Part shown: piece after piece, positions 1 through 64,000 of the stretch
Layout: the number at the start of each line of letters is the position of its first letter
Position numbering within the stretch: position 1 is the first letter of the stretch
Origin: Blastopirellula sediminis
GTDB taxonomy: Bacteria > Planctomycetota > Planctomycetia > Pirellulales > Pirellulaceae
NCBI RefSeq assembly: GCF_020966755.1
Contig: NZ_JAJKFT010000010.1
Coordinates: 3,690,481-3,754,480, forward strand
Reading direction: 5' to 3'
DNA: 64,000 nt
Made by a program: the position numbers and the translations under genes
Notes under the pieces: generated by a model
The model's database searches: none
What the model was told of the DNA's origin: nothing
The model's input: the letters and a program-made list of their open reading frames with translations, nothing else

Positions 1-1242
1 GTGCAGATTGCGGTGAATGTTTTCGATCTCGACCGTCGCATCGTCAACCAGAATACCGACCGCCAGCGCCAGCCCGCCGAGCGTCATCACGTTCAACGAA
101 TGGCCTATGGCGCCCATGATGGTGATCGACGCGAGAATCGCCAGCGGAATTGAGATCACGATGATCAGCGTGCTGCGCCACGATCCGAGAAAGAGCAGGA
201 TCATCGCGCCGGTCAGTCCGGCGGCGATTCCCGCTTCGACGAGCACCCCCTGCACGGCATGCCGGACGAAGATCGACTGATCGGCCAATAGCGTGACGTT
301 CATTTCTTCCGGCAGCGTCGCCATCACGGCGGGAAGTCGATCGCGGACTCCTTGCACGATGTCGAGGGTTGAACCGCTTGATTTCAAGATCGGCTGCAAG
401 ACGCCCCGTTTGCCGTCGACATGGACGATGTTGGTTTGCGGAGCGAACCCGTCTCGCACGGCGGCGATATCACGAATGAAGATCGTCCGGCTGCCGACCG
501 ATTTGATTGGCAGATCGCCGATCGCTTCGACCGCTTCGGGACTGCCGTTCAAGCGAACGTTCATCTCCTGGGCGCCGATCTTTACCGAACCGGAAGGGAG
601 GATCAGGTTTTGGGCGTTGACCGCCTCCGAGACTTCGCCCGGCGAGATTCCCCACGCATGCAGCTTGGCCGGATCGATGTCGATCATGATCTGCCGCACT
701 TTGCCCCCATAGGGCCAGGTCAATTGCGCTCCGCGAACCGGCGCCAGGCCTGGCCGCATCGAGTTGGTGGCCAGGTCGTAAAGTTGTTGTTCGGTGAGCG
801 ACTCGCTACCGATCGACGCTTGGACGATCGGCACGTTGGCGGCGTTGTACCGCATCACCAGCGGCGGAAAGATGCCAGGCGGCATCGACTTCAGCGCCTG
901 CTGCGAGGTGGCGACGATCTGCGAGATCGCCGCATCAACGCTGGCGCCTTCCTGCAAAAAGACCTTCACCACGCTGATCCCGTTCAGCGATTGGCTCTCG
1001 ACATGCTCGATGTCGCTGACGGTCGAAAAGAGGACCCGCTCGTAACTGCCGACGATCCGCTGTTCCATCTGATCGGGCGGAATTCCTTCGTACGTCCAGA
1101 TCACGGCGACGACCGGAATGTTGATCTCCGGGAAGATATCGGTCTCCATGCGACGAATCGAGACCGCGCCGGCGATCGCAATCAGCATCGAGGCTACGAC
1201 GAAGGTATACGGTCGCCGTAGCGCCAGGCGAACAATCCACAT
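1..1242 (-). CDS. RND efflux permease, N-terminal part (cut by window edge)
   Basis: The first 414 codons of an inner-membrane proton-driven RND (AcrB/MexB/CusA superfamily) transporter are present; the rest lies left of the window. A membrane segment sits at residues ~10-28, followed by a large periplasmic porter region with typical RND stretches such as FPEINIP and PPDQMEQRI. Several membrane segments start near residue 335, and the conserved TM4 motif GILVDDATVEIENIHR with the paired Asp400/Asp401 of the proton relay is at 396-411. The start is the ATG at 1242. It lies 51 bp behind a GntR-family gene on the same strand, so co-transcription is likely. No membrane fusion protein is visible between them; it may be encoded to the left. 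Substrate unknown. Confidence 0.93.
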   Translation of the reverse strand, partial: MWIVRLALRRPYTFVVASMLIAIAGAVSIRRMETDIFPEINIPVVAVIWTYEGIPPDQMEQRIVGSYERVLFSTVSDIEHVESQSLNGISVVKVFLQEGASVDAAISQIVATSQQALKSMPPGIFPPLVMRYNAANVPIVQASIGSESLTEQQLYDLATNSMRPGLAPVRGAQLTWPYGGKVRQIMIDIDPAKLHAWGISPGEVSEAVNAQNLILPSGSVKIGAQEMNVRLNGSPEAVEAIGDLPIKSVGSRTIFIRDIAAVRDGFAPQTNIVHVDGKRGVLQPILKSSGSTLDIVQGVRDRLPAVMATLPEEMNVTLLADQSIFVRHAVQGVLVEAGIAAGLTGAMILLFLGSWRSTLIIVISIPLAILASITIMGAIGHSLNVMTLGGLALAVGILVDDATVEIENIHRNLH

Positions 1243-1293
1243 GACGTTGAACTACTCAAGGTAGGAAGGTCGATAGTCAGGGGCGGGGACCGA

Positions 1294-1995
1294 TCAATCT
1301 GTCGTTGTCGACATCTCGACCGAGCATGACGAGGTGGGGGCGTCCGAGTCGGACGTGGGGTTTTGCGCTTCCTGGGCCCAGACGGCGGCGAACGATTCCG
1401 AATGTTCGCGGAGCAAGCGTCCTGCTTCGTCGCCATCGCCGCGAGCGAGCGCGTCGATAATCGGCTGGTGTTCGGCCGCACGATCGACGATCGCTTTGTT
1501 CTTGCGAAACAGGTTGACCCGGATTCGCGCGTCGAACTGCAGCGCGTCCCAGCTTTGCAGCAGCACTTGATTGTCAGCCGCGGCGACAATTGCGCGGTGA
1601 AACTCCATGTTGCTGCGCGCGTAGGCGTCGATATCGCCGCGGGCGGCCGACTCGCAAATCTCGTCGACCTTCTGTTGCAGTCGGTCGATGGAGTTTTGAA
1701 AGCGTGGGGCGGCCAGTTCGGCGGCGCGCTGTTCGAGAATGGCGCGCACCAGGTAGGCTTCGGCCATTTCGCGGGGAGTGATCTCGCGAACGCGGGTTCC
1801 TTTGTACGGCTCGGACTGGACGAGACGCATCGCTTCCAGTTCGCGTAACGCTTCCCGCACCGGAGTCTGGCTGGTGCCAAACTCCTGGGCGATCGCCAGT
1901 TCGATCAAACGTTCGCCCGGCTGCAGCGATCCGTCGTAGATCCTTGTCGCCAAGGTATCGCGGATCTCGTCGCTCATGCACTGACGTTTGACCAT
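1294..1995 (-). CDS. GntR-family transcriptional regulator with FCD domain
   Basis: A 233-residue DNA-binding regulator of the FadR/FCD subfamily of GntR. The winged helix-turn-helix is at residues ~10-75 (recognition region TSQTPVREAL), and the all-helical FCD ligand-binding domain is at ~85-215, with a His in EFHRAIV and later His residues of the kind that hold a metal in FCD proteins. The ATG at 1995 is preferred over the one at 1977 because GGAG sits 8 nt before it. It is directly upstream of the RND permease gene and is presumably its regulator (inference). A near-perfect inverted repeat just upstream (2023-2042) could be its operator. Ligand unknown; many FCD proteins bind organic acids. 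Confidence 0.92.
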   Translation of the reverse strand: MVKRQCMSDEIRDTLATRIYDGSLQPGERLIELAIAQEFGTSQTPVREALRELEAMRLVQSEPYKGTRVREITPREMAEAYLVRAILEQRAAELAAPRFQNSIDRLQQKVDEICESAARGDIDAYARSNMEFHRAIVAAADNQVLLQSWDALQFDARIRVNLFRKNKAIVDRAAEHQPIIDALARGDGDEAGRLLREHSESFAAVWAQEAQNPTSDSDAPTSSCSVEMSTTTD

Positions 1996-2022
1996 GGGAA
2001 ATCTCCGGGGCTGGGTTAGTTT

Positions 2023-2042
2023 CTATATTATCGATAATGTAG
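2023..2042. promoter_or_regulatory. 20-bp inverted repeat, candidate GntR operator
   Basis: The sequence ctatattatcgataatgtag is an inverted repeat with 9 of 10 pairs matching; its centre attatcgataat (2027-2038) is a perfect palindrome. It is 28 bp upstream of the regulator's ATG. Autoregulation through this site is inference. Confidence 0.5.
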
Positions 2043-2306
2043 AACTAGTGCAAACATTTTCTTTGGAAGCGAAGGAAGTCGGGAGACAGAGAGACCGAAG
2101 CGCTGCCCCTTCTCTGCCGCAGAATTGGAGATCAATCGCGACCGATCCGACCGCCATTTTGAAGGTCTGACGGCCGGTTCTCGGTAAATCCTGCAAGGAA
2201 ATTGTAAGTATGTACACCAACTGTCCAGATCGCTAGCGCCCTGGCGAAAGTGTGGAAGTCCTTGTCGGATTGATGGTTGCGACAATTCGGAAAAATGAGG
2301 TTAGTC

Positions 2307-2320
2307 TTTGGCATGCCAAA
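2307..2320. promoter_or_regulatory. 14-bp perfect palindrome upstream of csrA
   Basis: tttggcatgccaaa is self-complementary over all 14 bases and lies 60 bp before the csrA start codon. It may be an operator for an unidentified dimeric regulator, or part of the leader structure. Confidence 0.35.
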
Positions 2321-2323
2321 TGC

Positions 2324-2361
2324 GAAGAATCCTTTCGCAATCGCTTACCCAAGGATTCTTC
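2324..2361 (+). promoter_or_regulatory. Stem-loop in the csrA leader
   Basis: gaagaatcctt (2324-2334) and aaggattcttc (2351-2361) form a perfect 11-bp stem with a 16-nt loop, ending 5 nt before the csrA Shine-Dalgarno. The 3' arm carries a GGA. Two more GGA triplets lie in the ribosome binding site (2370-2372) and just before the start codon (2378-2380). CsrA proteins bind GGA-bearing hairpins, so translational autoregulation is plausible. Confidence 0.5.
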
Positions 2362-2379
2362 CAAGCAAAGGAGTGTAGG

Positions 2380-2742
2380 ATGCTGGTTCTGACCCGGAAA
2401 CAACAGGAAAAGATTCAGATTGGCGACGACATTGTGATCACCATCCTGAAGGTGAAAGGCAATTCGATTCGCGTCGGTATTGAGGCCCCCAAGGATGTCC
2501 GAGTCGTTCGCGGCGAATTGCCGAAGTCGGAAATGGCCGACGACGAGCAGTCGGCTGCCGCTCAGCCGAGCGAGGATAGCCAATCGGGCCTGAACCCCTT
2601 TCTGAACGCCCATAACGATGGGGACGATTACCGGGTTCTCTCGTTCCGAATTTCGGCCGAAGAGCCGAAGCATGAACCGGCTCAGTTCGAGCAGCCGAAA
2701 GCTCGGCTGCAGACGATGCGTGAGTTCATGGCGAATCGCTAG
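2380..2742 (+). CDS. csrA: CsrA-family RNA-binding carbon storage regulator, long form
   Basis: Residues 1-48 are a canonical CsrA: MLVLTRK start, the beta strands [10 protein letters not shown] and [11 protein letters not shown], and the RNA-contact end VVRGEL. CsrA is a dimer that binds GGA motifs in mRNA leaders and blocks or stabilises translation. Usual CsrA length is 55-75 residues; this one has 120, with a hydrophilic Glu/Gln-rich tail of ~70 residues that I cannot assign. The ATG at 2380 is preceded by AAAGGAG (2367-2373). A leader hairpin ends just before the ribosome binding site. A second, short csrA lies at 7505-7723. Confidence 0.92.
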
Positions 2743-2753
2743 TCAGGGACAAA

Positions 2754-2780
2754 GACGCCTGGTAGGGCATGCCAGGCGTC
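2754..2780 (+). terminator. Stem-loop after csrA
   Basis: gacgcctgg (2754-2762) pairs with ccaggcgtc (2772-2780), a 9-bp stem 11 nt after the csrA stop. The T-rich run comes only at 2799-2810, so this is a weak intrinsic terminator. It sits between convergent csrA and the lipase gene. Confidence 0.45.
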
Positions 2781-2807
2781 GCTAACGCCGCTCTCTCGTT
2801 TTGATTT

Positions 2808-4886
2808 TTACTTGGACGGAGTCAAGTGAAGTGATTCAGACATCGATGGACCGCCGTAGCCGCCTTGTGGGGCGCTGTTTTGAATCGGCGCTGAATGCCC
2901 GGCTTGCATCACGGTGGAATTTGGAAACGCTGGATGAAGGGGAGCGCCTAGCTGCGTCGCGGCGACATACTCCTGACGCAGTCCTTCAATGTGGTCTCGT
3001 AGAATGCTTCGGACGCGTAGGATGCTGCGTGGATGTCGGTGAACATTCGCATGATCGGCAGTAACCACCAGTTCCGAAGCCGCCTCTTCCAAGTGAGCGC
3101 TCGAATACTCGACCACCCCGTCGCTCTTCCCCGCGAACGTGCCTAGCCACGTATCTTGATCGACCACGCCGATCACCGTGTGGTATTTGACCCATGGCGC
3201 CTTGGGCGCCTCGATGATCTTCGGCAAGACCGGAGAGTCGGGAGCCAGCGAATCGATGCTCGTAGCGACCGCCAACATCTCGGCGTCGCGGAAGTAGTTC
3301 GGGTTCGCTTCTTTCAAACGCTTTTCAGCGCCAGTTAGCGATTCCGGCAAGGCGATCAGATGGCGGCCGAGCCATTTCGTCGTCGGATTGGCGAAATCGC
3401 TGCCGCGATGCGGCGTGCCAAGCGTGATCACCTGGCGAACCGACGGGCTCGGCTCGAAGAAGAGCATGCTCATCAGCTGCTGTTTGTCTTGAGCGGTTCC
3501 TTGCAGCTTATCCGGCGACTGGTCGCTGACCATCGCCCAGAAATCTTGTTGGCTGTCGATCGTTTGCCAGCGAGAAACAAGACCGCCCATGCTGTGCCCA
3601 ATCAGTACCGTCTGGTCGAGCGCCAAAGCCTGATGCTGCGGGTCGAGATCTTCGCGCGCCTTTTGCAGGTCGCGGCGGAACTGCGTCGCACTGATCCAGA
3701 ACGGCTCGCCGGTCGGATAGAGATAGAACCAGAATTGGTAGTTGTCGCGGATCTCGGGCTGAGCGCGGAGATCGTTGAACATTTCCATCCAGGTAATCGG
3801 GCTCGACCACAATCCATGCACCATAACGACCGGGATCTTCTGCGGATCGTACGGTTCGAGCATGTAGAGCCCCTGCACTGTTTCGCTGTGGCCTGGGAGC
3901 AAAAGGCCCCAGGTCGCCAAGTCGGTGTCGCGGAACTGCGGTTGATCGAGGTAGTAGGCGAGCGGCGTGCTGATGTCAGCTTCGAGCGGAGTCGTCTTGT
4001 TGCCGATCTTCACTTCGTTCTGCATCAGCGGATCGTAAAGTTCGATCTTGCAGAAGTGGACCGACGAGCCTTCCGTCTGTTTCTGCGGAGTTACTTCCAG
4101 GAATGCGGTCAGCGGGTAAGCGAGCCCCGGCGGCAGATACTTGTCTTCCGCCTTGCCGGTCTTGGCGCCTTTGCAGATCGCGATCAGCGGCACGCCCAAT
4201 CCATATTGGCGATGTTGGTTGCGAAGCCCTTTCACTTCGTAGTCCGAAGCGAACTCGAAGTGGTCGAAGTCTTCCGGATTCCAGCGTCCTGAAAGCTGCA
4301 GCGCAACCTGGAACTCATGTTGCGGCGTGGTGATTCGATAGACTGAGCCCGGCTTCAACTTTCCTTGCGCACGGACGATGCGGAGGGCCGATTCGAGCGA
4401 GCCGTTGTACAAGTCGCAGGCGCCGCGGAATTGCGGATCGTAAATATGATCCTGGCGAGCGAACTTCGGATCGAAGAGATAGTAATAGGAATGGGCGGCG
4501 CAAGAGGCGAATAATTCGAGCGCCGTCGCCTTTTTGCCGAGCGCTTCGGCTCGCGAGCCGGCGATGTAGCAAAGCTCGGCGTAGGCGTACGTTTTTTCGG
4601 CGGTCGGCTCTTGTTCCAGCTCTTGGGCGAGCTGATCGAGCGCCTCGCGATGGTCCCCTTCAGCGTATTTTTCGAGATCGTATTGCCGCAGAAGCTGCTT
4701 GGTCCGTTCAGTCGCTTGCGGGCCTTGACGCGAGAGGAGTTGCAATTGCCCCGCGAGCGGATTGCGCGGCGTTTTGCGTACTGACATAAAGGTATCGCCA
4801 GCGCAGCCGGTGGTCGTTAGCAACAAGGCGAACAGGCCAATGGCGAGAATACAGCGTACGAATTGTCGTTGGTGCGGCGTTTCCAT
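2808..4886 (-). CDS. Alpha/beta-hydrolase (lipase/esterase-like), probable lipoprotein
   Basis: From the ATG at 4886 this is a 692-residue exported protein. It has a hydrophobic signal ending in TTGC, so Cys28 is a likely lipidation site although the -3 residue is Thr rather than Leu. The C-terminal half carries an alpha/beta-hydrolase domain: oxyanion-region VMVHGLW, nucleophile elbow GHSMGG with the Ser near residue 432, then LGTPHRGSD, as in lipases and cutinase-like esterases. The N-terminal ~370 residues are unassigned. A longer reading from 4979 adds 31 residues with no better start signal. No neighbouring gene explains the substrate; an envelope-attached ester hydrolase is the safest description. 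Confidence 0.85.
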   Translation of the reverse strand: METPHQRQFVRCILAIGLFALLLTTTGCAGDTFMSVRKTPRNPLAGQLQLLSRQGPQATERTKQLLRQYDLEKYAEGDHREALDQLAQELEQEPTAEKTYAYAELCYIAGSRAEALGKKATALELFASCAAHSYYYLFDPKFARQDHIYDPQFRGACDLYNGSLESALRIVRAQGKLKPGSVYRITTPQHEFQVALQLSGRWNPEDFDHFEFASDYEVKGLRNQHRQYGLGVPLIAICKGAKTGKAEDKYLPPGLAYPLTAFLEVTPQKQTEGSSVHFCKIELYDPLMQNEVKIGNKTTPLEADISTPLAYYLDQPQFRDTDLATWGLLLPGHSETVQGLYMLEPYDPQKIPVVMVHGLWSSPITWMEMFNDLRAQPEIRDNYQFWFYLYPTGEPFWISATQFRRDLQKAREDLDPQHQALALDQTVLIGHSMGGLVSRWQTIDSQQDFWAMVSDQSPDKLQGTAQDKQQLMSMLFFEPSPSVRQVITLGTPHRGSDFANPTTKWLGRHLIALPESLTGAEKRLKEANPNYFRDAEMLAVATSIDSLAPDSPVLPKIIEAPKAPWVKYHTVIGVVDQDTWLGTFAGKSDGVVEYSSAHLEEAASELVVTADHANVHRHPRSILRVRSILRDHIEGLRQEYVAATQLGAPLHPAFPNSTVMQAGHSAPIQNSAPQGGYGGPSMSESLHLTPSK

Positions 4887-5014
4887 CGATCCGCTACCCC
4901 CCATCTCTAGCGGAAATCCCAGAAGAGAACTGGACTCGGTAGTTTTGTCGAGGGACAATACGAAGTCTGCCCACCCCAAGTCAAGGCAAACTCCCCACCC
5001 CGATGAGGATTTTC

Positions 5015-6322
5015 ATGCACTTCTATCATTGCTTCCGCGCATTGTTGCTAGCTGCGGTTGTTTGCAGCTGGGCCGCTGCGGCCGATACCCCGCCAAACAT
5101 CGTCTTGATCCTGTCTGACGATCAAGGCTGGGGCGACTATTCCTTCATGGGACATAAGTCGATCCAGACCCCCAATCTCGACCGCTTGGCTCACCAGTCG
5201 CTCACCTATACCCGCGGCTATGTGCCGGACAGCTTGTGCCGACCGTCGCTAGCGACGATCATCTCCGGCCTCTATGCCCATCAACATGGGGTCGTTGGTA
5301 ACGATCCGCCGAAGACGGCGAAGGGAGATCCCTCGGCTCCGTATCAAACCGGCACTCGCAACGACTATCTGCAGCACATCGACAAGATGCCGAAGCTGCC
5401 CGAGATCCTGAAGCGGGAAAAAGGGTACGTCTCGCTGCAGACCGGCAAATGGTGGGAAGGAAACTTCTCGCGCGGCGGTTTCGACCAGGGGATGACGCAC
5501 GGCGACATCACTCGCGGAGGTCGACATGGCGATGAAGGATTGAAGATCGGCCGGACCGGACTGAAGCCGATTTACGACTTCGTGCGTGAAGCGAAAGCGG
5601 ACAACAAGCCGTTCTTCCTCTGGTACGCTCCGATCATGCCGCACACGCCGCATACTCCGCCGGAACGTCTGCTGGCCAAGTATAGCGACAAGACCAAGAG
5701 CCTGCCGATCGCCAAGTATTGGGCGATGTGCGAGTGGTTCGACGAAACGTGCGGCCAGCTGCTCGACTTCCTCGACGAAGAGAAGCTGTCGGACAACACG
5801 ATCGTGATTTACATCTGCGATAACGGCTGGATCAATCTCGAGAACGAAAGCAAGTACGCTCCCCGCTCGAAACGCTCGCAGTACGAAGGGGGAACTCGCA
5901 CGCCGATCATGATTCGTTGGCCTGGTCATATGTCGCCTCAGATGAACACGACGCAGCTCGCCAGCTCGATCGACATCGTCCCGACGGTGTTGGCCGCGGT
6001 CGGCATTGAGAAGTTGCCGGAGATGGAAGGGATTAACCTGCTCGACGCCAAAGCGGTCGACGCCCGCGATACGATCTATGGCGAGATCCTGGAGCATGAC
6101 ATCCGCGCGATGGACGATCCGGCGAAAAGCCTGATGTTCCGCTGGGTGATCGAAGGGCCGTGGAAGTTAATCGTGCCGTACGCTCCCAACGAACCGAACG
6201 TGAAGATCGAGTTGTTCAACGTCGAGAAAGACCCGACGGAAGAGAACAACCTGGCCGCCCAGCAGCCGGAAGTGGTCAAGCGACTCCAGGCGAAGCTCGA
6301 CGCGTGGTGGGCGGTTCCGTGA
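5015..6322 (+). CDS. Type I sulfatase-family hydrolase (atypical CRPSL active-site motif)
   Basis: An exported protein of the alkaline-phosphatase/sulfatase superfamily. A signal peptide lies at ~1-24. The metal-binding segment SDDQGWGD follows, and the nucleophile motif is C-R-P-S-L at Cys75. Further family segments are TGKWW, the lid KPFFLWYAP, DNGW and the C-terminal strand GPWKLI. The FGE recognition motif is C-x-P/A-x-R; here the final Arg is Leu, so maturation to formylglycine is uncertain. GAGG ends 7 nt before the ATG at 5015, which is preferred to the ATG at 5003. The stop overlaps the next start by four bases. Likely substrates are sulfated polysaccharides (family knowledge, not visible here). 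Confidence 0.88.
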   Translation: MHFYHCFRALLLAAVVCSWAAAADTPPNIVLILSDDQGWGDYSFMGHKSIQTPNLDRLAHQSLTYTRGYVPDSLCRPSLATIISGLYAHQHGVVGNDPPKTAKGDPSAPYQTGTRNDYLQHIDKMPKLPEILKREKGYVSLQTGKWWEGNFSRGGFDQGMTHGDITRGGRHGDEGLKIGRTGLKPIYDFVREAKADNKPFFLWYAPIMPHTPHTPPERLLAKYSDKTKSLPIAKYWAMCEWFDETCGQLLDFLDEEKLSDNTIVIYICDNGWINLENESKYAPRSKRSQYEGGTRTPIMIRWPGHMSPQMNTTQLASSIDIVPTVLAAVGIEKLPEMEGINLLDAKAVDARDTIYGEILEHDIRAMDDPAKSLMFRWVIEGPWKLIVPYAPNEPNVKIELFNVEKDPTEENNLAAQQPEVVKRLQAKLDAWWAVP

Positions 6323-7398
6323 GCGATTCGGACTCGCCGCAATCTCCCCTCTGGCCGCTAGAAGATGACGACGTACGCGATGCGCTGTTGGCCGCGTACG
6401 CCGACGGCAGTTGGGGTAAGTATCATGGGCCGCATGTTCCGCGATTGGAAGCGGAACTGGCCCAGTACTTTGGCGTGCCGCATGCTTTTAGCTGTGCGTC
6501 GGGCACGATTGCGGTCGAGATCGCGTTGCGAGCATTGAACTTGCCGGAAGGCGCCGAGGTGTTGCTGGCGGCGTATGACTTCGCGGGCAATTTTCGGGCG
6601 ATTCAAGCGGCTGGCTTACGCCCGGCGCTCGTGGACATCGAGCCCAATTGTTGGCGGATCGACGTCAGTCAGCTCGAAGCGGCGGTCACGCCGGAAACGA
6701 AGGCAGTCCTCGTTTCGCATCTGCATGGCGATCTCGCCGACATGCCGGCGGTGATGGAAATCGCCCAGCGACATCAGTTGCAGGTAGTGGAAGACGCCTG
6801 TCAGTCGCCGGGGGCGGTGATCGGCGGACGCAAAGCGGGAACTTGGGGAGATGTCGGGACGCTGAGTTTCGGCGGCAGCAAGTTGTTGACCGCAGGGCGA
6901 GGCGGAGCGATCGTCACCTCACGACCCGATGTGTTCCAGCGAGCGAAGGTCTTCTGCGAGCGGGGAAACCATGCGTTTCCGCTCAGCGAACTGCAGGCTG
7001 CGGTTTTATTGCCGCAATTGGAGAAGCTCGACGCACGGAACCAGCGACGAGCCGCCGCCGTAGCGCGACTGCGCGACGCGACGAAGAATTCTACGGCGTG
7101 GAACTCTCCGCCGCCGTGCGACGATAGCCCTGTCTATTACAAGGTTGGCTGGTACCTGGCCGATCCGGCAGCGCGGGAAGCGACATGTGCTCGCTTGCAG
7201 TCGGCGGGAGTCGCGATCGACGCTGGCTTTCGAGGTTTCGCCAAGCGGCCCGATTCGTGGTGTCGCAAATTGGGACAGTTGCCGGAAGCGCGTCGGGCGG
7301 CCGAAGCGACGATCACGCTGCATCACCCGGTATTGTTGGCAGACGAAGCGGAGTTGGCACGCGCCGTCGAAGTGGTGCGCGAAGTTGCCGGTGGGTAG
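6319..7398 (+). CDS. DegT/DnrJ/EryC1-type PLP-dependent aminotransferase
   Basis: A 359-residue fold-type I PLP enzyme of the family that aminates keto-sugars or related ketones. Visible features are the N-terminal GPHVPRLE...FGVPHAFSCASGT segment that grips the cofactor phosphate, ALVDIEP, EDACQSPGA (Asp holding the pyridine nitrogen), and the cofactor lysine in GGSKLLTAGRGG (Lys188). The GTG at 6319 overlaps the sulfatase stop (GTGA), implying translational coupling; upstream GTGs at 6304 and 6307 are alternatives. Pairing with a sulfatase suggests sugar metabolism, but the substrate is unknown. Confidence 0.88.
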   Translation: MSDSDSPQSPLWPLEDDDVRDALLAAYADGSWGKYHGPHVPRLEAELAQYFGVPHAFSCASGTIAVEIALRALNLPEGAEVLLAAYDFAGNFRAIQAAGLRPALVDIEPNCWRIDVSQLEAAVTPETKAVLVSHLHGDLADMPAVMEIAQRHQLQVVEDACQSPGAVIGGRKAGTWGDVGTLSFGGSKLLTAGRGGAIVTSRPDVFQRAKVFCERGNHAFPLSELQAAVLLPQLEKLDARNQRRAAAVARLRDATKNSTAWNSPPPCDDSPVYYKVGWYLADPAAREATCARLQSAGVAIDAGFRGFAKRPDSWCRKLGQLPEARRAAEATITLHHPVLLADEAELARAVEVVREVAGG

Positions 7399-7422
7399 AT
7401 CCCGCTGCTGCGTCAAGAACGC

Positions 7423-7456
7423 AAATGACCCGGCTTCCACCTCTGCCGGGTCATTT
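7423..7456. terminator. Hairpin between convergent aminotransferase and csrA genes
   Basis: aaatgacccggc (7423-7434) and gccgggtcattt (7445-7456) form a perfect 12-bp stem with a 10-nt loop. There is no long T-run beyond it, but the A/T ends of the stem make it serviceable in both directions. A smaller stem (7479-7485 with 7491-7497) lies 8 nt beyond the csrA stop. Confidence 0.6.
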
Positions 7457-7504
7457 GTCTGGAGATTGCTCGGTGTTGCGCGGCTGATTGAGCCGCGGTG
7501 CTAT

Positions 7505-7723
7505 TCAATGCGTGCCCGTTAGCAGCACTTCCTGGGTTAGGCAGGCATGCTCTTCGGCATGCGGCTGTTCGTCCGATTCGATGACTTCGCCACGCAGAAT
7601 GCGAACTTGGTTGGGGGCGTCGATGCCGACGGTGACTCGGTTCCCCGAGATTCGATTGATTACGATCGTGACGTTGTCGCCTACGTGGATGGTTTCTCCA
7701 ATCTTACGGCTCAGAATCAACAT
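7505..7723 (-). CDS. csrA: CsrA-family RNA-binding regulator, short form
   Basis: 72 residues with the full CsrA signature: MLILSRKIGE, IHVGDNVTIVI, VTVGIDAP and VRILRGE. Its length is normal for CsrA, with a 20-residue tail. AAGGAA precedes the ATG at 7723. It is the second csrA copy within 5 kb; the two share only the CsrA core, and their tails are unrelated, so they may bind different targets or be regulated differently (inference). Confidence 0.93.
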   Translation of the reverse strand: MLILSRKIGETIHVGDNVTIVINRISGNRVTVGIDAPNQVRILRGEVIESDEQPHAEEHACLTQEVLLTGTH

Positions 7724-8119
7724 GTTTTGGGTTCCTTCCAGTGGTCGCTGGACTTGTGCGTTCTTCGCTAATTCAAGGGGGGAGTTCGGCTCGCGTTCGC
7801 CTTGATCGCGGCGTCTCGCGTTTGCCTAACCAGTACAAATGCAAGCCGAGGGCCAATGATGGAAAAATTTTCAATCGCACCGCGTGATCTAATCGCAACT
7901 CTTTATTGCGAAGGTAGTTGCGATTTTTCTTTTTCGCTTGATAGCACGCCGGAATTGGCAGTCGAACCCTCGCCTGGGTGTCTCAATTTGAGAATAGCTC
8001 TTCATTGTGAGAAGCTTCGATCTCCGTAAACCGAAGCGAGCCAAGGTGATTAGTGCTGGCAATGCACAAAGAGCGCAAAGATCGATAGCTCGCCATACTT
8101 CGGCCACAATGTGGCGTTT
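7724..8119. other. Intergenic region upstream of the short csrA
   Basis: About 396 bases with no convincing gene. It contains the csrA promoter region on the minus strand and, on the plus strand, an intrinsic-terminator-like structure at 7891-7937 that follows no plus-strand protein gene. Confidence 0.5.
7891..7937 (+). terminator. Orphan intrinsic terminator, possible small-RNA end
   Basis: aatcgcaact (7891-7900) and agttgcgatt (7916-7925) form a perfect 10-bp stem followed by tttttcttttt (7924-7935 overlapping the stem end). No plus-strand coding region precedes it for about 490 bases, so it may end an uncharacterised small RNA. Confidence 0.5.
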
Positions 8120-8428
8120 ATGGCGAGAATCGAAAGTTTTGTGCATGAAGTTCTGAAAAATTGCCCTCCCGCTTGTCGAAACAAACGTTTGCGTATTACT
8201 ATTTCAGAGGGGAACCTCTTAGGGTGGTATGTCCTACTCTCGTGGCATCACTCCCAACTCGAGTTCGACTTGTTTCGCCCCAAGGGATGGAATGCCGAAG
8301 CAGCCTGTTTTTCTGTGCGGAGTCCCCTACCGCATGACGAGCCGGGGGCCCTTCTTTTGTCTCAGTTCAAGTTCGAATGGGGCGCGGTGGGGATTTCATA
8401 TGACGCCTCACCAGACGACGGATACTGA
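8120..8428 (+). CDS. Hypothetical protein (possible 5' part of a frameshifted gene)
   Basis: A 102-residue reading frame from the ATG at 8120 (a GTG at 8111 is possible). It has no signal peptide or membrane segment and no family I recognise. Its sequence looks protein-like to the end (LLGWYVLLSWHHSQLEFDLF, KFEWGAVGISYDASPDDGY). It overlaps the next frame by 29 bases, and a one-base change near 8426 would join the two into one ~195-residue protein. It may therefore be a real small gene, or half of a gene broken by mutation or sequencing error. Confidence 0.5.
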   Translation: MARIESFVHEVLKNCPPACRNKRLRITISEGNLLGWYVLLSWHHSQLEFDLFRPKGWNAEAACFSVRSPLPHDEPGALLLSQFKFEWGAVGISYDASPDDGY

Positions 8429-8705
8429 GCATTTGCTCCGTCTCTTCGCCGCCGATTTGGGGCTGGGATGTTCGTTCCGTTTTCCCGATCCAATCGACGA
8501 GTTTCCGACTTCGCGCAACGAAGAGCCTGGGCGTATCCGCGCTTACCTGCTGCGGGTCGATGTCGAATACTCGATCTGGGGACGGAGCGAAGAATTCCGG
8601 CGGCGGTGGTGCCTCTCGGACGAGGCGCAACTGCGGGTACGTCGCAAGCCGATTCAACGCTTGATTGACAACGCCGTACGAAAGCTGGAAAAATCGAGAG
8701 CCTGA
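8400..8705 (+). CDS. Hypothetical protein (possible 3' part of a frameshifted gene)
   Basis: A 101-residue frame from the ATG at 8400, preceded by a G-rich stretch (GGTGGGG) about 9 nt upstream. Soluble and charged, with an Arg/Lys-rich C terminus (RRKPIQRLIDNAVRKLEKS). The frame is open further upstream to 8229, but that part overlaps the other frame and looks non-coding. No family recognised. See the preceding gene for the frameshift alternative. Confidence 0.5.
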   Translation: MTPHQTTDTEHLLRLFAADLGLGCSFRFPDPIDEFPTSRNEEPGRIRAYLLRVDVEYSIWGRSEEFRRRWCLSDEAQLRVRRKPIQRLIDNAVRKLEKSRA

Positions 8706-8741
8706 TTTACGGCGATCGACTTCTCCAGCTTGGATTTTGCG

Positions 8742-9569
8742 ATGCGTTACCTGATTCGCTTGTTGCTGCTCTTCCCCGTCCTCTTCGCTTCGTCCCGATT
8801 GATCGCCCAGGACGATACGGCCATAGAGTTCGCTTTTCAGGCTCGCGTCGCCGCGTCGCGTGGCGACAGCGCGAAAGCGGTCGAACTGGCGACCAAGGCC
8901 CTCGAGAGTAATCCGCAGCCGGATGGGATTACGTTTCTCTATTATGTTCGCGGGCGAGAGGAGTTTCGGATCGGCCAGATCGCCAAGTCGGCCGCCGACT
9001 TCGACAAATACGCCGAGCTCCATCCCGCCGAGAAGCCGAAGCTGTGGGAACGAGGCATCACGCTCTACTATGCCGGCCGGTTTCAAGAAGGCGCCGATCA
9101 GTTCGCCCTCTATCAGAAGTATCTGAGCAACGACGTTGAGAACGCGGCCTGGCGATTCCTTTGTATGGCTCAAGCGGACGGCGTCGACAAAGCTCAGGCC
9201 GAACTGTTGCCGATCGAAGGCGATGGCCGGATCCCGATGATGACGCTGCACCGCTTCTATCGGGGCGCTGCGACCGAGGAAGAGGTGCTGAAGGCAGTGG
9301 AAGCCGGAGAAGCCAGCGAAGCGGAGCGAGCCGGCCGCCGGTTTTACGCCGATCTCTATCTCGGGCTCTACTACGAAGCGATCGGAGATGATGCGAAGGC
9401 GAAGCCGTTTCTCAAACGAGCGGCGAGTCCCGATTTGCAGAAGACCGCTACGGGGGCGATGAATTCGTACATGGGGGACGTTGCGCGGATTCATTGGCAA
9501 CGCTTGCAACAACCGGACAAGTCGAGCGACGAAGAGTCCGCCGGTTCCGCTTCGCAGGATTCAAAATGA
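8742..9569 (+). CDS. Exported tetratricopeptide-repeat protein
   Basis: 275 residues from the ATG at 8742 (an in-frame TTG at 8730 is less likely). A signal peptide lies at 1-20, ending near LIAQ. TPR-like helical pairs follow: AFQARVAASRGDSAKAVELATKAL, then REEFRIGQIAKSAADFDKYAELHP and GITLYYAGRFQEGADQFALY. The pattern is a periplasmic protein-interaction scaffold of unknown partner. Its stop overlaps the start of the acetyltransferase gene (ATGA), so the two are translated together. Confidence 0.8.
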   Translation: MRYLIRLLLLFPVLFASSRLIAQDDTAIEFAFQARVAASRGDSAKAVELATKALESNPQPDGITFLYYVRGREEFRIGQIAKSAADFDKYAELHPAEKPKLWERGITLYYAGRFQEGADQFALYQKYLSNDVENAAWRFLCMAQADGVDKAQAELLPIEGDGRIPMMTLHRFYRGAATEEEVLKAVEAGEASEAERAGRRFYADLYLGLYYEAIGDDAKAKPFLKRAASPDLQKTATGAMNSYMGDVARIHWQRLQQPDKSSDEESAGSASQDSK

Positions 9570-10045
9570 TTCGGCGGTACGAACCAGGCGATCACACGGC
9601 GATCGCCGAAATCTTCACCCGGGCGATTCATGAGGTCGCGTCGGAGGTCTACACGCCGGCGCAGTGCGCCGCCTGGTCGGACAAGCGGCCGAATCCAGAG
9701 CACTGGAAAACTCGCTGCGAACAGAAGCGTCCCTACGTCTATGTAAGTGAGGGACGCGTCGCTGGTTTTCTGGAACTGGATGACGATGGACATATCGACT
9801 GCATGTACGTCCATCCCGAGGAAGTCCGCAAGGGAATCGCTTCCGCGCTGGTCGACTTGGCGATCGAGAATTGCGTGGCTGCCGGTCTGCTGAGAGTCTT
9901 CGTCGAAGCGTCGCACTGCGCCCGACCTGTGTTTGAGAAGAAGGGTTTTCGCGTTGTCGAAGAGCGGCAGGTCGCGCTAAATGGCGAATTGCTGACCAAC
10001 TTCGCAATGGAGTTGCCGCTCGACGATTCGTCAAATCTCGGCTGA
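9566..10045 (+). CDS. GNAT-family N-acetyltransferase (YafP-like)
   Basis: 159 residues. It opens IRRYEPGDHTAIAEIF and has the GNAT beta4 strand HIDCMYVHPEEVRKGIASAL, with the acetyl-CoA pyrophosphate loop (V-R-K-G-I-A), followed by the typical C-terminal VFEKKGFRVVEER. The layout resembles YafP-type acetyltransferases; substrate unknown. The ATG overlaps the TPR gene stop by four bases. Confidence 0.85.
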   Translation: MIRRYEPGDHTAIAEIFTRAIHEVASEVYTPAQCAAWSDKRPNPEHWKTRCEQKRPYVYVSEGRVAGFLELDDDGHIDCMYVHPEEVRKGIASALVDLAIENCVAAGLLRVFVEASHCARPVFEKKGFRVVEERQVALNGELLTNFAMELPLDDSSNLG

Positions 10046-10168
10046 ACGCAGAAAACCGGTGAGAAAACGGCCGGAATGGGCCCCGGGCACTAAAAAACCG
10101 GGAGAACTTCGACTATTTTAGGAGTACCCACCTAACACCCTCTTGTCCTCGATTCGGAGAGTCGAAGC

Positions 10169-11584
10169 ATGCACCAACTGCGCTCGATTGCGTTCTGCGC
10201 ACTTGTCCTTCTTGCCGGCGCGACGGCCGCCAACGCCGCCGAGAAGCCGAACATTATCTTTATCATGGCCGATGACCTGGGGTACGGCGATCTGGGCTGT
10301 TTCGGACAGCAGAAGATCGCGACGCCGAACCTGGATGAAATGGCTCGTGAAGGGATGCGGCTGACCAACTTTTACGCCGGCTGCACGGTCTGTGCTCCGT
10401 CGCGCTGCGTCTTGATGACGGGTTTGCACACGGGGCATTGCTTCATTCGCGGCAACGCCAAAGACAACCTGCGTCCCAGCGATGTCACGGTCGCCAAGGT
10501 TTTGAAAGAGGCCGGCTATCAAACGGCGCTGATCGGCAAATGGGGTTTGGGGCATGAAGGCTCGACCGGTGTGCCGACGCGACAAGGATTTGACTACTTC
10601 TTCGGCTATCTCGATCAGACGCACGCTCACAACTACTATCCGACCTATCTGATGCGGAACGAAGAACGCTTTCCGCTGAAGAACGTCCCGCTGAAAGAAG
10701 GCCAATGGGGACAAGGGATCGCGAAGGAGAAAGTCGACTACTCGCACGACCTATGCATGGACGAAGCGATGAAGTGGATCGATGGCGCCGCGAAGAAAGA
10801 CGCTCCCTTCTTTCTTTATCTCGCGCTCACCATTCCGCACGCCAACAATGAAGCGGGCAAAGAGGGAATGGAAGTTCCCGACTATGGCGACTACGCCAAC
10901 AAAGATTGGCCCGAACCGCAAAAGGGACATGCGGCGATGATCTCGCGGATGGATCGCGATCTGGGCAAGTTGTTCGCCAAGTTGAAGGCGGACGGCATCG
11001 ACGACAACACGCTGGTGATCTTCACGTCGGACAACGGTCCGCATCGTGAAGGGGGGAACGATCCCGACTTCGCTGACTCCAACGGTCCGCTGCAAGGAAT
11101 CAAACGAAGCTTGCACGAAGGGGGCATTCGCGTTCCGACGATCGTCCGCTGGCCGGGTCATGTCAAAGCCGGCAGCGAATCGGATTTCGCCGGCGCCTTT
11201 TGGGACGTGATGCCGACCTTGGCCGCCGTCGCCGGCGACAGCGATAAGGTGCCCAGCGACATCGATGGGATTTCGTTCCTGCCGACCCTGACCGGCATGG
11301 GAACCCAGAAACAGCACGATTATCTCTACTGGGCGTTCTACGAAGGGGGCGGCGCTCAAGCGGTTCGCCTGGGCGACTGGAAAGCGATTCAGCAGCCGAT
11401 CAATACGCCGGTTCGTCTCTACAACCTGAAGAACGATCTGGGCGAAGAGCATGATCTGGCCGCTGACAATCCGGAGAAAGTGGCGGAGATGACCAAGCTG
11501 ATGGCCGCGGCCTACACGCCGAGCGACAGCTGGAAGTTCCCTGAGCCGAAGGCGAAGAAGAACAACGCGAAAGGAAAGAACTAA
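10169..11584 (+). CDS. Type I sulfatase (arylsulfatase family)
   Basis: 471 residues, exported: a signal peptide at 1-23 ends NAAEK. It has metal ligands in MADDLGYGD, a full formylglycine motif C-A-P-S-R at Cys75, [16 protein letters not shown], the SDNGPH metal site and a conserved C-terminal strand (GDWKAI). It hydrolyses sulfate esters, probably of algal polysaccharides, in the periplasm. The last stop base is the first base of the next sulfatase's ATG (TAATG), so the two form an operon. A short Lys/Asn-rich tail ends the protein. Confidence 0.94.
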
Positions 11585-12999
11585 TGCGAAGGTTCGCCTT
11601 GGGACTGGTTCTGGTCCTGTCGACGGTCGCGACCGCTTTCGCCAAGGAAGATCGCCCTAACTTTTTGGTCATCTTGTGCGATGATCTGGGGTACGGCGAT
11701 CTTGGCTGTTACGGCAACCAGACGATTCAGACGCCCAACTTGAACGTACTCGCCAAGCAGGGAATGCGTTTGACCGCTTGTTATTCGTCGGCGCCGGTTT
11801 GTTCGTCGTCGCGAGCCGGCTTGATGACGGGACGCACGCCGAGCCGTATCGGCGTTTACGACTGGATTCCGGCCGGCAATGTCATGCACGTCCGGCAGAG
11901 CGAGAAGACGGTCGCTTCGCTGCTGCAAGACGCGGGGTACGACACGTGCCACGTCGGCAAGTGGCACTTGAACGGCAAGTTCAATAGCGACCAGCAGCCG
12001 CAGCCTGGGGACCAAGGATTCAATCATTGGTTCAGCACCCAAAACAACGCGGCTCCGACGCATGAAAACCCGAACAACTTCGTCCGCAACGGGAAAGCGG
12101 TCGGCGAGCAACAGGGTTACTCGTGCCAGGTCGTCGCCGACGAGGCGATCCAGTGGTTGAAAACCGGCCGCGACGCCGACAAGCCCTTCTTTGCGTTCGT
12201 CTGTTTTCATGAACCGCACGAGCCGATCGCTTCGCCGGACGAACTGGTCACGCACTACGGTGACGCAAAGAAAAAGGGGGAAGCCCTCTACTACGCCAAC
12301 GTCGAGAACATGGACCGCGCCGTCGGTCGCTTGATGAAAGCGGTCGACGAATTGAAGTTGACTGACAACACGTTCGTCTTCTTCACCAGCGACAACGGAC
12401 CGGAGACGCTCGATCGTTATCCGAGCGCCTGGCGTTCGCACGGTTCGCCCGGTCCGCTGCGCGGGATGAAGCTGCATATTTATGAAGGGGGAATTCGCGT
12501 TCCCGACATCGTTCGTTTCCCGGGGCACATCAAACCAGGAGCCGAAAGTGACGAACCGATCTGCGGGCTCGACATTTTGCCGACCCTCTGCGAACTGGCC
12601 GGCGTCGCGGCGCCGACCGATCGTGCGCTCGATGGCGCCAGCTTCGCAAAGTCGCTTCAGGGAGAAAAAGTGGACCGCCCTGCCCCGCTCTTCTGGCATT
12701 ACTACAACGCCATTGGACCGGCCAAGGTGGCGATGCGGGTTGGCGATTGGAAACTGGTCGCCCATGTTGATCTCGGCACCAAGAAGGCCGGCGGCAATTT
12801 TCGCCCGGAACTTTCACAGGCGATCAAGCAGGCGAAGCTCTCGACGCTGGAGCTTTACAACCTGAATGACGACCTGGCCGAAAAGCACGATCTGGCGGCG
12901 GAAAAGCCGGAACTGGTCGCTCGCATGAAAAAGCAACTGCAAGCGAAGTACGACGCGGTACTGACGGAAGCTCCCGATTGGGAAGCGATCAGCAAATAG
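11584..12999 (+). CDS. Type I sulfatase (CSSSR active-site motif)
   Basis: 471 residues with a signal peptide (1-20, ending TAFAKE). It has the CDDLGYGD metal site and the nucleophile motif C-S-S-S-R at Cys73. The FGE Arg is kept but the Pro/Ala at +2 is Ser, a known variant in some sulfatase groups. TGRTPSRIG, GKWHLNG, SDNGPE and GDWKLVAH follow. It is translationally coupled to the preceding sulfatase and ends at a strong terminator. The two proteins have the same length but differ clearly in sequence, so they probably act on different linkages of one substrate (inference). Confidence 0.93.
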   Translation: MRRFALGLVLVLSTVATAFAKEDRPNFLVILCDDLGYGDLGCYGNQTIQTPNLNVLAKQGMRLTACYSSAPVCSSSRAGLMTGRTPSRIGVYDWIPAGNVMHVRQSEKTVASLLQDAGYDTCHVGKWHLNGKFNSDQQPQPGDQGFNHWFSTQNNAAPTHENPNNFVRNGKAVGEQQGYSCQVVADEAIQWLKTGRDADKPFFAFVCFHEPHEPIASPDELVTHYGDAKKKGEALYYANVENMDRAVGRLMKAVDELKLTDNTFVFFTSDNGPETLDRYPSAWRSHGSPGPLRGMKLHIYEGGIRVPDIVRFPGHIKPGAESDEPICGLDILPTLCELAGVAAPTDRALDGASFAKSLQGEKVDRPAPLFWHYYNAIGPAKVAMRVGDWKLVAHVDLGTKKAGGNFRPELSQAIKQAKLSTLELYNLNDDLAEKHDLAAEKPELVARMKKQLQAKYDAVLTEAPDWEAISK

Positions 13000-13025
13000 A
13001 TCTCCTTGTGCTGCAAAATAAAACG

Positions 13026-13067
13026 ACAGCGACGAGTTGGCATCGCCTGACTTGTCGCTGTTTTTTT
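13026..13067 (+). terminator. Intrinsic terminator of the sulfatase operon
   Basis: acagcgacgag (13026-13036) pairs with cttgtcgctgt (13051-13061), ten Watson-Crick pairs and one G-T, followed by seven T (13061-13067). Confidence 0.88.
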
Positions 13068-13088
13068 GTGTCTTGCCGTTGCGAAAGC

Positions 13089-13439
13089 TTATCCGTTGGG
13101 AGTGGGGGCGACTCCCGATTCGTTGCCGACGGTCGGCGCCACGACGATGCAGTTGTCCATCAAGCCAGGCGGATCTCCCGGCGAATCGTTGGTATCTGCG
13201 TTGTCGGCGAACCCGCTGCCGGAGACGGCGGCCGAGGGGCCAGTGATTCCATAGATCACGTACGACTGATTCAGATCGCCGATGGCGCCGCCGACGTCGG
13301 AGAGCTCTCCCGTGATCGAGTCACGAATCGTCACGAGCCCCACCAGAAGTCCGATCACTAAAATGGTCGCGATCAAAATGAGCTCGACCGAAATGATAAA
13401 CCCGGCTTCGTCGTTCCATAGGCGTTTGATGATCTCCAT
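13089..13439 (-). CDS. Flp/type IVb pilin-like small membrane protein
   Basis: 116 residues from the ATG at 13439, preceded by AAGGAG. The N terminus is a short basic leader followed by EAGFIISVE and a single hydrophobic helix (~residues 13-38). This resembles class III (Flp/Tad) prepilins, where a Gly-hydrophobic stretch with Glu at +5 is cut and methylated by a prepilin peptidase. The rest is a small acidic Gly/Asp/Pro-rich domain. No tad assembly genes are nearby, so it may serve an assembly system elsewhere or be a stand-alone anchored protein. Confidence 0.65.
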   Translation of the reverse strand: MEIIKRLWNDEAGFIISVELILIATILVIGLLVGLVTIRDSITGELSDVGGAIGDLNQSYVIYGITGPSAAVSGSGFADNADTNDSPGDPPGLMDNCIVVAPTVGNESGVAPTPNG

Positions 13440-13894
13440 CCTCGATATCTCCTTCGTAAGCGTCGCAAGTTGCCCCTGCGGTATCTCGTCTGCATAGCCC
13501 AGGATGCGTGCGACGGAGAATGCGACTTGCGTGCCAGCACGTTGCGAATTGCGCTGCGAAGAGGAGAATGCGATGACTTGCTCGGAAATGTTCCGAGCGA
13601 AAAAATTCGGCGCGAAACGAATCAAGCGAATCGTATCGACGAGTCCTTTGAAATATCTTCCGATCGAGGGAATTAGATATGCTGACCTGCTGGTATTGGC
13701 CGTTTGGACGTCACCATGATCGAGCGTTAACCGCCGGCGCTATGCGTTCGATAGGAAGTCGCTTGTTTGATTAGGACTTACGGAATCGGCACGTTGTTTG
13801 CAAAAGTAAGCTCGCGTTACGGTTGCTCGAGCCTGACGCCAAACGCTCGCCGTTCTCGAGGGACTGTGCCTTCCTCAGTACAAGGAGACGAACA
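13440..13894. other. Divergent intergenic region without recognisable gene
   Basis: 455 bases between the Flp-like gene (minus) and the Tyr/Pro-rich gene (plus). It must hold promoters for both. I see no hairpin, RNA gene or convincing reading frame. Confidence 0.5.
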
Positions 13895-14203
13895 ATGAGA
13901 AATCGCATAATCCAATTGGTCGCGTTCGGTTTGTTGATGATTCCGGCGGCGGCGATGGCCCAGACGGTCACGACTTACTATTACGGCGCTCCGACGCCGA
14001 TCATTTACACGCCGCCAAGCGCCGTGCCTGTCACGCGATATTACGCACCGACGCCGGTTCGCGTCTATTCGCCGTATTATGGGTCGCCGCAGCCGATCAT
14101 CTACGGACGACCGACCTACCAGTTCTATTCTCCCTACGGCGGAACGGAAGTTCGCGTGCCGGGACAACCGGTGCTCAATACGCTGCGAACCATCGTGCCG
14201 TAG
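13895..14203 (+). CDS. Small exported Tyr/Pro-rich protein
   Basis: 102 residues; AAGGAG precedes the ATG at 13895. A clear signal peptide ends AAAMAQ near residue 23. The mature part is low complexity with repeats of the type YY-apTP-YsP (YYYGAPTPII, YYAPTPVRVYSPYYGSP), rich in Tyr, Pro and Val. No catalytic motif. Such proteins are common in Planctomycetes and are presumed to be envelope or surface components; the function is unknown. Confidence 0.75.
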   Translation: MRNRIIQLVAFGLLMIPAAAMAQTVTTYYYGAPTPIIYTPPSAVPVTRYYAPTPVRVYSPYYGSPQPIIYGRPTYQFYSPYGGTEVRVPGQPVLNTLRTIVP

Positions 14204-14234
14204 TCGAGACGATTCATTAGCGATCGCAAGATAG

Positions 14235-14264
14235 ACGGGGAGAGCTGTTGCTCTTCCCGTTTTT
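14235..14264 (+). terminator. Intrinsic terminator after the Tyr/Pro-rich gene
   Basis: acggggagagc (14235-14245) pairs with gctcttcccgt (14250-14260) with one G-T pair and a 4-nt loop, then a run of five T. Confidence 0.85.
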
Positions 14265-14385
14265 GCGTCAGGGGAACGCATCGCTTGCGATTGGTCGGAT
14301 CAAGGAAAGTCGATACAATCGGAGTCGCGTGGCGGGCAGGCCGGTAGGCGATGAGATTTCCTTTCCTGATACGATGGAGCGTTCG

Positions 14386-15948
14386 ATGGATTCTCCCCTT
14401 CTCGTCGTGGGCGCAGGCCCGGTCGGACTGGCCGCGGCGTTGACCCTTTCTCGCTTCAATGTCCCGTTACGGATCATCGACCGCAACGACGCTCCGACGA
14501 CTCTCTCGAAAGCGCTCGTTCTCTGGCGGCGATCGCTGATCAACCTGGACCCGGCGATCCCTTACGAGACGTGGCTCGGACAAGGAATGGTTCCCAAGGG
14601 ACTCCATTTCTTCGACCAAGGCGCCTATCACGCCACGATGACGCTCGACAATTCCGGGCACGTCCTGCCGCCGGGGTTGCTGATTCCGCAATCGAACGTG
14701 GAAGCGTCATTGATCGACGCCTTGGAGAAGCGAGGCGTCATCATCGAGCGTGAGACTTGTCTGGAGTCGTTTGAGCGGAAGGGGGATCGCGTTCTCTGTC
14801 AGCTGAAGACGCCGCAGGGCACGGAATGCGTCGAGACGCCGTACTTGTTCGGCTGCGACGGGGCGCACTCGACCGTCCGGCATGGTCTGGGGCTCGACTT
14901 CGCCGGCGAATCGGTCGCCCAGCGGTGGCTTCTCGGCGATATCGAGGTCAACGTCAAAGATGGGGTCAATCCGCACACGCCGCGCGACGCGCGGGAGCGT
15001 GCGCTCTCGCACGGCTGGCTCTATTCGACCAACTCCGATCAAGGGAGTCTCCAACTCTTCCCGATTACCGACACGCGCTATCGCATCTTCGTTGAAGCCG
15101 GCATGGTTGGACCGGAAACGCCGCGGCAAGATCCGACGATCGCCGATCTGCAAGCGTCGTTAATTGAGCGGACTCGTCTGCAGTGGAAGATCACCGACGC
15201 CTATTGGCTGGCCGACTTCCGCATCAACGAGCGTCAGGTCTCGCAGTATGTGCACGGCAACGTCTTTTTGGCGGGCGATGCGGCGCACGTTCATAGTCCG
15301 GCCGGCGGCCAGGGAATGAACACCGGAATTCAAGACGCGGTCAATCTTGCCTGGAAAACGGCTCTGGTGATGCGAGGAGCAGCGGACGCTTCCCTGCTTG
15401 AGACGTATCAGGAAGAACGTCACCCAGTCGCGGCGCGGGTGATCAAGATCAGCGGCCGAGCGATGCGGATGACGATGAACACGAATCGCCTGACGCGGGG
15501 CGTACAGGATGTGATTCAGTCGATCGTCACGCACATCCCGGCGGTACGCAAAATGGTGACGTCGATCCTGGCCGAGGATGACGTCAAGTATCTGAATAGT
15601 TCGCTCTCCGGCGAAAGCGAAGGGAAGATCGAGCCCGGGGTTACGATGCCGGACGTACCGATAGAAATCGACGGCCAAAGCGTCAGCTCGATTCAGCTGC
15701 TGCGTCCCGAGCATGAAAGCGTTTTCTACACGTTGATCTTGATGGCCGACGCGAAGCCTGCGCTATGGCCGACCGATCCCCTTTTGCAATGCCGCCAACT
15801 CGGCCAAGATTTCCGCGATCCGGAGCGACACTTTCAAAGCACGTTTGGACTGCATGCCGATTCCGGCGTCCTGGTTCGTCCCGACGGAGTGATCGCGGCC
15901 GAAGGTTCGCCCTCGGCGATTCGGACGTGGCTAGCGCGAAGTTCGTAG
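14386..15948 (+). CDS. FAD-dependent aromatic hydroxylase-type monooxygenase
   Basis: 520 residues from the ATG at 14386, chosen because GGAGC precedes it; the in-frame ATG at 14374 has no such site. A class A flavin monooxygenase: dinucleotide motif GAGPVG (residues 9-14), the second FAD/NADPH motif FGCDGAHSTVR, and the GD motif FLAGDAAHVHSPAGGQGMNTG near residues 294-312. The C-terminal part resembles the thioredoxin-like tail of PheA/TfdB-type phenol hydroxylases. It would use NADPH and O2 on an aromatic or polyketide-like ring; the substrate is unknown. It ends 3 bp from the convergent phospholipase gene. Confidence 0.9.
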   Translation: MDSPLLVVGAGPVGLAAALTLSRFNVPLRIIDRNDAPTTLSKALVLWRRSLINLDPAIPYETWLGQGMVPKGLHFFDQGAYHATMTLDNSGHVLPPGLLIPQSNVEASLIDALEKRGVIIERETCLESFERKGDRVLCQLKTPQGTECVETPYLFGCDGAHSTVRHGLGLDFAGESVAQRWLLGDIEVNVKDGVNPHTPRDARERALSHGWLYSTNSDQGSLQLFPITDTRYRIFVEAGMVGPETPRQDPTIADLQASLIERTRLQWKITDAYWLADFRINERQVSQYVHGNVFLAGDAAHVHSPAGGQGMNTGIQDAVNLAWKTALVMRGAADASLLETYQEERHPVAARVIKISGRAMRMTMNTNRLTRGVQDVIQSIVTHIPAVRKMVTSILAEDDVKYLNSSLSGESEGKIEPGVTMPDVPIEIDGQSVSSIQLLRPEHESVFYTLILMADAKPALWPTDPLLQCRQLGQDFRDPERHFQSTFGLHADSGVLVRPDGVIAAEGSPSAIRTWLARSS

Positions 15949-15951
15949 TCG

Positions 15952-18030
15952 CTATTCGTTGGTCCAGCGACACTCATAAATGTAGCCAATTTCCGGATTG
16001 ACGACCGACCAGCCGATCAACGAACCGTAAGGATGATTGATGCGGTAGCGCGAATTCATCACGGTCGGCGGCTTCGATTTGTCGATCGGGTAACTGACCA
16101 GTTCGTAGTTCTGGTACGGTCGATCTTCGGGGAAGAGCATCCAAACGCTGACCAGGTCGGTCTTGAACCGCGTGGCGAACGGCGCTCGGGTAACCGGAGC
16201 CGGCAGTCGCACGAACATCTCGAGCGTCAACGTGACCGGTTCTCCCCGCGGCAAGTCGCTGAAGTCGTACTCGACCTCGTAGGACCACCGTTCGACGCCA
16301 TAGTCCATGACCGGTTTCGAGAGCTTGCGGATTTCGGCGACGAATCTTTGGTCCGGCTGATGAAATTCGACGTCCTTGAATAACGAAGGATAGCGGAAGA
16401 CGACCTTGGTCCCTTGGTCGGGGTCGAACTTGGCGTCTTCAGGAATGACCACACTGATCCGATCTTTGATATAGACCCCTCCTTGGTCTTCGATCCTTTT
16501 CTCCAACGGTTTCCAGCGACGGAGATCGATGATTCGACTGTGATCGAGGAACTCGACTGCTTCTGGCTTGACGTCGCTTTCCGTGTCAACGTCGAGTACC
16601 GGATCTGGCTGCCAGTCGGCGAGCGGGTTGCGATCGAGCAGGCCGAGGATCTCATGAATGTCGGGGTTGCCGCTGGAGATCGCCGCGATCACTTGGGCCT
16701 GCGTCTGCGATTGCTTGTAGAACTGGTACGCTTTAAACGGCAAATAACCGAAGACGAAGATCGCGATCGCGATGTAGACGTACGACGTCCAATCGCGCCA
16801 ATCAAAGAGAGTCGACCAAACCCGGCGCAACGCCGAGTTGCGGAGTCGCCGAGCGACGGCGGTTGGGGGCGCAGCGGCCGCGGAGCCGTTGCCCGATCCA
16901 GTTAGTCGGGGGCCAGGCGCTCGTTTGTTCGGGATCGGCGCCCATCCTTCGCCGGACGGAACCTTTTCGGCTTCTCCGGGGTGCGTTTGACGATAGGCCT
17001 TTCGCGCGACTTCGTAGCCATGCTGGGCGAGGGCGTTGATTTCCTCGTCCGAAAAACGATCGAGGTCGGTGCGGATCGTTTGGACCTCGGCTTGAACCAC
17101 AGGGTGCAGCGTGGGGTCCTGATCCATTTCGACGGTGTCGGTGATCGGCAGAAAAATGAAGCCGGTTTGCTTGCCGAAGTTTTCTCGTTCTAACTGCCAA
17201 ACGCGATCCCATAAGATATCGGAAGCGCGGATCGACTGGCCGACGAAGCCGAGGGAGTTGTCGCTGAGAATCTGAAACGGCTTGCCGGCGTCGCTGACGT
17301 AGATCTCGTCGAACGTTTTGCCGGCGTCTTCCAGCCAAGAGAACGCGCGAATCCCCAGGTTGTCGTAAACGCCGCCGTCGGTGAAGTACTCGGTTGGGAA
17401 CTCGCCGTCCCGCACGCCAAGATCGGCGGCGGTGAACTCGACGGGAGGGAAGAAGCCGGGAAAGGCGCTCGAAGCGCCGACCACCCGCGGAATGCTCGCC
17501 ATCTGCCCCGCCACAAACTCAAAGCGAATGCCGCCAAGATCGCAGCGCTGTTGGATATAGACGCCGTTCCGGTTGAAGACGGTCAGTCCGCCGTTGCTGA
17601 CGCTTGTCGCCAGCATGTGGAGCATCGGTTGCTCGGGAAGTTCGTACAGGCAGCGATCGCCATACAGATATCGCTCGTAGCACTTCTCCAGAATCGCGTT
17701 GGGAGTAAACTGACGCGGCGAAAAGTGCGTCAGTTTGGCGGCAACCCGCGCGGGGTACTGAAACGGCAAGCGGCGGACGACATGATTGCGGACGTCAAAC
17801 TGCACGAAGCGGACGATTTCGGAGACCGCTTCGTCGAAGTCGTCGTCGGACCCGGTATAGCGATGCCAATTCAGGGTCAGATGTGCCGCGAGAATGCTTC
17901 CGCCCGAGACGGAAGCGATATCGGTCACTTGATGGAGCAAGTTGACGTCTTTTAGGAAGCGAAGGATTCCGAGGTGGAACAGCGTCGCTCGGAATCCGCC
18001 TCCGGAGAGGGCCAAGCCGATTTTCGTCAT
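15952..18030 (-). CDS. Patatin-like phospholipase with membrane segment and extra C-terminal domain
   Basis: 692 residues from the ATG at 18030. The oxyanion loop LSGGGFRA (8-15), nucleophile elbow S-V-S-G-G with Ser42, and DGG of the dyad (Asp218) define a patatin/PNPLA hydrolase at ~1-350, acting on acyl-ester lipids. A single hydrophobic segment (YVYIAIAIFVFGYLPF) lies near residue 435, followed by a ~230-residue domain of unknown type, rich in beta-strand pattern. The N terminus lacks a signal peptide, so the catalytic part is probably cytoplasmic and the tail periplasmic. Convergent with the monooxygenase gene with 3 bp between stops. Confidence 0.88.
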   Translation of the reverse strand: MTKIGLALSGGGFRATLFHLGILRFLKDVNLLHQVTDIASVSGGSILAAHLTLNWHRYTGSDDDFDEAVSEIVRFVQFDVRNHVVRRLPFQYPARVAAKLTHFSPRQFTPNAILEKCYERYLYGDRCLYELPEQPMLHMLATSVSNGGLTVFNRNGVYIQQRCDLGGIRFEFVAGQMASIPRVVGASSAFPGFFPPVEFTAADLGVRDGEFPTEYFTDGGVYDNLGIRAFSWLEDAGKTFDEIYVSDAGKPFQILSDNSLGFVGQSIRASDILWDRVWQLERENFGKQTGFIFLPITDTVEMDQDPTLHPVVQAEVQTIRTDLDRFSDEEINALAQHGYEVARKAYRQTHPGEAEKVPSGEGWAPIPNKRAPGPRLTGSGNGSAAAAPPTAVARRLRNSALRRVWSTLFDWRDWTSYVYIAIAIFVFGYLPFKAYQFYKQSQTQAQVIAAISSGNPDIHEILGLLDRNPLADWQPDPVLDVDTESDVKPEAVEFLDHSRIIDLRRWKPLEKRIEDQGGVYIKDRISVVIPEDAKFDPDQGTKVVFRYPSLFKDVEFHQPDQRFVAEIRKLSKPVMDYGVERWSYEVEYDFSDLPRGEPVTLTLEMFVRLPAPVTRAPFATRFKTDLVSVWMLFPEDRPYQNYELVSYPIDKSKPPTVMNSRYRINHPYGSLIGWSVVNPEIGYIYECRWTNE

Positions 18031-18132
18031 TGCGAGAGCCTTCGTGAGCGTCAAATCAAGGTGCGGCTTCTTCTAAATATAGTTTGCAGTCTCCTTGATA
18101 GCGAGTTTTCTCGATTTTCGGCGGTTTTGAGG

Positions 18133-21100
18133 CTACGGCTTGCTCGAATTCGTTTCCTGCAGGTGATCCTCGACTTTAACCCACGTCGCCCCTTCGATTT
18201 TCGCATCATGGCCATGCCCGGACGAATCTTTCAGCACGTCGCCATGACCTTCGTCAAAGCGGTAGAGAACCAGCGTGTCTTCGTCCGCTTGAAAGCGTTC
18301 GTCGGGAACAAAGTCCTGCGTATATCGGGCTCCTTGCGAGATGCGAAATTGACGGAAGACGCCTTTGAATAAGTTTTCGCCTTCGTGGGGCGGTTTGCGC
18401 CCCAAGTAGAGGTTTGCGACGATATTGGAGTCCGAGGCTTCCGCTATTAGCCGATCCCCGCCAAAGAATTTTCCATTCATAAAGAAAGTATGGCGTTTTC
18501 CATCCCAGACGCCGGCCACATGAACGAACTGATTCAGTTTAACGCTTTCGCCAACAGGAATGACCCCTTCCCTGGTAGCTATCGAGCGAGAGACGGATCG
18601 CCAAACATTTTTGGGGCTGGCGTCGGTATAGGCCGAGATTTTGATCTGGTTAGTGCGGAAGTCGAAGGCGGTCTGGTTTGTTTCCAAAGCGGCCGCGATC
18701 GAAACCCAGCCTTCGACCGTATAGCCTTCTTGTGCGGAGTCTGATTGGGGGCCGAGCTGGAAGTCTTCAAGGACGACAAAATCATCCTCGCCATCAAAGG
18801 AGAGACCGTAGCTTTCTTTTCCCGCCTGCTCCATCGACGTCGCACCTTCTGCGGCGTCATCCGGCGATCGCCACGGAATATCATCAAGCGATTCGTGCAG
18901 CACGACGCACTTCGGAATCGCCGCTTGAAGCCGCGCGGCGCCTTCCGGCGTGATCTGCGTATTGGCGATATTCAGAACGCGGACCGTTTTCAGTTCGCTG
19001 AGAAGCGGGATCGCCTCGTCGGTGACGTTCGTCCCTTCCAAGTGAAGGCGATGCAAGCGGGGGAGCGACGCGAGATGCGCTAGGCCGCTGCCGGTAATCC
19101 CTTCGCAGTTGGCGAGTTCAAGAATTCGCAAACTCGGCATTTCGCTCAGATGAATAAGTCCTGCGTCGGTGATCGGCGTATGTCCAAGTTTCAGCAAGCG
19201 AACGAACTCGAGTTTGGAGAGGCTGGAAAGCGCTTCGTCGGATAGCGATTTGCAATCGCTGAAATTGACGTATTCCAGTTCCGTTAACTTCGCCACGTGG
19301 GCCATGCCGGCAGCGGAAATGTCGGCTCCTGACATTTCGAGTTGAATCAGGCTGTCCAGCGTTCCGATCGTTTCCAAGGCGACGTCCCCGTCTTTGACGG
19401 CGGACCAATTCAACGCTTTTACGCCGATGGCCCCCTTCAGGTGGATCGCCTCGTCGCCGTCCGGAAACTTGGCTGGAGGGAGGAAGAGGATGCCAATACC
19501 GAACGATTCGCTGGGAACCTGTTCAGCGCGCCAGCTGTACGAAAGATCGAGCTCTCCTCCCTGGTCGAGCACCCACTGTGCGATCTTGCTTTGGTCTTCG
19601 CGGGCGGGGAGTTCCGGATGGATGACGATCGCGTCGGGGCGAAGCTCTTGCAGTCGCGCCGCACCTGCCGGGGTAAACGTCTCCTCCAACTTGATGTGCC
19701 GTAACGATTTCAACTGAATCAGCGAAGCGGTGGCGGCTTCTTCGTCCAGGCCTTTGCGAATCCAGATATCGCGAAGGTGCGACAGTCCCGCAAGCTTCGC
19801 CAGTTCGACGCCCGAGAAGGCGTTTTCGCCGGCGGATAAGCTCCGCAAATCCTTAAATTGGGATAGAGCTGCGATAGACTCCGCATCGAACGTGACGTCT
19901 CCTTCATAGACCCGGAGTCGTTTCATCCCGGCGACGTCGCTCGGCTTCAGCGGCAGCCCAGATAGACGCGCTATCGTGACGTTTTCCGACTGCGCGAATC
20001 TGGCTAAGCCTGGTTTGTCTAACTTGGTTTGGGAGATATAAAGCGATTCGATCGCGCTGGAATGCTTGATGTGGGCCAAGGCGTCGTCGGTCAGCGGCGA
20101 CGACGCGAACTCTAAGGAGTCGAGCGAATAGATCGGCTCCGCCGGAGCGAGATCGGCGTCGACCGCGTCTGGGCAGTCGATCAGCTTGACTTCGCAAACG
20201 GCGAACCGCGCTTCCCGGAAGTCGGCGGGCTTTCTCAAGTGTCGCGACGCGGTGCTGGTAACGACCAACGCTCGGCCCCCGCCGCGAATGATCGACTCGG
20301 CCAAATGGCGATGGGGATCAGCGTCCGCTTTCGCCGGTGGCGTCGTAAGCGACTTGACGGCGTCCGGCGACCGCCACGGGATATCGTCGAGCGATTCGTG
20401 CAGCACAACGCATTGCGGGATCGCAGCTTGCAGTTTGGCGGCGCCTTCAGGGGTGATCTTGGTGTTGGCGATGTTCAGAACTCGAACCGTCTTCAGCTCG
20501 CTGAGATAGGGAATCGCCTCGTCGGTGAGGTTTGTCCTCTCCAATTGGAGTCGATGCAAACGGGGGAGCGACTTTAGATGCGTAAGTCCGCTGCCGGTAA
20601 GTTCCTGACAATTCCCGAGATCAAGGATTCTTAGGCTCTGCATTTGGCCGAGCGAGGCGAACGCCGCGTCAGTGATCGGCGTTCCACGGAGATGGAGCTG
20701 GCGAACGAATTCCAGTTTGGAGAGGAAAGGAATCGCATCGTCCCGCAGGGACGTGCAATACCTGAAATCGATGTATTCCAGTTCCGATAACTTAGCGACA
20801 TGAGCCATGCCTGCGGCGGTAACGTCTGCGTTTCGCATTTCAAGTTGCGTTAAGCTGTCGAACGTTCCTATCGTTTCCAGTGCGTCGTCGACGTTTTTCG
20901 CAAAATCCCATTGGAGCGTGCTTAGCCCGATAGTCCCCTTAAGGTTGACCGCCTGCTTGCCATCGGAAAGTTTAGCGCTGTCGATCACAATCGTTTCGAT
21001 CGCAAACGACTCTTGTGGAACCTTGTCCACCTTTCCCATCGGCCAGACTAGTAAGGTTGAGCCGTTGTCGAGGACCCATTGAGCGATTTCGCTTTGATCT

Positions 21101-23643
21101 TCCCGAGCCGGAATTTCCGGACAAATGACGACTAAATCAGGTCGAAGCTCTTGTAGCCGCGCCGCGTCCTCTTTCGTGAAGCTGTCCCACAGCTGGATGT
21201 ACCGCAATGATTTCAGTTGAGAAATAGCGTCAATGGCCGCCTCTTCTTGGCAAACGCCATCGTCAATCCGGATGTCGCGAAGGTGCGTTAGGCCCGCGAG
21301 CTTCGCCAATTCAGGGGCGGACGACTCGTTTACGGTAGCGAAGATGCGCCGCAAGCTATGAAGTTGAGCGAACGCTGCGACCGATTCGGCATCGAAAACT
21401 TGGTCCGCCTCATACAGCCGTAGCCCTTTCATCCCGACAACATCGGTCGGCTTGATCGGAAAACCCCATGCGCGCAACGCCGTTACGTTTTCCGACTGGG
21501 CGAATCTGGATACTCCAGCAGCGCTCATCTCTGTGCCGCTCAGGTACAGCATGTCGATCGCGTCGGAATGCTTGATCGATTTCATCGCATGGTCGGTCAG
21601 CGGCGTCCCCGGAAAGGATAAAGTCTCGAGAGAGTAGATCGGCGCTGCCGGAGCCAGATCGGCATCGGTCGCCTCTTTGCATTCGATCATTTCGATTTCG
21701 CTGACGGCGAACCGGGCAGGTCGAATATCGGCGAGGTTGGCGAAAGAGCGTGTCCCGCCGCTGGTGGTGACGACGGTTCTGCCTCCGCCGCGAATTATCG
21801 ATTCGGCCAGACGACGCTGGGGGTTATCCTCGTTTGCATCGGACGGTTGGGAAGCGACGGGCGATTCCGACAAGTCCGTCGTCGGCATCGCTGGGGGGGC
21901 GACGTTGGCAGCGACTTCCTGCACGAGCGGGTCCAGGTGGACCCGGATCGTTTGATCATTGGCGGCGTCCACCTGAAACTCCTGCGTAAACGTCTGGAAC
22001 CCCCCCTTCACCACCTTCAGCTTGTGCGTCTTTTGATCGGCGCTGACGATCACCGGCTCTTGTCCTTGACCGGTCTTGATCGTGAGTCGCTTTTCGTCAT
22101 CGACCAAGACTTCGGCGCCGGCTAGTTCGGGCTGGTCGATCTCCAGGATGATCGTGCCATGCGGCGTCTTGACCTTAAGTAGGAAGCCGGCGGCGAGGGC
22201 CATGCCGAACAGCGCGAGCAGGCAAAACGTCGCGACGGGCCATCGCGGCTGCTTGTGCGCAGGGGCGAGTTGATGAGCCGTTGCGGTCAGGTCGCGATTG
22301 GTGTCGATCGCCGTCGCCGTTTCGACGAACTCGGTCGGGATCGGCGCTTGGTACTCGTGAGGAACGGGCGAAAACTCAGGAATATCCAGCGTCGCCAGGT
22401 CTTCCAGCAGCTGCGTCATGCTCTGGTAGCGATCTTCCGGCTTCTTGGCGACCATGCGGTGGAAGACCCGATTGACTTGCGGCGTAAAGCGATCCCCTTC
22501 CAGATCAGGAGCCTCCTTTTCTCGGTGGGCGATCAGCATTTTGTAGGTGGTGTCTTCCATGAAAATTGGCCGCCCCTTCAACAGATAATAGAGGGTGCAG
22601 CCGAGCGAATAGATGTCGCTGCGGGCGTCGGCGTCGCGGGTGTCGATCGCTTGTTCCGGCGCCAGATAGGCGACAGTTCCCATTACGGCGCCGGCCATCG
22701 TCAGATCGAACGACTCGGCCGGTTGCGGTTGAGACGGCGACGCGTCCATGCGAGCCAGGCCCATATCGAGAATCTTGACGTTCCCTTCCCGATCGACCAG
22801 CAAGTTCGCCGGTTTGATGTCGCGATGAACAATCCCCATGTTGTGGGCGTGTTGCAGACCGCGGGCGGCTTGTGCGATGTAGTCGAACGCCTTGGCGGGA
22901 GGAAGCGGACCTTGGAGGCGAACGAGCTTCGCCAGATCGGTTCCGTCGACGTACGACATCACCAGAAAGTGAACCCCTTTGTCGGTATGGGCGTCGAACG
23001 CCGTCACGATGTTGGGGTGTTCAAGGCGTGCCGCCGCTTTTACCTCGCGGTGGAAACGTTTGATTTTGTCAGGCGAGTCGAGCGCCTCTTGCGGAAGAAT
23101 CTTCAGGGCGACGATTCGATCCATCCGTTGATGCAGCGCCTTAAAAACGGCGCCCATTCCGCCGGCGCCGATTTCATCCAATAAGACGTAGCGATCGAGG
23201 GCCAGCGGCAGGTCTCTGCGCTGCAGCAGGACAGTCGCTTGAAACAGCGTCAGCTTTTTTTCGCCGACCAGTTGCGATGCGAACGAGTGGGCGTCATGGG
23301 CAGGGTAAAGACGCTGGAGCTCCGAAATGGAGTCCTGCGTCAGCAGTCCCGAATCTGCGAGTCGCGTGCGGAACTCGGCGAGATCCATGCCGGTCTGGGG
23401 AAGCGGCGAAAGGCCGCCGCGGGTGACGAGCGTGCTCTTGTCCGACTGATTCAGGAAGTTGACGACCGTGTCTTCTTCTTTCTCAATCCAATCCGTCGCC
23501 TTCAAATCGCTGATCAGTTCCGCAAGTTCAGCGGCAAGTTCTGGGCAATCGCGACAAAGTTCTTCAGGTGAGATCTCTTCCCCTTGCTGCCGTCGCAAGC
23601 CCCATTCGACCAGCAGCTCTTCAAGTTGATCCTGTTGATCCAT
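18133..23643 (-). CDS. Giant Ser/Thr protein kinase with PEGA-like, duplicated LRR-type and LamG-like domains
   Basis: 1836 residues. An N-terminal ~150 residues of charged helix precede a Hanks-type kinase (~155-425): P-loop GAGGMGAVFKA, ALKIL, catalytic HRDIKPANLL (~residue 273), DMG in place of DFG (~296), and APEQ. A membrane helix is at ~471-493, then a PEGA-like beta domain to ~580. Residues ~604-1096 and ~1109-1597 are two copies of one ~490-residue leucine-rich-repeat-like block. The C terminus (~1615-1810) is a LamG/concanavalin-type jelly roll. It probably senses something outside and signals through the cytoplasmic kinase. An ECF sigma gene lies 11 bp upstream on the same strand, a known ECF-kinase pairing in Planctomycetes. 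Confidence 0.93.
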   Translation of the reverse strand: MDQQDQLEELLVEWGLRRQQGEEISPEELCRDCPELAAELAELISDLKATDWIEKEEDTVVNFLNQSDKSTLVTRGGLSPLPQTGMDLAEFRTRLADSGLLTQDSISELQRLYPAHDAHSFASQLVGEKKLTLFQATVLLQRRDLPLALDRYVLLDEIGAGGMGAVFKALHQRMDRIVALKILPQEALDSPDKIKRFHREVKAAARLEHPNIVTAFDAHTDKGVHFLVMSYVDGTDLAKLVRLQGPLPPAKAFDYIAQAARGLQHAHNMGIVHRDIKPANLLVDREGNVKILDMGLARMDASPSQPQPAESFDLTMAGAVMGTVAYLAPEQAIDTRDADARSDIYSLGCTLYYLLKGRPIFMEDTTYKMLIAHREKEAPDLEGDRFTPQVNRVFHRMVAKKPEDRYQSMTQLLEDLATLDIPEFSPVPHEYQAPIPTEFVETATAIDTNRDLTATAHQLAPAHKQPRWPVATFCLLALFGMALAAGFLLKVKTPHGTIILEIDQPELAGAEVLVDDEKRLTIKTGQGQEPVIVSADQKTHKLKVVKGGFQTFTQEFQVDAANDQTIRVHLDPLVQEVAANVAPPAMPTTDLSESPVASQPSDANEDNPQRRLAESIIRGGGRTVVTTSGGTRSFANLADIRPARFAVSEIEMIECKEATDADLAPAAPIYSLETLSFPGTPLTDHAMKSIKHSDAIDMLYLSGTEMSAAGVSRFAQSENVTALRAWGFPIKPTDVVGMKGLRLYEADQVFDAESVAAFAQLHSLRRIFATVNESSAPELAKLAGLTHLRDIRIDDGVCQEEAAIDAISQLKSLRYIQLWDSFTKEDAARLQELRPDLVVICPEIPAREDQSEIAQWVLDNGSTLLVWPMGKVDKVPQESFAIETIVIDSAKLSDGKQAVNLKGTIGLSTLQWDFAKNVDDALETIGTFDSLTQLEMRNADVTAAGMAHVAKLSELEYIDFRYCTSLRDDAIPFLSKLEFVRQLHLRGTPITDAAFASLGQMQSLRILDLGNCQELTGSGLTHLKSLPRLHRLQLERTNLTDEAIPYLSELKTVRVLNIANTKITPEGAAKLQAAIPQCVVLHESLDDIPWRSPDAVKSLTTPPAKADADPHRHLAESIIRGGGRALVVTSTASRHLRKPADFREARFAVCEVKLIDCPDAVDADLAPAEPIYSLDSLEFASSPLTDDALAHIKHSSAIESLYISQTKLDKPGLARFAQSENVTIARLSGLPLKPSDVAGMKRLRVYEGDVTFDAESIAALSQFKDLRSLSAGENAFSGVELAKLAGLSHLRDIWIRKGLDEEAATASLIQLKSLRHIKLEETFTPAGAARLQELRPDAIVIHPELPAREDQSKIAQWVLDQGGELDLSYSWRAEQVPSESFGIGILFLPPAKFPDGDEAIHLKGAIGVKALNWSAVKDGDVALETIGTLDSLIQLEMSGADISAAGMAHVAKLTELEYVNFSDCKSLSDEALSSLSKLEFVRLLKLGHTPITDAGLIHLSEMPSLRILELANCEGITGSGLAHLASLPRLHRLHLEGTNVTDEAIPLLSELKTVRVLNIANTQITPEGAARLQAAIPKCVVLHESLDDIPWRSPDDAAEGATSMEQAGKESYGLSFDGEDDFVVLEDFQLGPQSDSAQEGYTVEGWVSIAAALETNQTAFDFRTNQIKISAYTDASPKNVWRSVSRSIATREGVIPVGESVKLNQFVHVAGVWDGKRHTFFMNGKFFGGDRLIAEASDSNIVANLYLGRKPPHEGENLFKGVFRQFRISQGARYTQDFVPDERFQADEDTLVLYRFDEGHGDVLKDSSGHGHDAKIEGATWVKVEDHLQETNSSKP
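18855..21832 (-). repeat. Tandem in-gene duplication of the LRR block (~1.5 kb units)
   Basis: Unit 1 (about 20360-21832) and unit 2 (about 18855-20320) encode the same series of segments. Each opens with LAESIIRGGGR and runs through YSLxxLxFxxxPLTD, RFAQSENVT, PAREDQSxIAQWVLD and TPITDA, closing with VVLHESLDDIPWRSPD. The boundaries are estimated from the protein. Confidence 0.85.
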
Positions 23644-23654
23644 GCGCGGTCCCT

Positions 23655-24242
23655 TTAAGGGTTAGCTCCTTTTAGCGTTCGCTGGAGAAAAATACGGGCG
23701 CGATAGTAGCGGCGCAGGACGGTTCTCGTGGAGATGCCCAGTAGATCGGCCGCCTCGCGTTGCGTCGTTCCGGCGTACCAAAGCAGCTGAAATACCTCGC
23801 GTTCTTCCTCCGGCAGTTGTTCGACCGTTTCGTGAAACTGCGACCAAAATAGTAGGTTTTCCGGCGAATCGCTTTTGGCGACGGCAGGGACGTCCGGGTC
23901 AGAGGCATGATTGGCGCCATGCCCCTGCGGTCCGAAATAGTGTCGTCCGAGGTCGATCAGCGTTCGCCGGATTTGCGTCGCGGCAAGTCCAAAGAATTCA
24001 CGGACCGATCGTGGACGGACCGAAGACAAGGATTGGTGCAGGCGGATGGCGGACATCTGAAAAACGTCGTCCGTCTCTTCCCACCGCCGCAGCTTGGGAT
24101 ACCCCTTCAGCATCTTGCTGGCAAGCTTGTGGAGTCGAAGCGATGCAAGGGCCAGAAGTTCCTGGTACGCCTCGTCATCTCCCCGGTCCAACAAGGCCTG
24201 GAGTTGCATCGTGCTGATCTGGGATTCCGCCATTTCCGCCAT
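23655..24242 (-). CDS. ECF-type RNA polymerase sigma factor paired with the Ser/Thr kinase
   Basis: 195 residues: region 2 at ~20-95 (TDDVFQMSAIRLHQSL, then VREFFGLAATQIRRTLIDLGR) and region 4 at ~135-190 (LPEEEREVFQLLWYAGTTQREAADLLGIS). It belongs to the Planctomycete ECF type that lies next to Ser/Thr kinases. The kinase gene starts 11 bp downstream on the same strand, so they form one transcription unit. Control by phosphorylation or by sequestration at the kinase is inference; no anti-sigma gene is present. Confidence 0.9.
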   Translation of the reverse strand: MAEMAESQISTMQLQALLDRGDDEAYQELLALASLRLHKLASKMLKGYPKLRRWEETDDVFQMSAIRLHQSLSSVRPRSVREFFGLAATQIRRTLIDLGRHYFGPQGHGANHASDPDVPAVAKSDSPENLLFWSQFHETVEQLPEEEREVFQLLWYAGTTQREAADLLGISTRTVLRRYYRARIFLQRTLKGANP

Positions 24243-24527
24243 ACGTCGCCTGCATGCTGGTCATAGAGCTAAACGTAGATAGGTATCACTCTAATGGGGC
24301 ATTCGGGCGTCGGCAATCCTGATCTTCATTAAAGCTAAGCGAGTGGGAATTACGCTTGCTGACAGGAAATGTGAAGATTTTTTTCGGCGATGATGTGCGA
24401 ACGACGGACGGGGGGCCTTCCCCGCTTAAAACGCCGCTTGTCGAGCTCGAAATCCCTTCGCTATCTCGGGCTTTCTGGCATCCATTGGGTAAGCAAGCGA
24501 ACCGGCGACGCCGCTCGTCGAGCGAGG

Positions 24528-25109
24528 CTACGAGTTTTCCGACCACTTTTGGCGCACGCGCGACAAGCGTCGCTCGACGGTACGCAGAGAGATGCTGAAT
24601 TTCGCGGCGATTTCGTGGTTGGCGTAGCCTTCCTGCTTGGCCACCGTCACACTTCGCAGTCCTTCGTCGAGGCCAGCGAGTCGCTGCTCGACTTCTTCAA
24701 TCAGCTGTAGAGGGCATGGGAGGTCGGTCGAATTGGTCGCCAAGTTCTGCTGTGCGTCGGCGGCGATCGTTCGATACGTCACTAGGGCGAACCCTAGATT
24801 CTGCCTGCGGTGTTCGTAACGCCGTAGATCGATCGCCTTTCGTGACGTGATCTTCAGCAAAACCTTCCACATGCTGAGTTGGTCGTGCAGTTGGGGAAAG
24901 CGTCTCTCTTGGATCGCCTGACAAAAACTCTTGATCGCGTCGGAGGCGACGTCCTCCTCGTCCGCGATCCGTTTCGGCGCACCTTCGAGTCTTTTTCTCG
25001 CCAACGCCAAGACGCGTGGATAGCACCGTATCCACATTTCGCGAACCGTTTCTTCATCGCCATCTTTCAGCCGCTCCAGAAACGCGGCGAAGGACGCGTT
25101 TGAATTCAT
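24528..25109 (-). CDS. ECF-type RNA polymerase sigma factor
   Basis: 193 residues. Region 2 includes EEDVASDAIKSFCQAI and WKVLLKITSRKAIDLRRYEHR. Region 4 at ~135-190 ends in a helix-turn-helix (YANHEIAAKFSISLRTVERRLSRVR). It is distinct from the sigma factor at 23655-24242, and 285 bases without a gene separate them. It is divergent from the 1371-residue protein at 25356, which may be its target or partner (inference). Confidence 0.88.
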   Translation of the reverse strand: MNSNASFAAFLERLKDGDEETVREMWIRCYPRVLALARKRLEGAPKRIADEEDVASDAIKSFCQAIQERRFPQLHDQLSMWKVLLKITSRKAIDLRRYEHRRQNLGFALVTYRTIAADAQQNLATNSTDLPCPLQLIEEVEQRLAGLDEGLRSVTVAKQEGYANHEIAAKFSISLRTVERRLSRVRQKWSENS

Positions 25110-25355
25110 GCTTGTCTCCCCAGCAGTCTTGGAGGCGAGTCATTGGAATCGACCAACGTCGCGATTCCAGTTCTCGCGCTCTTTGCGGCGCCTACTAAGT
25201 TATGCGAGAGGTTGGGGGGCGATTGGACGGAGATTTCAAAACTTTTTTTGACTTCTTTGGCGGAGATTGCCAAGCTCAAGCGTTGAACTAATAGGGCAAG
25301 CTCTATTTTCGCACCTCATCGCAATAATCTAGTCAGAATTCATGGGGGATAAGTA

Positions 25356-28300
25356 ATGAATTACGAACCCACTTCTCTTGCCGTGCGAACGTTGGACGAT
25401 CGCAACTCAAAAGGGAAAAACGAGTCGCAGCGACATGGCGTATTCGATCCCGATTCAGCCAAGCGGAACTCCCTATACCTCTTCGCCTTATGTTCGCTGG
25501 CGGGCGCCGTTTTCGCCGTCGCGCTGCTGGTTTTGCTCTACTTCGACCAAGACCCTAACTCCGGTTCGATTTCGCCGTCACAAGTCGCTGCGGCCGAAGT
25601 TGAAATCGAAGTGCCGGCAGCGCTAGAGACGCCCCCTCTGCAAAACCATGATCAACCCCAACTGCAGGAATCGGCGCAAAGTCCCAACGGTGAAGATCCA
25701 AAGTTGGCGCCAGACTCGGAAGCGAAAGACTCGGACATCGAAGGGGACGCAGACGTTGCGGTACCGCTAGAAAGCGAGACGCCGGACGCGGCGATAAGCG
25801 TGCCGGAGATTGCCGCTCCGGCCAAGCTGCCGGACGTCGTCGCTCAACTTACGACGGTTGACGGCGCTCCTTATTCTTTGGGGCGGCTTGTGGTTCAGTT
25901 CGATGCGGACTCGACGGTTGTGCGAAAAGCGGATGAAACGTATTTGTTGCGATCGCCCGACGCGAAACTGCGTTACCCGACGTTCGAGGAAGCGTATCGA
26001 GATCGAGACGAGAAGTCGAACGCCGAGCTCGCTACGCTCACGATTCATTTTCTGTATTTGGATAAAAAGCCCCCACAGACCTTCGAGTTGAATTGGGGAG
26101 AGCAAACGCCGATTACCATCGCTCCCACGCTTGAAGCGGAAGATGTTGTCAGCTTTGACGAACTCGCCGACGCTTGGTGGAATCGATTTTCGCAACCTTC
26201 CGAGATGCTGCAGGGGGAATTGTTCGATTTCGATCAGGACCTGAAACATGTGGTTGCGACTCGCACCGGACGAGCGTTGACCAATCGTTCGCACTCGTCG
26301 CAGAAAAGCAGTTCGACTAGCCAGATGGAAGCTGGGTTCGAAAGCGTGGTTAAGACGCTGTTTGGCATCGATTCGGTGCTGCTGTCGATGCCCGACTACC
26401 AGATCACATCAAATCTCGATTCTGACGAGAACCGAAGTCTCCCCTTGCCTGCTCCGCTGCGGCTGAATTCGGTGACGCCGCCAAGCTTTTCTACGCAGAT
26501 GCCGATGGAGCGAATTGCGGCCTATGTGCCGAAAGAGTGTTTCTACGTTCGCTGCGGAAACGTGGCCAACTATCGTTGGTTGCGAAGTTTTCTGGTCGAG
26601 TGGGGCGGGAGCCTGGATGAGATCGTTTCGACGCCGACGATCGATTATCGAACGCGCGAAAAACTAGAGCGCCAGCTCGCTCTCGATTACGAACAGATTC
26701 AAGAGGAGGGCCTGGAGAAGAGCGTGTCGGATCTTGCGCTGATTGGGACTGATCTCTTATTCCATGAAGGAGCTGGCGTCGGGGTCTTATTCGAGGCGAT
26801 TGACTCCGCCGCGGTTCATGAACTCGTACTCTCGCAACGCAAAGCGACTCAGCGAGACGAGCCAAACGCGACCGAGAAAACGCTCATTCTCGCCGGTCAG
26901 CCAGTGATGTTGCTCTCGACGCCTGATAATTCGGTCCGATCGTATTATGTGAACGTCGGACGGTATCACCTTGTCACCAACAGCGAGTACGTCGCCAAAA
27001 AATTTCTCGGGGTGCGAGCCTCCACCGCGGGGCTCAGCGACTTGCGTGAATTTCAGTACGCTCGCGCCAAAGTCCCGCTCGATTCGTCGGAGCGAGTCTT
27101 CATTTATTTGTCCGATCCGTTTTTCCGCCATCTCGCTAGCCCCGAGTATCGGATCGAACTTCTTCGTCGAGCGAAAGCGACCGCCGAGATCAAACGAGCG
27201 AATGCCGCCTTGTTGGTCGCTCGCTCCGAAGGATTTGAAGTCGACGCAATCGATCAATTGATATCGCTCGGTTATCTGCCTGCCGAATTCGCTACGCGAA
27301 ACGAAGGGGAAGAGCTGGTGATGGGCCAGCGGGGCTTTATCGACGCTGCGCGGGGAACGCTCGGCGCCTTCGTTCCCGTTCCGGATCGAGAAGTCGGATT
27401 GATCTCTTCTCAGGAGCTCGCCAACTACCGAGCCTTTGCGGCTCGTTATCAGCAACAGTGGAACATCGCCGATCCAGTCGTCGTCAGTCTGGCGAATCGT
27501 CCCGGGGACCGGCCCGACGAACAAGTCGTCGGGGTGAAGATCTGCGTAACTCCCTATGCACAACAGCGCTATCGGTTCTTAGCCACGAATCTGGCGACGA
27601 ACTATCAGAAGGTTGCGCCGCTGCCGGACGATCTAATGGGAATTAGCGCGTCGCTTCACGGCGGGGGCTTGTCGCGGCAGCTACGGATTGGAATCCAGGA
27701 TGCGGACGTTCCCTTTGAGGTGGTCGAGGGCGAGGTGGTTACGAAAGGAGCGTTCGCGGGACGGACGTTGTTCGGGCAAAACCTCTATGCGGCGGTGAAC
27801 CCTGGAGGAGACGCGAGCATGGATCAAGTCCATAGTTTCGCTCAGGAATTGAAGCTTGTTCCCAACTACGGCATGGAAGCGAGAGTGGCAGGCGCCTTGT
27901 TGTCGGTGATTATCGGCAGTCAGCGGTTCGCCAATTTCTTTGATTACGTGCGAAGTCGGCACGTAACCAGCCGTCCCAGCTGGTCGGTCGCGGCAGGACG
28001 ATTAGAACTGCGGAGAAAGGTACTTCCGCAACTGAGCGTCGAGCGCCAAAACCAAGATTCCCAAATCGAGTTTGCGGCGAAGGATGTCGGAAAATCGCAA
28101 GCGGCGCCATACATTCGCGCCTATACCTATGTGGAAGCGCGCAAAGCGTCGGCACGCAATGCGGTCTTTTTGGACCAATTGTCGCAGCAACTGGCGCTGT
28201 CGCCGCAGGACGCGGAATTGGGCGTGGGCTTACTTTGCCGTGGCAAGCTCATCTGTCCCTTGGGGGGAAGATACGTGCTCGCTGACGACGCGGAGAATCG

Positions 28301-29471
28301 CGGATGGACGAGTACCGCTTGGGAGACTCCCAGTTACCAAGAAGTCGCCGCGGTTCCCAACGGATATCAGTTCGCATTCATGGAATGGCTTCATTCCATG
28401 AACGTTGGCTTCAAGTTGGATCGCACTTCGTTGACGTCGGATATCGAACTCGCCGTCTCCGGAACCTACATCGCGCCGCCGGTGAGTGAGCAAGTCGTAT
28501 CAGCCGCTCCTGTCGCGTCAGTCGCGCAGGCGCCGTCGCAGAGAACCGTGGAGAAGATGCCGATGCCGCTCATTCCTTCGACTCCCGTTGAGCCGGCAAC
28601 CCCAGTCGAGCCGGCGATCTCAGTCGAGCCGGTGAAAAAGCTCGGCCCTGATTTGACGATTTCTTCGCTCAACGCGGAGATCGTCGCGAGAGACACCGTC
28701 CGATACGTCTATACGATCACCAACAACGGAGATGAAACCGCTGTCATCCGTGGTCGCTCGTCAAATGCGGCAGGCACGGTCTGCATTCAGGCGTTCCTTT
28801 CTGAGGATATGGTTTTGGGCAACGCCGGCGATCGACCTACCGGCGGTAAGATTCTGACCCTCGCATCGGAACTTGCGCCTGGACAGTCCATTACGGAGTC
28901 CTTCAGTTCGGGCGCCAGAGATCTGGAGAAATATCCTTACCTGACGCTCATGGTCGATTGGCATGATCTCGTCAAAGAATCAAATGAAAAGAACAACTAC
29001 GCCGCGGTAGCGATCAAGCAAAAGATTTTCCCGGAACTTCCGAAAACGCCTCCGGCGGATCGTGCTGACGACTCCAAACCGGCCGCGCCGACCGGCGAAG
29101 TGCTGATCGATAACGTCGCGGCGTTTCAGCAAGGGAATCAGATGATCATTACCTACGATCTCGTGAATTCGACTCCCATTCGTAACGCCAAAGATATGAA
29201 TGGGGCGTCGATTTCGGGCGCTCGCCAGCACTGGATCGAGCGACTTGGCTCTGATTCAAGAATTGCGAAGATTCCGGGTAACATCGCTCGCGATGGGCGG
29301 CGATATGCGGCGAGCGGTTACACCGAACACGTAAGGCCCGGTGCGGTTCGTAGTCTCCAGCACCGCCAATGGATTGAAGGATACCCGTCCGGAACCTACC
29401 GATTTACCGTTCAGTGGCGGCAGAAGGGGCTTCCAGATAAGGAAGCGCATGTTGACTTCACGATTCCCTAG
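25356..29471 (+). CDS. Large membrane-anchored protein of unknown function with C-terminal CARDB-like domain
   Basis: 1371 residues; GGGGGAT precedes the ATG at 25356. A cytoplasmic N-terminal ~38 residues is followed by one membrane helix (~39-65), then a Pro/Glu/Asp-rich linker to ~155 and a very long extracytoplasmic part. The central region (~380-1000) is not a family I can name, though it contains PKECFYVRCGNVANYRW and long alternating helical stretches. Residues ~1090-1215 look like a CARDB adhesion module (LGPDLTIS ... LAPGQSITE ... VKESNEKNNYA), and a second Ig-like segment ends the protein. A Pro/Val/Glu repeat spacer lies at ~1065-1090. Divergent from an ECF sigma gene. Confidence 0.8.
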   Translation: MNYEPTSLAVRTLDDRNSKGKNESQRHGVFDPDSAKRNSLYLFALCSLAGAVFAVALLVLLYFDQDPNSGSISPSQVAAAEVEIEVPAALETPPLQNHDQPQLQESAQSPNGEDPKLAPDSEAKDSDIEGDADVAVPLESETPDAAISVPEIAAPAKLPDVVAQLTTVDGAPYSLGRLVVQFDADSTVVRKADETYLLRSPDAKLRYPTFEEAYRDRDEKSNAELATLTIHFLYLDKKPPQTFELNWGEQTPITIAPTLEAEDVVSFDELADAWWNRFSQPSEMLQGELFDFDQDLKHVVATRTGRALTNRSHSSQKSSSTSQMEAGFESVVKTLFGIDSVLLSMPDYQITSNLDSDENRSLPLPAPLRLNSVTPPSFSTQMPMERIAAYVPKECFYVRCGNVANYRWLRSFLVEWGGSLDEIVSTPTIDYRTREKLERQLALDYEQIQEEGLEKSVSDLALIGTDLLFHEGAGVGVLFEAIDSAAVHELVLSQRKATQRDEPNATEKTLILAGQPVMLLSTPDNSVRSYYVNVGRYHLVTNSEYVAKKFLGVRASTAGLSDLREFQYARAKVPLDSSERVFIYLSDPFFRHLASPEYRIELLRRAKATAEIKRANAALLVARSEGFEVDAIDQLISLGYLPAEFATRNEGEELVMGQRGFIDAARGTLGAFVPVPDREVGLISSQELANYRAFAARYQQQWNIADPVVVSLANRPGDRPDEQVVGVKICVTPYAQQRYRFLATNLATNYQKVAPLPDDLMGISASLHGGGLSRQLRIGIQDADVPFEVVEGEVVTKGAFAGRTLFGQNLYAAVNPGGDASMDQVHSFAQELKLVPNYGMEARVAGALLSVIIGSQRFANFFDYVRSRHVTSRPSWSVAAGRLELRRKVLPQLSVERQNQDSQIEFAAKDVGKSQAAPYIRAYTYVEARKASARNAVFLDQLSQQLALSPQDAELGVGLLCRGKLICPLGGRYVLADDAENRGWTSTAWETPSYQEVAAVPNGYQFAFMEWLHSMNVGFKLDRTSLTSDIELAVSGTYIAPPVSEQVVSAAPVASVAQAPSQRTVEKMPMPLIPSTPVEPATPVEPAISVEPVKKLGPDLTISSLNAEIVARDTVRYVYTITNNGDETAVIRGRSSNAAGTVCIQAFLSEDMVLGNAGDRPTGGKILTLASELAPGQSITESFSSGARDLEKYPYLTLMVDWHDLVKESNEKNNYAAVAIKQKIFPELPKTPPADRADDSKPAAPTGEVLIDNVAAFQQGNQMIITYDLVNSTPIRNAKDMNGASISGARQHWIERLGSDSRIAKIPGNIARDGRRYAASGYTEHVRPGAVRSLQHRQWIEGYPSGTYRFTVQWRQKGLPDKEAHVDFTIP

Positions 29472-29491
29472 CCGTCCACGCTGAGTCTGCG

Positions 29492-29567
29492 CACGAAAAA
29501 GCCCGTTGCAAGTCTTTACCTGCAACGGGCTTGCGGTAGCGGAGGGCACGAGATTCGAACTCGCAAC
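29492..29567. repeat. 76-bp direct repeat, left copy (att-like, tRNA-Ser 3' fragment)
   Basis: Identical over 76 bases to 30416-30491. It contains the last 28 nt of tRNA-Ser plus the tRNA's downstream terminator. This is the expected product of site-specific integration at the 3' end of a tRNA gene. Confidence 0.88.
29500..29530 (-). terminator. Copy of the tRNA-Ser terminator in the left repeat
   Basis: gcccgttgca (29501-29510) and tgcaacgggc (29521-29530) form a perfect 10-bp stem. Read on the minus strand it is followed by TTTTT (29496-29500). Here it can end the transcript of the small membrane protein gene in the island. Confidence 0.8.
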
Positions 29568-30415
29568 TCACCACTAGATTCCCAATCTTGCCTCCGATGG
29601 CAAGAAAGTGGTGGAAGTGGGATGAAGTACGGGGTGGAAATCTAGAGTTTGGAAGCAGATCGAGACGCGGTAATCCAATAGGGAAGTTCAAAGGGGGAAT
29701 AGGTCAGTCGACCTTATGTAATGCGGTTACGTCAACTTCGCGCCAGTTGGTTTTCATGTAGTCCGCAACATTTGCTTGATTTTCTCCGTATTTCCCAATC
29801 CCAGAAGCGACGAGAATTGCGATTCCAATCCAATACGCCAGTGCGTAATTTGGCAGCCATGAATAGACTGCCCAGGTAATAAGGGCAAAGATGCCCGGAA
29901 TAACAAGGAGCGAGATCAGGTAATTGCCAAGTACTTTAGACCCCTTAATTGCTTTGGCCCGCATCAGTTTCAAAGTGAACGGGATAGCAAAAAACAAGAC
30001 AATCAAAACCTGAAGGAGAAAAAAACCGGCTATTGTGCCAATGAACCAAGTCAGCCCGAAAAAGAAAAAGGTTGCCATCGGCTGCTCCCATAAAACTCAC
30101 CACATCTGGCGACGCAAGAAACCTTACAAGCAATGGTAGTCAAACCTGCGTTTCTACTCGAAGTCTTGCCCTGGTAGGCGGACGCGGAGTTTTTTCCGCC
30201 GGCTGTTCTTTAGGCTTGTTTATTGAATAACGAAGCACCTAAGAATAAAGCGTGGCGATTGAGAGTGCCAACGATTTTTCTTGCCTTTGAGGCTGATAGG
30301 TATACGAGCTTGGCGATGACGAACTTGGTATATCTCGTGTTGCAAGTTGGGAAATGCCTAGCAAACTTCCAGGCAAACCTAAACGCTACACGTACACTTT
30401 GTTGGCTGACTTGGT
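29568..30415. mobile_element. Small island (924-bp unit) integrated at tRNA-Ser, probably a remnant
   Basis: The segment lies between two identical 76-bp repeats that carry the 3' end of tRNA-Ser. By my count G+C is about 46% (165 of 360 bases at 29701-30060), lower than the surrounding genes. It encodes one small membrane protein and no integrase, so it is a deleted remnant, a satellite, or a local duplication. A nested hairpin (29569-29613) lies just inside the left repeat. Positions 30079-30415 hold no gene I can support. Confidence 0.65.
29704..30078 (-). CDS. Small multi-pass membrane protein in the tRNA-Ser island
   Basis: 124 residues; the ATG is at 30078. Three hydrophobic segments lie at roughly 8-35, 50-75 and 78-95, with a short basic loop (KLMRAKAIKGSK) between the first two and a hydrophilic C terminus. 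No known family. It is the only gene inside the 76-bp repeats and is A+T-richer than its neighbours, so it was probably brought in with the island. Confidence 0.6.
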   Translation of the reverse strand: MATFFFFGLTWFIGTIAGFFLLQVLIVLFFAIPFTLKLMRAKAIKGSKVLGNYLISLLVIPGIFALITWAVYSWLPNYALAYWIGIAILVASGIGKYGENQANVADYMKTNWREVDVTALHKVD

Positions 30416-30491
30416 CACGAAAAAGCCCGTTGCAAGTCTTTACCTGCAACGGGCTTGCGGTAGCGGAGGGCACGAGATTCGAACTCGCAAC
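30416..30491. repeat. 76-bp direct repeat, right copy (overlaps tRNA-Ser)
   Basis: The second copy of the repeat at 29492-29567. It includes the T-arm and acceptor 3' strand of the intact tRNA-Ser and its terminator. The two copies are 924 bp apart, start to start. Confidence 0.88.
30420..30454 (-). terminator. Intrinsic terminator of tRNA-Ser
   Basis: gcccgttgca (30425-30434) and tgcaacgggc (30445-30454) form a perfect 10-bp stem. On the minus strand a run of five T (complement of 30420-30424) follows. It begins 10 nt beyond the tRNA 3' end. Confidence 0.9.
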
Positions 30492-30545
30492 CCCTTACGG
30501 GGCACTTCATTTCCAATGAAGCCGCTAACCATTCGCTTACCCTCC
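30464..30545 (-). tRNA. tRNA-Ser, anticodon GGA
   Basis: On the minus strand the acceptor strand GGAGGGT pairs with GCCCTCC, and G is the discriminator. The anticodon arm CTTCA-TTGGAAA-TGAAG has anticodon GGA (reads UCC/UCU). A long variable arm with stem CCCC-GTAA-GGGG marks a class II tRNA, and the T-arm is GCGAG-TTCGAAT-CTCGT. The 3' CCA is not encoded. Its 3' end is the target of the repeat-bounded island. Confidence 0.95.
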
Positions 30546-30871
30546 ATCGATACGTGCTGGGGAAGGCTTTCCCACTGCACGATCTTGCCAAAGGGCAATT
30601 CTCGACGCCCATTCTAGCTGGCGACCCCGGTTACCACAACGGAGCCGTCTACCTGGGGCCAAGGGACGATTTTTCCTAGACACGCCTCGCTTCTGCGGGG
30701 TTCAGGTCTCCTCAGTAGCGAGATTTGCGGGGCGGATACCCGCGATTTTCTTGTAATCGGAAAAAAATAAAGAGAATTTTGGCCAAAATGCGGGCTGATC
30801 GGGCGACTGCTATCGAGATGTCACGGGACGTCTCGCTACTCGTCTCGACGATTGCACCTTATCTGGCCGCT
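30546..30871. other. Intergenic region between tRNA-Ser and the first ECF cassette
   Basis: 326 bases that must hold the tRNA promoter (minus) and the cassette promoter (plus). In-frame upstream starts for the sigma gene exist at 30725, 30788 and 30818. I see no clear operator or RNA. Confidence 0.4.
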
Positions 30872-31420
30872 ATGCTTCCATCTATCGACGGCAACGACGC
30901 CGGCAAACATACCAGTTTTGCCGAACAGTACATCGTTCATCAGGAACGACTGCGCGGTTACGTCAGCTCGCTGGTCACGAACTGGAGCGACGCCGAGGAA
31001 GTCTTCCAGCGGACCAGTCTCTGCCTCTGGCGGAAGTGGGAAGCGTTTGACCCGGCCCGGGGATTTTTGCCCTGGGCGTTCGGGGTCGCGCGGATTGAGG
31101 CGAAACGGTACCTCGCCGAAAAAGGGCGCCAGCAGCAGATGCTGAGCGACGCGGCGATGGAGGCCCTGGATAAAGCGATCATTCAGAACAGCGACGCGAT
31201 CGACGAGCGGCTCTCGGCCCTCGAGCATTGCGTCAACAAGCTGCAGGTCGCCAACCGCGCCCTGCTGCGAGCCCTTTACCAGAAGAACGCCTCGGTCGAA
31301 GAGGCGGCCGCGACCTTCGGCCTAACTGCCAACGCCGTCTACAAACGGGTCCGAAAAATTCGGGAACTGCTGCATCGTTGCATCGATCGCCAACTCTCGC
31401 CGGCGGGAGATCAACCATGA
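30872..31420 (+). CDS. ECF-type sigma factor, cassette 1
   Basis: 182 residues from the ATG at 30872. The frame is open back to 30725, but this ATG gives the same N-terminal length as the paralogue at 34760. Region 2 begins SFAEQYIVHQERLRGYV and has WSDAEEVFQRTSLCLWRKW and LPWAFGVARIEAKRYL; region 4 has ASVEEAAATFGLTANAVYKRVRKIRELL. It matches the Rhodopirellula/Verrucomicrobium ECF family, which is paired with FecR-like membrane proteins. The stop overlaps the FecR-like start (ATGA). It presumably drives its own cassette. Confidence 0.9.
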   Translation: MLPSIDGNDAGKHTSFAEQYIVHQERLRGYVSSLVTNWSDAEEVFQRTSLCLWRKWEAFDPARGFLPWAFGVARIEAKRYLAEKGRQQQMLSDAAMEALDKAIIQNSDAIDERLSALEHCVNKLQVANRALLRALYQKNASVEEAAATFGLTANAVYKRVRKIRELLHRCIDRQLSPAGDQP

Positions 31421-32862
31421 GCGACCATAAAGGCCCCTACGGCGAAATGATCGCCGACGTCGAAATCTGCGACCTGATTGACGCTTGCGTCTCGAACCAG
31501 GCGACTCCCGATCAATGGCTTCGGTTGAGCCGCTTGATCGTCGATCGCGAAGACGTCCGCGCTTGTTATGCGGCGCAGTCGATGGCTAACGCTCGTTTGG
31601 CCGCCCTATTGCAGATTGGCGAACAAGACGAGCTGGGCGTTTTCACGCAGATCGAACAAGAGCCGGCCCCGCGCGTCATGTCGTCGATTCCAAAGCGAAA
31701 GCCGGCGATCGAAATCAGCTCCGAAGCGCTCCTCACGTTGCTGTGCGGCGCTGCTGCCGTTGTGCTGGTCTGCGGCGTTGTGATGAGCCAGTGGCTCATT
31801 ACTACTCGGGTCGATAGCGGTCCGATCGCGGTTACCGAGCAAGTCCCACCAGCAGTTTTGCGACAGGTCGAAGCGAACGCAGGGGCTGAAATCGCCGTTC
31901 ACCCACGCGAACTGTTCGCCAGCACGCTGATCGAGTTGCCCAGCGGTAAGTACGAAGCGACCACCTCGGTCGGAGCGACGATCAAATTGGCCGGCCCGGC
32001 TCGTCTGCGAATCGAGGACCATCTGACGTGGAAACTCTTCACGGGCAAGATGGTCGTCCACGCTCCTCCTGCGGCCAAAGGCTTTACCGTCAAAACCGAC
32101 AATGCCGAGATTGTCGATCTGGGAACGGAGTTCGGCGTCATCGTCGATTCCGCGGGAGTCACCAGCGTCGCGGTCTTTGACGGCAAAGTCGACCTCGCGT
32201 CAGGAGAAAGTCAAAAGTCGTTGGTTATCGGCGACGGCTTTACCATCAGCAAGACCGGACGACTCGATCACTTGTCGATCATCGACCCTTCCCGCTTTGA
32301 AGAGCCGGGCGAAGATTTGACCCCTCCGCTCATTTCGGAGGTGCGGAACAACAGTCTGATTTCGTTCGGCGCATGCCAGATTATCCGGGGCGGCTTCCGT
32401 GAGGATGCGCTCGCCTACGTCGATCGTAAGCATCAATGGAATGGCGTCGACGCGAGCGGCTTGCCGGAAGAACTGGTCGGGGTCGACTACGTGCGGATGG
32501 TCAATGACTGGAAGTTCGACGAGCAGATCGAGGAGCGTGACGATCTGGAATTCGCCGTGACGTTCGCTCGGCCGGCGACCGTCTATCTGCTGGTCGACGA
32601 GCGTATAACGCCGCCGATCTGGTTGCGCCGCAATTTCGCCAAGACCGGCATGCAGGTCGGCTTGGATGAAGGGACGCACAACTGCGTACGTACCGGATTG
32701 AGCTACGAGAAAGAACAAGCGAAAGGCCCCGGCAATTCGATTGACGTGGTCATGCGAGTTTGGAAGACCGATCTCCCTGAGGGGGGCGAACTGAAGATAG
32801 GTCCCATCGGAAGCAAGAGCAGAGGCTGGGTCGTGCCATGTATTGTGGCGCGTCCCCTGTAA
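31417..32862 (+). CDS. FecR-like anti-sigma factor, cassette 1
   Basis: 481 residues. A cytoplasmic N-terminal part (~1-100) has a short helical anti-sigma-like segment (CDLIDACVSNQATPDQWLRLSRLI). One membrane helix is at ~107-130. A periplasmic FecR domain follows at ~170-290 (LPSGKYEATTSVGA, DNAEIVDLGTEFGV, VFDGKVDLASGE). The last ~170 residues form an extra domain ending ELKIGPIG that is shared with the paralogue at 35302. It is translationally coupled to the sigma gene. Likely role: hold the sigma factor at the membrane and release it on an outside signal. Confidence 0.88.
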   Translation: MSDHKGPYGEMIADVEICDLIDACVSNQATPDQWLRLSRLIVDREDVRACYAAQSMANARLAALLQIGEQDELGVFTQIEQEPAPRVMSSIPKRKPAIEISSEALLTLLCGAAAVVLVCGVVMSQWLITTRVDSGPIAVTEQVPPAVLRQVEANAGAEIAVHPRELFASTLIELPSGKYEATTSVGATIKLAGPARLRIEDHLTWKLFTGKMVVHAPPAAKGFTVKTDNAEIVDLGTEFGVIVDSAGVTSVAVFDGKVDLASGESQKSLVIGDGFTISKTGRLDHLSIIDPSRFEEPGEDLTPPLISEVRNNSLISFGACQIIRGGFREDALAYVDRKHQWNGVDASGLPEELVGVDYVRMVNDWKFDEQIEERDDLEFAVTFARPATVYLLVDERITPPIWLRRNFAKTGMQVGLDEGTHNCVRTGLSYEKEQAKGPGNSIDVVMRVWKTDLPEGGELKIGPIGSKSRGWVVPCIVARPL

Positions 32863-32924
32863 CGCGTTTCGTTGGGTCAGCATCCCTTTTCATTTTATTC
32901 TCATTCGTTCAGAAGGTTCGTTGG

Positions 32925-33920
32925 ATGTCCTTATCTAGAAAGAAAGGTTTCACCCTGGTGGAACTGCTGGTGGTGATCGCCATCATCGGCGTTTTGATCG
33001 CACTGCTCTTGCCGGCAGTGCAGCAAGCCCGCGAAGCCGCGCGGCGCATGCAATGCACCAATCACATGAAGCAGTTGGGATTGGCGCTGCACAACTATCA
33101 CGACACGTACCGCGCGTTTCCCGCGATCAGCTACGATCACGAAGTGAACGGCGGCGACGAAGCCCGGCACGCTAGTTGGAGCTGGGGGACTTTGATTCTG
33201 TCGCAATTGGAACAAGGCGCCGCCTACGATATCCTGGCGCCCAGCCGCCCGGACCGTCTGCATGAAGCAGTGACCAAGCCGGCCAAGCTGGCGGTGCTGC
33301 AAACGCCGCTGACCACCTGGCGCTGTCCGTCCGACACCGGTCCCGAGTTGAACTCGCACTACAAGATCAACGACGGATCGGGCACCGCGGGCAATCGGAA
33401 AGAATTGGCGACCGCCAACTACGTCGGCGTGAATAGCGCCGGCGACGTTGATCGCGCCAACACCCACAACGGCATCTTCGTCCCCGGCACCAACGTGCAA
33501 GGGAACAAACGCTGGGTCGTCGCGATGCGCGACATTCTGGACGGGACCAGCAACACGGCGATGGTCGGCGAACGGGCCTGGATGCAAAACGGGGTCGAAA
33601 TTGGCGCCGCGGTCGTCTTTGGCCACAACGGCAACGCCGATATCGAAAACAACGCCGACTACAACAACGGGTTCATCACCGTCGTCGGCGGAGGAAAGCC
33701 GCATATCAACACGATTGATACCTGCGGATCGGGATGCAATGACAACGACGGCCGCCAAGGCTTTTCGAGCATGCACCCGGGCGGCGCTCAATTTCTGTTT
33801 GGAGACGGATCGGTCCACTTCCTGAGTGAGAACATTGACGACAACATCGGCGGTGGAACCGACTCGACCTACGAGCGATTGATGAATCGCTACGATGGTC
33901 AGCCGGTCGGCGCGTACTAA
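32925..33920 (+). CDS. DUF1559 pseudopilin-like protein, cassette 1
   Basis: 331 residues; the start is the ATG at 32925. A short basic leader ends KKG, with GFTLVELL after it: the type IV prepilin/pseudopilin cut and methylation site followed by one hydrophobic helix. The body is the DUF1559 domain characteristic of Planctomycetes. It has the H-X9-DG motif near the end (HPGGAQFLFGDGSVHFL). These proteins are numerous in Planctomycetes and are thought to form surface or pseudopilin-type structures; the exact role is unknown. It follows the FecR gene by 62 bp in the same transcription unit. Confidence 0.92.
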   Translation: MSLSRKKGFTLVELLVVIAIIGVLIALLLPAVQQAREAARRMQCTNHMKQLGLALHNYHDTYRAFPAISYDHEVNGGDEARHASWSWGTLILSQLEQGAAYDILAPSRPDRLHEAVTKPAKLAVLQTPLTTWRCPSDTGPELNSHYKINDGSGTAGNRKELATANYVGVNSAGDVDRANTHNGIFVPGTNVQGNKRWVVAMRDILDGTSNTAMVGERAWMQNGVEIGAAVVFGHNGNADIENNADYNNGFITVVGGGKPHINTIDTCGSGCNDNDGRQGFSSMHPGGAQFLFGDGSVHFLSENIDDNIGGGTDSTYERLMNRYDGQPVGAY

Positions 33921-33931
33921 CGAAGCGTTTG

Positions 33932-33969
33932 CGAACTGCAGCGCGGGCGATTCGCTTGCGCTGCGTTCG
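33932..33969 (+). promoter_or_regulatory. Strong stem-loop between DUF1559 and lipoprotein genes
   Basis: cgaac-gcagcgc (33932-33936 and 33938-33944, one bulged T) pairs with gcgctgc-gttcg (33958-33969), 12 pairs with a 13-nt loop and no T-run. It may protect the mRNA end or set the ratio of the two products rather than terminate. Confidence 0.5.
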
Positions 33970-33998
33970 TCAACGAAGGTTCTCAATTAGGAGATGCT

Positions 33999-34427
33999 AT
34001 GTATCGAATGATTTCCAACAGCCCTTGGCTGGCGCTAGCGATAATGACTGCGGCGTTCGTCGGCTGCGGCAACGACCTGCCGCCGGTCGGAGAAGTCTAT
34101 GGAACGGTCAAACTGAACGGCGAACCGGTCGAAGGTTGCCAGGTAATGTTTGAGCCGATCGCCGGCGGCCGAAGTTCCTCGGCGATGACCGACGCCGACG
34201 GACGTTATACCTTGCGTTACAACGGAGACGCCGACGGCGCGTTGCTGGGCAAACACAAAGTGCGGTTGATCACGGCGCGCGGGACGCGACGAGACGACAA
34301 TGGGCGGATCGTCGATCCCGGCGTCAAAGAAAAGTTGCCGAAGGAATACAACAGCGAAACGACGCAGGTCGTCGAAGTGACCTCCGGCGACAATCCGATC
34401 GATTTCGAGGTGGCTGTCAGCAAGTAG
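33999..34427 (+). CDS. Small lipoprotein with carboxypeptidase-regulatory/transthyretin-like fold, cassette 1
   Basis: 142 residues; AGGAG precedes the ATG. A signal peptide with lipobox AFVGC puts Cys23 at the mature N terminus. The remaining ~115 residues read as a beta-sandwich of the carboxypeptidase regulatory-like type (VYGTVKLNGEPVEGCQVMFEP, TDADGRYTLRY, GKHKVRL). This small lipoprotein is the usual companion of DUF1559 genes in Planctomycetes; it may anchor or cap the DUF1559 structure (inference). It ends the cassette ahead of a terminator. Confidence 0.88.
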   Translation: MYRMISNSPWLALAIMTAAFVGCGNDLPPVGEVYGTVKLNGEPVEGCQVMFEPIAGGRSSSAMTDADGRYTLRYNGDADGALLGKHKVRLITARGTRRDDNGRIVDPGVKEKLPKEYNSETTQVVEVTSGDNPIDFEVAVSK

Positions 34428-34462
34428 CGATCCTCGATTTGCGGAATTAGATCAGACGCTCG

Positions 34463-34490
34463 AGAGCGGCTTCGGCCGCTCTTCTTTTTT
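34463..34490 (+). terminator. Intrinsic terminator of cassette 1
   Basis: agagcggc (34463-34470), loop ttcg, gccgctct (34475-34482), then a T-rich run to 34490. A perfect 8-bp stem with a stable UUCG-type tetraloop. Confidence 0.93.
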
Positions 34491-34617
34491 GCGCTCAGCC
34501 GACTGGAAATGCCCTCCCCCTCTCTTGTCTGGTGTCAGCTACCGGCGTTTCTCCCCCCCGTCGGCGCTCGATTTGGCGCCTTAGCGACTTGCGGGTTTCC
34601 CTAGCAGCAGGGGTTTC

Positions 34618-34635
34618 TATGAGGATTTCCTCATA
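34618..34635. promoter_or_regulatory. 18-bp inverted repeat upstream of cassette 2
   Basis: tatgagga-tt-tcctcata is an 8-bp inverted repeat with a 2-base spacer, 125 bp before the sigma start codon. It is a possible operator. I find no matching copy upstream of cassette 1. Confidence 0.35.
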
Positions 34636-34759
34636 TCCATAAAAAATTACCGCCATTTCGCAGAATCGATGGCCAAACTGAGGCAATCCAATGGAGTGCA
34701 TGCGGAAACGATACCCAACGATGGTCTGCACGAGAGCGGCGCGGCTGCCGGCGACGACA

Positions 34760-35305
34760 ATGATATCGACCCCAGATCCCTCTGCGACGAACCAGTCCAG
34801 CTTCGCCGAAGCCTATATCGCGAACCAGGAACGGCTAAAGGGATACGTCTATTCCCTGGTCTTCAACTGGAATGACGCCGAGGAGGTCTTTCAGCGGACC
34901 AGTCTCGGACTCTGGAAGAAGTGGGAGCAGTTCGATCCTGAGCGAGAATTTCTTCCCTGGGCGTTCGGCATGGCCCGCATCGAAGCGAAGCGTTTTCTGG
35001 CCGAAAAGGGGAAGCAGGAGCTGATGTTGAGCGACGCCGCGATGGAAGCGCTCGATACGGCGCTGGTCGATCGCGCCGACGGCTGGAACGAACGTCTCGC
35101 CGCGCTGGAACAATGCGTCAAGAAGCTGCCGACGCAACAACGCTCGATGCTGTGGGCCTCTTATAAGAAAGCGAGCAGCGTGGAGCAAATTGGTCAGATG
35201 TTCGGGCTTTCGGCGAACGCCGTGTACAAGCGACTGCGGCGCATTCGCGAGCAGCTCCATCAATGCATTGATCTGCGGATTGCAATGGGAGGCGACGGGA
35301 AATGA
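34760..35305 (+). CDS. ECF-type sigma factor, cassette 2
   Basis: 181 residues from the ATG at 34760; upstream in-frame ATGs at 34691, 34700 and 34721 are possible. Closely similar to the sigma factor of cassette 1: SFAEAYIANQERLKGYV, DAEEVFQRTSLGLWKKW, LPWAFGMARIEAKRFL and FGLSANAVYKRLRRIREQL. Four-base overlap with the FecR-like gene (ATGA), as in cassette 1. The near-identity of region 4 between the two raises the question of shared promoters. Confidence 0.9.
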   Translation: MISTPDPSATNQSSFAEAYIANQERLKGYVYSLVFNWNDAEEVFQRTSLGLWKKWEQFDPEREFLPWAFGMARIEAKRFLAEKGKQELMLSDAAMEALDTALVDRADGWNERLAALEQCVKKLPTQQRSMLWASYKKASSVEQIGQMFGLSANAVYKRLRRIREQLHQCIDLRIAMGGDGK

Positions 35306-36735
35306 ACTCGCGTCGTGCTGTACAAGGAAAACTGGTCGCCAACGCAGCGGTTCTCGATCTGATCGATCTTTGCTTGACCGATCGAGCGACTCCGGATCAG
35401 TGGAAGACTCTCAGTCAATTAATCGTTGACGAGCCGCTGGTTCGCGATTGCTTCGCCGCGCAGGCGATCGCCAGTTCTCGCCTGGCGATGATCGCCGGGT
35501 TTGAAGTTTCGCCCGCGGAGCCAGTGGCGACGCGTCTCGCTGCAGAGTTGGCGACGCCAGTCAAACGATCATGGTCCCCGCGTTTGCCGAAGGTCCAAAT
35601 TCCGGTCAGCCGCGCGGCGCTGGTCACCTTAGCCGCTGGCGTGATGCTGGTCCTGGTCGGGTATGGCGCGCTGGTAGGCTATCAAAGCTGGGTTTCCAGC
35701 GGCGTCCCAACCGCGAATCTTGCCAGCGGCGGCGTCCCGGCTGCGGTCCGAATCTTTAACGTTGCCGGCGAAACCGAACCACGCGAATTTCACGGCACCG
35801 AAGTTTTTGAGCTTCCCAGCGGCAGTTACCAGGCTGAGACTTCGGCTGGCGCTCGCATTCAACTGACCGGGCCGATCCGCGTGCGGGTCGAAAGTCCGCT
35901 CGCGTGGCGGTTGTTCTACGGAAAAATGATCGCCGACGTTCCACCGGAAGGTTATGGCTTCACGATTCAGACGAACCAGGCGAAGGTGATCGATCTGGGG
36001 ACGAAGTTTGGCGTCGCCGTCGATCGAGACGGCGACACCAAGGTGGTCGTCTACGAGGGGAACGTCGAGCTTGTTTCCGGTCGCAAGAAAAAGTCGCTGA
36101 CGGTCGGGGACGCATGGACGGTTCCGACGACCGAACAGTTTGAGCCGCTCACCTTTTCCGATCCGGTAACGTTCCTGGAAGCTGGCGACATTCCTCCGTC
36201 GGTGATCGGCAAGGTGATGCATAACGGCGTCGATCGCCGAGCGACCTATCAGATTGTGCGAGCCGGCTTCCAAGAGGATGCGCTCGCCTACACCGATCGC
36301 GTGCATCAGTGGAACGGAATTCTCTCTTCCGGATTGCCGCCGCAACTGCTCGGTTTGGACTACGTCCGGATGGCGAACGATTGGAAGTTCGATGCGAACG
36401 ACAGTCTCCGCGACGATCTGGAGATCACCTATGAGTTTAACCGCCCAGCCGTCGCCTATTTGCTGGTCGACGAACGTCTGGCGAAACCGCCATGGCTGCG
36501 GCAGAACTTTCGTGATACCGGTTGGGTGATCGGGCTCGATAAGGGATCGCACCACGATCCGGAAACGCGCCTCAGCTACGAGCTCGATCAGGCGAAAGGC
36601 GCCGGCGCCTCCATCGACGTCCTCTTGCGTGTGTGGCGCGTCGTCTTGCCCGAAGGGGGCGAGTTGAAGATTGGCCCTATTGGAAATCAAAAGGACGACT
36701 GGGTAGTTCCCTGCCTGGTCGCACGTCCGATTTAA
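35302..36735 (+). CDS. FecR-like anti-sigma factor, cassette 2
   Basis: 477 residues with the layout of its paralogue at 31417: N-terminal helical part (LDLIDLCLTDRATPDQWKTLSQLI), membrane helix at ~103-128, FecR domain (LPSGSYQAETSAGA, QAKVIDLGTKFGV, VYEGNVELVSG), and the same C-terminal domain ending ELKIGPIGNQ and PCLVARPI. The conserved EDALAY(T/V)DR-HQWNG segment in both C-terminal domains is not part of FecR and may bind the signal or the DUF1559 product. Confidence 0.88.
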   Translation: MNSRRAVQGKLVANAAVLDLIDLCLTDRATPDQWKTLSQLIVDEPLVRDCFAAQAIASSRLAMIAGFEVSPAEPVATRLAAELATPVKRSWSPRLPKVQIPVSRAALVTLAAGVMLVLVGYGALVGYQSWVSSGVPTANLASGGVPAAVRIFNVAGETEPREFHGTEVFELPSGSYQAETSAGARIQLTGPIRVRVESPLAWRLFYGKMIADVPPEGYGFTIQTNQAKVIDLGTKFGVAVDRDGDTKVVVYEGNVELVSGRKKKSLTVGDAWTVPTTEQFEPLTFSDPVTFLEAGDIPPSVIGKVMHNGVDRRATYQIVRAGFQEDALAYTDRVHQWNGILSSGLPPQLLGLDYVRMANDWKFDANDSLRDDLEITYEFNRPAVAYLLVDERLAKPPWLRQNFRDTGWVIGLDKGSHHDPETRLSYELDQAKGAGASIDVLLRVWRVVLPEGGELKIGPIGNQKDDWVVPCLVARPI

Positions 36736-36807
36736 CCGCCTTCAGACTGCAGCGGCGGTGATAGCGATTATTCATTCATTTTGTTACTTCCAGGAACTGC
36801 AATTGAT

Positions 36808-37812
36808 ATGAACGCTTGCCGAAAGAGAGGTTTCACCCTGGTGGAACTGCTAGTTGTGATCGCCATCATCGGCGTCTTGATCGCTTTGCTGTTGCCTGCG
36901 GTTCAGCAGGCCCGCGAAGCGGCTCGCCGGATGCAGTGCACCAACCATCTGAAGCAACTCGCTTTGGCGCTGCACAACTACCACGATACCTTTGGCGTCT
37001 TTCCGGCGATCAGCTACGACCACGAAGTGAACGGCGGCGACGAGAACAGACACGCCAGCTGGAGCTGGGGAACCTGCATCCTGCCGCAGATCGAACAAAG
37101 CAACGCCTATGACATTCTTGCGCCGAGCCATCCCGATCGTTTGCATGAAGCGGTCAACAAGGCGGACAAGCTGCGCGTGCTGCAAACGCCGATTTCCTCG
37201 TGGCGTTGTCCCTCGGACGTTGGACCGGAACTGAACAGCCATCTGACGATCAACAATGGTTCTGGCAACCAGGCGCAAGACGTGCAAATCGCGACAGCCA
37301 ACTACCTGGGGGTGAATCATAGCGGCGACATTGGCCGGACCACCAAGAACGCTGCGGTGAACGGGATCTTTGTCGCCGGGACGAACGTCGCTCAGAACCG
37401 CCGCATGGTCTGCCGCTTGCGAGACGTGCTGGACGGTACCAGCAACACGGCGATGGTCGGCGAACGGGCCTGGATGCTCGGCGGCGTCGAACTGGGCGCC
37501 GGGCTGGTCTTCGGCCACACCGGCAACGAAGACATTGAAGATAGCCACAACTACAAAGATGGCTTCATTGCGGTGGTCGGCGCCGGCAAGACGCACATCA
37601 ATATGAACGACACCTGCGGCACCGGCTGCGACGATCGCGACGGCCGCCAGGGATTCTCCAGCTTGCATCCAGGGGGCGCCCAGTTCGCCTTCGCCGACGG
37701 TTCGGTTCACTTCCTGAACGAGAACATCGACGACGACTTTGGCGGTCCGGTCGATACGACCTACGAACGCATCTTGTCGTGCAACGATGGACAAGTGACC
37801 GGCAACTACTAA
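36808..37812 (+). CDS. DUF1559 pseudopilin-like protein, cassette 2
   Basis: 334 residues from the ATG at 36808 (AGGAA upstream). Leader MNACRKR, then GFTLVELL and a hydrophobic helix, then the DUF1559 body with the closing H-X9-DG motif (HPGGAQFAFADG). It has more Cys than the copy at 32925 (MNDTCGTGCDDRDG). Very similar to the third copy at 38595. Confidence 0.92.
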   Translation: MNACRKRGFTLVELLVVIAIIGVLIALLLPAVQQAREAARRMQCTNHLKQLALALHNYHDTFGVFPAISYDHEVNGGDENRHASWSWGTCILPQIEQSNAYDILAPSHPDRLHEAVNKADKLRVLQTPISSWRCPSDVGPELNSHLTINNGSGNQAQDVQIATANYLGVNHSGDIGRTTKNAAVNGIFVAGTNVAQNRRMVCRLRDVLDGTSNTAMVGERAWMLGGVELGAGLVFGHTGNEDIEDSHNYKDGFIAVVGAGKTHINMNDTCGTGCDDRDGRQGFSSLHPGGAQFAFADGSVHFLNENIDDDFGGPVDTTYERILSCNDGQVTGNY

Positions 37813-37844
37813 ACGTACGATCGACTATCCCCTTATCAGTCTTC

Positions 37845-37873
37845 GTCTCGCTTGGCCGTGACGGAGGCGAGAC
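37845..37873 (+). promoter_or_regulatory. Stem-loop in the leader of the second lipoprotein gene
   Basis: gtctcgc (37845-37851) pairs with gcgagac (37867-37873), 7 bp, directly before the AGGAG ribosome binding site. It sits at the same place as the larger hairpin of cassette 1 but differs in sequence. Confidence 0.4.
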
Positions 37874-37885
37874 AGGAGTTTCTCC

Positions 37886-38314
37886 ATGATTCGCGGTTTT
37901 CATTTCGGCAGATTGTTAGCGCTCACGGCAATCGGCGCGGCATTGGTTGGATGTAGTGACGGAAACACGCCGCCGCTGGGCGACGTTCATGGGCAAGTGA
38001 CCTACAACGGGACGCCGGTCGACGGTTGCAACGTCATCTTTACGCCGGCGGCGAGCGGACGAAGCTCAAGCGCTGTGACTGACGCCGACGGATATTACGT
38101 GTTGAAATATAGCGCCACCGCCGCTGGGGCGCTGGTTGGCGAACATCGCGTCGAGTTGACCACTGCTCGCGACCGAATCGTCAGCGACGAAGGGCAACTG
38201 CGTGACGCCGGCCGGAAGGAGATTTTCCCGAAGGAATACAACGCCGAAACGACGCAGGTCGTGGAAGTGACCGGTTGGGATAATACGATTGATTTTCACG
38301 TCGTCGGCAAATAG
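37886..38314 (+). CDS. Small lipoprotein with transthyretin-like fold, cassette 2
   Basis: 142 residues, the same length as its paralogue at 33999. Signal peptide with lipobox ALVGC (Cys23), then VHGQVTYNGTPVDGCNVIFTP, TDADGYYVLKY, GEHRVEL and FPKEYNAETTQVVEVT. AGGAG precedes the ATG. Presumed partner of the DUF1559 protein encoded just upstream. Confidence 0.88.
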   Translation: MIRGFHFGRLLALTAIGAALVGCSDGNTPPLGDVHGQVTYNGTPVDGCNVIFTPAASGRSSSAVTDADGYYVLKYSATAAGALVGEHRVELTTARDRIVSDEGQLRDAGRKEIFPKEYNAETTQVVEVTGWDNTIDFHVVGK

Positions 38315-38350
38315 CCAGCGGTGCGAAGTCGCTATCACCAGTCTTCGATC

Positions 38351-38382
38351 AAAACGCGGCGGTTCCGGCGGCCGCGTTTTTT
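38351..38382 (+). terminator. Intrinsic terminator of cassette 2
   Basis: aaaacgcggc (38351-38360) and gccgcgtttt (38371-38380) form a perfect 10-bp stem, followed by TT to 38382. Confidence 0.92.
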
Positions 38383-38594
38383 CATGCGCTGCCAATAAGT
38401 GAAATGCCGGCTCCTGTCATGCGGGACATCGCATGAAGATTCTCTGTTACTTACGAAAAAATCTCCAGATTACGCGGCCAAATCAGCGCAATTCTGTGGA
38501 GTGCTCCTGAGCCTGGGTCGCACCGCGGCCAGGTCGATGAATCCGTTGCGAAGCAGTGAGTTTGTTTCTTCATCGTCTTGGGAATTCCGTTGCA

Positions 38595-39614
38595 ATGAAA
38601 AGTCGTGGCAAGCAGGGTTTTACCCTGGTCGAGTTGTTGGTGGTGATTGCGATCATCGGCGTGTTGATCGCCCTGTTGCTGCCGGCAGTGCAGCAAGCGC
38701 GCGAAGCGGCGCGACGGATGCAATGCACCAACCACTTGAAGCAGTTAGGACTGGCGCTGCACAACTATCATGACACGTTCGGCGCGTTGCCGGCGATCAG
38801 CTACGACCACGAGGTGAACGGCGGTGATGAGACGAAGCACGCCAGTTGGAGCTGGGGAACTTGCATCCTGCCGCAGATGGAACAAAGTGCGGCCTATGAC
38901 ATTCTGGACCCCAGCAGTCCCGATCGATTGCACGAAGCGGTCAACAAGTCGGCAAAGTTGGCGGTGCTGCAGACGCCGATCGCATCGTGGCGTTGTCCGT
39001 CTGACGTCGGCCCGGTGCTGAACAGCCACTACACAATTAACAACGGATCGGGCAATCAAGCTCAAGACGTACAGATTGCGACGGCGAACTATCTCGGCGT
39101 GAACCATAGCGGCGACATTTGCCGAACCAACACTCCGACTTCGACCAAGAACTATCGGATCACCGGCGTCTTTGTGCCGGGAACGAACGTCCAGAAAAAC
39201 AATCGCATGGTTTGCCGGCTGCGAGACGTTTTGGATGGAACGAGCAACACGGCGATGGTCGGAGAACGGACCTGGATGCTCGGGGGCGTCGAGCTGGGCG
39301 CCGGTCTCATCTATGGTCACACTGGAAATGAGGACATCGAAAACAGCCACAACTACGTCGACGGCTTCATCGCGGTGGTTGGAGCGGGCAAAACGCACAT
39401 CAACATGAACGACACCTGCGGGACCGCTTGCGACGACCGCGATGGACGTCAAGGATTCGCGAGTCTCCATCCCGGCGGCGCACAATTCGTCTTCGTCGAC
39501 GGTTCCGTTCATTTCGTCAATGAGAACATCGACGACAACTTTGGCGGGCCCGACGATTCGACGTACGAGCGGCTGCTGTCGTGCAACGACGGTCAGACGC
39601 TGGGAACCTATTAG
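38595..39614 (+). CDS. DUF1559 pseudopilin-like protein, third copy without its own cassette
   Basis: 339 residues from the ATG at 38595. Leader MKSRGKQ then [11 protein letters not shown]1559 body and H-X9-DG ([12 protein letters not shown]). Close to the copy at 36808 through almost the whole length ([36 protein letters not shown] in both). It lies behind the terminator of cassette 2 with ~210 bp of its own leader and has no sigma, FecR or lipoprotein gene. It probably arose by duplication of the DUF1559 gene alone. Confidence 0.92.
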
Positions 39615-39702
39615 GACTTTGCGTTTCGCTGCGAAGCAATTCGATTGATTTTCAGATAGTCGGGATTAGCTGCCCAGCGACTACCTGGGAATTATCGACG
39701 CG

Positions 39703-39742
39703 AAGAAACGTGTCGGCCCGGGCCGACACGTTTCTTTTTTGC
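39703..39742 (+). terminator. Intrinsic terminator with 17-bp perfect stem
   Basis: Positions 39703-39719 pair fully with 39720-39736 (centre cccggg), followed by ctttttt-type sequence. It ends the third DUF1559 transcript. Confidence 0.93.
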
Positions 39743-39924
39743 GCACTATCGGCGCCAAGCGGGCGTTCGCCTATTGGAGGGGGGATGACGCCATCGCTGT
39801 TTGCCATCTCACATCCGGAAATATAAAATAATGGCGTTGTAGATAGTCCCCGCGAAATGCGGCAGTCGCCGCTGGTCGCTCTAGCGCCGCCCCGGCGAAT
39901 CACCATCGATTTGCATCCCACGCC

Positions 39925-40134
39925 ATGACGACGATCGAACATCCGGATCAACTGATCGAAGGACAGCGGTATCGTTTTTATGTCGACGTCGGCGAGTCGC
40001 AGTACGAATTGGAAGCGACCTTCTTGCGTTTAGATCACCATTTCCGCCGCTTGATCTGCGTTCTGCACATGGACGACGAAGATTACAGCATTGAGTGGAA
40101 CTGGGCGACCGAGATCGTCCCGGTCGAAACCTAG
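39925..40134 (+). CDS. Small hypothetical protein
   Basis: 69 residues, soluble, acidic, with an alternating beta-strand pattern (YRFYVDVGESQYELEATFLRL, YSIEWNWATEIVPV). No family recognised. It stands alone between a terminator and the long membrane-protein operon; a 7-bp stem (40134-40140 with 40156-40162) lies right behind it. Confidence 0.6.
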   Translation: MTTIEHPDQLIEGQRYRFYVDVGESQYELEATFLRLDHHFRRLICVLHMDDEDYSIEWNWATEIVPVET

Positions 40135-40263
40135 CCGCCCCGCCCTGCTCTTTTTGGGCGGCCAAAAAATATTCTTGCCCTCTTCGGGCTCTTTTCTCGC
40201 GTTCTCCATTGCTCAGCCGATAGAATCGTCGCCAGTAACGATCCTACGCCTTAGGGGAATGCG

Positions 40264-40812
40264 ATGTCTCCCGAAAACGAAGAGTCCAACCCGTTTGAGC
40301 CGCCGCATTCTGTCGACAGTTCCGCCCAAAAGCATTGGGTGGTGGTGTGGGGAGCGGCTGCGTTGTTGGTGCTGGCGACTGTCAGTTCGGGGATACTCGA
40401 CCCGTCGTTTCTTTGGGCGACGGTGAGCGTCGTCATCGGCGTTCCCGTTTTGATCAGAACGGCGCTCGATCTGAGTCGCAAGCTGGCGGCAGGTTGGGCG
40501 ATTGATCCTTTGGTGCAAATCAAGTCGCTATTTGTTTCCTTCGCCATCACGATCGTCTCGGTTGTCTCGGCTGGGATTGCCGGCGGGAGTTTGTGTTTCG
40601 CAGGCGTCACATCAGCGATGAGTACGCCGGTCTCGCTACAGTGGGTTGGCTTAGCGCTTATTTGGACGGCCATACCGATCGGGCTGCTGGTCCTCGGCAT
40701 CGCGTTCTACGCGTTTGGGCCCAAGAAAGTTGGACCACTGCAAAAACAAGCTGCCGAACATGGTGGAACGGAAACGTCGACGCCCGATGGCGAGACCAAG
40801 CGTGACCAGTGA
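40264..40812 (+). CDS. NPFEPP-type small membrane protein 1
   Basis: 182 residues; AGGGGA precedes the ATG. The N-terminal cytoplasmic tag SNPFEPP is followed by about four membrane segments (~22-45, 48-68, 85-115, 125-155). It shares with the next four proteins the loop pattern R-x3-D-x2-RK (RTALDLSRKLAAGWAI) and the Gly-Pro near the end (FGPKKVG). First gene of a chain of overlapping genes. Function unknown; NPxxxP-headed membrane proteins are frequent in Planctomycetes. Confidence 0.75.
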   Translation: MSPENEESNPFEPPHSVDSSAQKHWVVVWGAAALLVLATVSSGILDPSFLWATVSVVIGVPVLIRTALDLSRKLAAGWAIDPLVQIKSLFVSFAITIVSVVSAGIAGGSLCFAGVTSAMSTPVSLQWVGLALIWTAIPIGLLVLGIAFYAFGPKKVGPLQKQAAEHGGTETSTPDGETKRDQ

Positions 40813-41368
40813 GACGAGCGACAATCCGTTCGAGTCCCCCTGCGACGTCGGCGTTGCGCCGCCGTGGCGGAAGTGGTACTGCTGGTGGTCATTGTCGGCC
40901 ATGCTCGGCGCGATCGCACTGTGGGTGTTTTGGCTGCTGCCGTGGCTGGGTGCGATTCTCGTTTGCGTCGCGGCCGGGATCAGCGTGCGATCGCTCCTGG
41001 ATCTTTGCCGCAAGCACCAGGCCGGTTGTCTGATTACCGATACGACGCAATGGGTATCGTGCGGGGAGTCGATGATGGTCGCCTTCGCGGCGTCGATCGT
41101 TGGGCTGATCCTTTTCTTCAGTGTCTTCTTCTTAGCGTATCTCTTTATGGATGAGCAGATCGTCCTGTATCGGACCGAAGAGGACCTGCGAGCATACCGA
41201 ATGAAGATACGAGTCATATACGTAGTCGCCTACGCGATTACGACAGTCGGACTTGGAGCGTTTATCTGGGGAATGGGCCCTGATCGGCTCGATTCGTCAC
41301 CATTGTCGACTCTACGTCGAAATCGCGGGACGTCGAGGAATATTGAAGGGACGTACGATGACCGATAG
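40802..41368 (+). CDS. NPFESP-type small membrane protein 2
   Basis: 188 residues from the GTG at 40802, which overlaps the previous stop by 11 bases (an ATG at 40787 would overlap more). Head DNPFESP, then hydrophobic segments, the loop RSLLDLCRKHQAGCLI and a tail with MGPDRLDSSPLSTLRR. Same architecture as its neighbours at roughly family-level similarity. Confidence 0.72.
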   Translation: MTSETSDNPFESPCDVGVAPPWRKWYCWWSLSAMLGAIALWVFWLLPWLGAILVCVAAGISVRSLLDLCRKHQAGCLITDTTQWVSCGESMMVAFAASIVGLILFFSVFFLAYLFMDEQIVLYRTEEDLRAYRMKIRVIYVVAYAITTVGLGAFIWGMGPDRLDSSPLSTLRRNRGTSRNIEGTYDDR

Positions 41369-41894
41369 TCCCGAAGAGAATCCGTTTGAGCCTCCGGCCG
41401 TAGCCGCCAAACGCGAAAAAACCGAATCGGCGTTTTTCAAGGAGTGGCTGGTCGGCACGTTTTTTCTGTTCGTCTTGTCGACGCCTCTTTACCTGGCGGA
41501 CCTCGTTGCTGGCTTTTGGGCGAACGCTTTTGCGATCGTTGTTTCCCTCCGCTCTTTGATCGACCTGCGCAGAAAACAAGCGGCCGAATATTTGCAGCCG
41601 GGGGACGTTTGGATGTCGTTGGGAGCTTCGGTCTTGGTCGTGGGGGCGGCGTCCGTGGCAGGTACGCTCGCCTTCTTCATCGCAGGTTTCGCGGCCTGCA
41701 ATGCGGACTTACCGAAGACGGAAGACACCTTGAAATTCTACGTAATTGGGATCATTACGTCTGTCGCGGCGATTTTCTGCGCCGTCTTATATTTCCTGGG
41801 CCCTGCTTCGGTCGATACATTGCGACGGCGGAAACTTACGCAGGCAACTTTGGCGCCAAACGACCAGGGAGGCGAGTCGCGTGAAACGAACTGA
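41358..41894 (+). CDS. NPFEPP-type small membrane protein 3
   Basis: 178 residues from the ATG at 41358, with GAAGGGA upstream and an 11-base overlap with the previous gene. Head ENPFEPP, loop RSLIDLRRKQAAEYL, closing signature LGPASVDTLRRRKL and tail GGESRETN, the last identical to the tail of the next protein. About four membrane segments. Confidence 0.75.
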   Translation: MTDSPEENPFEPPAVAAKREKTESAFFKEWLVGTFFLFVLSTPLYLADLVAGFWANAFAIVVSLRSLIDLRRKQAAEYLQPGDVWMSLGASVLVVGAASVAGTLAFFIAGFAACNADLPKTEDTLKFYVIGIITSVAAIFCAVLYFLGPASVDTLRRRKLTQATLAPNDQGGESRETN

Positions 41895-41930
41895 CGCGCC
41901 ACCGGAGCGGGAAAACCCGTTTCAATCGCC
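41853..41930 (+). repeat. Gene-junction repeat, copy 1
   Basis: 78 bases spanning the end of membrane protein 3 and the start of protein 4. 68 of 78 bases match 42403-42480 at the next junction, 550 bp away. The trace of a tandem gene duplication. Confidence 0.8.
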
Positions 41931-42444
41931 ATCGGCGACGATTCGCGTCGCTCCATCCGATCCGCATGCCGAAAACGAGTTCATGGTCGGAGTCGTGCTG
42001 TCGTTTGCGCTCGCCTTAGTCCTATTCCTCTACCATCCGCTCGTAGGATTTATGGCGACGATCGGCGTGGCGATCGTCGTGATGCGGGCATGGCTCGAAA
42101 TCAGCCGGAAACAAGTCGTCGGTTGGAAGCTGCGACGCTGGGACGCGACGTGGATTCTGCTCGCTTCGGCCGGACGAATCGCCATTGCGGCGGTCTTTGG
42201 GATCGGCATAACGGGAATCGCCAGCGTCGCTGGGGCGGCCCTGTTTGAAGCAATTCCTTCGCTCGCTGACCGGTTTTCTCCCTTCGACGCAATCTTGGTG
42301 GACGGCGCGGTCGGCTTGACGGGAACTTTCGCGCTGTTGCTTCTCCTGGGACCCGCATCGGTCGAGACGCTGAGGCGACGGAAGCTTTCGCAGACTACTT
42401 CGGCGCCGAACGAACATGGAGGTGAGTCGCGTGAAACGAACTGA
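41881..42444 (+). CDS. NPFQSP-type small membrane protein 4
   Basis: 187 residues from the GTG at 41881, preceded by GGGAGGCGAG and overlapping the previous stop by 14 bases. Head ENPFQSP, loop RAWLEISRKQVVGWKL, closing LGPASVETLRRRKLSQ and tail GGESRETN. It is the closest relative of protein 3 at its C terminus and of protein 5 at its N terminus (VKRTDAPPE), as expected from tandem duplication. Confidence 0.75.
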   Translation: MKRTDAPPERENPFQSPSATIRVAPSDPHAENEFMVGVVLSFALALVLFLYHPLVGFMATIGVAIVVMRAWLEISRKQVVGWKLRRWDATWILLASAGRIAIAAVFGIGITGIASVAGAALFEAIPSLADRFSPFDAILVDGAVGLTGTFALLLLLGPASVETLRRRKLSQTTSAPNEHGGESRETN

Positions 42445-42480
42445 CGCACCGCCGGAGTACGAAAACCCGTATCAATCGCC
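42403..42480 (+). repeat. Gene-junction repeat, copy 2
   Basis: The counterpart of 41853-41930 at the junction of membrane proteins 4 and 5; includes the shared ribosome binding site and start region. Confidence 0.8.
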
Positions 42481-42979
42481 GGACGAAGTGGAGAAGCTGG
42501 TCGATCGACATTGGGCGGTTGTCATCGAGTTGGTTGTAGGATCGATATTTCTGTTCGCCTTATCAGGTCCGGTCTATTACTACGTCGATTCTAATTTTGG
42601 CATGGCGGCGAGCGGCATTGCGGCAGTCGTTGCGATACGCGCCGGTATTGACGTTCAAAGAAAGCTGGCGGCTGACTGTTTACAGCGAGGAGGTGCGTTG
42701 AAGTCGTTGGCGATATCGTTATTCCTGGTCGGCGCGACATGCGTCGCCGCGTACGTCGCTTGTTTTACGACATGTTTCGCCGCCGCTTCGATCTTTAACC
42801 ATCTCTACGACCAAAATATTGGGCTTCTCGTTCTGATTTCTTTCGGCTCTGGAGGCGTCGTCGGTTTGTCGGTCGGTTCGGCTCTCTTGTATTACCTCGG
42901 CCCTGCATCGGTCGAAATGCTGCGACGAACCCGCACGACGGAGAATTCAACGAATGTGCATGCAAAGGAGGAGGTATGA
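42431..42979 (+). CDS. NPYQSP-type small membrane protein 5
   Basis: 182 residues from the GTG at 42431, with the same upstream GGAGGTGAG as protein 4 (an ATG at 42416 is less likely). Head ENPYQSP, loop RAGIDVQRKLAADCLQ and closing LGPASVEMLRRTR. Four hydrophobic segments. The stop overlaps the next start (ATGA). Confidence 0.75.
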   Translation: MKRTDAPPEYENPYQSPDEVEKLVDRHWAVVIELVVGSIFLFALSGPVYYYVDSNFGMAASGIAAVVAIRAGIDVQRKLAADCLQRGGALKSLAISLFLVGATCVAAYVACFTTCFAAASIFNHLYDQNIGLLVLISFGSGGVVGLSVGSALLYYLGPASVEMLRRTRTTENSTNVHAKEEV

Positions 42980-43299
42980 GCCAAGGAGAATACGGCAAGA
43001 AGCTGGTCTCTTCCCTGGGGATCGCGTTCTTGGTTACCTTGGCGGCCTGCATTGCGCTATTGAGGAATTGCTTCGCCGCGGTCGCCACTCAAGTCCACAG
43101 ATCGTATCCTGGAAGAGTCGTCGATGGTTTGATCGGTCTGGCCTGCGTCCCTTCGGTGGGCATCATTTTTGTGGAGGTTCCGGCGACGCTTGCCTATCGA
43201 CTTGGACAGGCATCTTCCGATACGTTACGACAAGCGAAAGACGCCCAGAATTCGTCTCCCATGCCTGAGCAAGGATCCAAATCGAGTGAACGCACCTGA
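42976..43299 (+). CDS. Short membrane protein 6, headless relative of the NPFxxP family
   Basis: 107 residues with a strong AAGGAGGAGG ribosome binding site. Two membrane segments (~12-32, ~50-70) and the closing signature LGQASSDTLRQAK, matching LGPASVxxLRR of its neighbours. The NPFxxP head and the first half of the family are absent, so it is probably a truncated duplicate that has been kept. Confidence 0.65.
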   Translation: MSQGEYGKKLVSSLGIAFLVTLAACIALLRNCFAAVATQVHRSYPGRVVDGLIGLACVPSVGIIFVEVPATLAYRLGQASSDTLRQAKDAQNSSPMPEQGSKSSERT

Positions 43300-43909
43300 T
43301 CGAGATTGGTATATCGTCCGCCGCTGGCAGTCGTACGTCGCCGAAATGCGCGTTGTCGCGCTGCGGATGGCGGCGATCGTCGTTTGTTACGGCCTGCAGC
43401 TTTGGCATCACTTCGGCCTGCTCGACGAAGCGGGGCAAGCGGCCAATGCCGAGTTTCACAAGCAGGCGACGCTGATCGCGTGCGGGTGGCTCTTTTTGTC
43501 GCTGGCGGTCTGGCTGGTGCTATTGCGCCGCTGGTTTCCGCCGCTACTCAGTTACGTCAGCACGGCGGTCGACATCGCGTTTTTGACGACGCTGATCGCC
43601 GCCTCCGGCGGGCCGACGGCGACGCAGCTCGATACGTTTTACTTCTTTATCATCATCCTGGCGGGTCTGCGGTTTGAGCTTCCGCTCGTTTGGTGCGCGA
43701 CGTTGGCCACGATGGTTGGTTTTATGGCGAGCGTCGGCGCGGTTGATAAAACCTGGTTTGACGCCGAGCATACGGTGCCGCCGATCAGCCAAGGGATTAC
43801 GCTCGTCAGTTTGGGCGCGGCCGGTATCGTGGTTGGACAAATCGTTCGCCGCTCGAAAGACCTGGCGGTCGCCTACGCCGAGCGCAAGCGGCAAGGGGGC
43901 GAAGCATGA
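43286..43909 (+). CDS. Six-segment membrane protein of unknown function
   Basis: 207 residues from the GTG at 43286, overlapping the previous stop by 14 bases. Six hydrophobic segments in pairs, with an Arg-rich N terminus (YIVRRWQSYVAEMR) and a Lys/Arg C terminus. The layout resembles the membrane input domains of bacterial sensor kinases and cyclases, but no output domain is attached. It may be a stand-alone membrane module. The stop overlaps the next start (ATGA). Confidence 0.65.
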   Translation: MNAPDRDWYIVRRWQSYVAEMRVVALRMAAIVVCYGLQLWHHFGLLDEAGQAANAEFHKQATLIACGWLFLSLAVWLVLLRRWFPPLLSYVSTAVDIAFLTTLIAASGGPTATQLDTFYFFIIILAGLRFELPLVWCATLATMVGFMASVGAVDKTWFDAEHTVPPISQGITLVSLGAAGIVVGQIVRRSKDLAVAYAERKRQGGEA

Positions 43910-44364
43910 GTCGCTCGCTTCCCCATGTTCGCTGCCCCGAGTGCGGCGCCGACAACAACGCTTTCGCGGCGAACTGTTGGATTTGCCAACGTCCACTGGT
44001 CGACGAGGCGGAACTGGTGAAGGCGCTGCCGGTCGAAGCTCCTGCCTTCGTCGCCGGGGTCAACACCAAGGTCGGCAACGTGCTGTTGCTGTTCACGCTA
44101 ATCGCGCTGATTCTCGTCGGAATCGGCGTATCGACGGTCGAGCCTGTTGCGCTGATCTTTTATGCGATCTTGGTCGTCGCTCCCTGTTTAGGGGTGGGAA
44201 TAACGCTACGGCAGATCCTGGTCGCCAAAGACAAGCCGACGGCGACCGGCGGATTAACGGCGGTGTTAATCGTGGTCAGCGTTGTCGGATTACTGATGAT
44301 CTCGTTTGGGATTCTGTGCTTTACCGCTTGTTTGCAGATGTTTTCGCCCAACGCTTTTCACTGA
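43906..44364 (+). CDS. Zinc-ribbon membrane protein 1
   Basis: 152 residues. A cytoplasmic N-terminal zinc ribbon of two Cys pairs (CPECGAD ... CWICQRPL) at ~10-32, then a linker and about four membrane helices. The ribbon probably binds zinc and may recruit a partner. Coupled to both neighbours (ATGA before, TGATG after). One of three paralogues in a row. Confidence 0.75.
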   Translation: MSRSLPHVRCPECGADNNAFAANCWICQRPLVDEAELVKALPVEAPAFVAGVNTKVGNVLLLFTLIALILVGIGVSTVEPVALIFYAILVVAPCLGVGITLRQILVAKDKPTATGGLTAVLIVVSVVGLLMISFGILCFTACLQMFSPNAFH

Positions 44365-44879
44365 TGAGCGATCCTCGCCAACATCGAAACGCCAAGCTCG
44401 AGCCGCGGACGCTCCCGGTGGTTGCGTGCCCGGAGTGCGGCGCCGAGAACTATGCTTTTGCACCGCGTTGTTGGATTTGTCAGTGTAAGTTCGATCCAAA
44501 CGACCTGATCCAAGGAGAGAAAACCGTCGAGTCGCCAGCGTTTGCGCGACCCCATTCGCCACTAGCCGCCAACTTGCCGGTGTTGATCCTGCTGCCGGCC
44601 TTGATTGTGATCGGCTACGGAGTGGCGTGGCTCAACCCCTACCTGTTTATTCCTTACCTATTGCTGATCAGCTTGCCGATGCTGGGGATCTCGTTTTTGA
44701 TTCGGAGCAGTTGGACGCAGCCAGGACGCAAGCCCCTTCTTGGCGGAAGCATTGCGGTCTCGGTGATCCTTTTCCTGATGGCTATTTTAGGGTCGGCGAT
44801 CTTTGTGATCGCGGCGATTGTGATTCTGGTGTTTCTCATATGTACGAACCAAATTGACCGGACGAATCTGCCATGGTGA
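44364..44879 (+). CDS. Zinc-ribbon membrane protein 2
   Basis: 171 residues from the ATG at 44364, sharing one base with the preceding stop. Zinc ribbon CPECGAENYAFAPRCWICQCKF at ~22-44 (its last Cys adds a fifth), then about four membrane helices. Paralogue of the genes on both sides. Confidence 0.75.
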   Translation: MSDPRQHRNAKLEPRTLPVVACPECGAENYAFAPRCWICQCKFDPNDLIQGEKTVESPAFARPHSPLAANLPVLILLPALIVIGYGVAWLNPYLFIPYLLLISLPMLGISFLIRSSWTQPGRKPLLGGSIAVSVILFLMAILGSAIFVIAAIVILVFLICTNQIDRTNLPW

Positions 44880-45415
44880 TGGACGAGCCGAGTAATCCAG
44901 AGCGACGTCCGCTGACCCCTTCTTCGGTGAAGCTCATCCAGTGCCCCGAGTGCGGCGCCGAGAACCAGGCGTTCGCCGCGAACTGTTGGATTTGCCAACG
45001 CCCGCTGGCGGAAGAAGAGATGATCGAAGCGAAGCTTGCGCCGGCGCCGCCGAAGTACGTCGACACCACGAGCAGCATCTTCGCCTATTTGCTTTTGGTC
45101 CTGTCGAGCCTGGCGATCATCCTGATGGGAGTCGGCGTTTATTACGTAAACCCCGTCTGGGCCCTTTATTACGTCCTGCTGTTTGGCGTTCCGCTGATGG
45201 CGGCCGGCGTTGGGATCTTCTACGCGTTGCTCAGTAATGATGAAAATATTCGAAAGGCAGGAGCCATTTTCGCGTCCTTTTACGCGATAGGGATGACGAT
45301 CTTGGGATCGTTGGGGATCGTGTTTTTGACGATCGCCGCCATTGTTATATTTGTGATCAGCGTTTGCGCTGGTTTTGCTGAACTCTGCTTCGGACCGCAA
45401 AACACGGGGAATTGA
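44873..45415 (+). CDS. Zinc-ribbon membrane protein 3
   Basis: 180 residues from the ATG at 44873 (an ATG at 44879 is possible). Zinc ribbon CPECGAEN ... CWICQRPL at ~24-46, acidic linker, four membrane helices. The stop is 4 bp before the radical SAM start, so the zinc-ribbon trio and the radical SAM gene are one operon. Confidence 0.75.
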   Translation: MVMDEPSNPERRPLTPSSVKLIQCPECGAENQAFAANCWICQRPLAEEEMIEAKLAPAPPKYVDTTSSIFAYLLLVLSSLAIILMGVGVYYVNPVWALYYVLLFGVPLMAAGVGIFYALLSNDENIRKAGAIFASFYAIGMTILGSLGIVFLTIAAIVIFVISVCAGFAELCFGPQNTGN

Positions 45416-45419
45416 TCCA

Positions 45420-46931
45420 ATGCTCAAGCCGCATGATCTAGCGCGACGCGACTACACCGTCCTGGGCGTGACGCAAAGTCTTTGCCCCGAGTGCCTGGCC
45501 GTCGTCCCGGCCAAGATCATCACCAAGGGGAACCGCGTCTACTTTCGCAAACGTTGCCCCGAGCATGGCGAACGGGACGACTTCGTCTGCTCCGACGTCG
45601 CCCAGTACGATCAACTGCAATACAGCGTTCCGGGCAAGGTGCCGCATGAATTTGGCGTGCTGCCGGAGAAAGGGTGTCCGCTCGATTGCGGGCTCTGCAC
45701 CGAGCATGAACAGCACAGCTGCATCGGCCTGCTCGAGATCACGTCGAGCTGCAATCTTTCGTGCCCGATGTGCTATGCCGGCAGCGGTCCCGGCGGTAAA
45801 CATCTGACCGTCGCCGAGTGTCAGGCCGCGATTGATCGGCTGGTCGAAGTAGAAGGGCGTCCCGAGGTGCTGCAGCTTTCTGGCGGCGAGCCGACGATTC
45901 ATCCCGAGTTTGAAACGATCCTCGCCTACGCCCTGTCGCAGCCGATCGACTACGTGATGATCAACACGAATGGCATTCGTCTGGCTCGCGATCTGGAACT
46001 GGTCGAGCGGCTAGCGAAACATCGCGACCGGATCGAGATCTATCTGCAGTTCGACGGCTTCAGCGAAGAGGCGTCGTTGCTGCTGCGGGGTGAATCGCTG
46101 GTCGAAACCAAGAAGAAGGCGGTCGAGCGGTGCGGTGAAGCGGGACTGCACGTCAATCTGGTCGCGACCCTGCAAACCGACGTCAATCACGATCAGCTGG
46201 GCGCACTGGTCGACTACTGCGTCGACAAGCCATGGATCACTGGGCTCAGTTTCCAGCCGGCGACCTACAGCGGTCGACATGTTTTGCCGGAGGTGCTCGA
46301 GCGGCGGATTACCTTCCCCGATGTGATTCGCGGAATTGATGAGCAGACGGAGGGACGTTTCCGGCAAAGCGACTTCATGCCGCTCCCATGTGCGCATCCG
46401 AACTGTCACCAGATGAGCTACGCCTATCGATATCAGGGGAAACTGATTCCGCTGATGCGGTTTATCGACGCGACGCAGCATATCGACCTGTTAGCGAGCG
46501 GCATCTCCTTCACGCGACCGGCGGTGCGCGATCTGCTGGAACGTTATCTCGCGCGACAAGGTTGTTGCAGCGGCGGTAATTGCGGAACTTCGACTCCGGT
46601 CGATAACAACGATCCGTTCGCCATCATTGAGCCGCCGACTTGCGAGCCGGAACTAGAACTGTCGCCCGAGATGTTCGCCGATCCCGAGATCGGAGCCGCC
46701 GCGGTCGATTTCTTTGCGAAGGCGATGCGGCAAGAGCTAGGCGCCGGCGACGTCTTTCGGGTGATGGTCACGTCGTTTCTCGACGCGTACAACTTTGACG
46801 TCCGCCGCGTTATGAAATGCTGCATTCATCATGTGCTGCCGAGCGGACATTTGATTCCGTTCTGCGCTTACAACGTCCTCTATCGCGACGGCCATGTGCC
46901 GCTGCCGCCGCTCGATCGAAAGCACGTCTAG
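45420..46931 (+). CDS. Radical SAM enzyme resembling tetraether/membrane-spanning lipid synthases
   Basis: 503 residues from the ATG at 45420. An N-terminal Cys-rich domain has CPEC at 22-25 and KRCPEHG near 50, then GCPLDCGLCTEHEQHSC. The radical SAM cluster motif C-x3-C-x2-C is at Cys111, Cys115 and Cys118 (SSCNLSCPMCY), and SGGEPT is the SAM-binding GGE. The C-terminal region adds CCSGGNCG and MKCCIHH. The order of an N-terminal Cys domain, GCPxxCGLC and the SAM core is that of the MJ0619/Tes group, some of which join lipid alkyl chains. Lipid tail modification is inference, supported by the Lgt-like neighbour. Confidence 0.85.
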   Translation: MLKPHDLARRDYTVLGVTQSLCPECLAVVPAKIITKGNRVYFRKRCPEHGERDDFVCSDVAQYDQLQYSVPGKVPHEFGVLPEKGCPLDCGLCTEHEQHSCIGLLEITSSCNLSCPMCYAGSGPGGKHLTVAECQAAIDRLVEVEGRPEVLQLSGGEPTIHPEFETILAYALSQPIDYVMINTNGIRLARDLELVERLAKHRDRIEIYLQFDGFSEEASLLLRGESLVETKKKAVERCGEAGLHVNLVATLQTDVNHDQLGALVDYCVDKPWITGLSFQPATYSGRHVLPEVLERRITFPDVIRGIDEQTEGRFRQSDFMPLPCAHPNCHQMSYAYRYQGKLIPLMRFIDATQHIDLLASGISFTRPAVRDLLERYLARQGCCSGGNCGTSTPVDNNDPFAIIEPPTCEPELELSPEMFADPEIGAAAVDFFAKAMRQELGAGDVFRVMVTSFLDAYNFDVRRVMKCCIHHVLPSGHLIPFCAYNVLYRDGHVPLPPLDRKHV

Positions 46932-46935
46932 TCCC

Positions 46936-47688
46936 ATGATGATCAACCCGACCTATATCGTGATCATGGCGACGGCGATTGCGCTTTGCAGTTTGATGGT
47001 GCGCCGATCGCAGCAGAAGTTGCCCCTGACCCGGGAAGAAAAGTTCGGGCTGGGACTTGGCGGTTTTTGCGGCGCGATGATCGGCGCCAAGCTGCCGTTC
47101 GTCTTGTACGACCTGGAAGGACTCTGGAGCGGCGGCGCATGGTTTGCGCATGGCAAGACGATCGTCTGCGGCCTGGCCGGCGGTTATCTCGGCGTCGAAA
47201 TCGCCAAATGGCTGATGAACGTCCGGATCAAAACCGGGGACTCCTTCGCCGCGCCGGTTGCGTTCGCGATCGCCATCGGCCGCTGGGGCTGTTTCTTCGG
47301 CGGCTGTTGTTTTGGAACGCCGACGACCTTGCCGTGGGGCGTCGCTTTTCCGACTGCAGTCGACGATCCGCTGGCGCTGCGGCATCCGACGCAGATCTAC
47401 GAGAGTCTTTTTCATCTGACGATGGGCTTTACGCTGCTATGGCTACAGCGGAAAGGTTGGTTCCGCGGGCAGCTGATGAAGCTCTATATCCTGGTCTATC
47501 TCGGCTATCGCTTTTTGACCGAGATGATTCGTCCCGAGCCGCGGTACTTCGTCGGATTGACGGCGTATCAATGGGGGGCGATCGCCCTGGCGATCATCTT
47601 CATCTGGCTTTGGCGACGCGACGCAGCGGCGCTGTCCGCCGAGAGCGCACAAAAAGAGCCGCGTCCAGCGGACGCGGCTGCAGATTAG
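46936..47688 (+). CDS. Lgt-like (prolipoprotein diacylglyceryl transferase family) membrane protein
   Basis: 250 residues, about seven membrane helices. Lgt-family segments are GKTIVCGLAGGYLGVE, IGRWGCFFGGCCFG, HPTQIYES and RFLTEMIRPEP. In true Lgt the central motif reads GRxGNFxNxE; here Cys residues replace the Asn/Glu, so it belongs to an Lgt-like side branch and should not be taken as the cell's lipoprotein enzyme. It starts 4 bp behind the radical SAM gene. Transfer of a glycerolipid unit in the same pathway is inference. A terminator for rho lies inside its last codons. Confidence 0.8.
   Translation: MMINPTYIVIMATAIALCSLMVRRSQQKLPLTREEKFGLGLGGFCGAMIGAKLPFVLYDLEGLWSGGAWFAHGKTIVCGLAGGYLGVEIAKWLMNVRIKTGDSFAAPVAFAIAIGRWGCFFGGCCFGTPTTLPWGVAFPTAVDDPLALRHPTQIYESLFHLTMGFTLLWLQRKGWFRGQLMKLYILVYLGYRFLTEMIRPEPRYFVGLTAYQWGAIALAIIFIWLWRRDAAALSAESAQKEPRPADAAAD
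47651..47679 (-). terminator. Intrinsic terminator of rho, inside the Lgt-like gene
   Basis: agccgcgtcc (47657-47666), loop agc, ggacgcggct (47670-47679): a perfect 10-bp stem. On the minus strand it is followed by CTTTTT (complement of 47651-47656). It lies 82 nt beyond the rho stop and within the 3' end of the convergent Lgt-like coding sequence. Confidence 0.85.
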
Positions 47689-47760
47689 TTTTCTTCATTT
47701 GTGGCATGCTCTTGCGGCGTCTTCGCCGGATGAGCATGTCTTCAAACGCCAGTGAAAGCC

Positions 47761-49071
47761 TTAGTGGCCGTTGCGAGTTCCGGCGATCAGGCTGACGAAT
47801 TCCAAGTTGTTTTTGTACTTGCTGAGCTGACGCGTGAGCTGCTCCATCGCTTCGATGTGGTGCATCGAAGTGAGCGTGCGACGGAGCGCGACGACGGCGC
47901 CCAGGGTTCCTTCGTCCAGCAGCAGTTCTTCGCGACGCGTGCCGGATTGCGAGATGTCGATCGCGGGCCAGACGCGACGGTCGGCCAGTTTGCGATCGAG
48001 CACCAGCTCCATGTTGCCGGTCCCTTTGAACTCTTGGAAGATCAGCTCGTCCATGCGGCTGCCGGTGTCGATCAGGGCGGTGCCGACGATCGTCAGCGAG
48101 CCACCTTCTTCGAAGGCGCGAGCCGTGGCGAACAGCTTCTTGGGGATGTCGAGCGCCTTGATGTTCACGCCGCCAGACATCGTACCGCCGCTATCGCCGA
48201 CCCATTTGTTGAACGCACGGGCCAGACGCGTGATCGAGTCGAGCAGCAGGAAGACGTCGTGACCCATTTCGGCCAGACGCTTGCAGCGTTCGATGACCAG
48301 CTGCGAGAGGCGGACGTGGCTTTCGACGTCGCGGTCCAAGCTGCTGGCGATCACTTCGCCGTTGATGTTCCGCTGCATGTCGGTCACTTCTTCCGGACGT
48401 TCGTCGATCAACAACACGATCAACTTGACGCTCGGATAGTTCGCCGAGATGCCGCGGCTCAGATTCTGGATCAGCATCGTCTTGCCGGTACGCGGCGGAG
48501 CGACGACCAGGGCGCGTTGCCCCTTGCCGAGCGGCGTCAGCAGATCGACGACGCGATTGGTGAGCGGGCCCCCTTCGATTTCGAGCTTCAGATGCTCGCG
48601 GGGATTGATCGGCGTCAGCTTGTCGAACGGACTGGTCATCGCATACTTTTCAGGAAGCATGCCGTCGACGTCGGTCAGTTCACGCAAACGCGGGCCTTGT
48701 CCGCGGCGGAATCGCTGCACCATGCCGCGAAGCATCAGACCTTCGCGAAGCTGGTATTTCTCGATCATCGTGCCGGGGACGAATGGATCGGTACGCTCAC
48801 GAGCGTAATTGTTTTCTGGGCTGCGGAGGAAGCCGTAGCCGTTGGGATGCATTTCGAGCAAGCCATAGCCCGGTTCCAACGGAATCGGTTCGCCCGGTTC
48901 AAATTCTTCCTGTTCCAGGTTATTGCGAGGAACATTGGAACTGGGAGCAGAAGCGCGACGGTGTCCTCCACCTTGGCGACGCGAACGTCCGCCTTGTTGT
49001 TGTCCGTCGTTTTGGCCTCCTCGACGCCGCCCGCCGCCAGAGCGAGAGCGGGCCTGCCTCTTTTTCGCCAT
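47761..49071 (-). CDS. rho: Transcription termination factor Rho
   Basis: 436 residues from the ATG at 49071 (AGGTGA upstream). An N-terminal Arg/Gly/Gln-rich extension of ~55 residues is followed by the RNA-binding domain (GLLEMHPNGYGFLR), Walker A APPRTGKT, DERPEEVTDM, LLLDSITRLARA, the Q-loop region around TMSGGVN and the R-loop segment near GGSLTIVGTAL. A hexameric RNA helicase that ends transcription. The basic extension is common in high-G+C bacteria. Preceded by a leader of about 700 nt. Confidence 0.97.
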   Translation of the reverse strand: MAKKRQARSRSGGGRRRGGQNDGQQQGGRSRRQGGGHRRASAPSSNVPRNNLEQEEFEPGEPIPLEPGYGLLEMHPNGYGFLRSPENNYARERTDPFVPGTMIEKYQLREGLMLRGMVQRFRRGQGPRLRELTDVDGMLPEKYAMTSPFDKLTPINPREHLKLEIEGGPLTNRVVDLLTPLGKGQRALVVAPPRTGKTMLIQNLSRGISANYPSVKLIVLLIDERPEEVTDMQRNINGEVIASSLDRDVESHVRLSQLVIERCKRLAEMGHDVFLLLDSITRLARAFNKWVGDSGGTMSGGVNIKALDIPKKLFATARAFEEGGSLTIVGTALIDTGSRMDELIFQEFKGTGNMELVLDRKLADRRVWPAIDISQSGTRREELLLDEGTLGAVVALRRTLTSMHHIEAMEQLTRQLSKYKNNLEFVSLIAGTRNGH

Positions 49072-50022
49072 CGAAATCACCTAAGTTGCGCGAAGCAAAT
49101 CGAGATAGTGAGAGAATGGAGCGCTCAATTGCGCCGCCTTTGTAATTTGCCCGCAAACGATCGACATTCCGTTGTCGTTTGCGCGGCTACCGTTTGGTTT
49201 GAATCAACGAAGATCGTGAAACCGAATGGATCAGCGTCGGTCGACTCAGCGACGATTCTGAAACGTGGGTTGAGAGGTGCGCGAAGTCCGCTAATCGAAC
49301 CAGGCGTCGCTCTCAGGAAGAATCAAAGCTCACCGGGGCTTCAAACGTCGCCGCCCGTCATGGGGTTGTAAGCGTCGTTTGAGAGGCACATCGCGTTCCG
49401 GTATCTCCTGCCGGCGATGAACGTCACTGCCGTGAAGGGATCGATACCGTTACCGGTGATGGGTAACTCTAAAGGTCCTGTGCGGCTCACTGGAGAGCCT
49501 GGGACCGGAGGTCCTTCTCGCCCAAATTCAAACTTCCGCCGGTGCGAACGAAATCGCGGAGGGGAAGGTTTCTTAAAGCCCTGGTTTGGCCTCAGTCGCT
49601 GCAGGAGCAGGACGACGGTTCCAAAACCGAACCTTAAGAGCGTCTAGGTTCGCCGGACGCATACGCGAAGGAGAAATCAATTTTAAACTTGAAGACTCGC
49701 GACCGCGTCGCCGAACTTCGCCCGAAGACATCGTAGACGATTGGGCGTGAGGGTTTTGCCGAGGTGGCATTCTTAAACCTTCGGCATCTTATCCACATTT
49801 TATCGGATGTGTCAAGCTATCATCGCCGGCCCAAATAGGCGAAAAGGGGAAATTTGTTCGATTTCCCTGCCCTGCAAGCACTTGCGACAAATCCCGCAAC
49901 ACGCGAATTGGGAATTGAAGGAAAAATCGGACTTTTTGCTACGGTCGTTAAAGTCGCATGTCCGATACCCAAAACTGATTGTTTGATTGAGGGGGACTAC
50001 GCTGCTAGCGAAAGGCGCCGAA
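49072..50022. other. Long intergenic region: rho leader and thioredoxin-fusion promoter region
   Basis: 951 bases without a supportable gene. On the minus strand it holds a promoter at 49786-49815 and a ~700-nt untranslated leader of rho, with small stems such as ggacc-gga-ggtcc near 49503-49515. The promoter of the thioredoxin-YHS gene must lie in its right part, but I cannot place it. Confidence 0.5.
49786..49815 (-). promoter_or_regulatory. Sigma70-type promoter on the minus strand, probably of rho
   Basis: On the minus strand TTGACA (49815-49810) is a perfect -35 box. After an 18-nt spacer, TAAGAT (49791-49786) matches four of six -10 bases. Transcription from about 49779 would give rho a ~700-nt leader. 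Confidence 0.6.
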
Positions 50023-51420
50023 ATGAGAGCTTACAGCTCTATTTGGACTGTCGTACTACTGCTGATTATCGGCTCGGCCGCGACCGCTCAGGACGCGATG
50101 CCCTGGGCCGCCGACCTGGAGTCCGCCAAACAACTGGCCGCGCAGAAGAACCAACTGGTGATGGTTCACTTCTGGGCGCCCAATTGCCCCCCATGCCGCA
50201 TGCTCGACGCGACCCTGTTCAAGGATCCGACGTTCGCCGCGGCCGTGGCCCAAGATTACGTACCGGTGAAGATCAATGCGGCCGAAGAGACCGCGATCGC
50301 CAACCAGTACGGCGTCGATCGCTGGCCTCAAGACGTGATTATTTTGCCGACTGGCCAGATGGTTTACCGGATGGTCAGCAAGCAGGAAAAGGATAAAGAC
50401 CAGTACCTGGCCGTTCTGCACGGCGTCGCGATCAAGACGGCCGGCATGAGCCAGCTCGCTTCGAGCCGCGGACCCGATTCGGCTCCGGTTTCCTATCCAG
50501 GCGAAGCTGCCGCTCCGGCTGCGGGTTATTCTCGCTTTGGCGCCGCTCCCGCCGCGACCAGCGAAACGGCCGCTGCCGCCGCTCCGCAAGGTCAGTCGCG
50601 TTTCTCGGCTCAGCCGCCGGCTTCGACCTACTCGCAAGACAACACCGCCGCTCCGGCCGCCGCGCCGACGCAGTCGCGTTTCTCGACCGGCGGTTACGGC
50701 GACATGAATACTGCCGCTGCTCCGACCGCTCAACCGTCGCAACAGCCGAGCGGTTACGCCGCTGGCCAGTATTCGCCTGCTTCGACTCCGGCTCCGACTC
50801 AGTCGCGCTTCGCCGCTCAGCCGAGCGAATCGTCGTACGGTCAAGGTTCGCAGTACAATCCGCCGGCCACGCAAGCCGCGCCGCAGGCTCAACCGCAAGA
50901 TCGTTTCGCTTCGCAGCCGGCCGCTTCGCCGTCGATGCCGAGCCAATACGGTTCGCAGTCGATGCCGCCGCAAAGCCAATTCGCTTCGCAGCCGAGCCAA
51001 CCGGCCGCTCCTCCGGCGTCCGCCGCTCCGCAAGCTCAACCGCAAGCGAAGCAACCGGAATTCGCCCTCGACGGCTACTGCCCGGTGACGCTGGCCGAAG
51101 GGATGAAATGGCAGAAGGGTGACGCTCGTTGGGGCGCCGTCCATCAGGGACGCGTTTATCTGTTCGCCTCGGACGTCGAACAGCGGAAGTTCCTCGCTTC
51201 GCCTGATCGCTTTAGCCCGGTCTTGTCGGGGAACGACCCGGTCGCTTACATCGAACAGGGACGTCTGGTCGACGGCGATCGCTCGCACGGTTTGACCTAC
51301 AACGGCGTGCTCTATCTCTTCTCGAGCGAAGATAACCTGAAGACCTTCTGGTCGGCGCCGCAGCGTTACGCCGCTCAAGTGCAGCAAGCGATGCTTCGCA
51401 ACTCGCAGCAGCTCCGCTAA
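50023..51420 (+). CDS. Exported thioredoxin-fold protein fused to a YHS domain
   Basis: 465 residues from the ATG at 50023. A signal peptide ends ATAQ near residue 23. The thioredoxin-like domain at ~30-150 has active site Cys55-Pro-Pro-Cys58. A ~190-residue low-complexity linker of Ala/Pro/Ser/Gln contains a repeated (Q/Y)SRF-type motif about six times. A YHS-type domain follows at ~345-440 (DGYCPVTLAEG, QGRVYLFASDVEQRKFLASPDRFSP). It probably works on protein thiols or metals in the periplasm; the YHS part is often metal-linked. Terminated by a hairpin inside the convergent rhomboid gene. Confidence 0.88.
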   Translation: MRAYSSIWTVVLLLIIGSAATAQDAMPWAADLESAKQLAAQKNQLVMVHFWAPNCPPCRMLDATLFKDPTFAAAVAQDYVPVKINAAEETAIANQYGVDRWPQDVIILPTGQMVYRMVSKQEKDKDQYLAVLHGVAIKTAGMSQLASSRGPDSAPVSYPGEAAAPAAGYSRFGAAPAATSETAAAAAPQGQSRFSAQPPASTYSQDNTAAPAAAPTQSRFSTGGYGDMNTAAAPTAQPSQQPSGYAAGQYSPASTPAPTQSRFAAQPSESSYGQGSQYNPPATQAAPQAQPQDRFASQPAASPSMPSQYGSQSMPPQSQFASQPSQPAAPPASAAPQAQPQAKQPEFALDGYCPVTLAEGMKWQKGDARWGAVHQGRVYLFASDVEQRKFLASPDRFSPVLSGNDPVAYIEQGRLVDGDRSHGLTYNGVLYLFSSEDNLKTFWSAPQRYAAQVQQAMLRNSQQLR

Positions 51421-51439
51421 GTCGGACCTGCGACAACGC

Positions 51440-52756
51440 CTAAATATCTTCCGCCGCCGGCTCTACAACGCCGGCGGCTTTCATTTCTTGGGCCTTCTTG
51501 CGAATCGCGTCATAACGTTGGCGATCTTGCGCCCCAAGCTTCGCCGGATCGACTTTCGACAGAACCTGCAACGCTTGCCCAGGACGAGACTCCCCTTCGA
51601 CCATCACGTGGGCGATCCGCAATCGGACCGGCGTTTCTTTCGCACCGCCACGCCGCGCGTATTCGATCATCGCCGGCAGTGCGTCTTGGCTTCGCTTTTG
51701 TTTCAGAAAGCTTTGGATGATCTCCAGCAGGTCTTCTTCCGGCAGGTACCAATCGGGATTGGAATGTCCAAGCTTCAGATGGGCGCGATAGGCGAGGGCC
51801 GGATCGCCTCCTTCACGCAAGATCTGGCGAATCTGCTCGAGGCCCAAGTTGGCTGAGCGAAGCCGCGCCGCTTTGAGACCTGTCTCGTCCACTTTCTCTT
51901 CCCGCGGCGCGTCCGGGTTGCCGAAGTAGACGGTGAAGAAATCGTAGTTTTCGCAATCGACCCACTCTTTGCGCACCATCACAATGCCGACCGCAAGTCC
52001 GATAAAGGCTCCAAAGGCGTGGAAGAAGCTGCTACTGATCAGGCCTCCCTGCAGCGGATCGTACGTGAAGTACAGGATCAGCAACTCAAAGGCGATGCTG
52101 AAGGCGCAGTAAACCGAAACCGGCAGCGCGAACATGATCGGGCGAAAGCCGAGCAGGAGAAAGCAGTTGACCTCGTTCATCGGCGCCCAGACCAACGCAA
52201 TCGCGATCAATCCGAAGATGATCGCTGACGCGCCGAGCGAAAAGGTCGGCTCAGCGAGGAACAGAAACAGGAACTGCTCGACCATCGATTGAAAGATGCC
52301 GATCCCCGCGTAGAGCAGCAAGAAACGCTTCCAGCCGATCTTCCCTTCGATCAGCGCACCAAACGGCCAGAGGATCAGCATATTGCCAAGCAAGTGCCAG
52401 AAGTCGGCATGCATGAAGTTGCCGGTCAGCCATTGCCACGGCTTGATGCCGTCGCCGTAGTGCAGCGTACGCCAGTCAAAGTCGTCAGCAGGATCGTACG
52501 TCTCCGCATTTTCCTCACCCGTCTCTTCCTCTTCAGCGTACGCTTCCTGGAATTCCCTCCATTCCTCATCGCTCAATTCGCCGTAGTCGTGCGCCGCTTC
52601 CATTTGTTCGTAGAGATCTGGAAGCGAATACGACCCTTGATACTCGGGGAAATGGACCGGCCACAGAAAGAGGAGCAGCGTGTTGACGACGATCAACGAA
52701 GTGGTCGCGATCGGCGCGTGATAAAGTGGCGCGTCGGTGGAATACGGAATGAACAT
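51440..52756 (-). CDS. Rhomboid-family intramembrane serine protease
   Basis: 438 residues. The rhomboid core has HADFWHLLGNM before the third helix, the catalytic Ser177 in G-A-S-A (usually GxSG or GASG), and His246 in SSFFHAFGAFIG. An acidic loop (~55-95, EEEETGEENAE) separates the first two helices. The C-terminal ~170 residues are soluble, helical and TPR-like. It cuts membrane-anchored substrates; these are unknown. Convergent with the thioredoxin-YHS gene, 19 bp between stops. Confidence 0.87.
   Translation of the reverse strand: MFIPYSTDAPLYHAPIATTSLIVVNTLLLFLWPVHFPEYQGSYSLPDLYEQMEAAHDYGELSDEEWREFQEAYAEEEETGEENAETYDPADDFDWRTLHYGDGIKPWQWLTGNFMHADFWHLLGNMLILWPFGALIEGKIGWKRFLLLYAGIGIFQSMVEQFLFLFLAEPTFSLGASAIIFGLIAIALVWAPMNEVNCFLLLGFRPIMFALPVSVYCAFSIAFELLILYFTYDPLQGGLISSSFFHAFGAFIGLAVGIVMVRKEWVDCENYDFFTVYFGNPDAPREEKVDETGLKAARLRSANLGLEQIRQILREGGDPALAYRAHLKLGHSNPDWYLPEEDLLEIIQSFLKQKRSQDALPAMIEYARRGGAKETPVRLRIAHVMVEGESRPGQALQVLSKVDPAKLGAQDRQRYDAIRKKAQEMKAAGVVEPAAEDI
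51453..51485 (+). terminator. Intrinsic terminator of the thioredoxin-YHS gene, inside the rhomboid gene
   Basis: gccgccggc (51453-51461) and gccggcggc (51470-51478) form a perfect 9-bp stem, then tttcattt. It lies in the last codons of the rhomboid gene on the other strand. Confidence 0.75.
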
Positions 52757-52852
52757 GTGCTGAGATTGCCCGCCCGAAAAGAAACTGCACTACACGCAGC
52801 ATAAAAGCGATGGCGGAGCGAATCAACAAATCGCAGGAGGCGCCGCGGACAT

Positions 52853-53068
52853 TTATGGAAACGTCAAGAAGCTGACCGCCAGCACGAGCAGCAGCACGCC
52901 CAGCACGGCGAGAAAAGTCCGCGATGAACGTCGTCCCCACCGTTTCTCGACCCACGCGACCTTTTTCAGGGCGAAAGCGTTGTCATGGTTCGACCACGCG
53001 GCCCAAATCGCTCCCAGGCCGATGGTCGCCGCTACGGCGAACATAAAGGGGTTAGGCGGAAGCTGCAT
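52853..53068 (-). CDS. Small two-helix membrane protein
   Basis: 71 residues from the ATG at 53068, with AAGGAG upstream. Two hydrophobic segments (~8-25 and ~52-70) flank a basic loop (KKVAWVEKRWGRRSSR). No family recognised. It lies 19 bp behind glpK on the same strand, so it is probably the last gene of the glycerol operon. Confidence 0.65.
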   Translation of the reverse strand: MQLPPNPFMFAVAATIGLGAIWAAWSNHDNAFALKKVAWVEKRWGRRSSRTFLAVLGVLLLVLAVSFLTFP

Positions 53069-53087
53069 AAAAATCTCCTTCTCTCCG

Positions 53088-54584
53088 CTATTCTTCTTGC
53101 GCCCAGTCGCGGCTCCGCCCAACCGCACGTAACCATTGTCCGTACATCTTTTCGATTTGCCCTTCGTCGGCGCTGGCGTCGAACTCGCGATCGAGTTGCC
53201 AATTGCGCTTCAGCGAATCGAAATCGTCCCAATAACCGACCGCCAGGCCGGCGAGATACGCGGCGCCGAGGGCAGTCGTCTCAAAGACCTGCGGGCGGCG
53301 GACCTTCGTTCCGAGCAGATCGGCTTGGAACTGCATCAATTCGTCATTGACTGCCGCGCCCCCGTCAACTTGCAACTGGGCGAGCTTCACCCCGGCGTCG
53401 CGCTGCATCGCTTCGACCAGATCGCGGGTTTGGAACGCCATCGATTCGACCGCCGCTCGGGCGATATGTCCGGCCGTCGTGCCGCGGGTCAGACCGAGAA
53501 TCGTCCCGCGAGCCCGGGGATCCCAATACGGCGCTCCGAGGCCGACGAACGCCGGCACAAAGTAGACGCCGCCGTTGTCCGGCACTGAATGGGCGAGCGG
53601 TTCGATGTCGCTGGAAGTTTCGATGACGCCCAGTCCATCACGGAGCCACTGGACGACGGCGCCGGCGACGAAGACTGACCCTTCCAGGCAATAGGTCGTC
53701 TGATTACCGACTTTCCAGCCGACGGTGGTCAGCAGGTTGTTCTCGGAAGCGACCGGCTGATGCCCGACGTTCATCAGCATGAAGGCGCCGGTGCCGTAGG
53801 TATTTTTCGCGCTGCCGACATCGAAGCAGGTTTGCCCGAACGTCGCCGCTTGTTGGTCGCCGGCGATCCCGGCGATCGGAATTCTGCGTCCCAATATCGA
53901 AACGTCGGTCATGCCGTAGACTTCGCTGCAGCTGCGAATTTCGGGCAGGATCGCCGCAGGGACGTCCAGGATTTCTAGAAGCTCCGGATCCCACTCGAGC
54001 GTATGGATGTTCATCAACATCGTCCGGCTGGCGTTGGTCACGTCGGTGACGTGCAGTCGGCCGCCGGTCAATCGCCAGAGGAGGAACGAATCGACCGTGC
54101 CGAAACAAAGCTCGCCGGCTTCCGCACGGCGGCGCAGCGCAGGATCGGAGTCGAGCAGATAGCGGATTTTCGTGCCGGAAAAGTAAGGGTCGACGACCAG
54201 GCCTGACTTTTCGCGGATGAGAGCGCCATGTCCGTCATGCGACAACTGATGGCAGATCGGCGTCGAGATTCGACTTTGCCAGACGATCGCATTGGCGACC
54301 GGCTTGCCGGTGGCACGGTCCCACAGCAGCGTCGTTTCACGCTGGTTGGTGACGCCGATGGCGATAATCTGCTCGATGCCGATCTGGGCGGCGGCGATCG
54401 CCGCTTTGGCCGTTTCGATTTGCGTGCGCCAGATGTCTTCCGGATCATGCTCGACATGTCCCGGCGTCGGGAGGATCTGGCGAAATTCTTGTTGGCTTTG
54501 GCCGACGATCTTGCCGTGATGATCAAAGACGATCGAGCGACTCGATGTCGTTCCTTGATCAAAGGCGAGGATGTATTGTTGCAC
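53088..54584 (-). CDS. glpK: Glycerol kinase
   Basis: 498 residues, the usual length. The FGGY-family ATP site [15 protein letters not shown] is at the N terminus, with glycerol-contact and hinge segments such as TNQRETT, SRTMLMN and AGDQQAA. It phosphorylates glycerol to sn-glycerol 3-phosphate in the cytoplasm. The start lies 21 bp behind glpD on the same strand. No glycerol facilitator gene is present in the window. Confidence 0.97.
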
Positions 54585-54605
54585 GGGCGTTTCTCACTAG
54601 GGGCG

Positions 54606-56168
54606 TCAGGAGACTCGTTTGCCGTAACGTTTCTGCAAACGATGGATGTAGTGGTCGACCTCGGCGTCGATCTCTTGACGCTGGAGCCAGCCGGCGTCGG
54701 CCAACTGTTCCGCCAAGACGCAAAGGCATTGTCGCGACAAATTGGGATCGAAGACAAGCATCAGTCGACGCTCGACCAGGTCCGAAAGGGTCTTTGCCGC
54801 GAGGTGTTCGATGGCGTAGGCTGAGTGGGCGATTGGAGCATTGACGTCGGGCAGCAGCGGCGCGTCGAGCGGAGTTTCGCCAAAGTTGGCGGGCGGCAAC
54901 GCGCGGTCGCGCGAATTGCGGGGGACTTCCTGGCCGAGATCCGGGAGCACCACTTTCACAACGTCTTCGGCCAACGATCGACAGGTCGTCAGCTTGCCGC
55001 CGATGATCGAGTAGAGCGGAAATGGGGCGCCAGGGTGGCGATGCACGACGTGACTGCGTGTGATCGACGAGGTCGCTCCTTCGCCAACCGCCGGCAACGG
55101 ACGAACGCCGCAGTAATGTTGCTGGATATCGTCGCGGGTCAAGCCGACGTCAGGGAAGATCATGTTGGTCGCGTCGATCAGGTACTCAATTTCGTCTGGT
55201 TCCGCGACCGCTTCGGCCGGATCGCCGTCGTAGCGAATGTCGGTCGTCCCGATCAAACAGGCGTTGTTCCACGGCAGGATAAAGATCGGTCGCCCATCAG
55301 CCGCTTCGGCATAGACGCCGCGGGGGCCAAGCGTCTTGCACAGGTCAGGCGCCCGGGTGATCAAATGGCTCCCTTTCGTGCCGCCGATCAAACGGGGCGA
55401 CGGGACGTTCAGTCCGGCTAGGGCGGTATCGACCCAGGGTCCGGCGGCGTTGATCACCGCGGCCGGCGTGACGGCGACTTCGCCCCCGCCGTCGCTGCCA
55501 TGGTTGGGATGAATCGTCGAGAAGAAGAGGGTTTCCGCTTCGCGGCGAACATGTTGATAGGTCCGCAGAGAAAAGGCGCCCCCCTCCTCTTTCGCCGCGG
55601 CCTGAGCGTCTTGCACCAGCGCCAGGACGAACTGCTCAGGAAAGGTCAGCTGCGCGTCGTAGTAGCTGAAGGCGGTGAAAAACTTCTCGGTACTCAGTCC
55701 AGACTGGGCGAACTGCGCGGAAGTGAGTCGACGATGTCCCGGCACCGCGCCGCTGGCGAAGCGATCGTACAACGTCAAACCGAGCCGAACGACCAGCGAA
55801 CCGCGACCATCTTTGGGAGCGGCCCCCGTCTTGAAGAAGAACCGCTGGGCGCCGCTGATCAGTCCGGAAAAGCGATTGCCGACCGGGATGACCAATTCCA
55901 GCGGATGGACCAGTTCCGACGCCAAACGAAGCAGACGATCCCGTTCGGTCAGCGACTCGCGGACGAGGGAGATCTCGGCGTATTCCAGATAGCGAAGGCC
56001 GCCGTGAATCAGCCGTGACGAATAGCTGGTCGTACCGCCGGCGAGATCTTCCGCGTCGACCAGCAGAACGTCGGCGCCTTGCAGAGTCAGTTCGCGGGCG
56101 ATGGCAGCGCCGTTGATGCCGGCGCCCAGCACCACGATGGGTCCCACATTGAAGCGATCCGTCGCCAT
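54606..56168 (-). CDS. glpD: FAD-dependent glycerol-3-phosphate dehydrogenase
   Basis: 520 residues; GGAGAAAC precedes the ATG. FAD-binding GAGINGAAIARE at ~15-26, then GGTTSYSSRLIHGGLRYLE and KGSHLI, with the C-terminal helical domain of GlpD proteins. It oxidises glycerol 3-phosphate to dihydroxyacetone phosphate and feeds electrons to quinones at the membrane. Operon with glpK (21 bp gap). Confidence 0.95.
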   Translation of the reverse strand: MATDRFNVGPIVVLGAGINGAAIARELTLQGADVLLVDAEDLAGGTTSYSSRLIHGGLRYLEYAEISLVRESLTERDRLLRLASELVHPLELVIPVGNRFSGLISGAQRFFFKTGAAPKDGRGSLVVRLGLTLYDRFASGAVPGHRRLTSAQFAQSGLSTEKFFTAFSYYDAQLTFPEQFVLALVQDAQAAAKEEGGAFSLRTYQHVRREAETLFFSTIHPNHGSDGGGEVAVTPAAVINAAGPWVDTALAGLNVPSPRLIGGTKGSHLITRAPDLCKTLGPRGVYAEAADGRPIFILPWNNACLIGTTDIRYDGDPAEAVAEPDEIEYLIDATNMIFPDVGLTRDDIQQHYCGVRPLPAVGEGATSSITRSHVVHRHPGAPFPLYSIIGGKLTTCRSLAEDVVKVVLPDLGQEVPRNSRDRALPPANFGETPLDAPLLPDVNAPIAHSAYAIEHLAAKTLSDLVERRLMLVFDPNLSRQCLCVLAEQLADAGWLQRQEIDAEVDHYIHRLQKRYGKRVS

Positions 56169-56192
56169 AAGTTTCTCCGCTTTAGGGGCGGG

Positions 56193-56855
56193 CTAGTTTT
56201 CCTCGAGCTGGCGTTCCAAGTAGCCGACCTGGCTACGTACCGCATCAAGGTTCGGGTTTAAGCGAAGCGCTCGGCGGAAGTTTTCTAACGCCAAAATCAC
56301 TTCCCCCTGGTGCAAGTTGCACTGGGCCAGACAAATCGCCGCCGGAAAATGGTACGGGTTGATTTCGAGCGCCTGGTGGTTGTCGCGAGCCGCCAATTCC
56401 CAGACCTGACGTCGGAAATAAGCTTCGCCCCGAAAGTGATGCGCTTCGGCATACCAGGGAGCATGGTGGATCAGCGTGGTCGCGTCAATCACAGCGTCAT
56501 GCCACGACGCCGATCGGAGATGTCCGGCGACCCGTTCCAACTGGCGACGTTGATTGGTCGATCCGGCCCGGATCCAGAGGTTGCGAATGCCGTTCTCGGC
56601 GATCAGACGAACGCCGCGGTCGATATCGGTCAGCCCGCGGCCGACGATCGCGTTAGAGCCGAAGTCGGCCAAAAAGCAGAGGGCCAAAACGGCCGCACGG
56701 CGCACTTCCGGCGAATTGCTTTCCGCCAGGCGTTCCAGCGTGCCAAGTCGATACTGCCCCGAGACGTCGCGAATAAACGCAGCGGTGTTTTCTCGCTGCA
56801 GATATTGGCGATAGTACTTCAGCAGCGTCGGAGCGCGTTCCGGTTGTTCGTTCAC
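56193..56855 (-). CDS. HEAT/TPR-type helical repeat protein
   Basis: 220 residues from the GTG at 56855, the only sensible start that leaves room for the divergent promoter. The first half has HEAT-like repeats (SPEVRRAAVLALCFLADFG, DIDRGVRLIAENGIRNLW) and the second half TPR pairs (APWYAEAHHFRGEAYFRRQ, PYHFPAAICLAQCNLHQGE, ALENFRRALRLNPNLDAV). Cytoplasmic scaffold of unknown partner. It is 24 bp upstream of glpD on the same strand, so it may head the glycerol operon. Confidence 0.75.
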   Translation of the reverse strand: MNEQPERAPTLLKYYRQYLQRENTAAFIRDVSGQYRLGTLERLAESNSPEVRRAAVLALCFLADFGSNAIVGRGLTDIDRGVRLIAENGIRNLWIRAGSTNQRRQLERVAGHLRSASWHDAVIDATTLIHHAPWYAEAHHFRGEAYFRRQVWELAARDNHQALEINPYHFPAAICLAQCNLHQGEVILALENFRRALRLNPNLDAVRSQVGYLERQLEEN

Positions 56856-56989
56856 AGGGGGGATACCATCAGCAGGATTGCGGCGACGGGAGGCTTGACG
56901 CGCCCGCCGAACAAGATTCGAGTGTAATTGGAGCGAAACGAAACGGCAAATTGTTCTGCCGGGAGCAGTCCGGGGCGATGGAGCAGAAA

Positions 56990-58105
56990 ATGAAGGACTT
57001 TCGACGGTTTTTCTTGCCACTTTTGATTGTGGGGACGCTAACCGCGGGGGCTTTCGGCGTCGAGTGGAAGACCGGAGTTGCGTTTGAGAAACATCTCGAA
57101 TCGGAGGTCGACCTGCAATGGGAGGACGTGCCGCTGCGGGACGCGCTCCAGCGATTGGCCCAAACGCAGGAGATCGCCTTTTTTCTGGACCGCCGCATCG
57201 ATCCGGACCGATTGGTCTCGCTTAGCGCCAACGCCGTGCCGCTGGAGATGGTGGTCCAGATGCTCGCTCAAAAGGCCGGCGGCGGCAGTTGCCATGTCGG
57301 TTCCGTCGTTTATATCGGCCCTGCCGACACGGCGCGTGACCTGGCGACCGTCGCCGCCGTCCAGACCGACTTCGCCCGGCAGTCGCGCGATCCGGCGATG
57401 CGCGAGCTGGTTGCGGCCGAAGCGCTGAGTTGGCCCGACCTGACCGAGCCGCGAAAGTTGCTGACCGATTTCGCGCAACGACGCAAACTGACGTTCGCCA
57501 ATCTGGACGCGGCGGTCTCGCATGACTTGTGGCGCGCCAGCGAGTTGCCGAAGATCGCGCCGGCCGAGACGCTCACCTTGTTGCTCGCCGGATTCGGGGC
57601 GACCTACCGCTTTGGGAAAAACGCTGCGGGCGAAGCGCAACTGCAACTGATTCCCCTGCCCGAGAATCCCCAGCTGACCCGTCGCATTCCGTTTCGTGGC
57701 GATCTGAATGACGCGGCGTCCAAGATCAAAGCGGAGTTTCCGGAACTCGGAGTTGAAACGCAAGCCGGCGCCGTCATCGTGACCGGCCGGTTTGAAGAGG
57801 TGACGCTAGCCGGCAAGATGCTCCGCGGCGAGACGATCCGCCGTATGGACGTGACTCCCGCGAAAAAGCTCTACACGCTGGAAGTGAAACAACAGCCGCT
57901 TGGCGCCGTGCTCGCCAGTCTGGCCAAGTCGTTGGCGCTGAAGGTCGAAGCGGGAGACGACGTCGAAGAGACGCTGCATCAACGCATCTCCTTCTCCGTC
58001 GACAAGGTCGACGTGTTGCAACTGCTGCAAGCGACGATGGCCGAAGTGCCCGTGCGTTGGGAGCTCAAAGACGACGTGCTGACGATTACGCCGAACAAGA
58101 AATAA
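56990..58105 (+). CDS. Exported STN/secretin-N-like domain protein
   Basis: 371 residues from the ATG at 56990 (GGAGC upstream; an ATG at 56978 is possible). A signal peptide ends AGAFGVEW. Two or three copies of a short alpha/beta unit follow of the type found in secretin/TonB N-terminal domains (VPLRDALQRLAQTQEIAFFLDRRIDP, and near the end LGAVLASLAKSLALKVEAGDD). No secretin barrel follows, so it is not a secretin. Such stand-alone proteins are common in Planctomycetes; the partner is unknown. Confidence 0.72.
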   Translation: MKDFRRFFLPLLIVGTLTAGAFGVEWKTGVAFEKHLESEVDLQWEDVPLRDALQRLAQTQEIAFFLDRRIDPDRLVSLSANAVPLEMVVQMLAQKAGGGSCHVGSVVYIGPADTARDLATVAAVQTDFARQSRDPAMRELVAAEALSWPDLTEPRKLLTDFAQRRKLTFANLDAAVSHDLWRASELPKIAPAETLTLLLAGFGATYRFGKNAAGEAQLQLIPLPENPQLTRRIPFRGDLNDAASKIKAEFPELGVETQAGAVIVTGRFEEVTLAGKMLRGETIRRMDVTPAKKLYTLEVKQQPLGAVLASLAKSLALKVEAGDDVEETLHQRISFSVDKVDVLQLLQATMAEVPVRWELKDDVLTITPNKK

Positions 58106-58142
58106 AAAACGCCCGAACGTCGACATGCAACGTAGTCGGGCG
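58104..58142 (-). terminator. Intrinsic terminator of the cheY-like gene
   Basis: cgcccga (58110-58116) pairs with tcgggcg (58136-58142). On the minus strand six T (complement of 58104-58109) follow. It overlaps the end of the convergent STN-like gene. Confidence 0.75.
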
Positions 58143-58168
58143 GCGGTGTTCGAAGTGGAACGCTCAGC

Positions 58169-58531
58169 TTAGCAGCCGTGCTTTTCCAGCTTTTCGCGAA
58201 GCGTGTCGGCCGTGAACGGCTTGACCAAATAGTCCGAGACGCCGGCTTGAATCGCTTCCAAAACGCGCGACTTTTCGGCTTCGGTCGTGACCATCATGAT
58301 CTTGACGTCCTTGTCGATCTTGCGAATCTCTTGAACGACTTCCAGGCCATTCTTGCCCGGCATGTTCCAGTCGGTCAGCACCAGGTCGAAATCGCCCGGC
58401 TTGAAAATCTTGAGCGCTTCGTCGCCATCCGCCGCTTCGGTCGCGGTCGGAACGCCTACGGCTTGGAGCGAACGGAGAATGATTTTGCGCATCGTGCTTG
58501 AGTCGTCAGCAACAAGAACTCGAGTGGACAT
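58169..58531 (-). CDS. CheY-like single-domain response regulator
   Basis: 120 residues, one receiver domain. It has the acid pair in VADDSS, the phosphate-accepting Asp in LTDWNMPG (~residue 54), the conserved Thr in MMVTTEAE and Lys in DYLVKPF. No output domain. It probably receives phosphate from the CheA encoded 4 kb away on the other strand and acts on a motor or pilus. AGGAG precedes the start. Confidence 0.93.
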   Translation of the reverse strand: MSTRVLVADDSSTMRKIILRSLQAVGVPTATEAADGDEALKIFKPGDFDLVLTDWNMPGKNGLEVVQEIRKIDKDVKIMMVTTEAEKSRVLEAIQAGVSDYLVKPFTADTLREKLEKHGC

Positions 58532-59029
58532 AGAACTGGTGACTCCTGAGTCTAACCCTATGAATTGCGTAATAGGGCGCCGCCGTCATTAGCACGCGCC
58601 ACTGCCCACCTGTCTTGGGCTAACGAACGATAGGTTGCGGCGACCGCTCGTCAAGCAATCCGATGGCATACGTCAGGAAAAGTTTGTGATTGCGGGTCAC
58701 CGTGCGGAGCGGCCGCAATCAGGCAGCGCCCTGCTCCTTCGACGCGATCGCTGCAACCGAACGGCGCCGGTCCGGTCGTAACGGTTGGTGAGTCTAGGGC
58801 AGCAGGGCATCCCCATGAAGTTGGGAAAACTAATCGGCTTGGCTAATTTGTGCGGGGTCCCGTTGCCGAATTCTCCAAGGAACGACTTGTCCTTGGGGGC
58901 AAATCGGGGGGAGCGAACGCGGTGCGACGACCAAAGTCGACGCGCGGCGGCCGCTTCAGGACTAGTTTTCCACAACAAGCAAGGAAACGAATCTTGTCCG
59001 CCACGATTCAAGACATCGGTTCGGAGCGT
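58532..59029. other. Divergent intergenic region of the chemosensory cluster
   Basis: 498 bases between the cheY-like gene and cheW. It must carry both promoters. I see no RNA gene or clear hairpin. An in-frame TTG at 58994 with AGGAAA before it could be an alternative start for cheW. Confidence 0.4.
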
Positions 59030-59506
59030 ATGACGAGCGGTACGCACGGCGAAACCGCCAACTCAATGCAGTTGGTCAGTTTTCGTCTCGCTCAAGAGGA
59101 ATACGGCATTGAGATCACCCGCGTTCAGGAAATCATCCTGATGGGCGAGATCACGCGAGTTCCGCAAACTCCGGAGTTCATCAAGGGACTGATCAATCTT
59201 CGCAATACGGTCATTCCGATCGTCGACTTGCGTCGCCGCTTTGGCCTGCCGGAAGAAAAGGCCAGCGACGAAACCCGCATCATGGTCATGAACGTCGCAG
59301 GCAAGACGATCGGCATCATTGTCGACGCCGTCAGCGAAGTCTTGCGAATCGGGAAAGATCAGATCGCTCCTCCGCCGCCGACGGTGGCCGGTTTGGGGCG
59401 AGACTATCTGACCGGTTTGGTCAAGCTCGACAAACGACTGCTCATTCTGCTCGATATGGACAAGATCCTGACGAGCGGCGAGAGCGTCATCGTCGAGTCG
59501 CTATAA
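59030..59506 (+). CDS. cheW: CheW chemotaxis coupling protein
   Basis: 158 residues from the ATG at 59030 (GGAGC upstream). The CheW SH3-like fold is seen in LVSFRLAQEEYGIEITRVQEII, PEFIKGLINLRNTVIPIVDLRRRFGL and IGIIVDAVSEVLRI. It links the methyl-accepting protein to CheA. First gene of a plus-strand run cheW, mcp, cheR, cheA. Confidence 0.93.
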   Translation: MTSGTHGETANSMQLVSFRLAQEEYGIEITRVQEIILMGEITRVPQTPEFIKGLINLRNTVIPIVDLRRRFGLPEEKASDETRIMVMNVAGKTIGIIVDAVSEVLRIGKDQIAPPPPTVAGLGRDYLTGLVKLDKRLLILLDMDKILTSGESVIVESL

Positions 59507-59638
59507 GCCTGTGCTTTGCGACTACCCTTGCAAATGCCGACTGGAAAACCAGCCAGGTTCGCATGACCTAGGTCCGCCTACCCGCCAATTTTTCATACCT
59601 TTACGCATTCCAACCTCCGATTCGAGAAAGCGATAGCG

Positions 59639-61723
59639 ATGGCAGCCACCAATTCACGCACCAAACCGACCGCGGGCGATCAACTGAAACGCGAACTCTC
59701 GCTCGCCAAGGCGATGAGCGACAACTCCCCCATCAACATTCTGGTCGCCGATCGCGACCTGGTCATCACCTACGCGAACGCCGCCAGCATCAACACGCTG
59801 AAGCAACTGCGGAAGTTCCTGCCGATCGATCCGGAAAAGATCGTCGGACAGTCGATCGACATCTTCCACAAAGACCCGGCCCACCAGCGCCGCATGCTGG
59901 CCAATCCGAGCAACTTGCCGCATCGCACCACCATCCAAATCGGCGATCAATACGCTGACCTGCTGGTCAGCCCGACCTTCGACGCCGCCGGCGAATACCT
60001 CGGCCCGATGGTGACCTGGGAAGTGATCACTGAAAAGCGTCGCTTGTCGCAAGCCGCCGCCGAAATGACCGCGATGGTCGAAAACGCGCCGATCAACATC
60101 ATGTTGGCCAACCGCGACAACGTCATCACCTACTTGAATCCGGCCAGCGTTCGCACGCTGAAGACGCTGGAAAAGCATCTGCCGTGCAAAGTGGACGAGA
60201 TGGTCGGCCAGAAGATCGACATCTTCCACAAAGATCCGTCGTACCAACGCAATATTCTGAAAGACGCCGGCAATCTGCCGCGTAACGCCACCATCGAAGT
60301 CGCTGGCGAAAAGCTCGATCTGCTCGTCAGCCCGACCTTCGACGCGGAAGGCAAGTATTCGGGCGCCATGGTGACCTGGAGCGTCGTTACCGAAAAGTTG
60401 AAGCTAGAAAAGGCCGCGGCGGAAAAGACGGCGATCATCGAAAACGCGCCGATCAACCTGATGCTGGCCGATCGCAACGGCATCATCACCTACATCAACC
60501 CGGCCTCGGAACGAACCCTGCGTTCGATCTCGTCGATTCTGCCGATTCCGGTCGAAAAGATCGTTGGCGCTTCGTACGACATTTTCCACGCCAATCCGAG
60601 CAAGCAGCGTCAGCTGCTGGCCGATCCGAAGAACCTGCCGCACAAGACGAGCTTCGAGCTTCGCGGCGAATGGTTCGCTCTGGAAGCGGCCGCCATTTAC
60701 GACGACAAGGGCGAGTACATCGGCCCGATGGTCTCGTGGGAACTGATCACCGATCGCGTCAACGCCGAGAAGGCCGAACAAGCTCGCTTGGAACGCGAAC
60801 GGGAAGAGCAGGAAATCCTGAAGACGAAGGTCGACTCGCTGTTGGGCGTAGTCGAAGCGGCGGCCAAGGGGGACCTGACTCGCGAAGTGACGGTTGAAGG
60901 CGTTGATGCCATCGGCACCTTGGCGGGCGGCTTGAAGAAGATGGTCGTCGACCTCCGCGACGTGATCGGCCGCGTGATCGAAAGCGGCAGCCAGTTCGCC
61001 GAAGGCGCCGGTCTGATCGCCGAGAACTCGCAGCAAATGGCTCAAGGCGCCCAGACGCAAAGCGCCTCGGTCGAAGAAATGAGCGCCTCGATTGAAGAGT
61101 TGACTCGCTCGATCGAAGCGGTCAAAGACAACGCCGGCGAAGCGAACAAAGTCGCCGTCGACACCAGCCGCATGGCCGAAGAAGGGGGCGCCGCCGTTCA
61201 GAAGTCGGTCGAAGCGATGGACCTGATCAAGAACTCCTCGGAGCAGATCAGCGAAATCATCCAGGTGATTTCGGAAATCGCCAGCCAGACCAACCTGCTG
61301 GCCTTGAACGCTGCGATCGAAGCGGCCCGCGCCGGCGAACATGGCCTCGGCTTCGCGGTCGTCGCCGACGAAGTTCGCAAACTGGCCGAACGCTCGAGCG
61401 AAGCGGCCAAGGAAATCTCGTCGCTCATTAAAGAGTCGACCCAACGCGTTCAGGACGGCGCCAAGCTGAGCGAACAAGCCGGCGCCTCGCTCGAGAAGAT
61501 CATTCACGGCGTCGAAGCGACCGCCGCGAAGATCGCCGAGATCGCGACTGCGACCGTCGAACAGGCTCAAAGCGCCAACGAAGTCGCCAACGCGATCCAA
61601 TCGATTTCGCACGTGACCGAACAGAACGCGGCCTCGGCGGAAGAGATGGCATCGAGCAGCGAAGAGTTGGGCGCGCAAGCCGAAACGTTGCGTAACCTGG
61701 TTTCGCGGTTCCGCACCGAGTAA
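59639..61723 (+). CDS. Soluble methyl-accepting chemotaxis protein with three PAS-type repeats
   Basis: 694 residues without signal peptide or membrane helix. Three tandem ~118-residue PAS-like units start near residues 22, 142 and 260, each with N(A/S)PIN(I/L) ... ITYxNxAS, D(I/Y)F ... QR and P.VTW. A helical linker leads to HAMP-like helices at ~385-445, then the MCP signalling domain with hairpin tip [24 protein letters not shown] near 544. It senses a cytoplasmic cue (redox, ligand or energy state) and signals to CheA through CheW. It lacks an obvious C-terminal CheR-docking pentapeptide. Confidence 0.93.
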
Positions 61724-61743
61724 CCATCCGTGCGGTCGGTAAG

Positions 61744-61770
61744 GCTCCTCGCAAACGGGTTGAGAGGAGC
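61744..61770 (+). promoter_or_regulatory. Stem-loop covering the cheR ribosome binding site
   Basis: gctcctc (61744-61750) pairs with gaggagc (61764-61770); the 3' arm is the likely Shine-Dalgarno of cheR. A weak attenuator of translation, by inference. Confidence 0.35.
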
Positions 61771-61782
61771 TGCGAGTAAACG

Positions 61783-62712
61783 ATGACGCCCCCAATTGCG
61801 GGGCGTCGGGGCGACGAAGAAAGCAACGAGACGATGACCGTAAGACCTAGCCATGAACTGGTGACCGACTTGCAACTGAAGCGGTACGCCAAATTGATCT
61901 ACGATGTCGCCGGCGTGGAAATCTCGCCGCAGAAGAAGCAGTTGCTCTCGAATCGCGTGCGTCGACGGTTGAAAGTGACCGGCATCGCCAATTTCGAGGA
62001 CTACTACGAGACGCTCGTTTCGTTGCCGGTCACCGACGACGAATGGGATCACTTCCTGCAAGAGGTGACGACCCACGAAACTTATCTGTTTCGAGACGAT
62101 AGCAACTGGAACTGGTTTCGCAACGAGTACTTGCCGCAGTTGACGTCGGAAGCTCGGCTCGGCGTGCGGAAGAAGTCGCTCCGCGTCTGGTCGGCCGCTT
62201 GCAGCACCGGCGACGAAGCTTGCACCGTCGCTTGTTGCGCCGCCGAAGGGCTGGCCGGACAAGCTGGCTGGGACGTCAAGATTGTCGGCACCGATATCGG
62301 CGTTGGCGCCGTCCGTGAAGCGAACGCCGCTCGCTTCGGCGAACGGTCGATGCGACTTGTTCCGGAGCCGCTGAAGAAGAGATTCTTCGATCAAGCGAAG
62401 AATACGCCGTTTTGGACGCCGAAATCGCAGCTGCGAAACATGATGTCGTTTCGGCAGCATAACTTGCTCGATCCGCTCCGAGAACGCCCGTTTGACGTCG
62501 TCCTTTTGAAGAACGTATTGATCTACTTCAATACCGAGTCGAAGAAGCGCGTCCTCGAAAACGTCAATCGCGTCATGCTGCCGGGTTCCATCCTGGTGCT
62601 GGGCGCCGCCGAAGGAGTCAGCGATCTGCTGGACGGATACGAACGAATTCGTCCTTGGTTGTACCGATGCGTCAATGCGGCCAGTCCGCCAAGCGGAAAG
62701 GCGGGTGTCTAA
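61783..62712 (+). CDS. cheR: CheR-type chemotaxis methyltransferase
   Basis: 309 residues from the ATG at 61783; an ATG at 61834 is also possible and lies closer to the conserved start of the family. N-terminal helical domain (YAKLIYDVAGVEIS, KKQLLSNRVRRRL), then the SAM-binding domain with TTHETYLFRD and WSAACSTGDEA, near to the family's AACSTGEEPYS, and VLLKNVLIYFN. It methylates glutamates of the methyl-accepting protein. One base separates its stop from the cheA start. Confidence 0.93.
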   Translation: MTPPIAGRRGDEESNETMTVRPSHELVTDLQLKRYAKLIYDVAGVEISPQKKQLLSNRVRRRLKVTGIANFEDYYETLVSLPVTDDEWDHFLQEVTTHETYLFRDDSNWNWFRNEYLPQLTSEARLGVRKKSLRVWSAACSTGDEACTVACCAAEGLAGQAGWDVKIVGTDIGVGAVREANAARFGERSMRLVPEPLKKRFFDQAKNTPFWTPKSQLRNMMSFRQHNLLDPLRERPFDVVLLKNVLIYFNTESKKRVLENVNRVMLPGSILVLGAAEGVSDLLDGYERIRPWLYRCVNAASPPSGKAGV

Positions 62713-62713
62713 G

Positions 62714-64000
62714 ATGACCGCGCCCGGGCAGGATGAATTCTTCGACAATCTGCTGAGCGACTTCCTCGACGAGTCGTCGCAGCTGATTGATCGTCTCAAC
62801 GACAACTTGTTGGAACTGGACGAGTGGGCCAAATTGGCGGCCGAAGATGAGAGCGCCATTTTGGACGCCGATCTGGTGAACGACATGTTTCGTTCCGCAC
62901 ATAGCGTCAAAGGGTTGTCGGCGATGCTCGGGCTTCCGAACATCAATTGCCTGACCCATAACGTCGAAAACATTTTCGACGCCGCTCGCCGCGAAGAGCT
63001 GAAGGTGACGTCGCATGTGGTTGAGGTCGTCTTCAAGTCGGTCGACCTGCTCGGCGCGATGCTTACCCAATTGCGGGAAACGTCGTCGGACGACGTCCCC
63101 TGCGACGAGATGATCGATCAAATCAAAGCGGTTCTGGAACAAACCGGCTCGGTGCGTGAGCAAACGAGCCAGGCGGACGCCGAAGCGTTTCTGACGACGA
63201 GCGACGACCAGCCGGTCGCGGACACGAGCCCGGTTGCGGACGAGACCGTGGGCGCCGACGCGATTCGCGCCGAAGTGGCTGTCCTTTTCGCCGGCGTCGC
63301 CGACGAAGCCGAAATTCCCGCCAAGTACTGCTCGATCTTCATTGACGAAACGGAACTTGCGGTCGACGAATTGAGCGACGTGCTACTGGCGATCGACAGC
63401 GGAGTGGGTGAAACGGCGGAAGCGGCGACCAAGACGTTGCTCGTCACTTCGCACCGGATCAAGGGATCGGCCGCTTCGATCGGCTTGAACCGTCCGGCGC
63501 GACTCGCCCACGTGATGGAAGATATTCTGCAGGAAATCCGGGACTCCGGCGGAGTCGTCTGGGGAGACCTGGCCGACGCGCTGCTGCCTTGCGTCGACGG
63601 GATTCGCGTTTACGTCCAACAACTGAAGCAAGGCGCTGATAAGACCGACAGCTTTGAAGAGCTGACCGTTGATCTGCTGTCGGCTTGGCGATGTCGCGAT
63701 GGCTCCGATTCGTCTCCCACGGCGACCGCTCCGGCGGAGTCGGCCCAAGCGGCCGTCGTCACGCCGACAATCGCACCGGGACTCGACGACGAAGGCGGCT
63801 ACCGAATGGAGCTGGTCTTCGATCAGAATCTGCCCCTCTCGACGCTCAAGGCGCAACTGCTGCTGGAAAAGGTGAGCCGAGTCGGCGAAGTTCATCGCAG
63901 CGTTCCTTGCTACGAAGATCTCGATCGGTTGGAGCATGTCGACAGCCTGACGATTGACATCTCGACCGACGAAACGCTCGAGTCGCTCTACTCGTTGGTC
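62714..64000 (+). CDS. cheA: CheA sensor histidine kinase, N-terminal part (cut by window edge)
   Basis: The first 429 codons are present. Two Hpt domains are visible: His63 in AHSVKG and His247 in SHRIKG, joined by an acidic linker (~145-185). Then come an Ala/Pro linker and the start of a regulatory or P2-like domain (~370 on). The catalytic and CheW-like domains should lie right of the window. It transfers phosphate from ATP to His and on to CheY-type receivers. Two Hpt sites are unusual for a classic CheA but known in pilus-type systems. Confidence 0.9.
   Translation, partial: MTAPGQDEFFDNLLSDFLDESSQLIDRLNDNLLELDEWAKLAAEDESAILDADLVNDMFRSAHSVKGLSAMLGLPNINCLTHNVENIFDAARREELKVTSHVVEVVFKSVDLLGAMLTQLRETSSDDVPCDEMIDQIKAVLEQTGSVREQTSQADAEAFLTTSDDQPVADTSPVADETVGADAIRAEVAVLFAGVADEAEIPAKYCSIFIDETELAVDELSDVLLAIDSGVGETAEAATKTLLVTSHRIKGSAASIGLNRPARLAHVMEDILQEIRDSGGVVWGDLADALLPCVDGIRVYVQQLKQGADKTDSFEELTVDLLSAWRCRDGSDSSPTATAPAESAQAAVVTPTIAPGLDDEGGYRMELVFDQNLPLSTLKAQLLLEKVSRVGEVHRSVPCYEDLDRLEHVDSLTIDISTDETLESLYSLV

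Follow-up and report, generated by a model that had tools for sequence, protein, structure and literature searches.

Do the twelve genes at positions 40264 to 47688 act as one specific system, or is the conserved unit smaller, and what could it do to the membrane? The question arises in a window of 64,000 nucleotides, i.e., the whole stretch of Blastopirellula sediminis DNA that was analysed. A preliminary description, made from the sequence alone, had read these genes as a lipid-related operon ending in a radical SAM enzyme and an Lgt-like protein.

Gene content and the small membrane proteins

The twelve frames lie on the forward strand. Taking the first-listed starts, neighbours overlap by 1–14 bp, except at the last two junctions, where 4 bp separate the genes, in agreement with the tight packing (overlaps or 4-bp spacing) reported before. 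Long hydrophobic runs are present in every one of proteins 1–10, and a Pfam search with these ten returned no family above cut-off. The first five proteins carry NPF, or NPY in protein 5, followed by xxP near the N-terminus: protein 1 (40264..40812, 182 aa), which opens a genus-level tandem array, protein 2 (40802..41368, 188 aa from the GTG at 40802, an ATG at 40787 being possible), protein 3 (41358..41894, 178 aa), protein 4 (41881..42444, 187 aa, GTG start), and protein 5 (42431..42979, 182 aa from the GTG at 42431, an ATG at 42416 being possible). They are paralogous: BLASTP reported 8 of their 10 pairs, at identities of 26–37%. Protein 6 (42976..43299, 107 aa) is a short relative without the motif that shares 30–36% identity with proteins 3, 4, and 5.

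The set of five motif-bearing proteins and a truncated relative is therefore as first described, and so are the three zinc-ribbon-like membrane proteins 8 (43906..44364, 152 aa), 9 (44364..44879, 171 aa), and 10 (44873..45415, 180 aa), mutual paralogues (32–37% identity) with CPEC...CWIC N-termini. Protein 7 (43286..43909, 207 aa, GTG start) had been called a six-helix protein: it is a multi-helix membrane protein, but its similarity to the PilS-like six-helix domain PF25323 is weak and below the Pfam cut-off (20.2 bits against 27, E 5e-4).

Then, we evaluated how far these genes extend beyond the locus. With tblastn, the NPFxxP proteins were detected within the genus and in one close relative (L006/L061/L099) but at no other locus, many of the loci having short flanks. 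Genome-wide, the motif pattern gave 42 matches against 15 for the reversed control, and N-terminal copies of it occur in three other arrays, whose membrane proteins are dissimilar. Thus, the motif is not peculiar to this operon, whose five proteins are one of several arrays in the genome, and the NPFxxP proteins were rejected as specific lipid partners; the preliminary description had suggested the small proteins as membrane partners. The six-helix and zinc-ribbon genes do occur in other genera, yet they are absent from most of the 48 compared loci; homologues of protein 7 were detected at 12 of the 48, three of these within the genus. The small membrane proteins, including proteins 7 and 8, are likely accessory. 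With small-gene sets so patchy and the NPFxxP array local, the view of all twelve genes as one specific system was not supported: the conserved unit is the last two genes, encoding the radical SAM and Lgt-like proteins.

The radical SAM protein and its kinship to Tes

Protein 11 (45420..46931, 503 aa) combines the radical SAM domain PF04055 with the HMPTM zinc-ribbon domain PF23545. Its best sequence match is Tes, or GDGT-MAS (MJ0619; 7TOL, 7TOM), the archaeal tetraether lipid synthase, with an E-value of 4.8e-78 against 7tol. Coherently, the predicted model, in which residues 82–97 and 384–411 have a pLDDT below 50, matches 7tom along its full length, with a Foldseek E-value of 8e-39 and a TM-score of 0.76; the top structure other than Tes reaches 4.7e-10. 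This structure search, which had been advised earlier, supports the proposed placement in the Tes/MJ0619 superfamily.

The Pfam name HMPTM presumably preserves the pterin assignment of MJ0619, and it is the point in favour of a non-lipid role such as the pterin methylation of that older assignment. We consider such a role highly improbable: the partner of the enzyme is an Lgt-family membrane protein, and the authors of the Tes study state that they failed to corroborate the earlier findings and judge a bulky hydrophilic substrate, e.g., methanopterin, unlikely (PMC9433317).

The mapped Cys/His ligand positions carry the same residues as in Tes. C22, C25, C46, and H49 of the rubredoxin-like iron site align with Tes C9, C12, C33, and H36; C86, C90, C93, and H96 of the N-terminal cluster with C73, C77, C80, and H83; C111, C115, and C118 of the radical SAM cluster with C98, C102, and C105; and C329, C467, C468, and C482 of the C-terminal domain with C338, C455, C456, and C470. 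We infer the assignment of the C-terminal cysteines to a cluster, as well as the number of the N-cluster His. Two Tes residues are not kept, Tyr459 being replaced by His471 and Met439 by Thr451. The former is termed strictly conserved in Tes and the latter is given as a labile ligand in the Tes study, where the mutants Y459F, Y459L, and M439A are described as retaining activity (PMC9433317).

The NCBIfam equivalog model for Tes (NF045702) gave 302 bits and its cut-off of 450 was not reached. In the phylogenetic tree, the protein falls outside the MJ0619 branch, separated by a branch with SH-aLRT 98; this tree, from a quick search, holds one proven archaeal Tes, in pieces. Rows scoring below 150 bits or covering fewer than 380 profile positions had been removed, and an identity threshold of 92% then reduced 173 rows to 132. 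None of the clades with a known non-lipid role includes the protein, which forms, with its relatives, a clade without a functionally tested member. Since its neighbourhood is also conserved beyond close relatives (see below), neither of the two outcomes named in advance as refuting, a non-lipid clade and a merely local neighbourhood, was seen.

Comparing residues among clades picked by hand from the tree, we found that, at the sites equivalent to Tes C455 and C470, a second Lgt-linked subclade (44 rows) mostly has Ser/Thr and Asp/Glu, and that the two actinobacterial proteins and a fused frame lack the usual Cys pattern of the N-terminal cluster. Therefore, the Tes mechanism cannot hold for the entire family. 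A further branch of the same superfamily, made of tandem bacterial Tes-like genes (30 rows), differs in its surroundings: none of its 20 well-flanked rows has an Lgt-like neighbour, and the 10 others end at contig ends.

The highest-scoring NCBIfam model was TrsS (NF045646), a radical SAM (seleno)protein that appears in a table of selenoproteins (PMC13188914), and this result brings in a different chemistry. The enzyme could link carbon to sulphur or selenium, or make some other change that does not couple chains; methylation might follow, and the product would be a thiolated or otherwise capped lipid instead of a joined one. For Tes itself, a carbon-sulphur intermediate that involves its own cluster is described (PMC9433317); two Omnitrophota loci encode a Se/S-carrier-like protein, an ArsP-type permease, and an ICMT/PEMT methyltransferase; the relatives L073 and L074 have methyltransferase neighbours; and in L113 an in-frame TGA stands at the position of a Cys codon in L114. 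However, the TrsS score of 355 bits stays below the cut-off of 490, the C-terminal cysteines of Tes are kept, and the window operon has neither an adjoining methyltransferase nor a carrier gene, so that we regard this chemistry as unlikely here. L073, beside its methyltransferase, is also under the TrsS cut-off, with 336 bits. Widespread selenocysteine was rejected as a candidate: among the five loci examined for in-frame TGA, all TGA codons but one were terminal.

The Lgt-like protein and its association with the radical SAM gene

Protein 12 (46936..47688, 250 aa) matches Pfam LGT (PF01790) with 118.4 bits, far above the cut-off of 24.9, so the Lgt likeness noted at the outset stands. A profile of its family matched E. 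coli Lgt (5azb) with an E-value of 1.8e-17. Conversely, the cut-offs of the NCBIfam models for prolipoprotein diacylglyceryl transferase were missed (TIGR00544, 70.1 against 118.9 bits; NF000778, 103.1 against 334), and in the tree, obtained by a quick search after removal of repeated stretches and of rows shorter than 170 positions, the Lgt-like proteins form their own clade, across a branch with SH-aLRT 98 from lipoprotein Lgt. A Foldseek search of the Lgt-like model (pLDDT 89) against the PDB returned no match at E 0.001 or better.

The head-group residues known from Lgt (5AZB, 5AZC), R143, Y235, R239, R246, and E202, are kept. R143, Y235, R239, H196, E202, and E243 are identical in each of the 25 Lgt-like rows, and R246 is identical in 24 of them; R143 and R239 correspond to R116 and R192 of our protein. 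Of these residues, Arg143, Tyr235, and Arg239 are named as crucial in work on Lgt, which also proposes His103 as the catalytic residue (PMC8689077). In our protein Val77 takes the place of His103, and 24 of the 25 rows have Val, Leu, Thr, or Met at this position, while four canonical planctomycete Lgts used for comparison have Tyr there. At the position of Asn146, Cys was found in 25/25 Lgt-like rows and likewise in 4/4 canonical planctomycete Lgts; the cysteines at Lgt positions 146, 151, and 152 were thus rejected as a sign of new chemistry, the same residues being present in canonical Lgts of four related genomes.

These residues allow for an alternative in which the Lgt-like protein has transferase activity and moves a diacylglyceryl unit, before or after the radical SAM change. 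Its acceptor would not be the cysteine of a lipoprotein but, for instance, a sugar, a second lipid, or one of the small membrane proteins encoded in the operon, and the radical SAM enzyme would make or finish a special lipid. The lipoprotein work is already covered, because the genome has a separate canonical Lgt (G000:C10:299213-300253), and small membrane proteins are encoded alongside the Lgt-like gene. Conservation of the Lgt residues points in the same direction, but the loss of the proposed catalytic His103 and the want of a conserved acceptor, the NPFxxP and zinc-ribbon proteins being absent from most loci, make this a doubtful alternative. A lipid-linked protein is possible as the product; we found no acceptor for it.

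To assess how closely the two genes are associated, we surveyed their presence across genomes, scoring up to 5 best candidates per genome in Planctomycetota, up to 8 and 14 in Omnitrophota, and up to 5 and 10 in Myxococcota. In 60 related genomes, which are not independent draws, both genes were found in 20, the radical SAM gene only in 1, where the gene copy is broken, the Lgt-like gene only in 0, and neither in 39. Among 193 Omnitrophota, the corresponding counts were 8, 1, 0, and 184, with score lines chosen post hoc at ≥376 bits for the radical SAM protein and about 190 for the Lgt-like one, and with 3 of 12 genomes left out as weaker matches of other branches. Among 282 Myxococcota, they were 16, 4, 3, and 259, with post hoc lines at about 480 bits or more and about 150, and 25 of 45 genomes, those with weaker matches, left out likewise. 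In these counts by phylum, G666, which has two TAG codons in the radical SAM gene and is absent from the tree, was taken as a radical SAM genome. The Fisher values computed for the association take no account of phylogeny. The Lgt-like profile used (A2) was mostly built from genes beside, or sharing a genome with, the radical SAM gene.

Of the 30 best loci in Planctomycetota, 23 have the two genes next to each other on the same strand. The same arrangement occurs in Persicobacter and Nonomuraea, while two genes intervene in Mycobacterium branderi and Buchananbacteria. In 5 of the 20 two-gene genomes, they are far apart. Besides Planctomycetota, the pair occurs in Myxococcota, Omnitrophota, Patescibacteria, Bacteroidota, and Actinomycetota, where the phylum of a survey genome is that of the locus leading to it and the bins L045, L070, and L071 may hold misplaced contigs. 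The neighbourhood is thus conserved far beyond close relatives. Two Omnitrophota loci additionally encode an AMP-binding enzyme and an ICMT/PEMT methyltransferase; L073 and L074 have no Lgt-like gene on their sequence records.

In 1 of the 20 genomes, both genes share a single open frame (L022/L092, one gene) with LGT, zinc-ribbon, and radical SAM domains, although its sequence is divergent and the draft genome is 78% complete with 6% contamination. E. coli Lgt is reported to have a cytoplasmic C-terminus (PMC8689077), so the domain order would place the radical SAM part of this frame in the cytoplasm. Other long frames were rejected as fusions; L022/L092 is the only one among the collected loci with both domains.

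Reading of the pair and its significance

The pair shares ancestry with Tes on one side and with Lgt on the other, keeping the Cys/His ligands of the former and the head-group residues of the latter, and its members co-occur strongly, lie adjacent in several phyla, and once share an open frame. Co-occurrence does not in itself prove contact between the two proteins; still, they very probably act together, and their target is probably a membrane lipid. Our tentative reading is that the core is a two-part membrane-lipid-modifying enzyme that re-bonds the acyl chains of a membrane phospholipid. We infer the physical complex, substrate, product, and reaction of the pair. The inner-membrane Lgt-like protein would bind a phosphatidylglycerol-type lipid in the head-group pocket common to Lgt and dock the soluble Tes-like enzyme at the cytoplasmic face. 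The acyl chains would then be drawn into the tunnel of the radical SAM enzyme, where the 5'-deoxyadenosyl radical would remove hydrogen from them. A new bond would form on the chains, most likely carbon-carbon between two chains and with the help of the C-terminal iron-sulphur cluster, as in Tes, giving a bacterial membrane lipid that is cross-linked or unusual in some other way. That the chains are joined to each other is conceivable, with the doubts falling slightly heavier than the support.

The Tes fold and Cys/His ligands would also suit a plain bacterial Tes that makes tetraether-like or diabolic-acid-like lipids, with the Lgt-like gene as an uninvolved neighbour, and bacterial Tes homologues have been proposed as makers of branched tetraethers (PMC8941075, PMC11868695). 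Such a neighbour would not be expected to co-occur so tightly, also in the five far-apart pairs, or to share a frame, and the protein neither falls in the MJ0619 branch nor reaches the Tes cut-off; we thus find this explanation quite unlikely.

For the two-part enzyme, we counted the co-occurrence numbers, the far-apart pairs, the adjacency, the fused frame, Tes as best sequence and fold match, and the AMP-binding enzyme and methyltransferase at two Omnitrophota loci. Against it, we counted the missed Tes cut-off, the position outside the MJ0619 branch, the replaced Tyr459 and Met439, the Cys differences in the second subclade, in the two actinobacterial proteins, and in the fused frame, L073 and L074 with a methyltransferase and without an Lgt-like gene on their sequence records, the tandem branch without an Lgt-like neighbour, the divergence of the fused frame and its draft genome, and the lack of a Foldseek match for the Lgt-like model. 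On this balance, the pair may be a widespread, undescribed machine in which an Lgt-family membrane protein would present phospholipids, or pass them on, to a Tes-like enzyme for cross-linking or another re-bonding of their acyl chains. Represented in at least six bacterial phyla, it would differ both from archaeal Tes and from the tandem Tes-like genes, a view we hold with reserve. Unlike Tes, it has a dedicated Lgt-like partner. Mss, described as coupling fatty acids (PMC11868695), and Gms, for which the formation of a C(sp3)-C(sp3) bond is reported (PMC11186832), are radical SAM enzymes of membrane-spanning lipids that we likened to it by description only.

Our literature searches found no paper on the radical SAM/Lgt-like pair, and a search on the lipids of Blastopirellula brought nothing to bear on it. 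The recurrence of the pair in several phyla suggests an undescribed two-part system for membrane lipid modification. If this reading is true, a non-lipoprotein role of an Lgt-family protein would be, to our knowledge, the first of its kind. Bacterial Tes homologues are read as a potential for branched tetraethers, lipids that serve climate reconstruction (PMC8941075, PMC11868695). If a large bacterial branch uses an Lgt-like partner for another product, the counts of Tes homologues need to be split by clade. Furthermore, if the bacterial lipids are truly cross-linked, the pair would provide candidate genes for membrane-spanning lipids, and Blastopirellula a cultured genus in which to test them.

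The twelve-gene operon and its conserved part

The preliminary description had proposed a twelve-gene membrane operon from 40264 to 47688. The genes are real, lie all on the + strand, and are closely packed (at the preferred starts, neighbors overlap by 1-14 bp or lie 4 bp apart), but the conserved core consists of two genes and not twelve. Indeed, when the twelve window proteins were compared by tblastn with the compared loci, the lasting part of the operon was the pair formed by the Tes-like radical SAM enzyme (45420-46931) and the Lgt-like membrane protein (46936-47688). Homologues of the six-helix protein were found at 12 of the 48 compared loci and those of the merged zinc-ribbon/NPF cluster at 14 of 48, in each case with three of them within the genus and with short flanks in many of the 48, while NPFxxP homologues were found only in the genus and in the close relative L006/L061/L099. 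The host genome is 7.05 Mb in size. Blastopirellula marina DSM 3645 came out of the genome search as its nearest named relative, with radical SAM proteins 92% identical.

The NPFxxP proteins of the window form a + strand array with N-terminal motif copies in tandem (40264-42979). The pattern AAYCCNTWYNNNYCNCCN gave 42 matches in the genome, against 15 with the reversed control, and NP[FY]xSP/PP at the N-terminus marks tandem arrays of dissimilar membrane proteins at several places. On the basis of the pattern search and the fetched loci, further tandem N-terminal arrays lie on contig 10 of the host genome (G000:C10) near 190, 1506, and 3618 kb (L214, L216, and L217); in a fourth motif cluster on the same contig (L215, near 513 kb), the positions are not at the starts of listed frames. 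Upstream of the operon, we noted by eye two similar proteins with pseudopilin-like N-termini (36781-37812 and 38556-39614), with a small lipoprotein-like frame between their genes.

Co-occurrence and adjacency of the two genes

Among 60 related genomes (own included), 21 had a strong radical SAM match (E < 1e-50), and most of the remaining ones had just weak hits, to radical SAM proteins of unrelated kinds. For the Lgt-like protein, 20 of the 60 scored 249.8 bits or more (the next score down was 83.3), and all 20 fall within the 21. G019 (L108, G019:C335) alone among these genomes has the radical SAM gene but no Lgt-like gene; its radical SAM gene is in pieces in three frames, and the last ~80 residues are without a match. 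An LGT-family match above the cut-off was found in all 60 genomes, and in each of the 20 pair-bearing ones the Lgt-like copy comes on top of a canonical, lipoprotein-making Lgt. The gene starts are at most 4 kb apart in 14/20; the pair is far apart in five (G013, G021, G030, G033, and G051), and in G020 it is split over two short contigs, so that the genes could be neighbors.

With score lines chosen after viewing the lists, 8 of 193 Omnitrophota genomes had both genes, 1 the radical SAM gene only, none the Lgt-like gene only, and 184 neither; in the exception, G656, an Lgt-like gene scoring 144 bits lies 1.4 kb away from the radical SAM gene. Under score lines drawn in the same way, the corresponding numbers for 282 Myxococcota genomes were 16, 4, 3, and 259. 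Here, one radical SAM-only genome (G378) has an adjoining 127-bit Lgt-like gene, and one Lgt-like-only genome (G356, locus L071) carries a radical SAM gene cut by a contig end. In Patescibacteria, the radical SAM protein was found in 1 of 286 genomes, the starting one. At L208 of the Omnitrophota survey (G666:C4:194238-195164), two TAG codons lie inside the radical SAM gene, perhaps by decay or recoding, next to an uninterrupted Lgt-like neighbor.

In the profile survey of 294 Planctomycetota genomes, 53 matched at E 1e-30, with several branches represented. At 23 of the best 30 loci (window included), the two genes are same-strand neighbors; the other seven are L111, where the distance is 3.75 kb, L123, L130, L133, L134, L137, and L139, and several of these loci lie at contig ends. 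Both gene orders occur in adjacent pairs. Beyond Planctomycetota, the two genes also adjoin in Persicobacter and Nonomuraea. Two genes separate the pair members in Mycobacterium branderi, and likewise in Ca. Buchananbacteria, where one of them encodes an ICMT/PEMT-type methyltransferase. Counting against the generality of the pair, the plasmid relatives L073 and L074 have a methyltransferase neighbor and no Lgt-like gene anywhere on either record. At L155 (G101:C48), the pair lies directly downstream of frames resembling, by eye, succinate dehydrogenase subunits.

The two domains also occur in one 733-codon open frame (L022/L092, the same gene), with LGT at residues 13-234, an HMPTM zinc ribbon at 267-309, and radical SAM at 392-551, downstream of six-helix and zinc-ribbon homologues. 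This fused frame has a divergent sequence, and the genome that holds it is a draft, 78% complete. In sum, the radical SAM and Lgt-like genes form a conserved partnership.

Relationship of the two proteins to Tes and Lgt

Against NCBIfam, the window radical SAM protein scored 355 bits with TrsS (cut-off 490) and 302 bits with Tes (cut-off 450). The likeness to Tes pointed out in the preliminary description was borne out by the structure-based search: Tes (7tol/7tom) is the closest PDB entry both by sequence (E 4.8e-78) and by predicted fold (E 8e-39, TM 0.76; model pLDDT 82). In the alignment, the Cys/His ligands that the consulted part of PMC9433317 gives for Tes are identical in the window protein, as are Arg210, Gln268, Arg275, and four C-terminal-domain Cys; in contrast, the labile ligand Met439 is replaced by Thr451, Tyr459 by His471, Phe106 by Tyr119, and Ser271 by Thr282.

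In a quick tree of 135 radical SAM rows, in which the placement of long rows, fused frame included, is not firm, the window protein belongs to a group of 100 rows (SH-aLRT 93). The Lgt-like gene is adjacent in 64 of them and not adjacent in 23 (five of these from the genomes with the pair far apart), and contig ends truncate the other 13. In a second subclade linked to Lgt (44 rows), the Tes C455 position holds Ser/Thr in 41 and the C470 position Asp/Glu in all 44, thus the chemistry may differ within the family. Myxococcota and Planctomycetota also supply a separate Tes-like group of 30 rows (support 100), none of them Lgt-adjacent; the flanks are long enough in 20 and truncated by contig ends in 10. 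Of the 30, 25 belong to stretches that hold two or three copies (often together, as at L140, L141, L143, L144, L149, L190, L192-L196, and L198). All 30 retain the Cys positions C338, C455, and C470 of Tes, and these genes seem stronger candidates for a bacterial Tes sensu stricto. MJ0619 sits outside both groups. The radical SAM reading listed for L113 has an in-frame TGA at codon 381 (CCAPGES-TGA-GP), a candidate selenocysteine, where the relative L114 has Cys.

The window Lgt-like protein matches PF01790, and a search with its family profile recovers 5azb, the E. coli Lgt, with E 1.8e-17; Foldseek with the Lgt-like model (pLDDT 89) gave no significant PDB match. In the Lgt tree, a branch of 98 divides the Lgt-like rows from E. 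coli Lgt and from the canonical Lgts of planctomycetes; 68 Lgt-like rows are near a same-strand radical SAM gene and 12 are not, four of these having one nearby on the opposite strand. The consulted part of a review (PMC8689077) calls Arg143, Asn146, Tyr235, and Arg239 crucial; it also counts Glu202 and Arg246 among the residues of the network around docked phosphatidylglycerol and names His103 as the residue proposed to be catalytic. R143, Y235, R239, E243, H196, and E202 are identical in 25/25 Lgt-like rows and R246 in 24; the His103 position is instead Val, Leu, Thr, or Met in 24/25, and the four canonical Lgts from planctomycetes in the comparison have Tyr there. The Asn146 position is Cys in all 25 rows and is uninformative, since the same four canonical Lgts share it.

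Possible function of the pair

Bacterial Tes homologues have already been published (PMC8941075 and PMC11868695; the second paper lists 110 Planctomycetota MAGs with them, out of 684), and the consulted parts of both papers treat their bacterial function as untested; TrsS appears in a selenoprotein table in the part seen of PMC13188914. Full-text literature searches, with most subscription papers and preprints outside their coverage, found no description of the pair as a unit.

Two Omnitrophota clusters (L218 and L219) join an Lgt-like protein and a Tes/TrsS-like radical SAM protein to an AMP-binding enzyme and an ICMT/PEMT methyltransferase, which favor lipids. The same clusters also hold an ArsP-type permease and a Se/S-carrier-like protein, which keep in play the alternative that the radical SAM enzyme makes a product with a carbon-sulphur bond instead of joining chains. 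A lipid role of the pair is likely. The two genes are kept together, lost together, and once fused, and their products are relatives of an enzyme that joins lipid tails and of a membrane enzyme that binds phosphatidylglycerol, respectively; thus, on the simplest reading, the pair would be one lipid-modifying enzyme in two parts.
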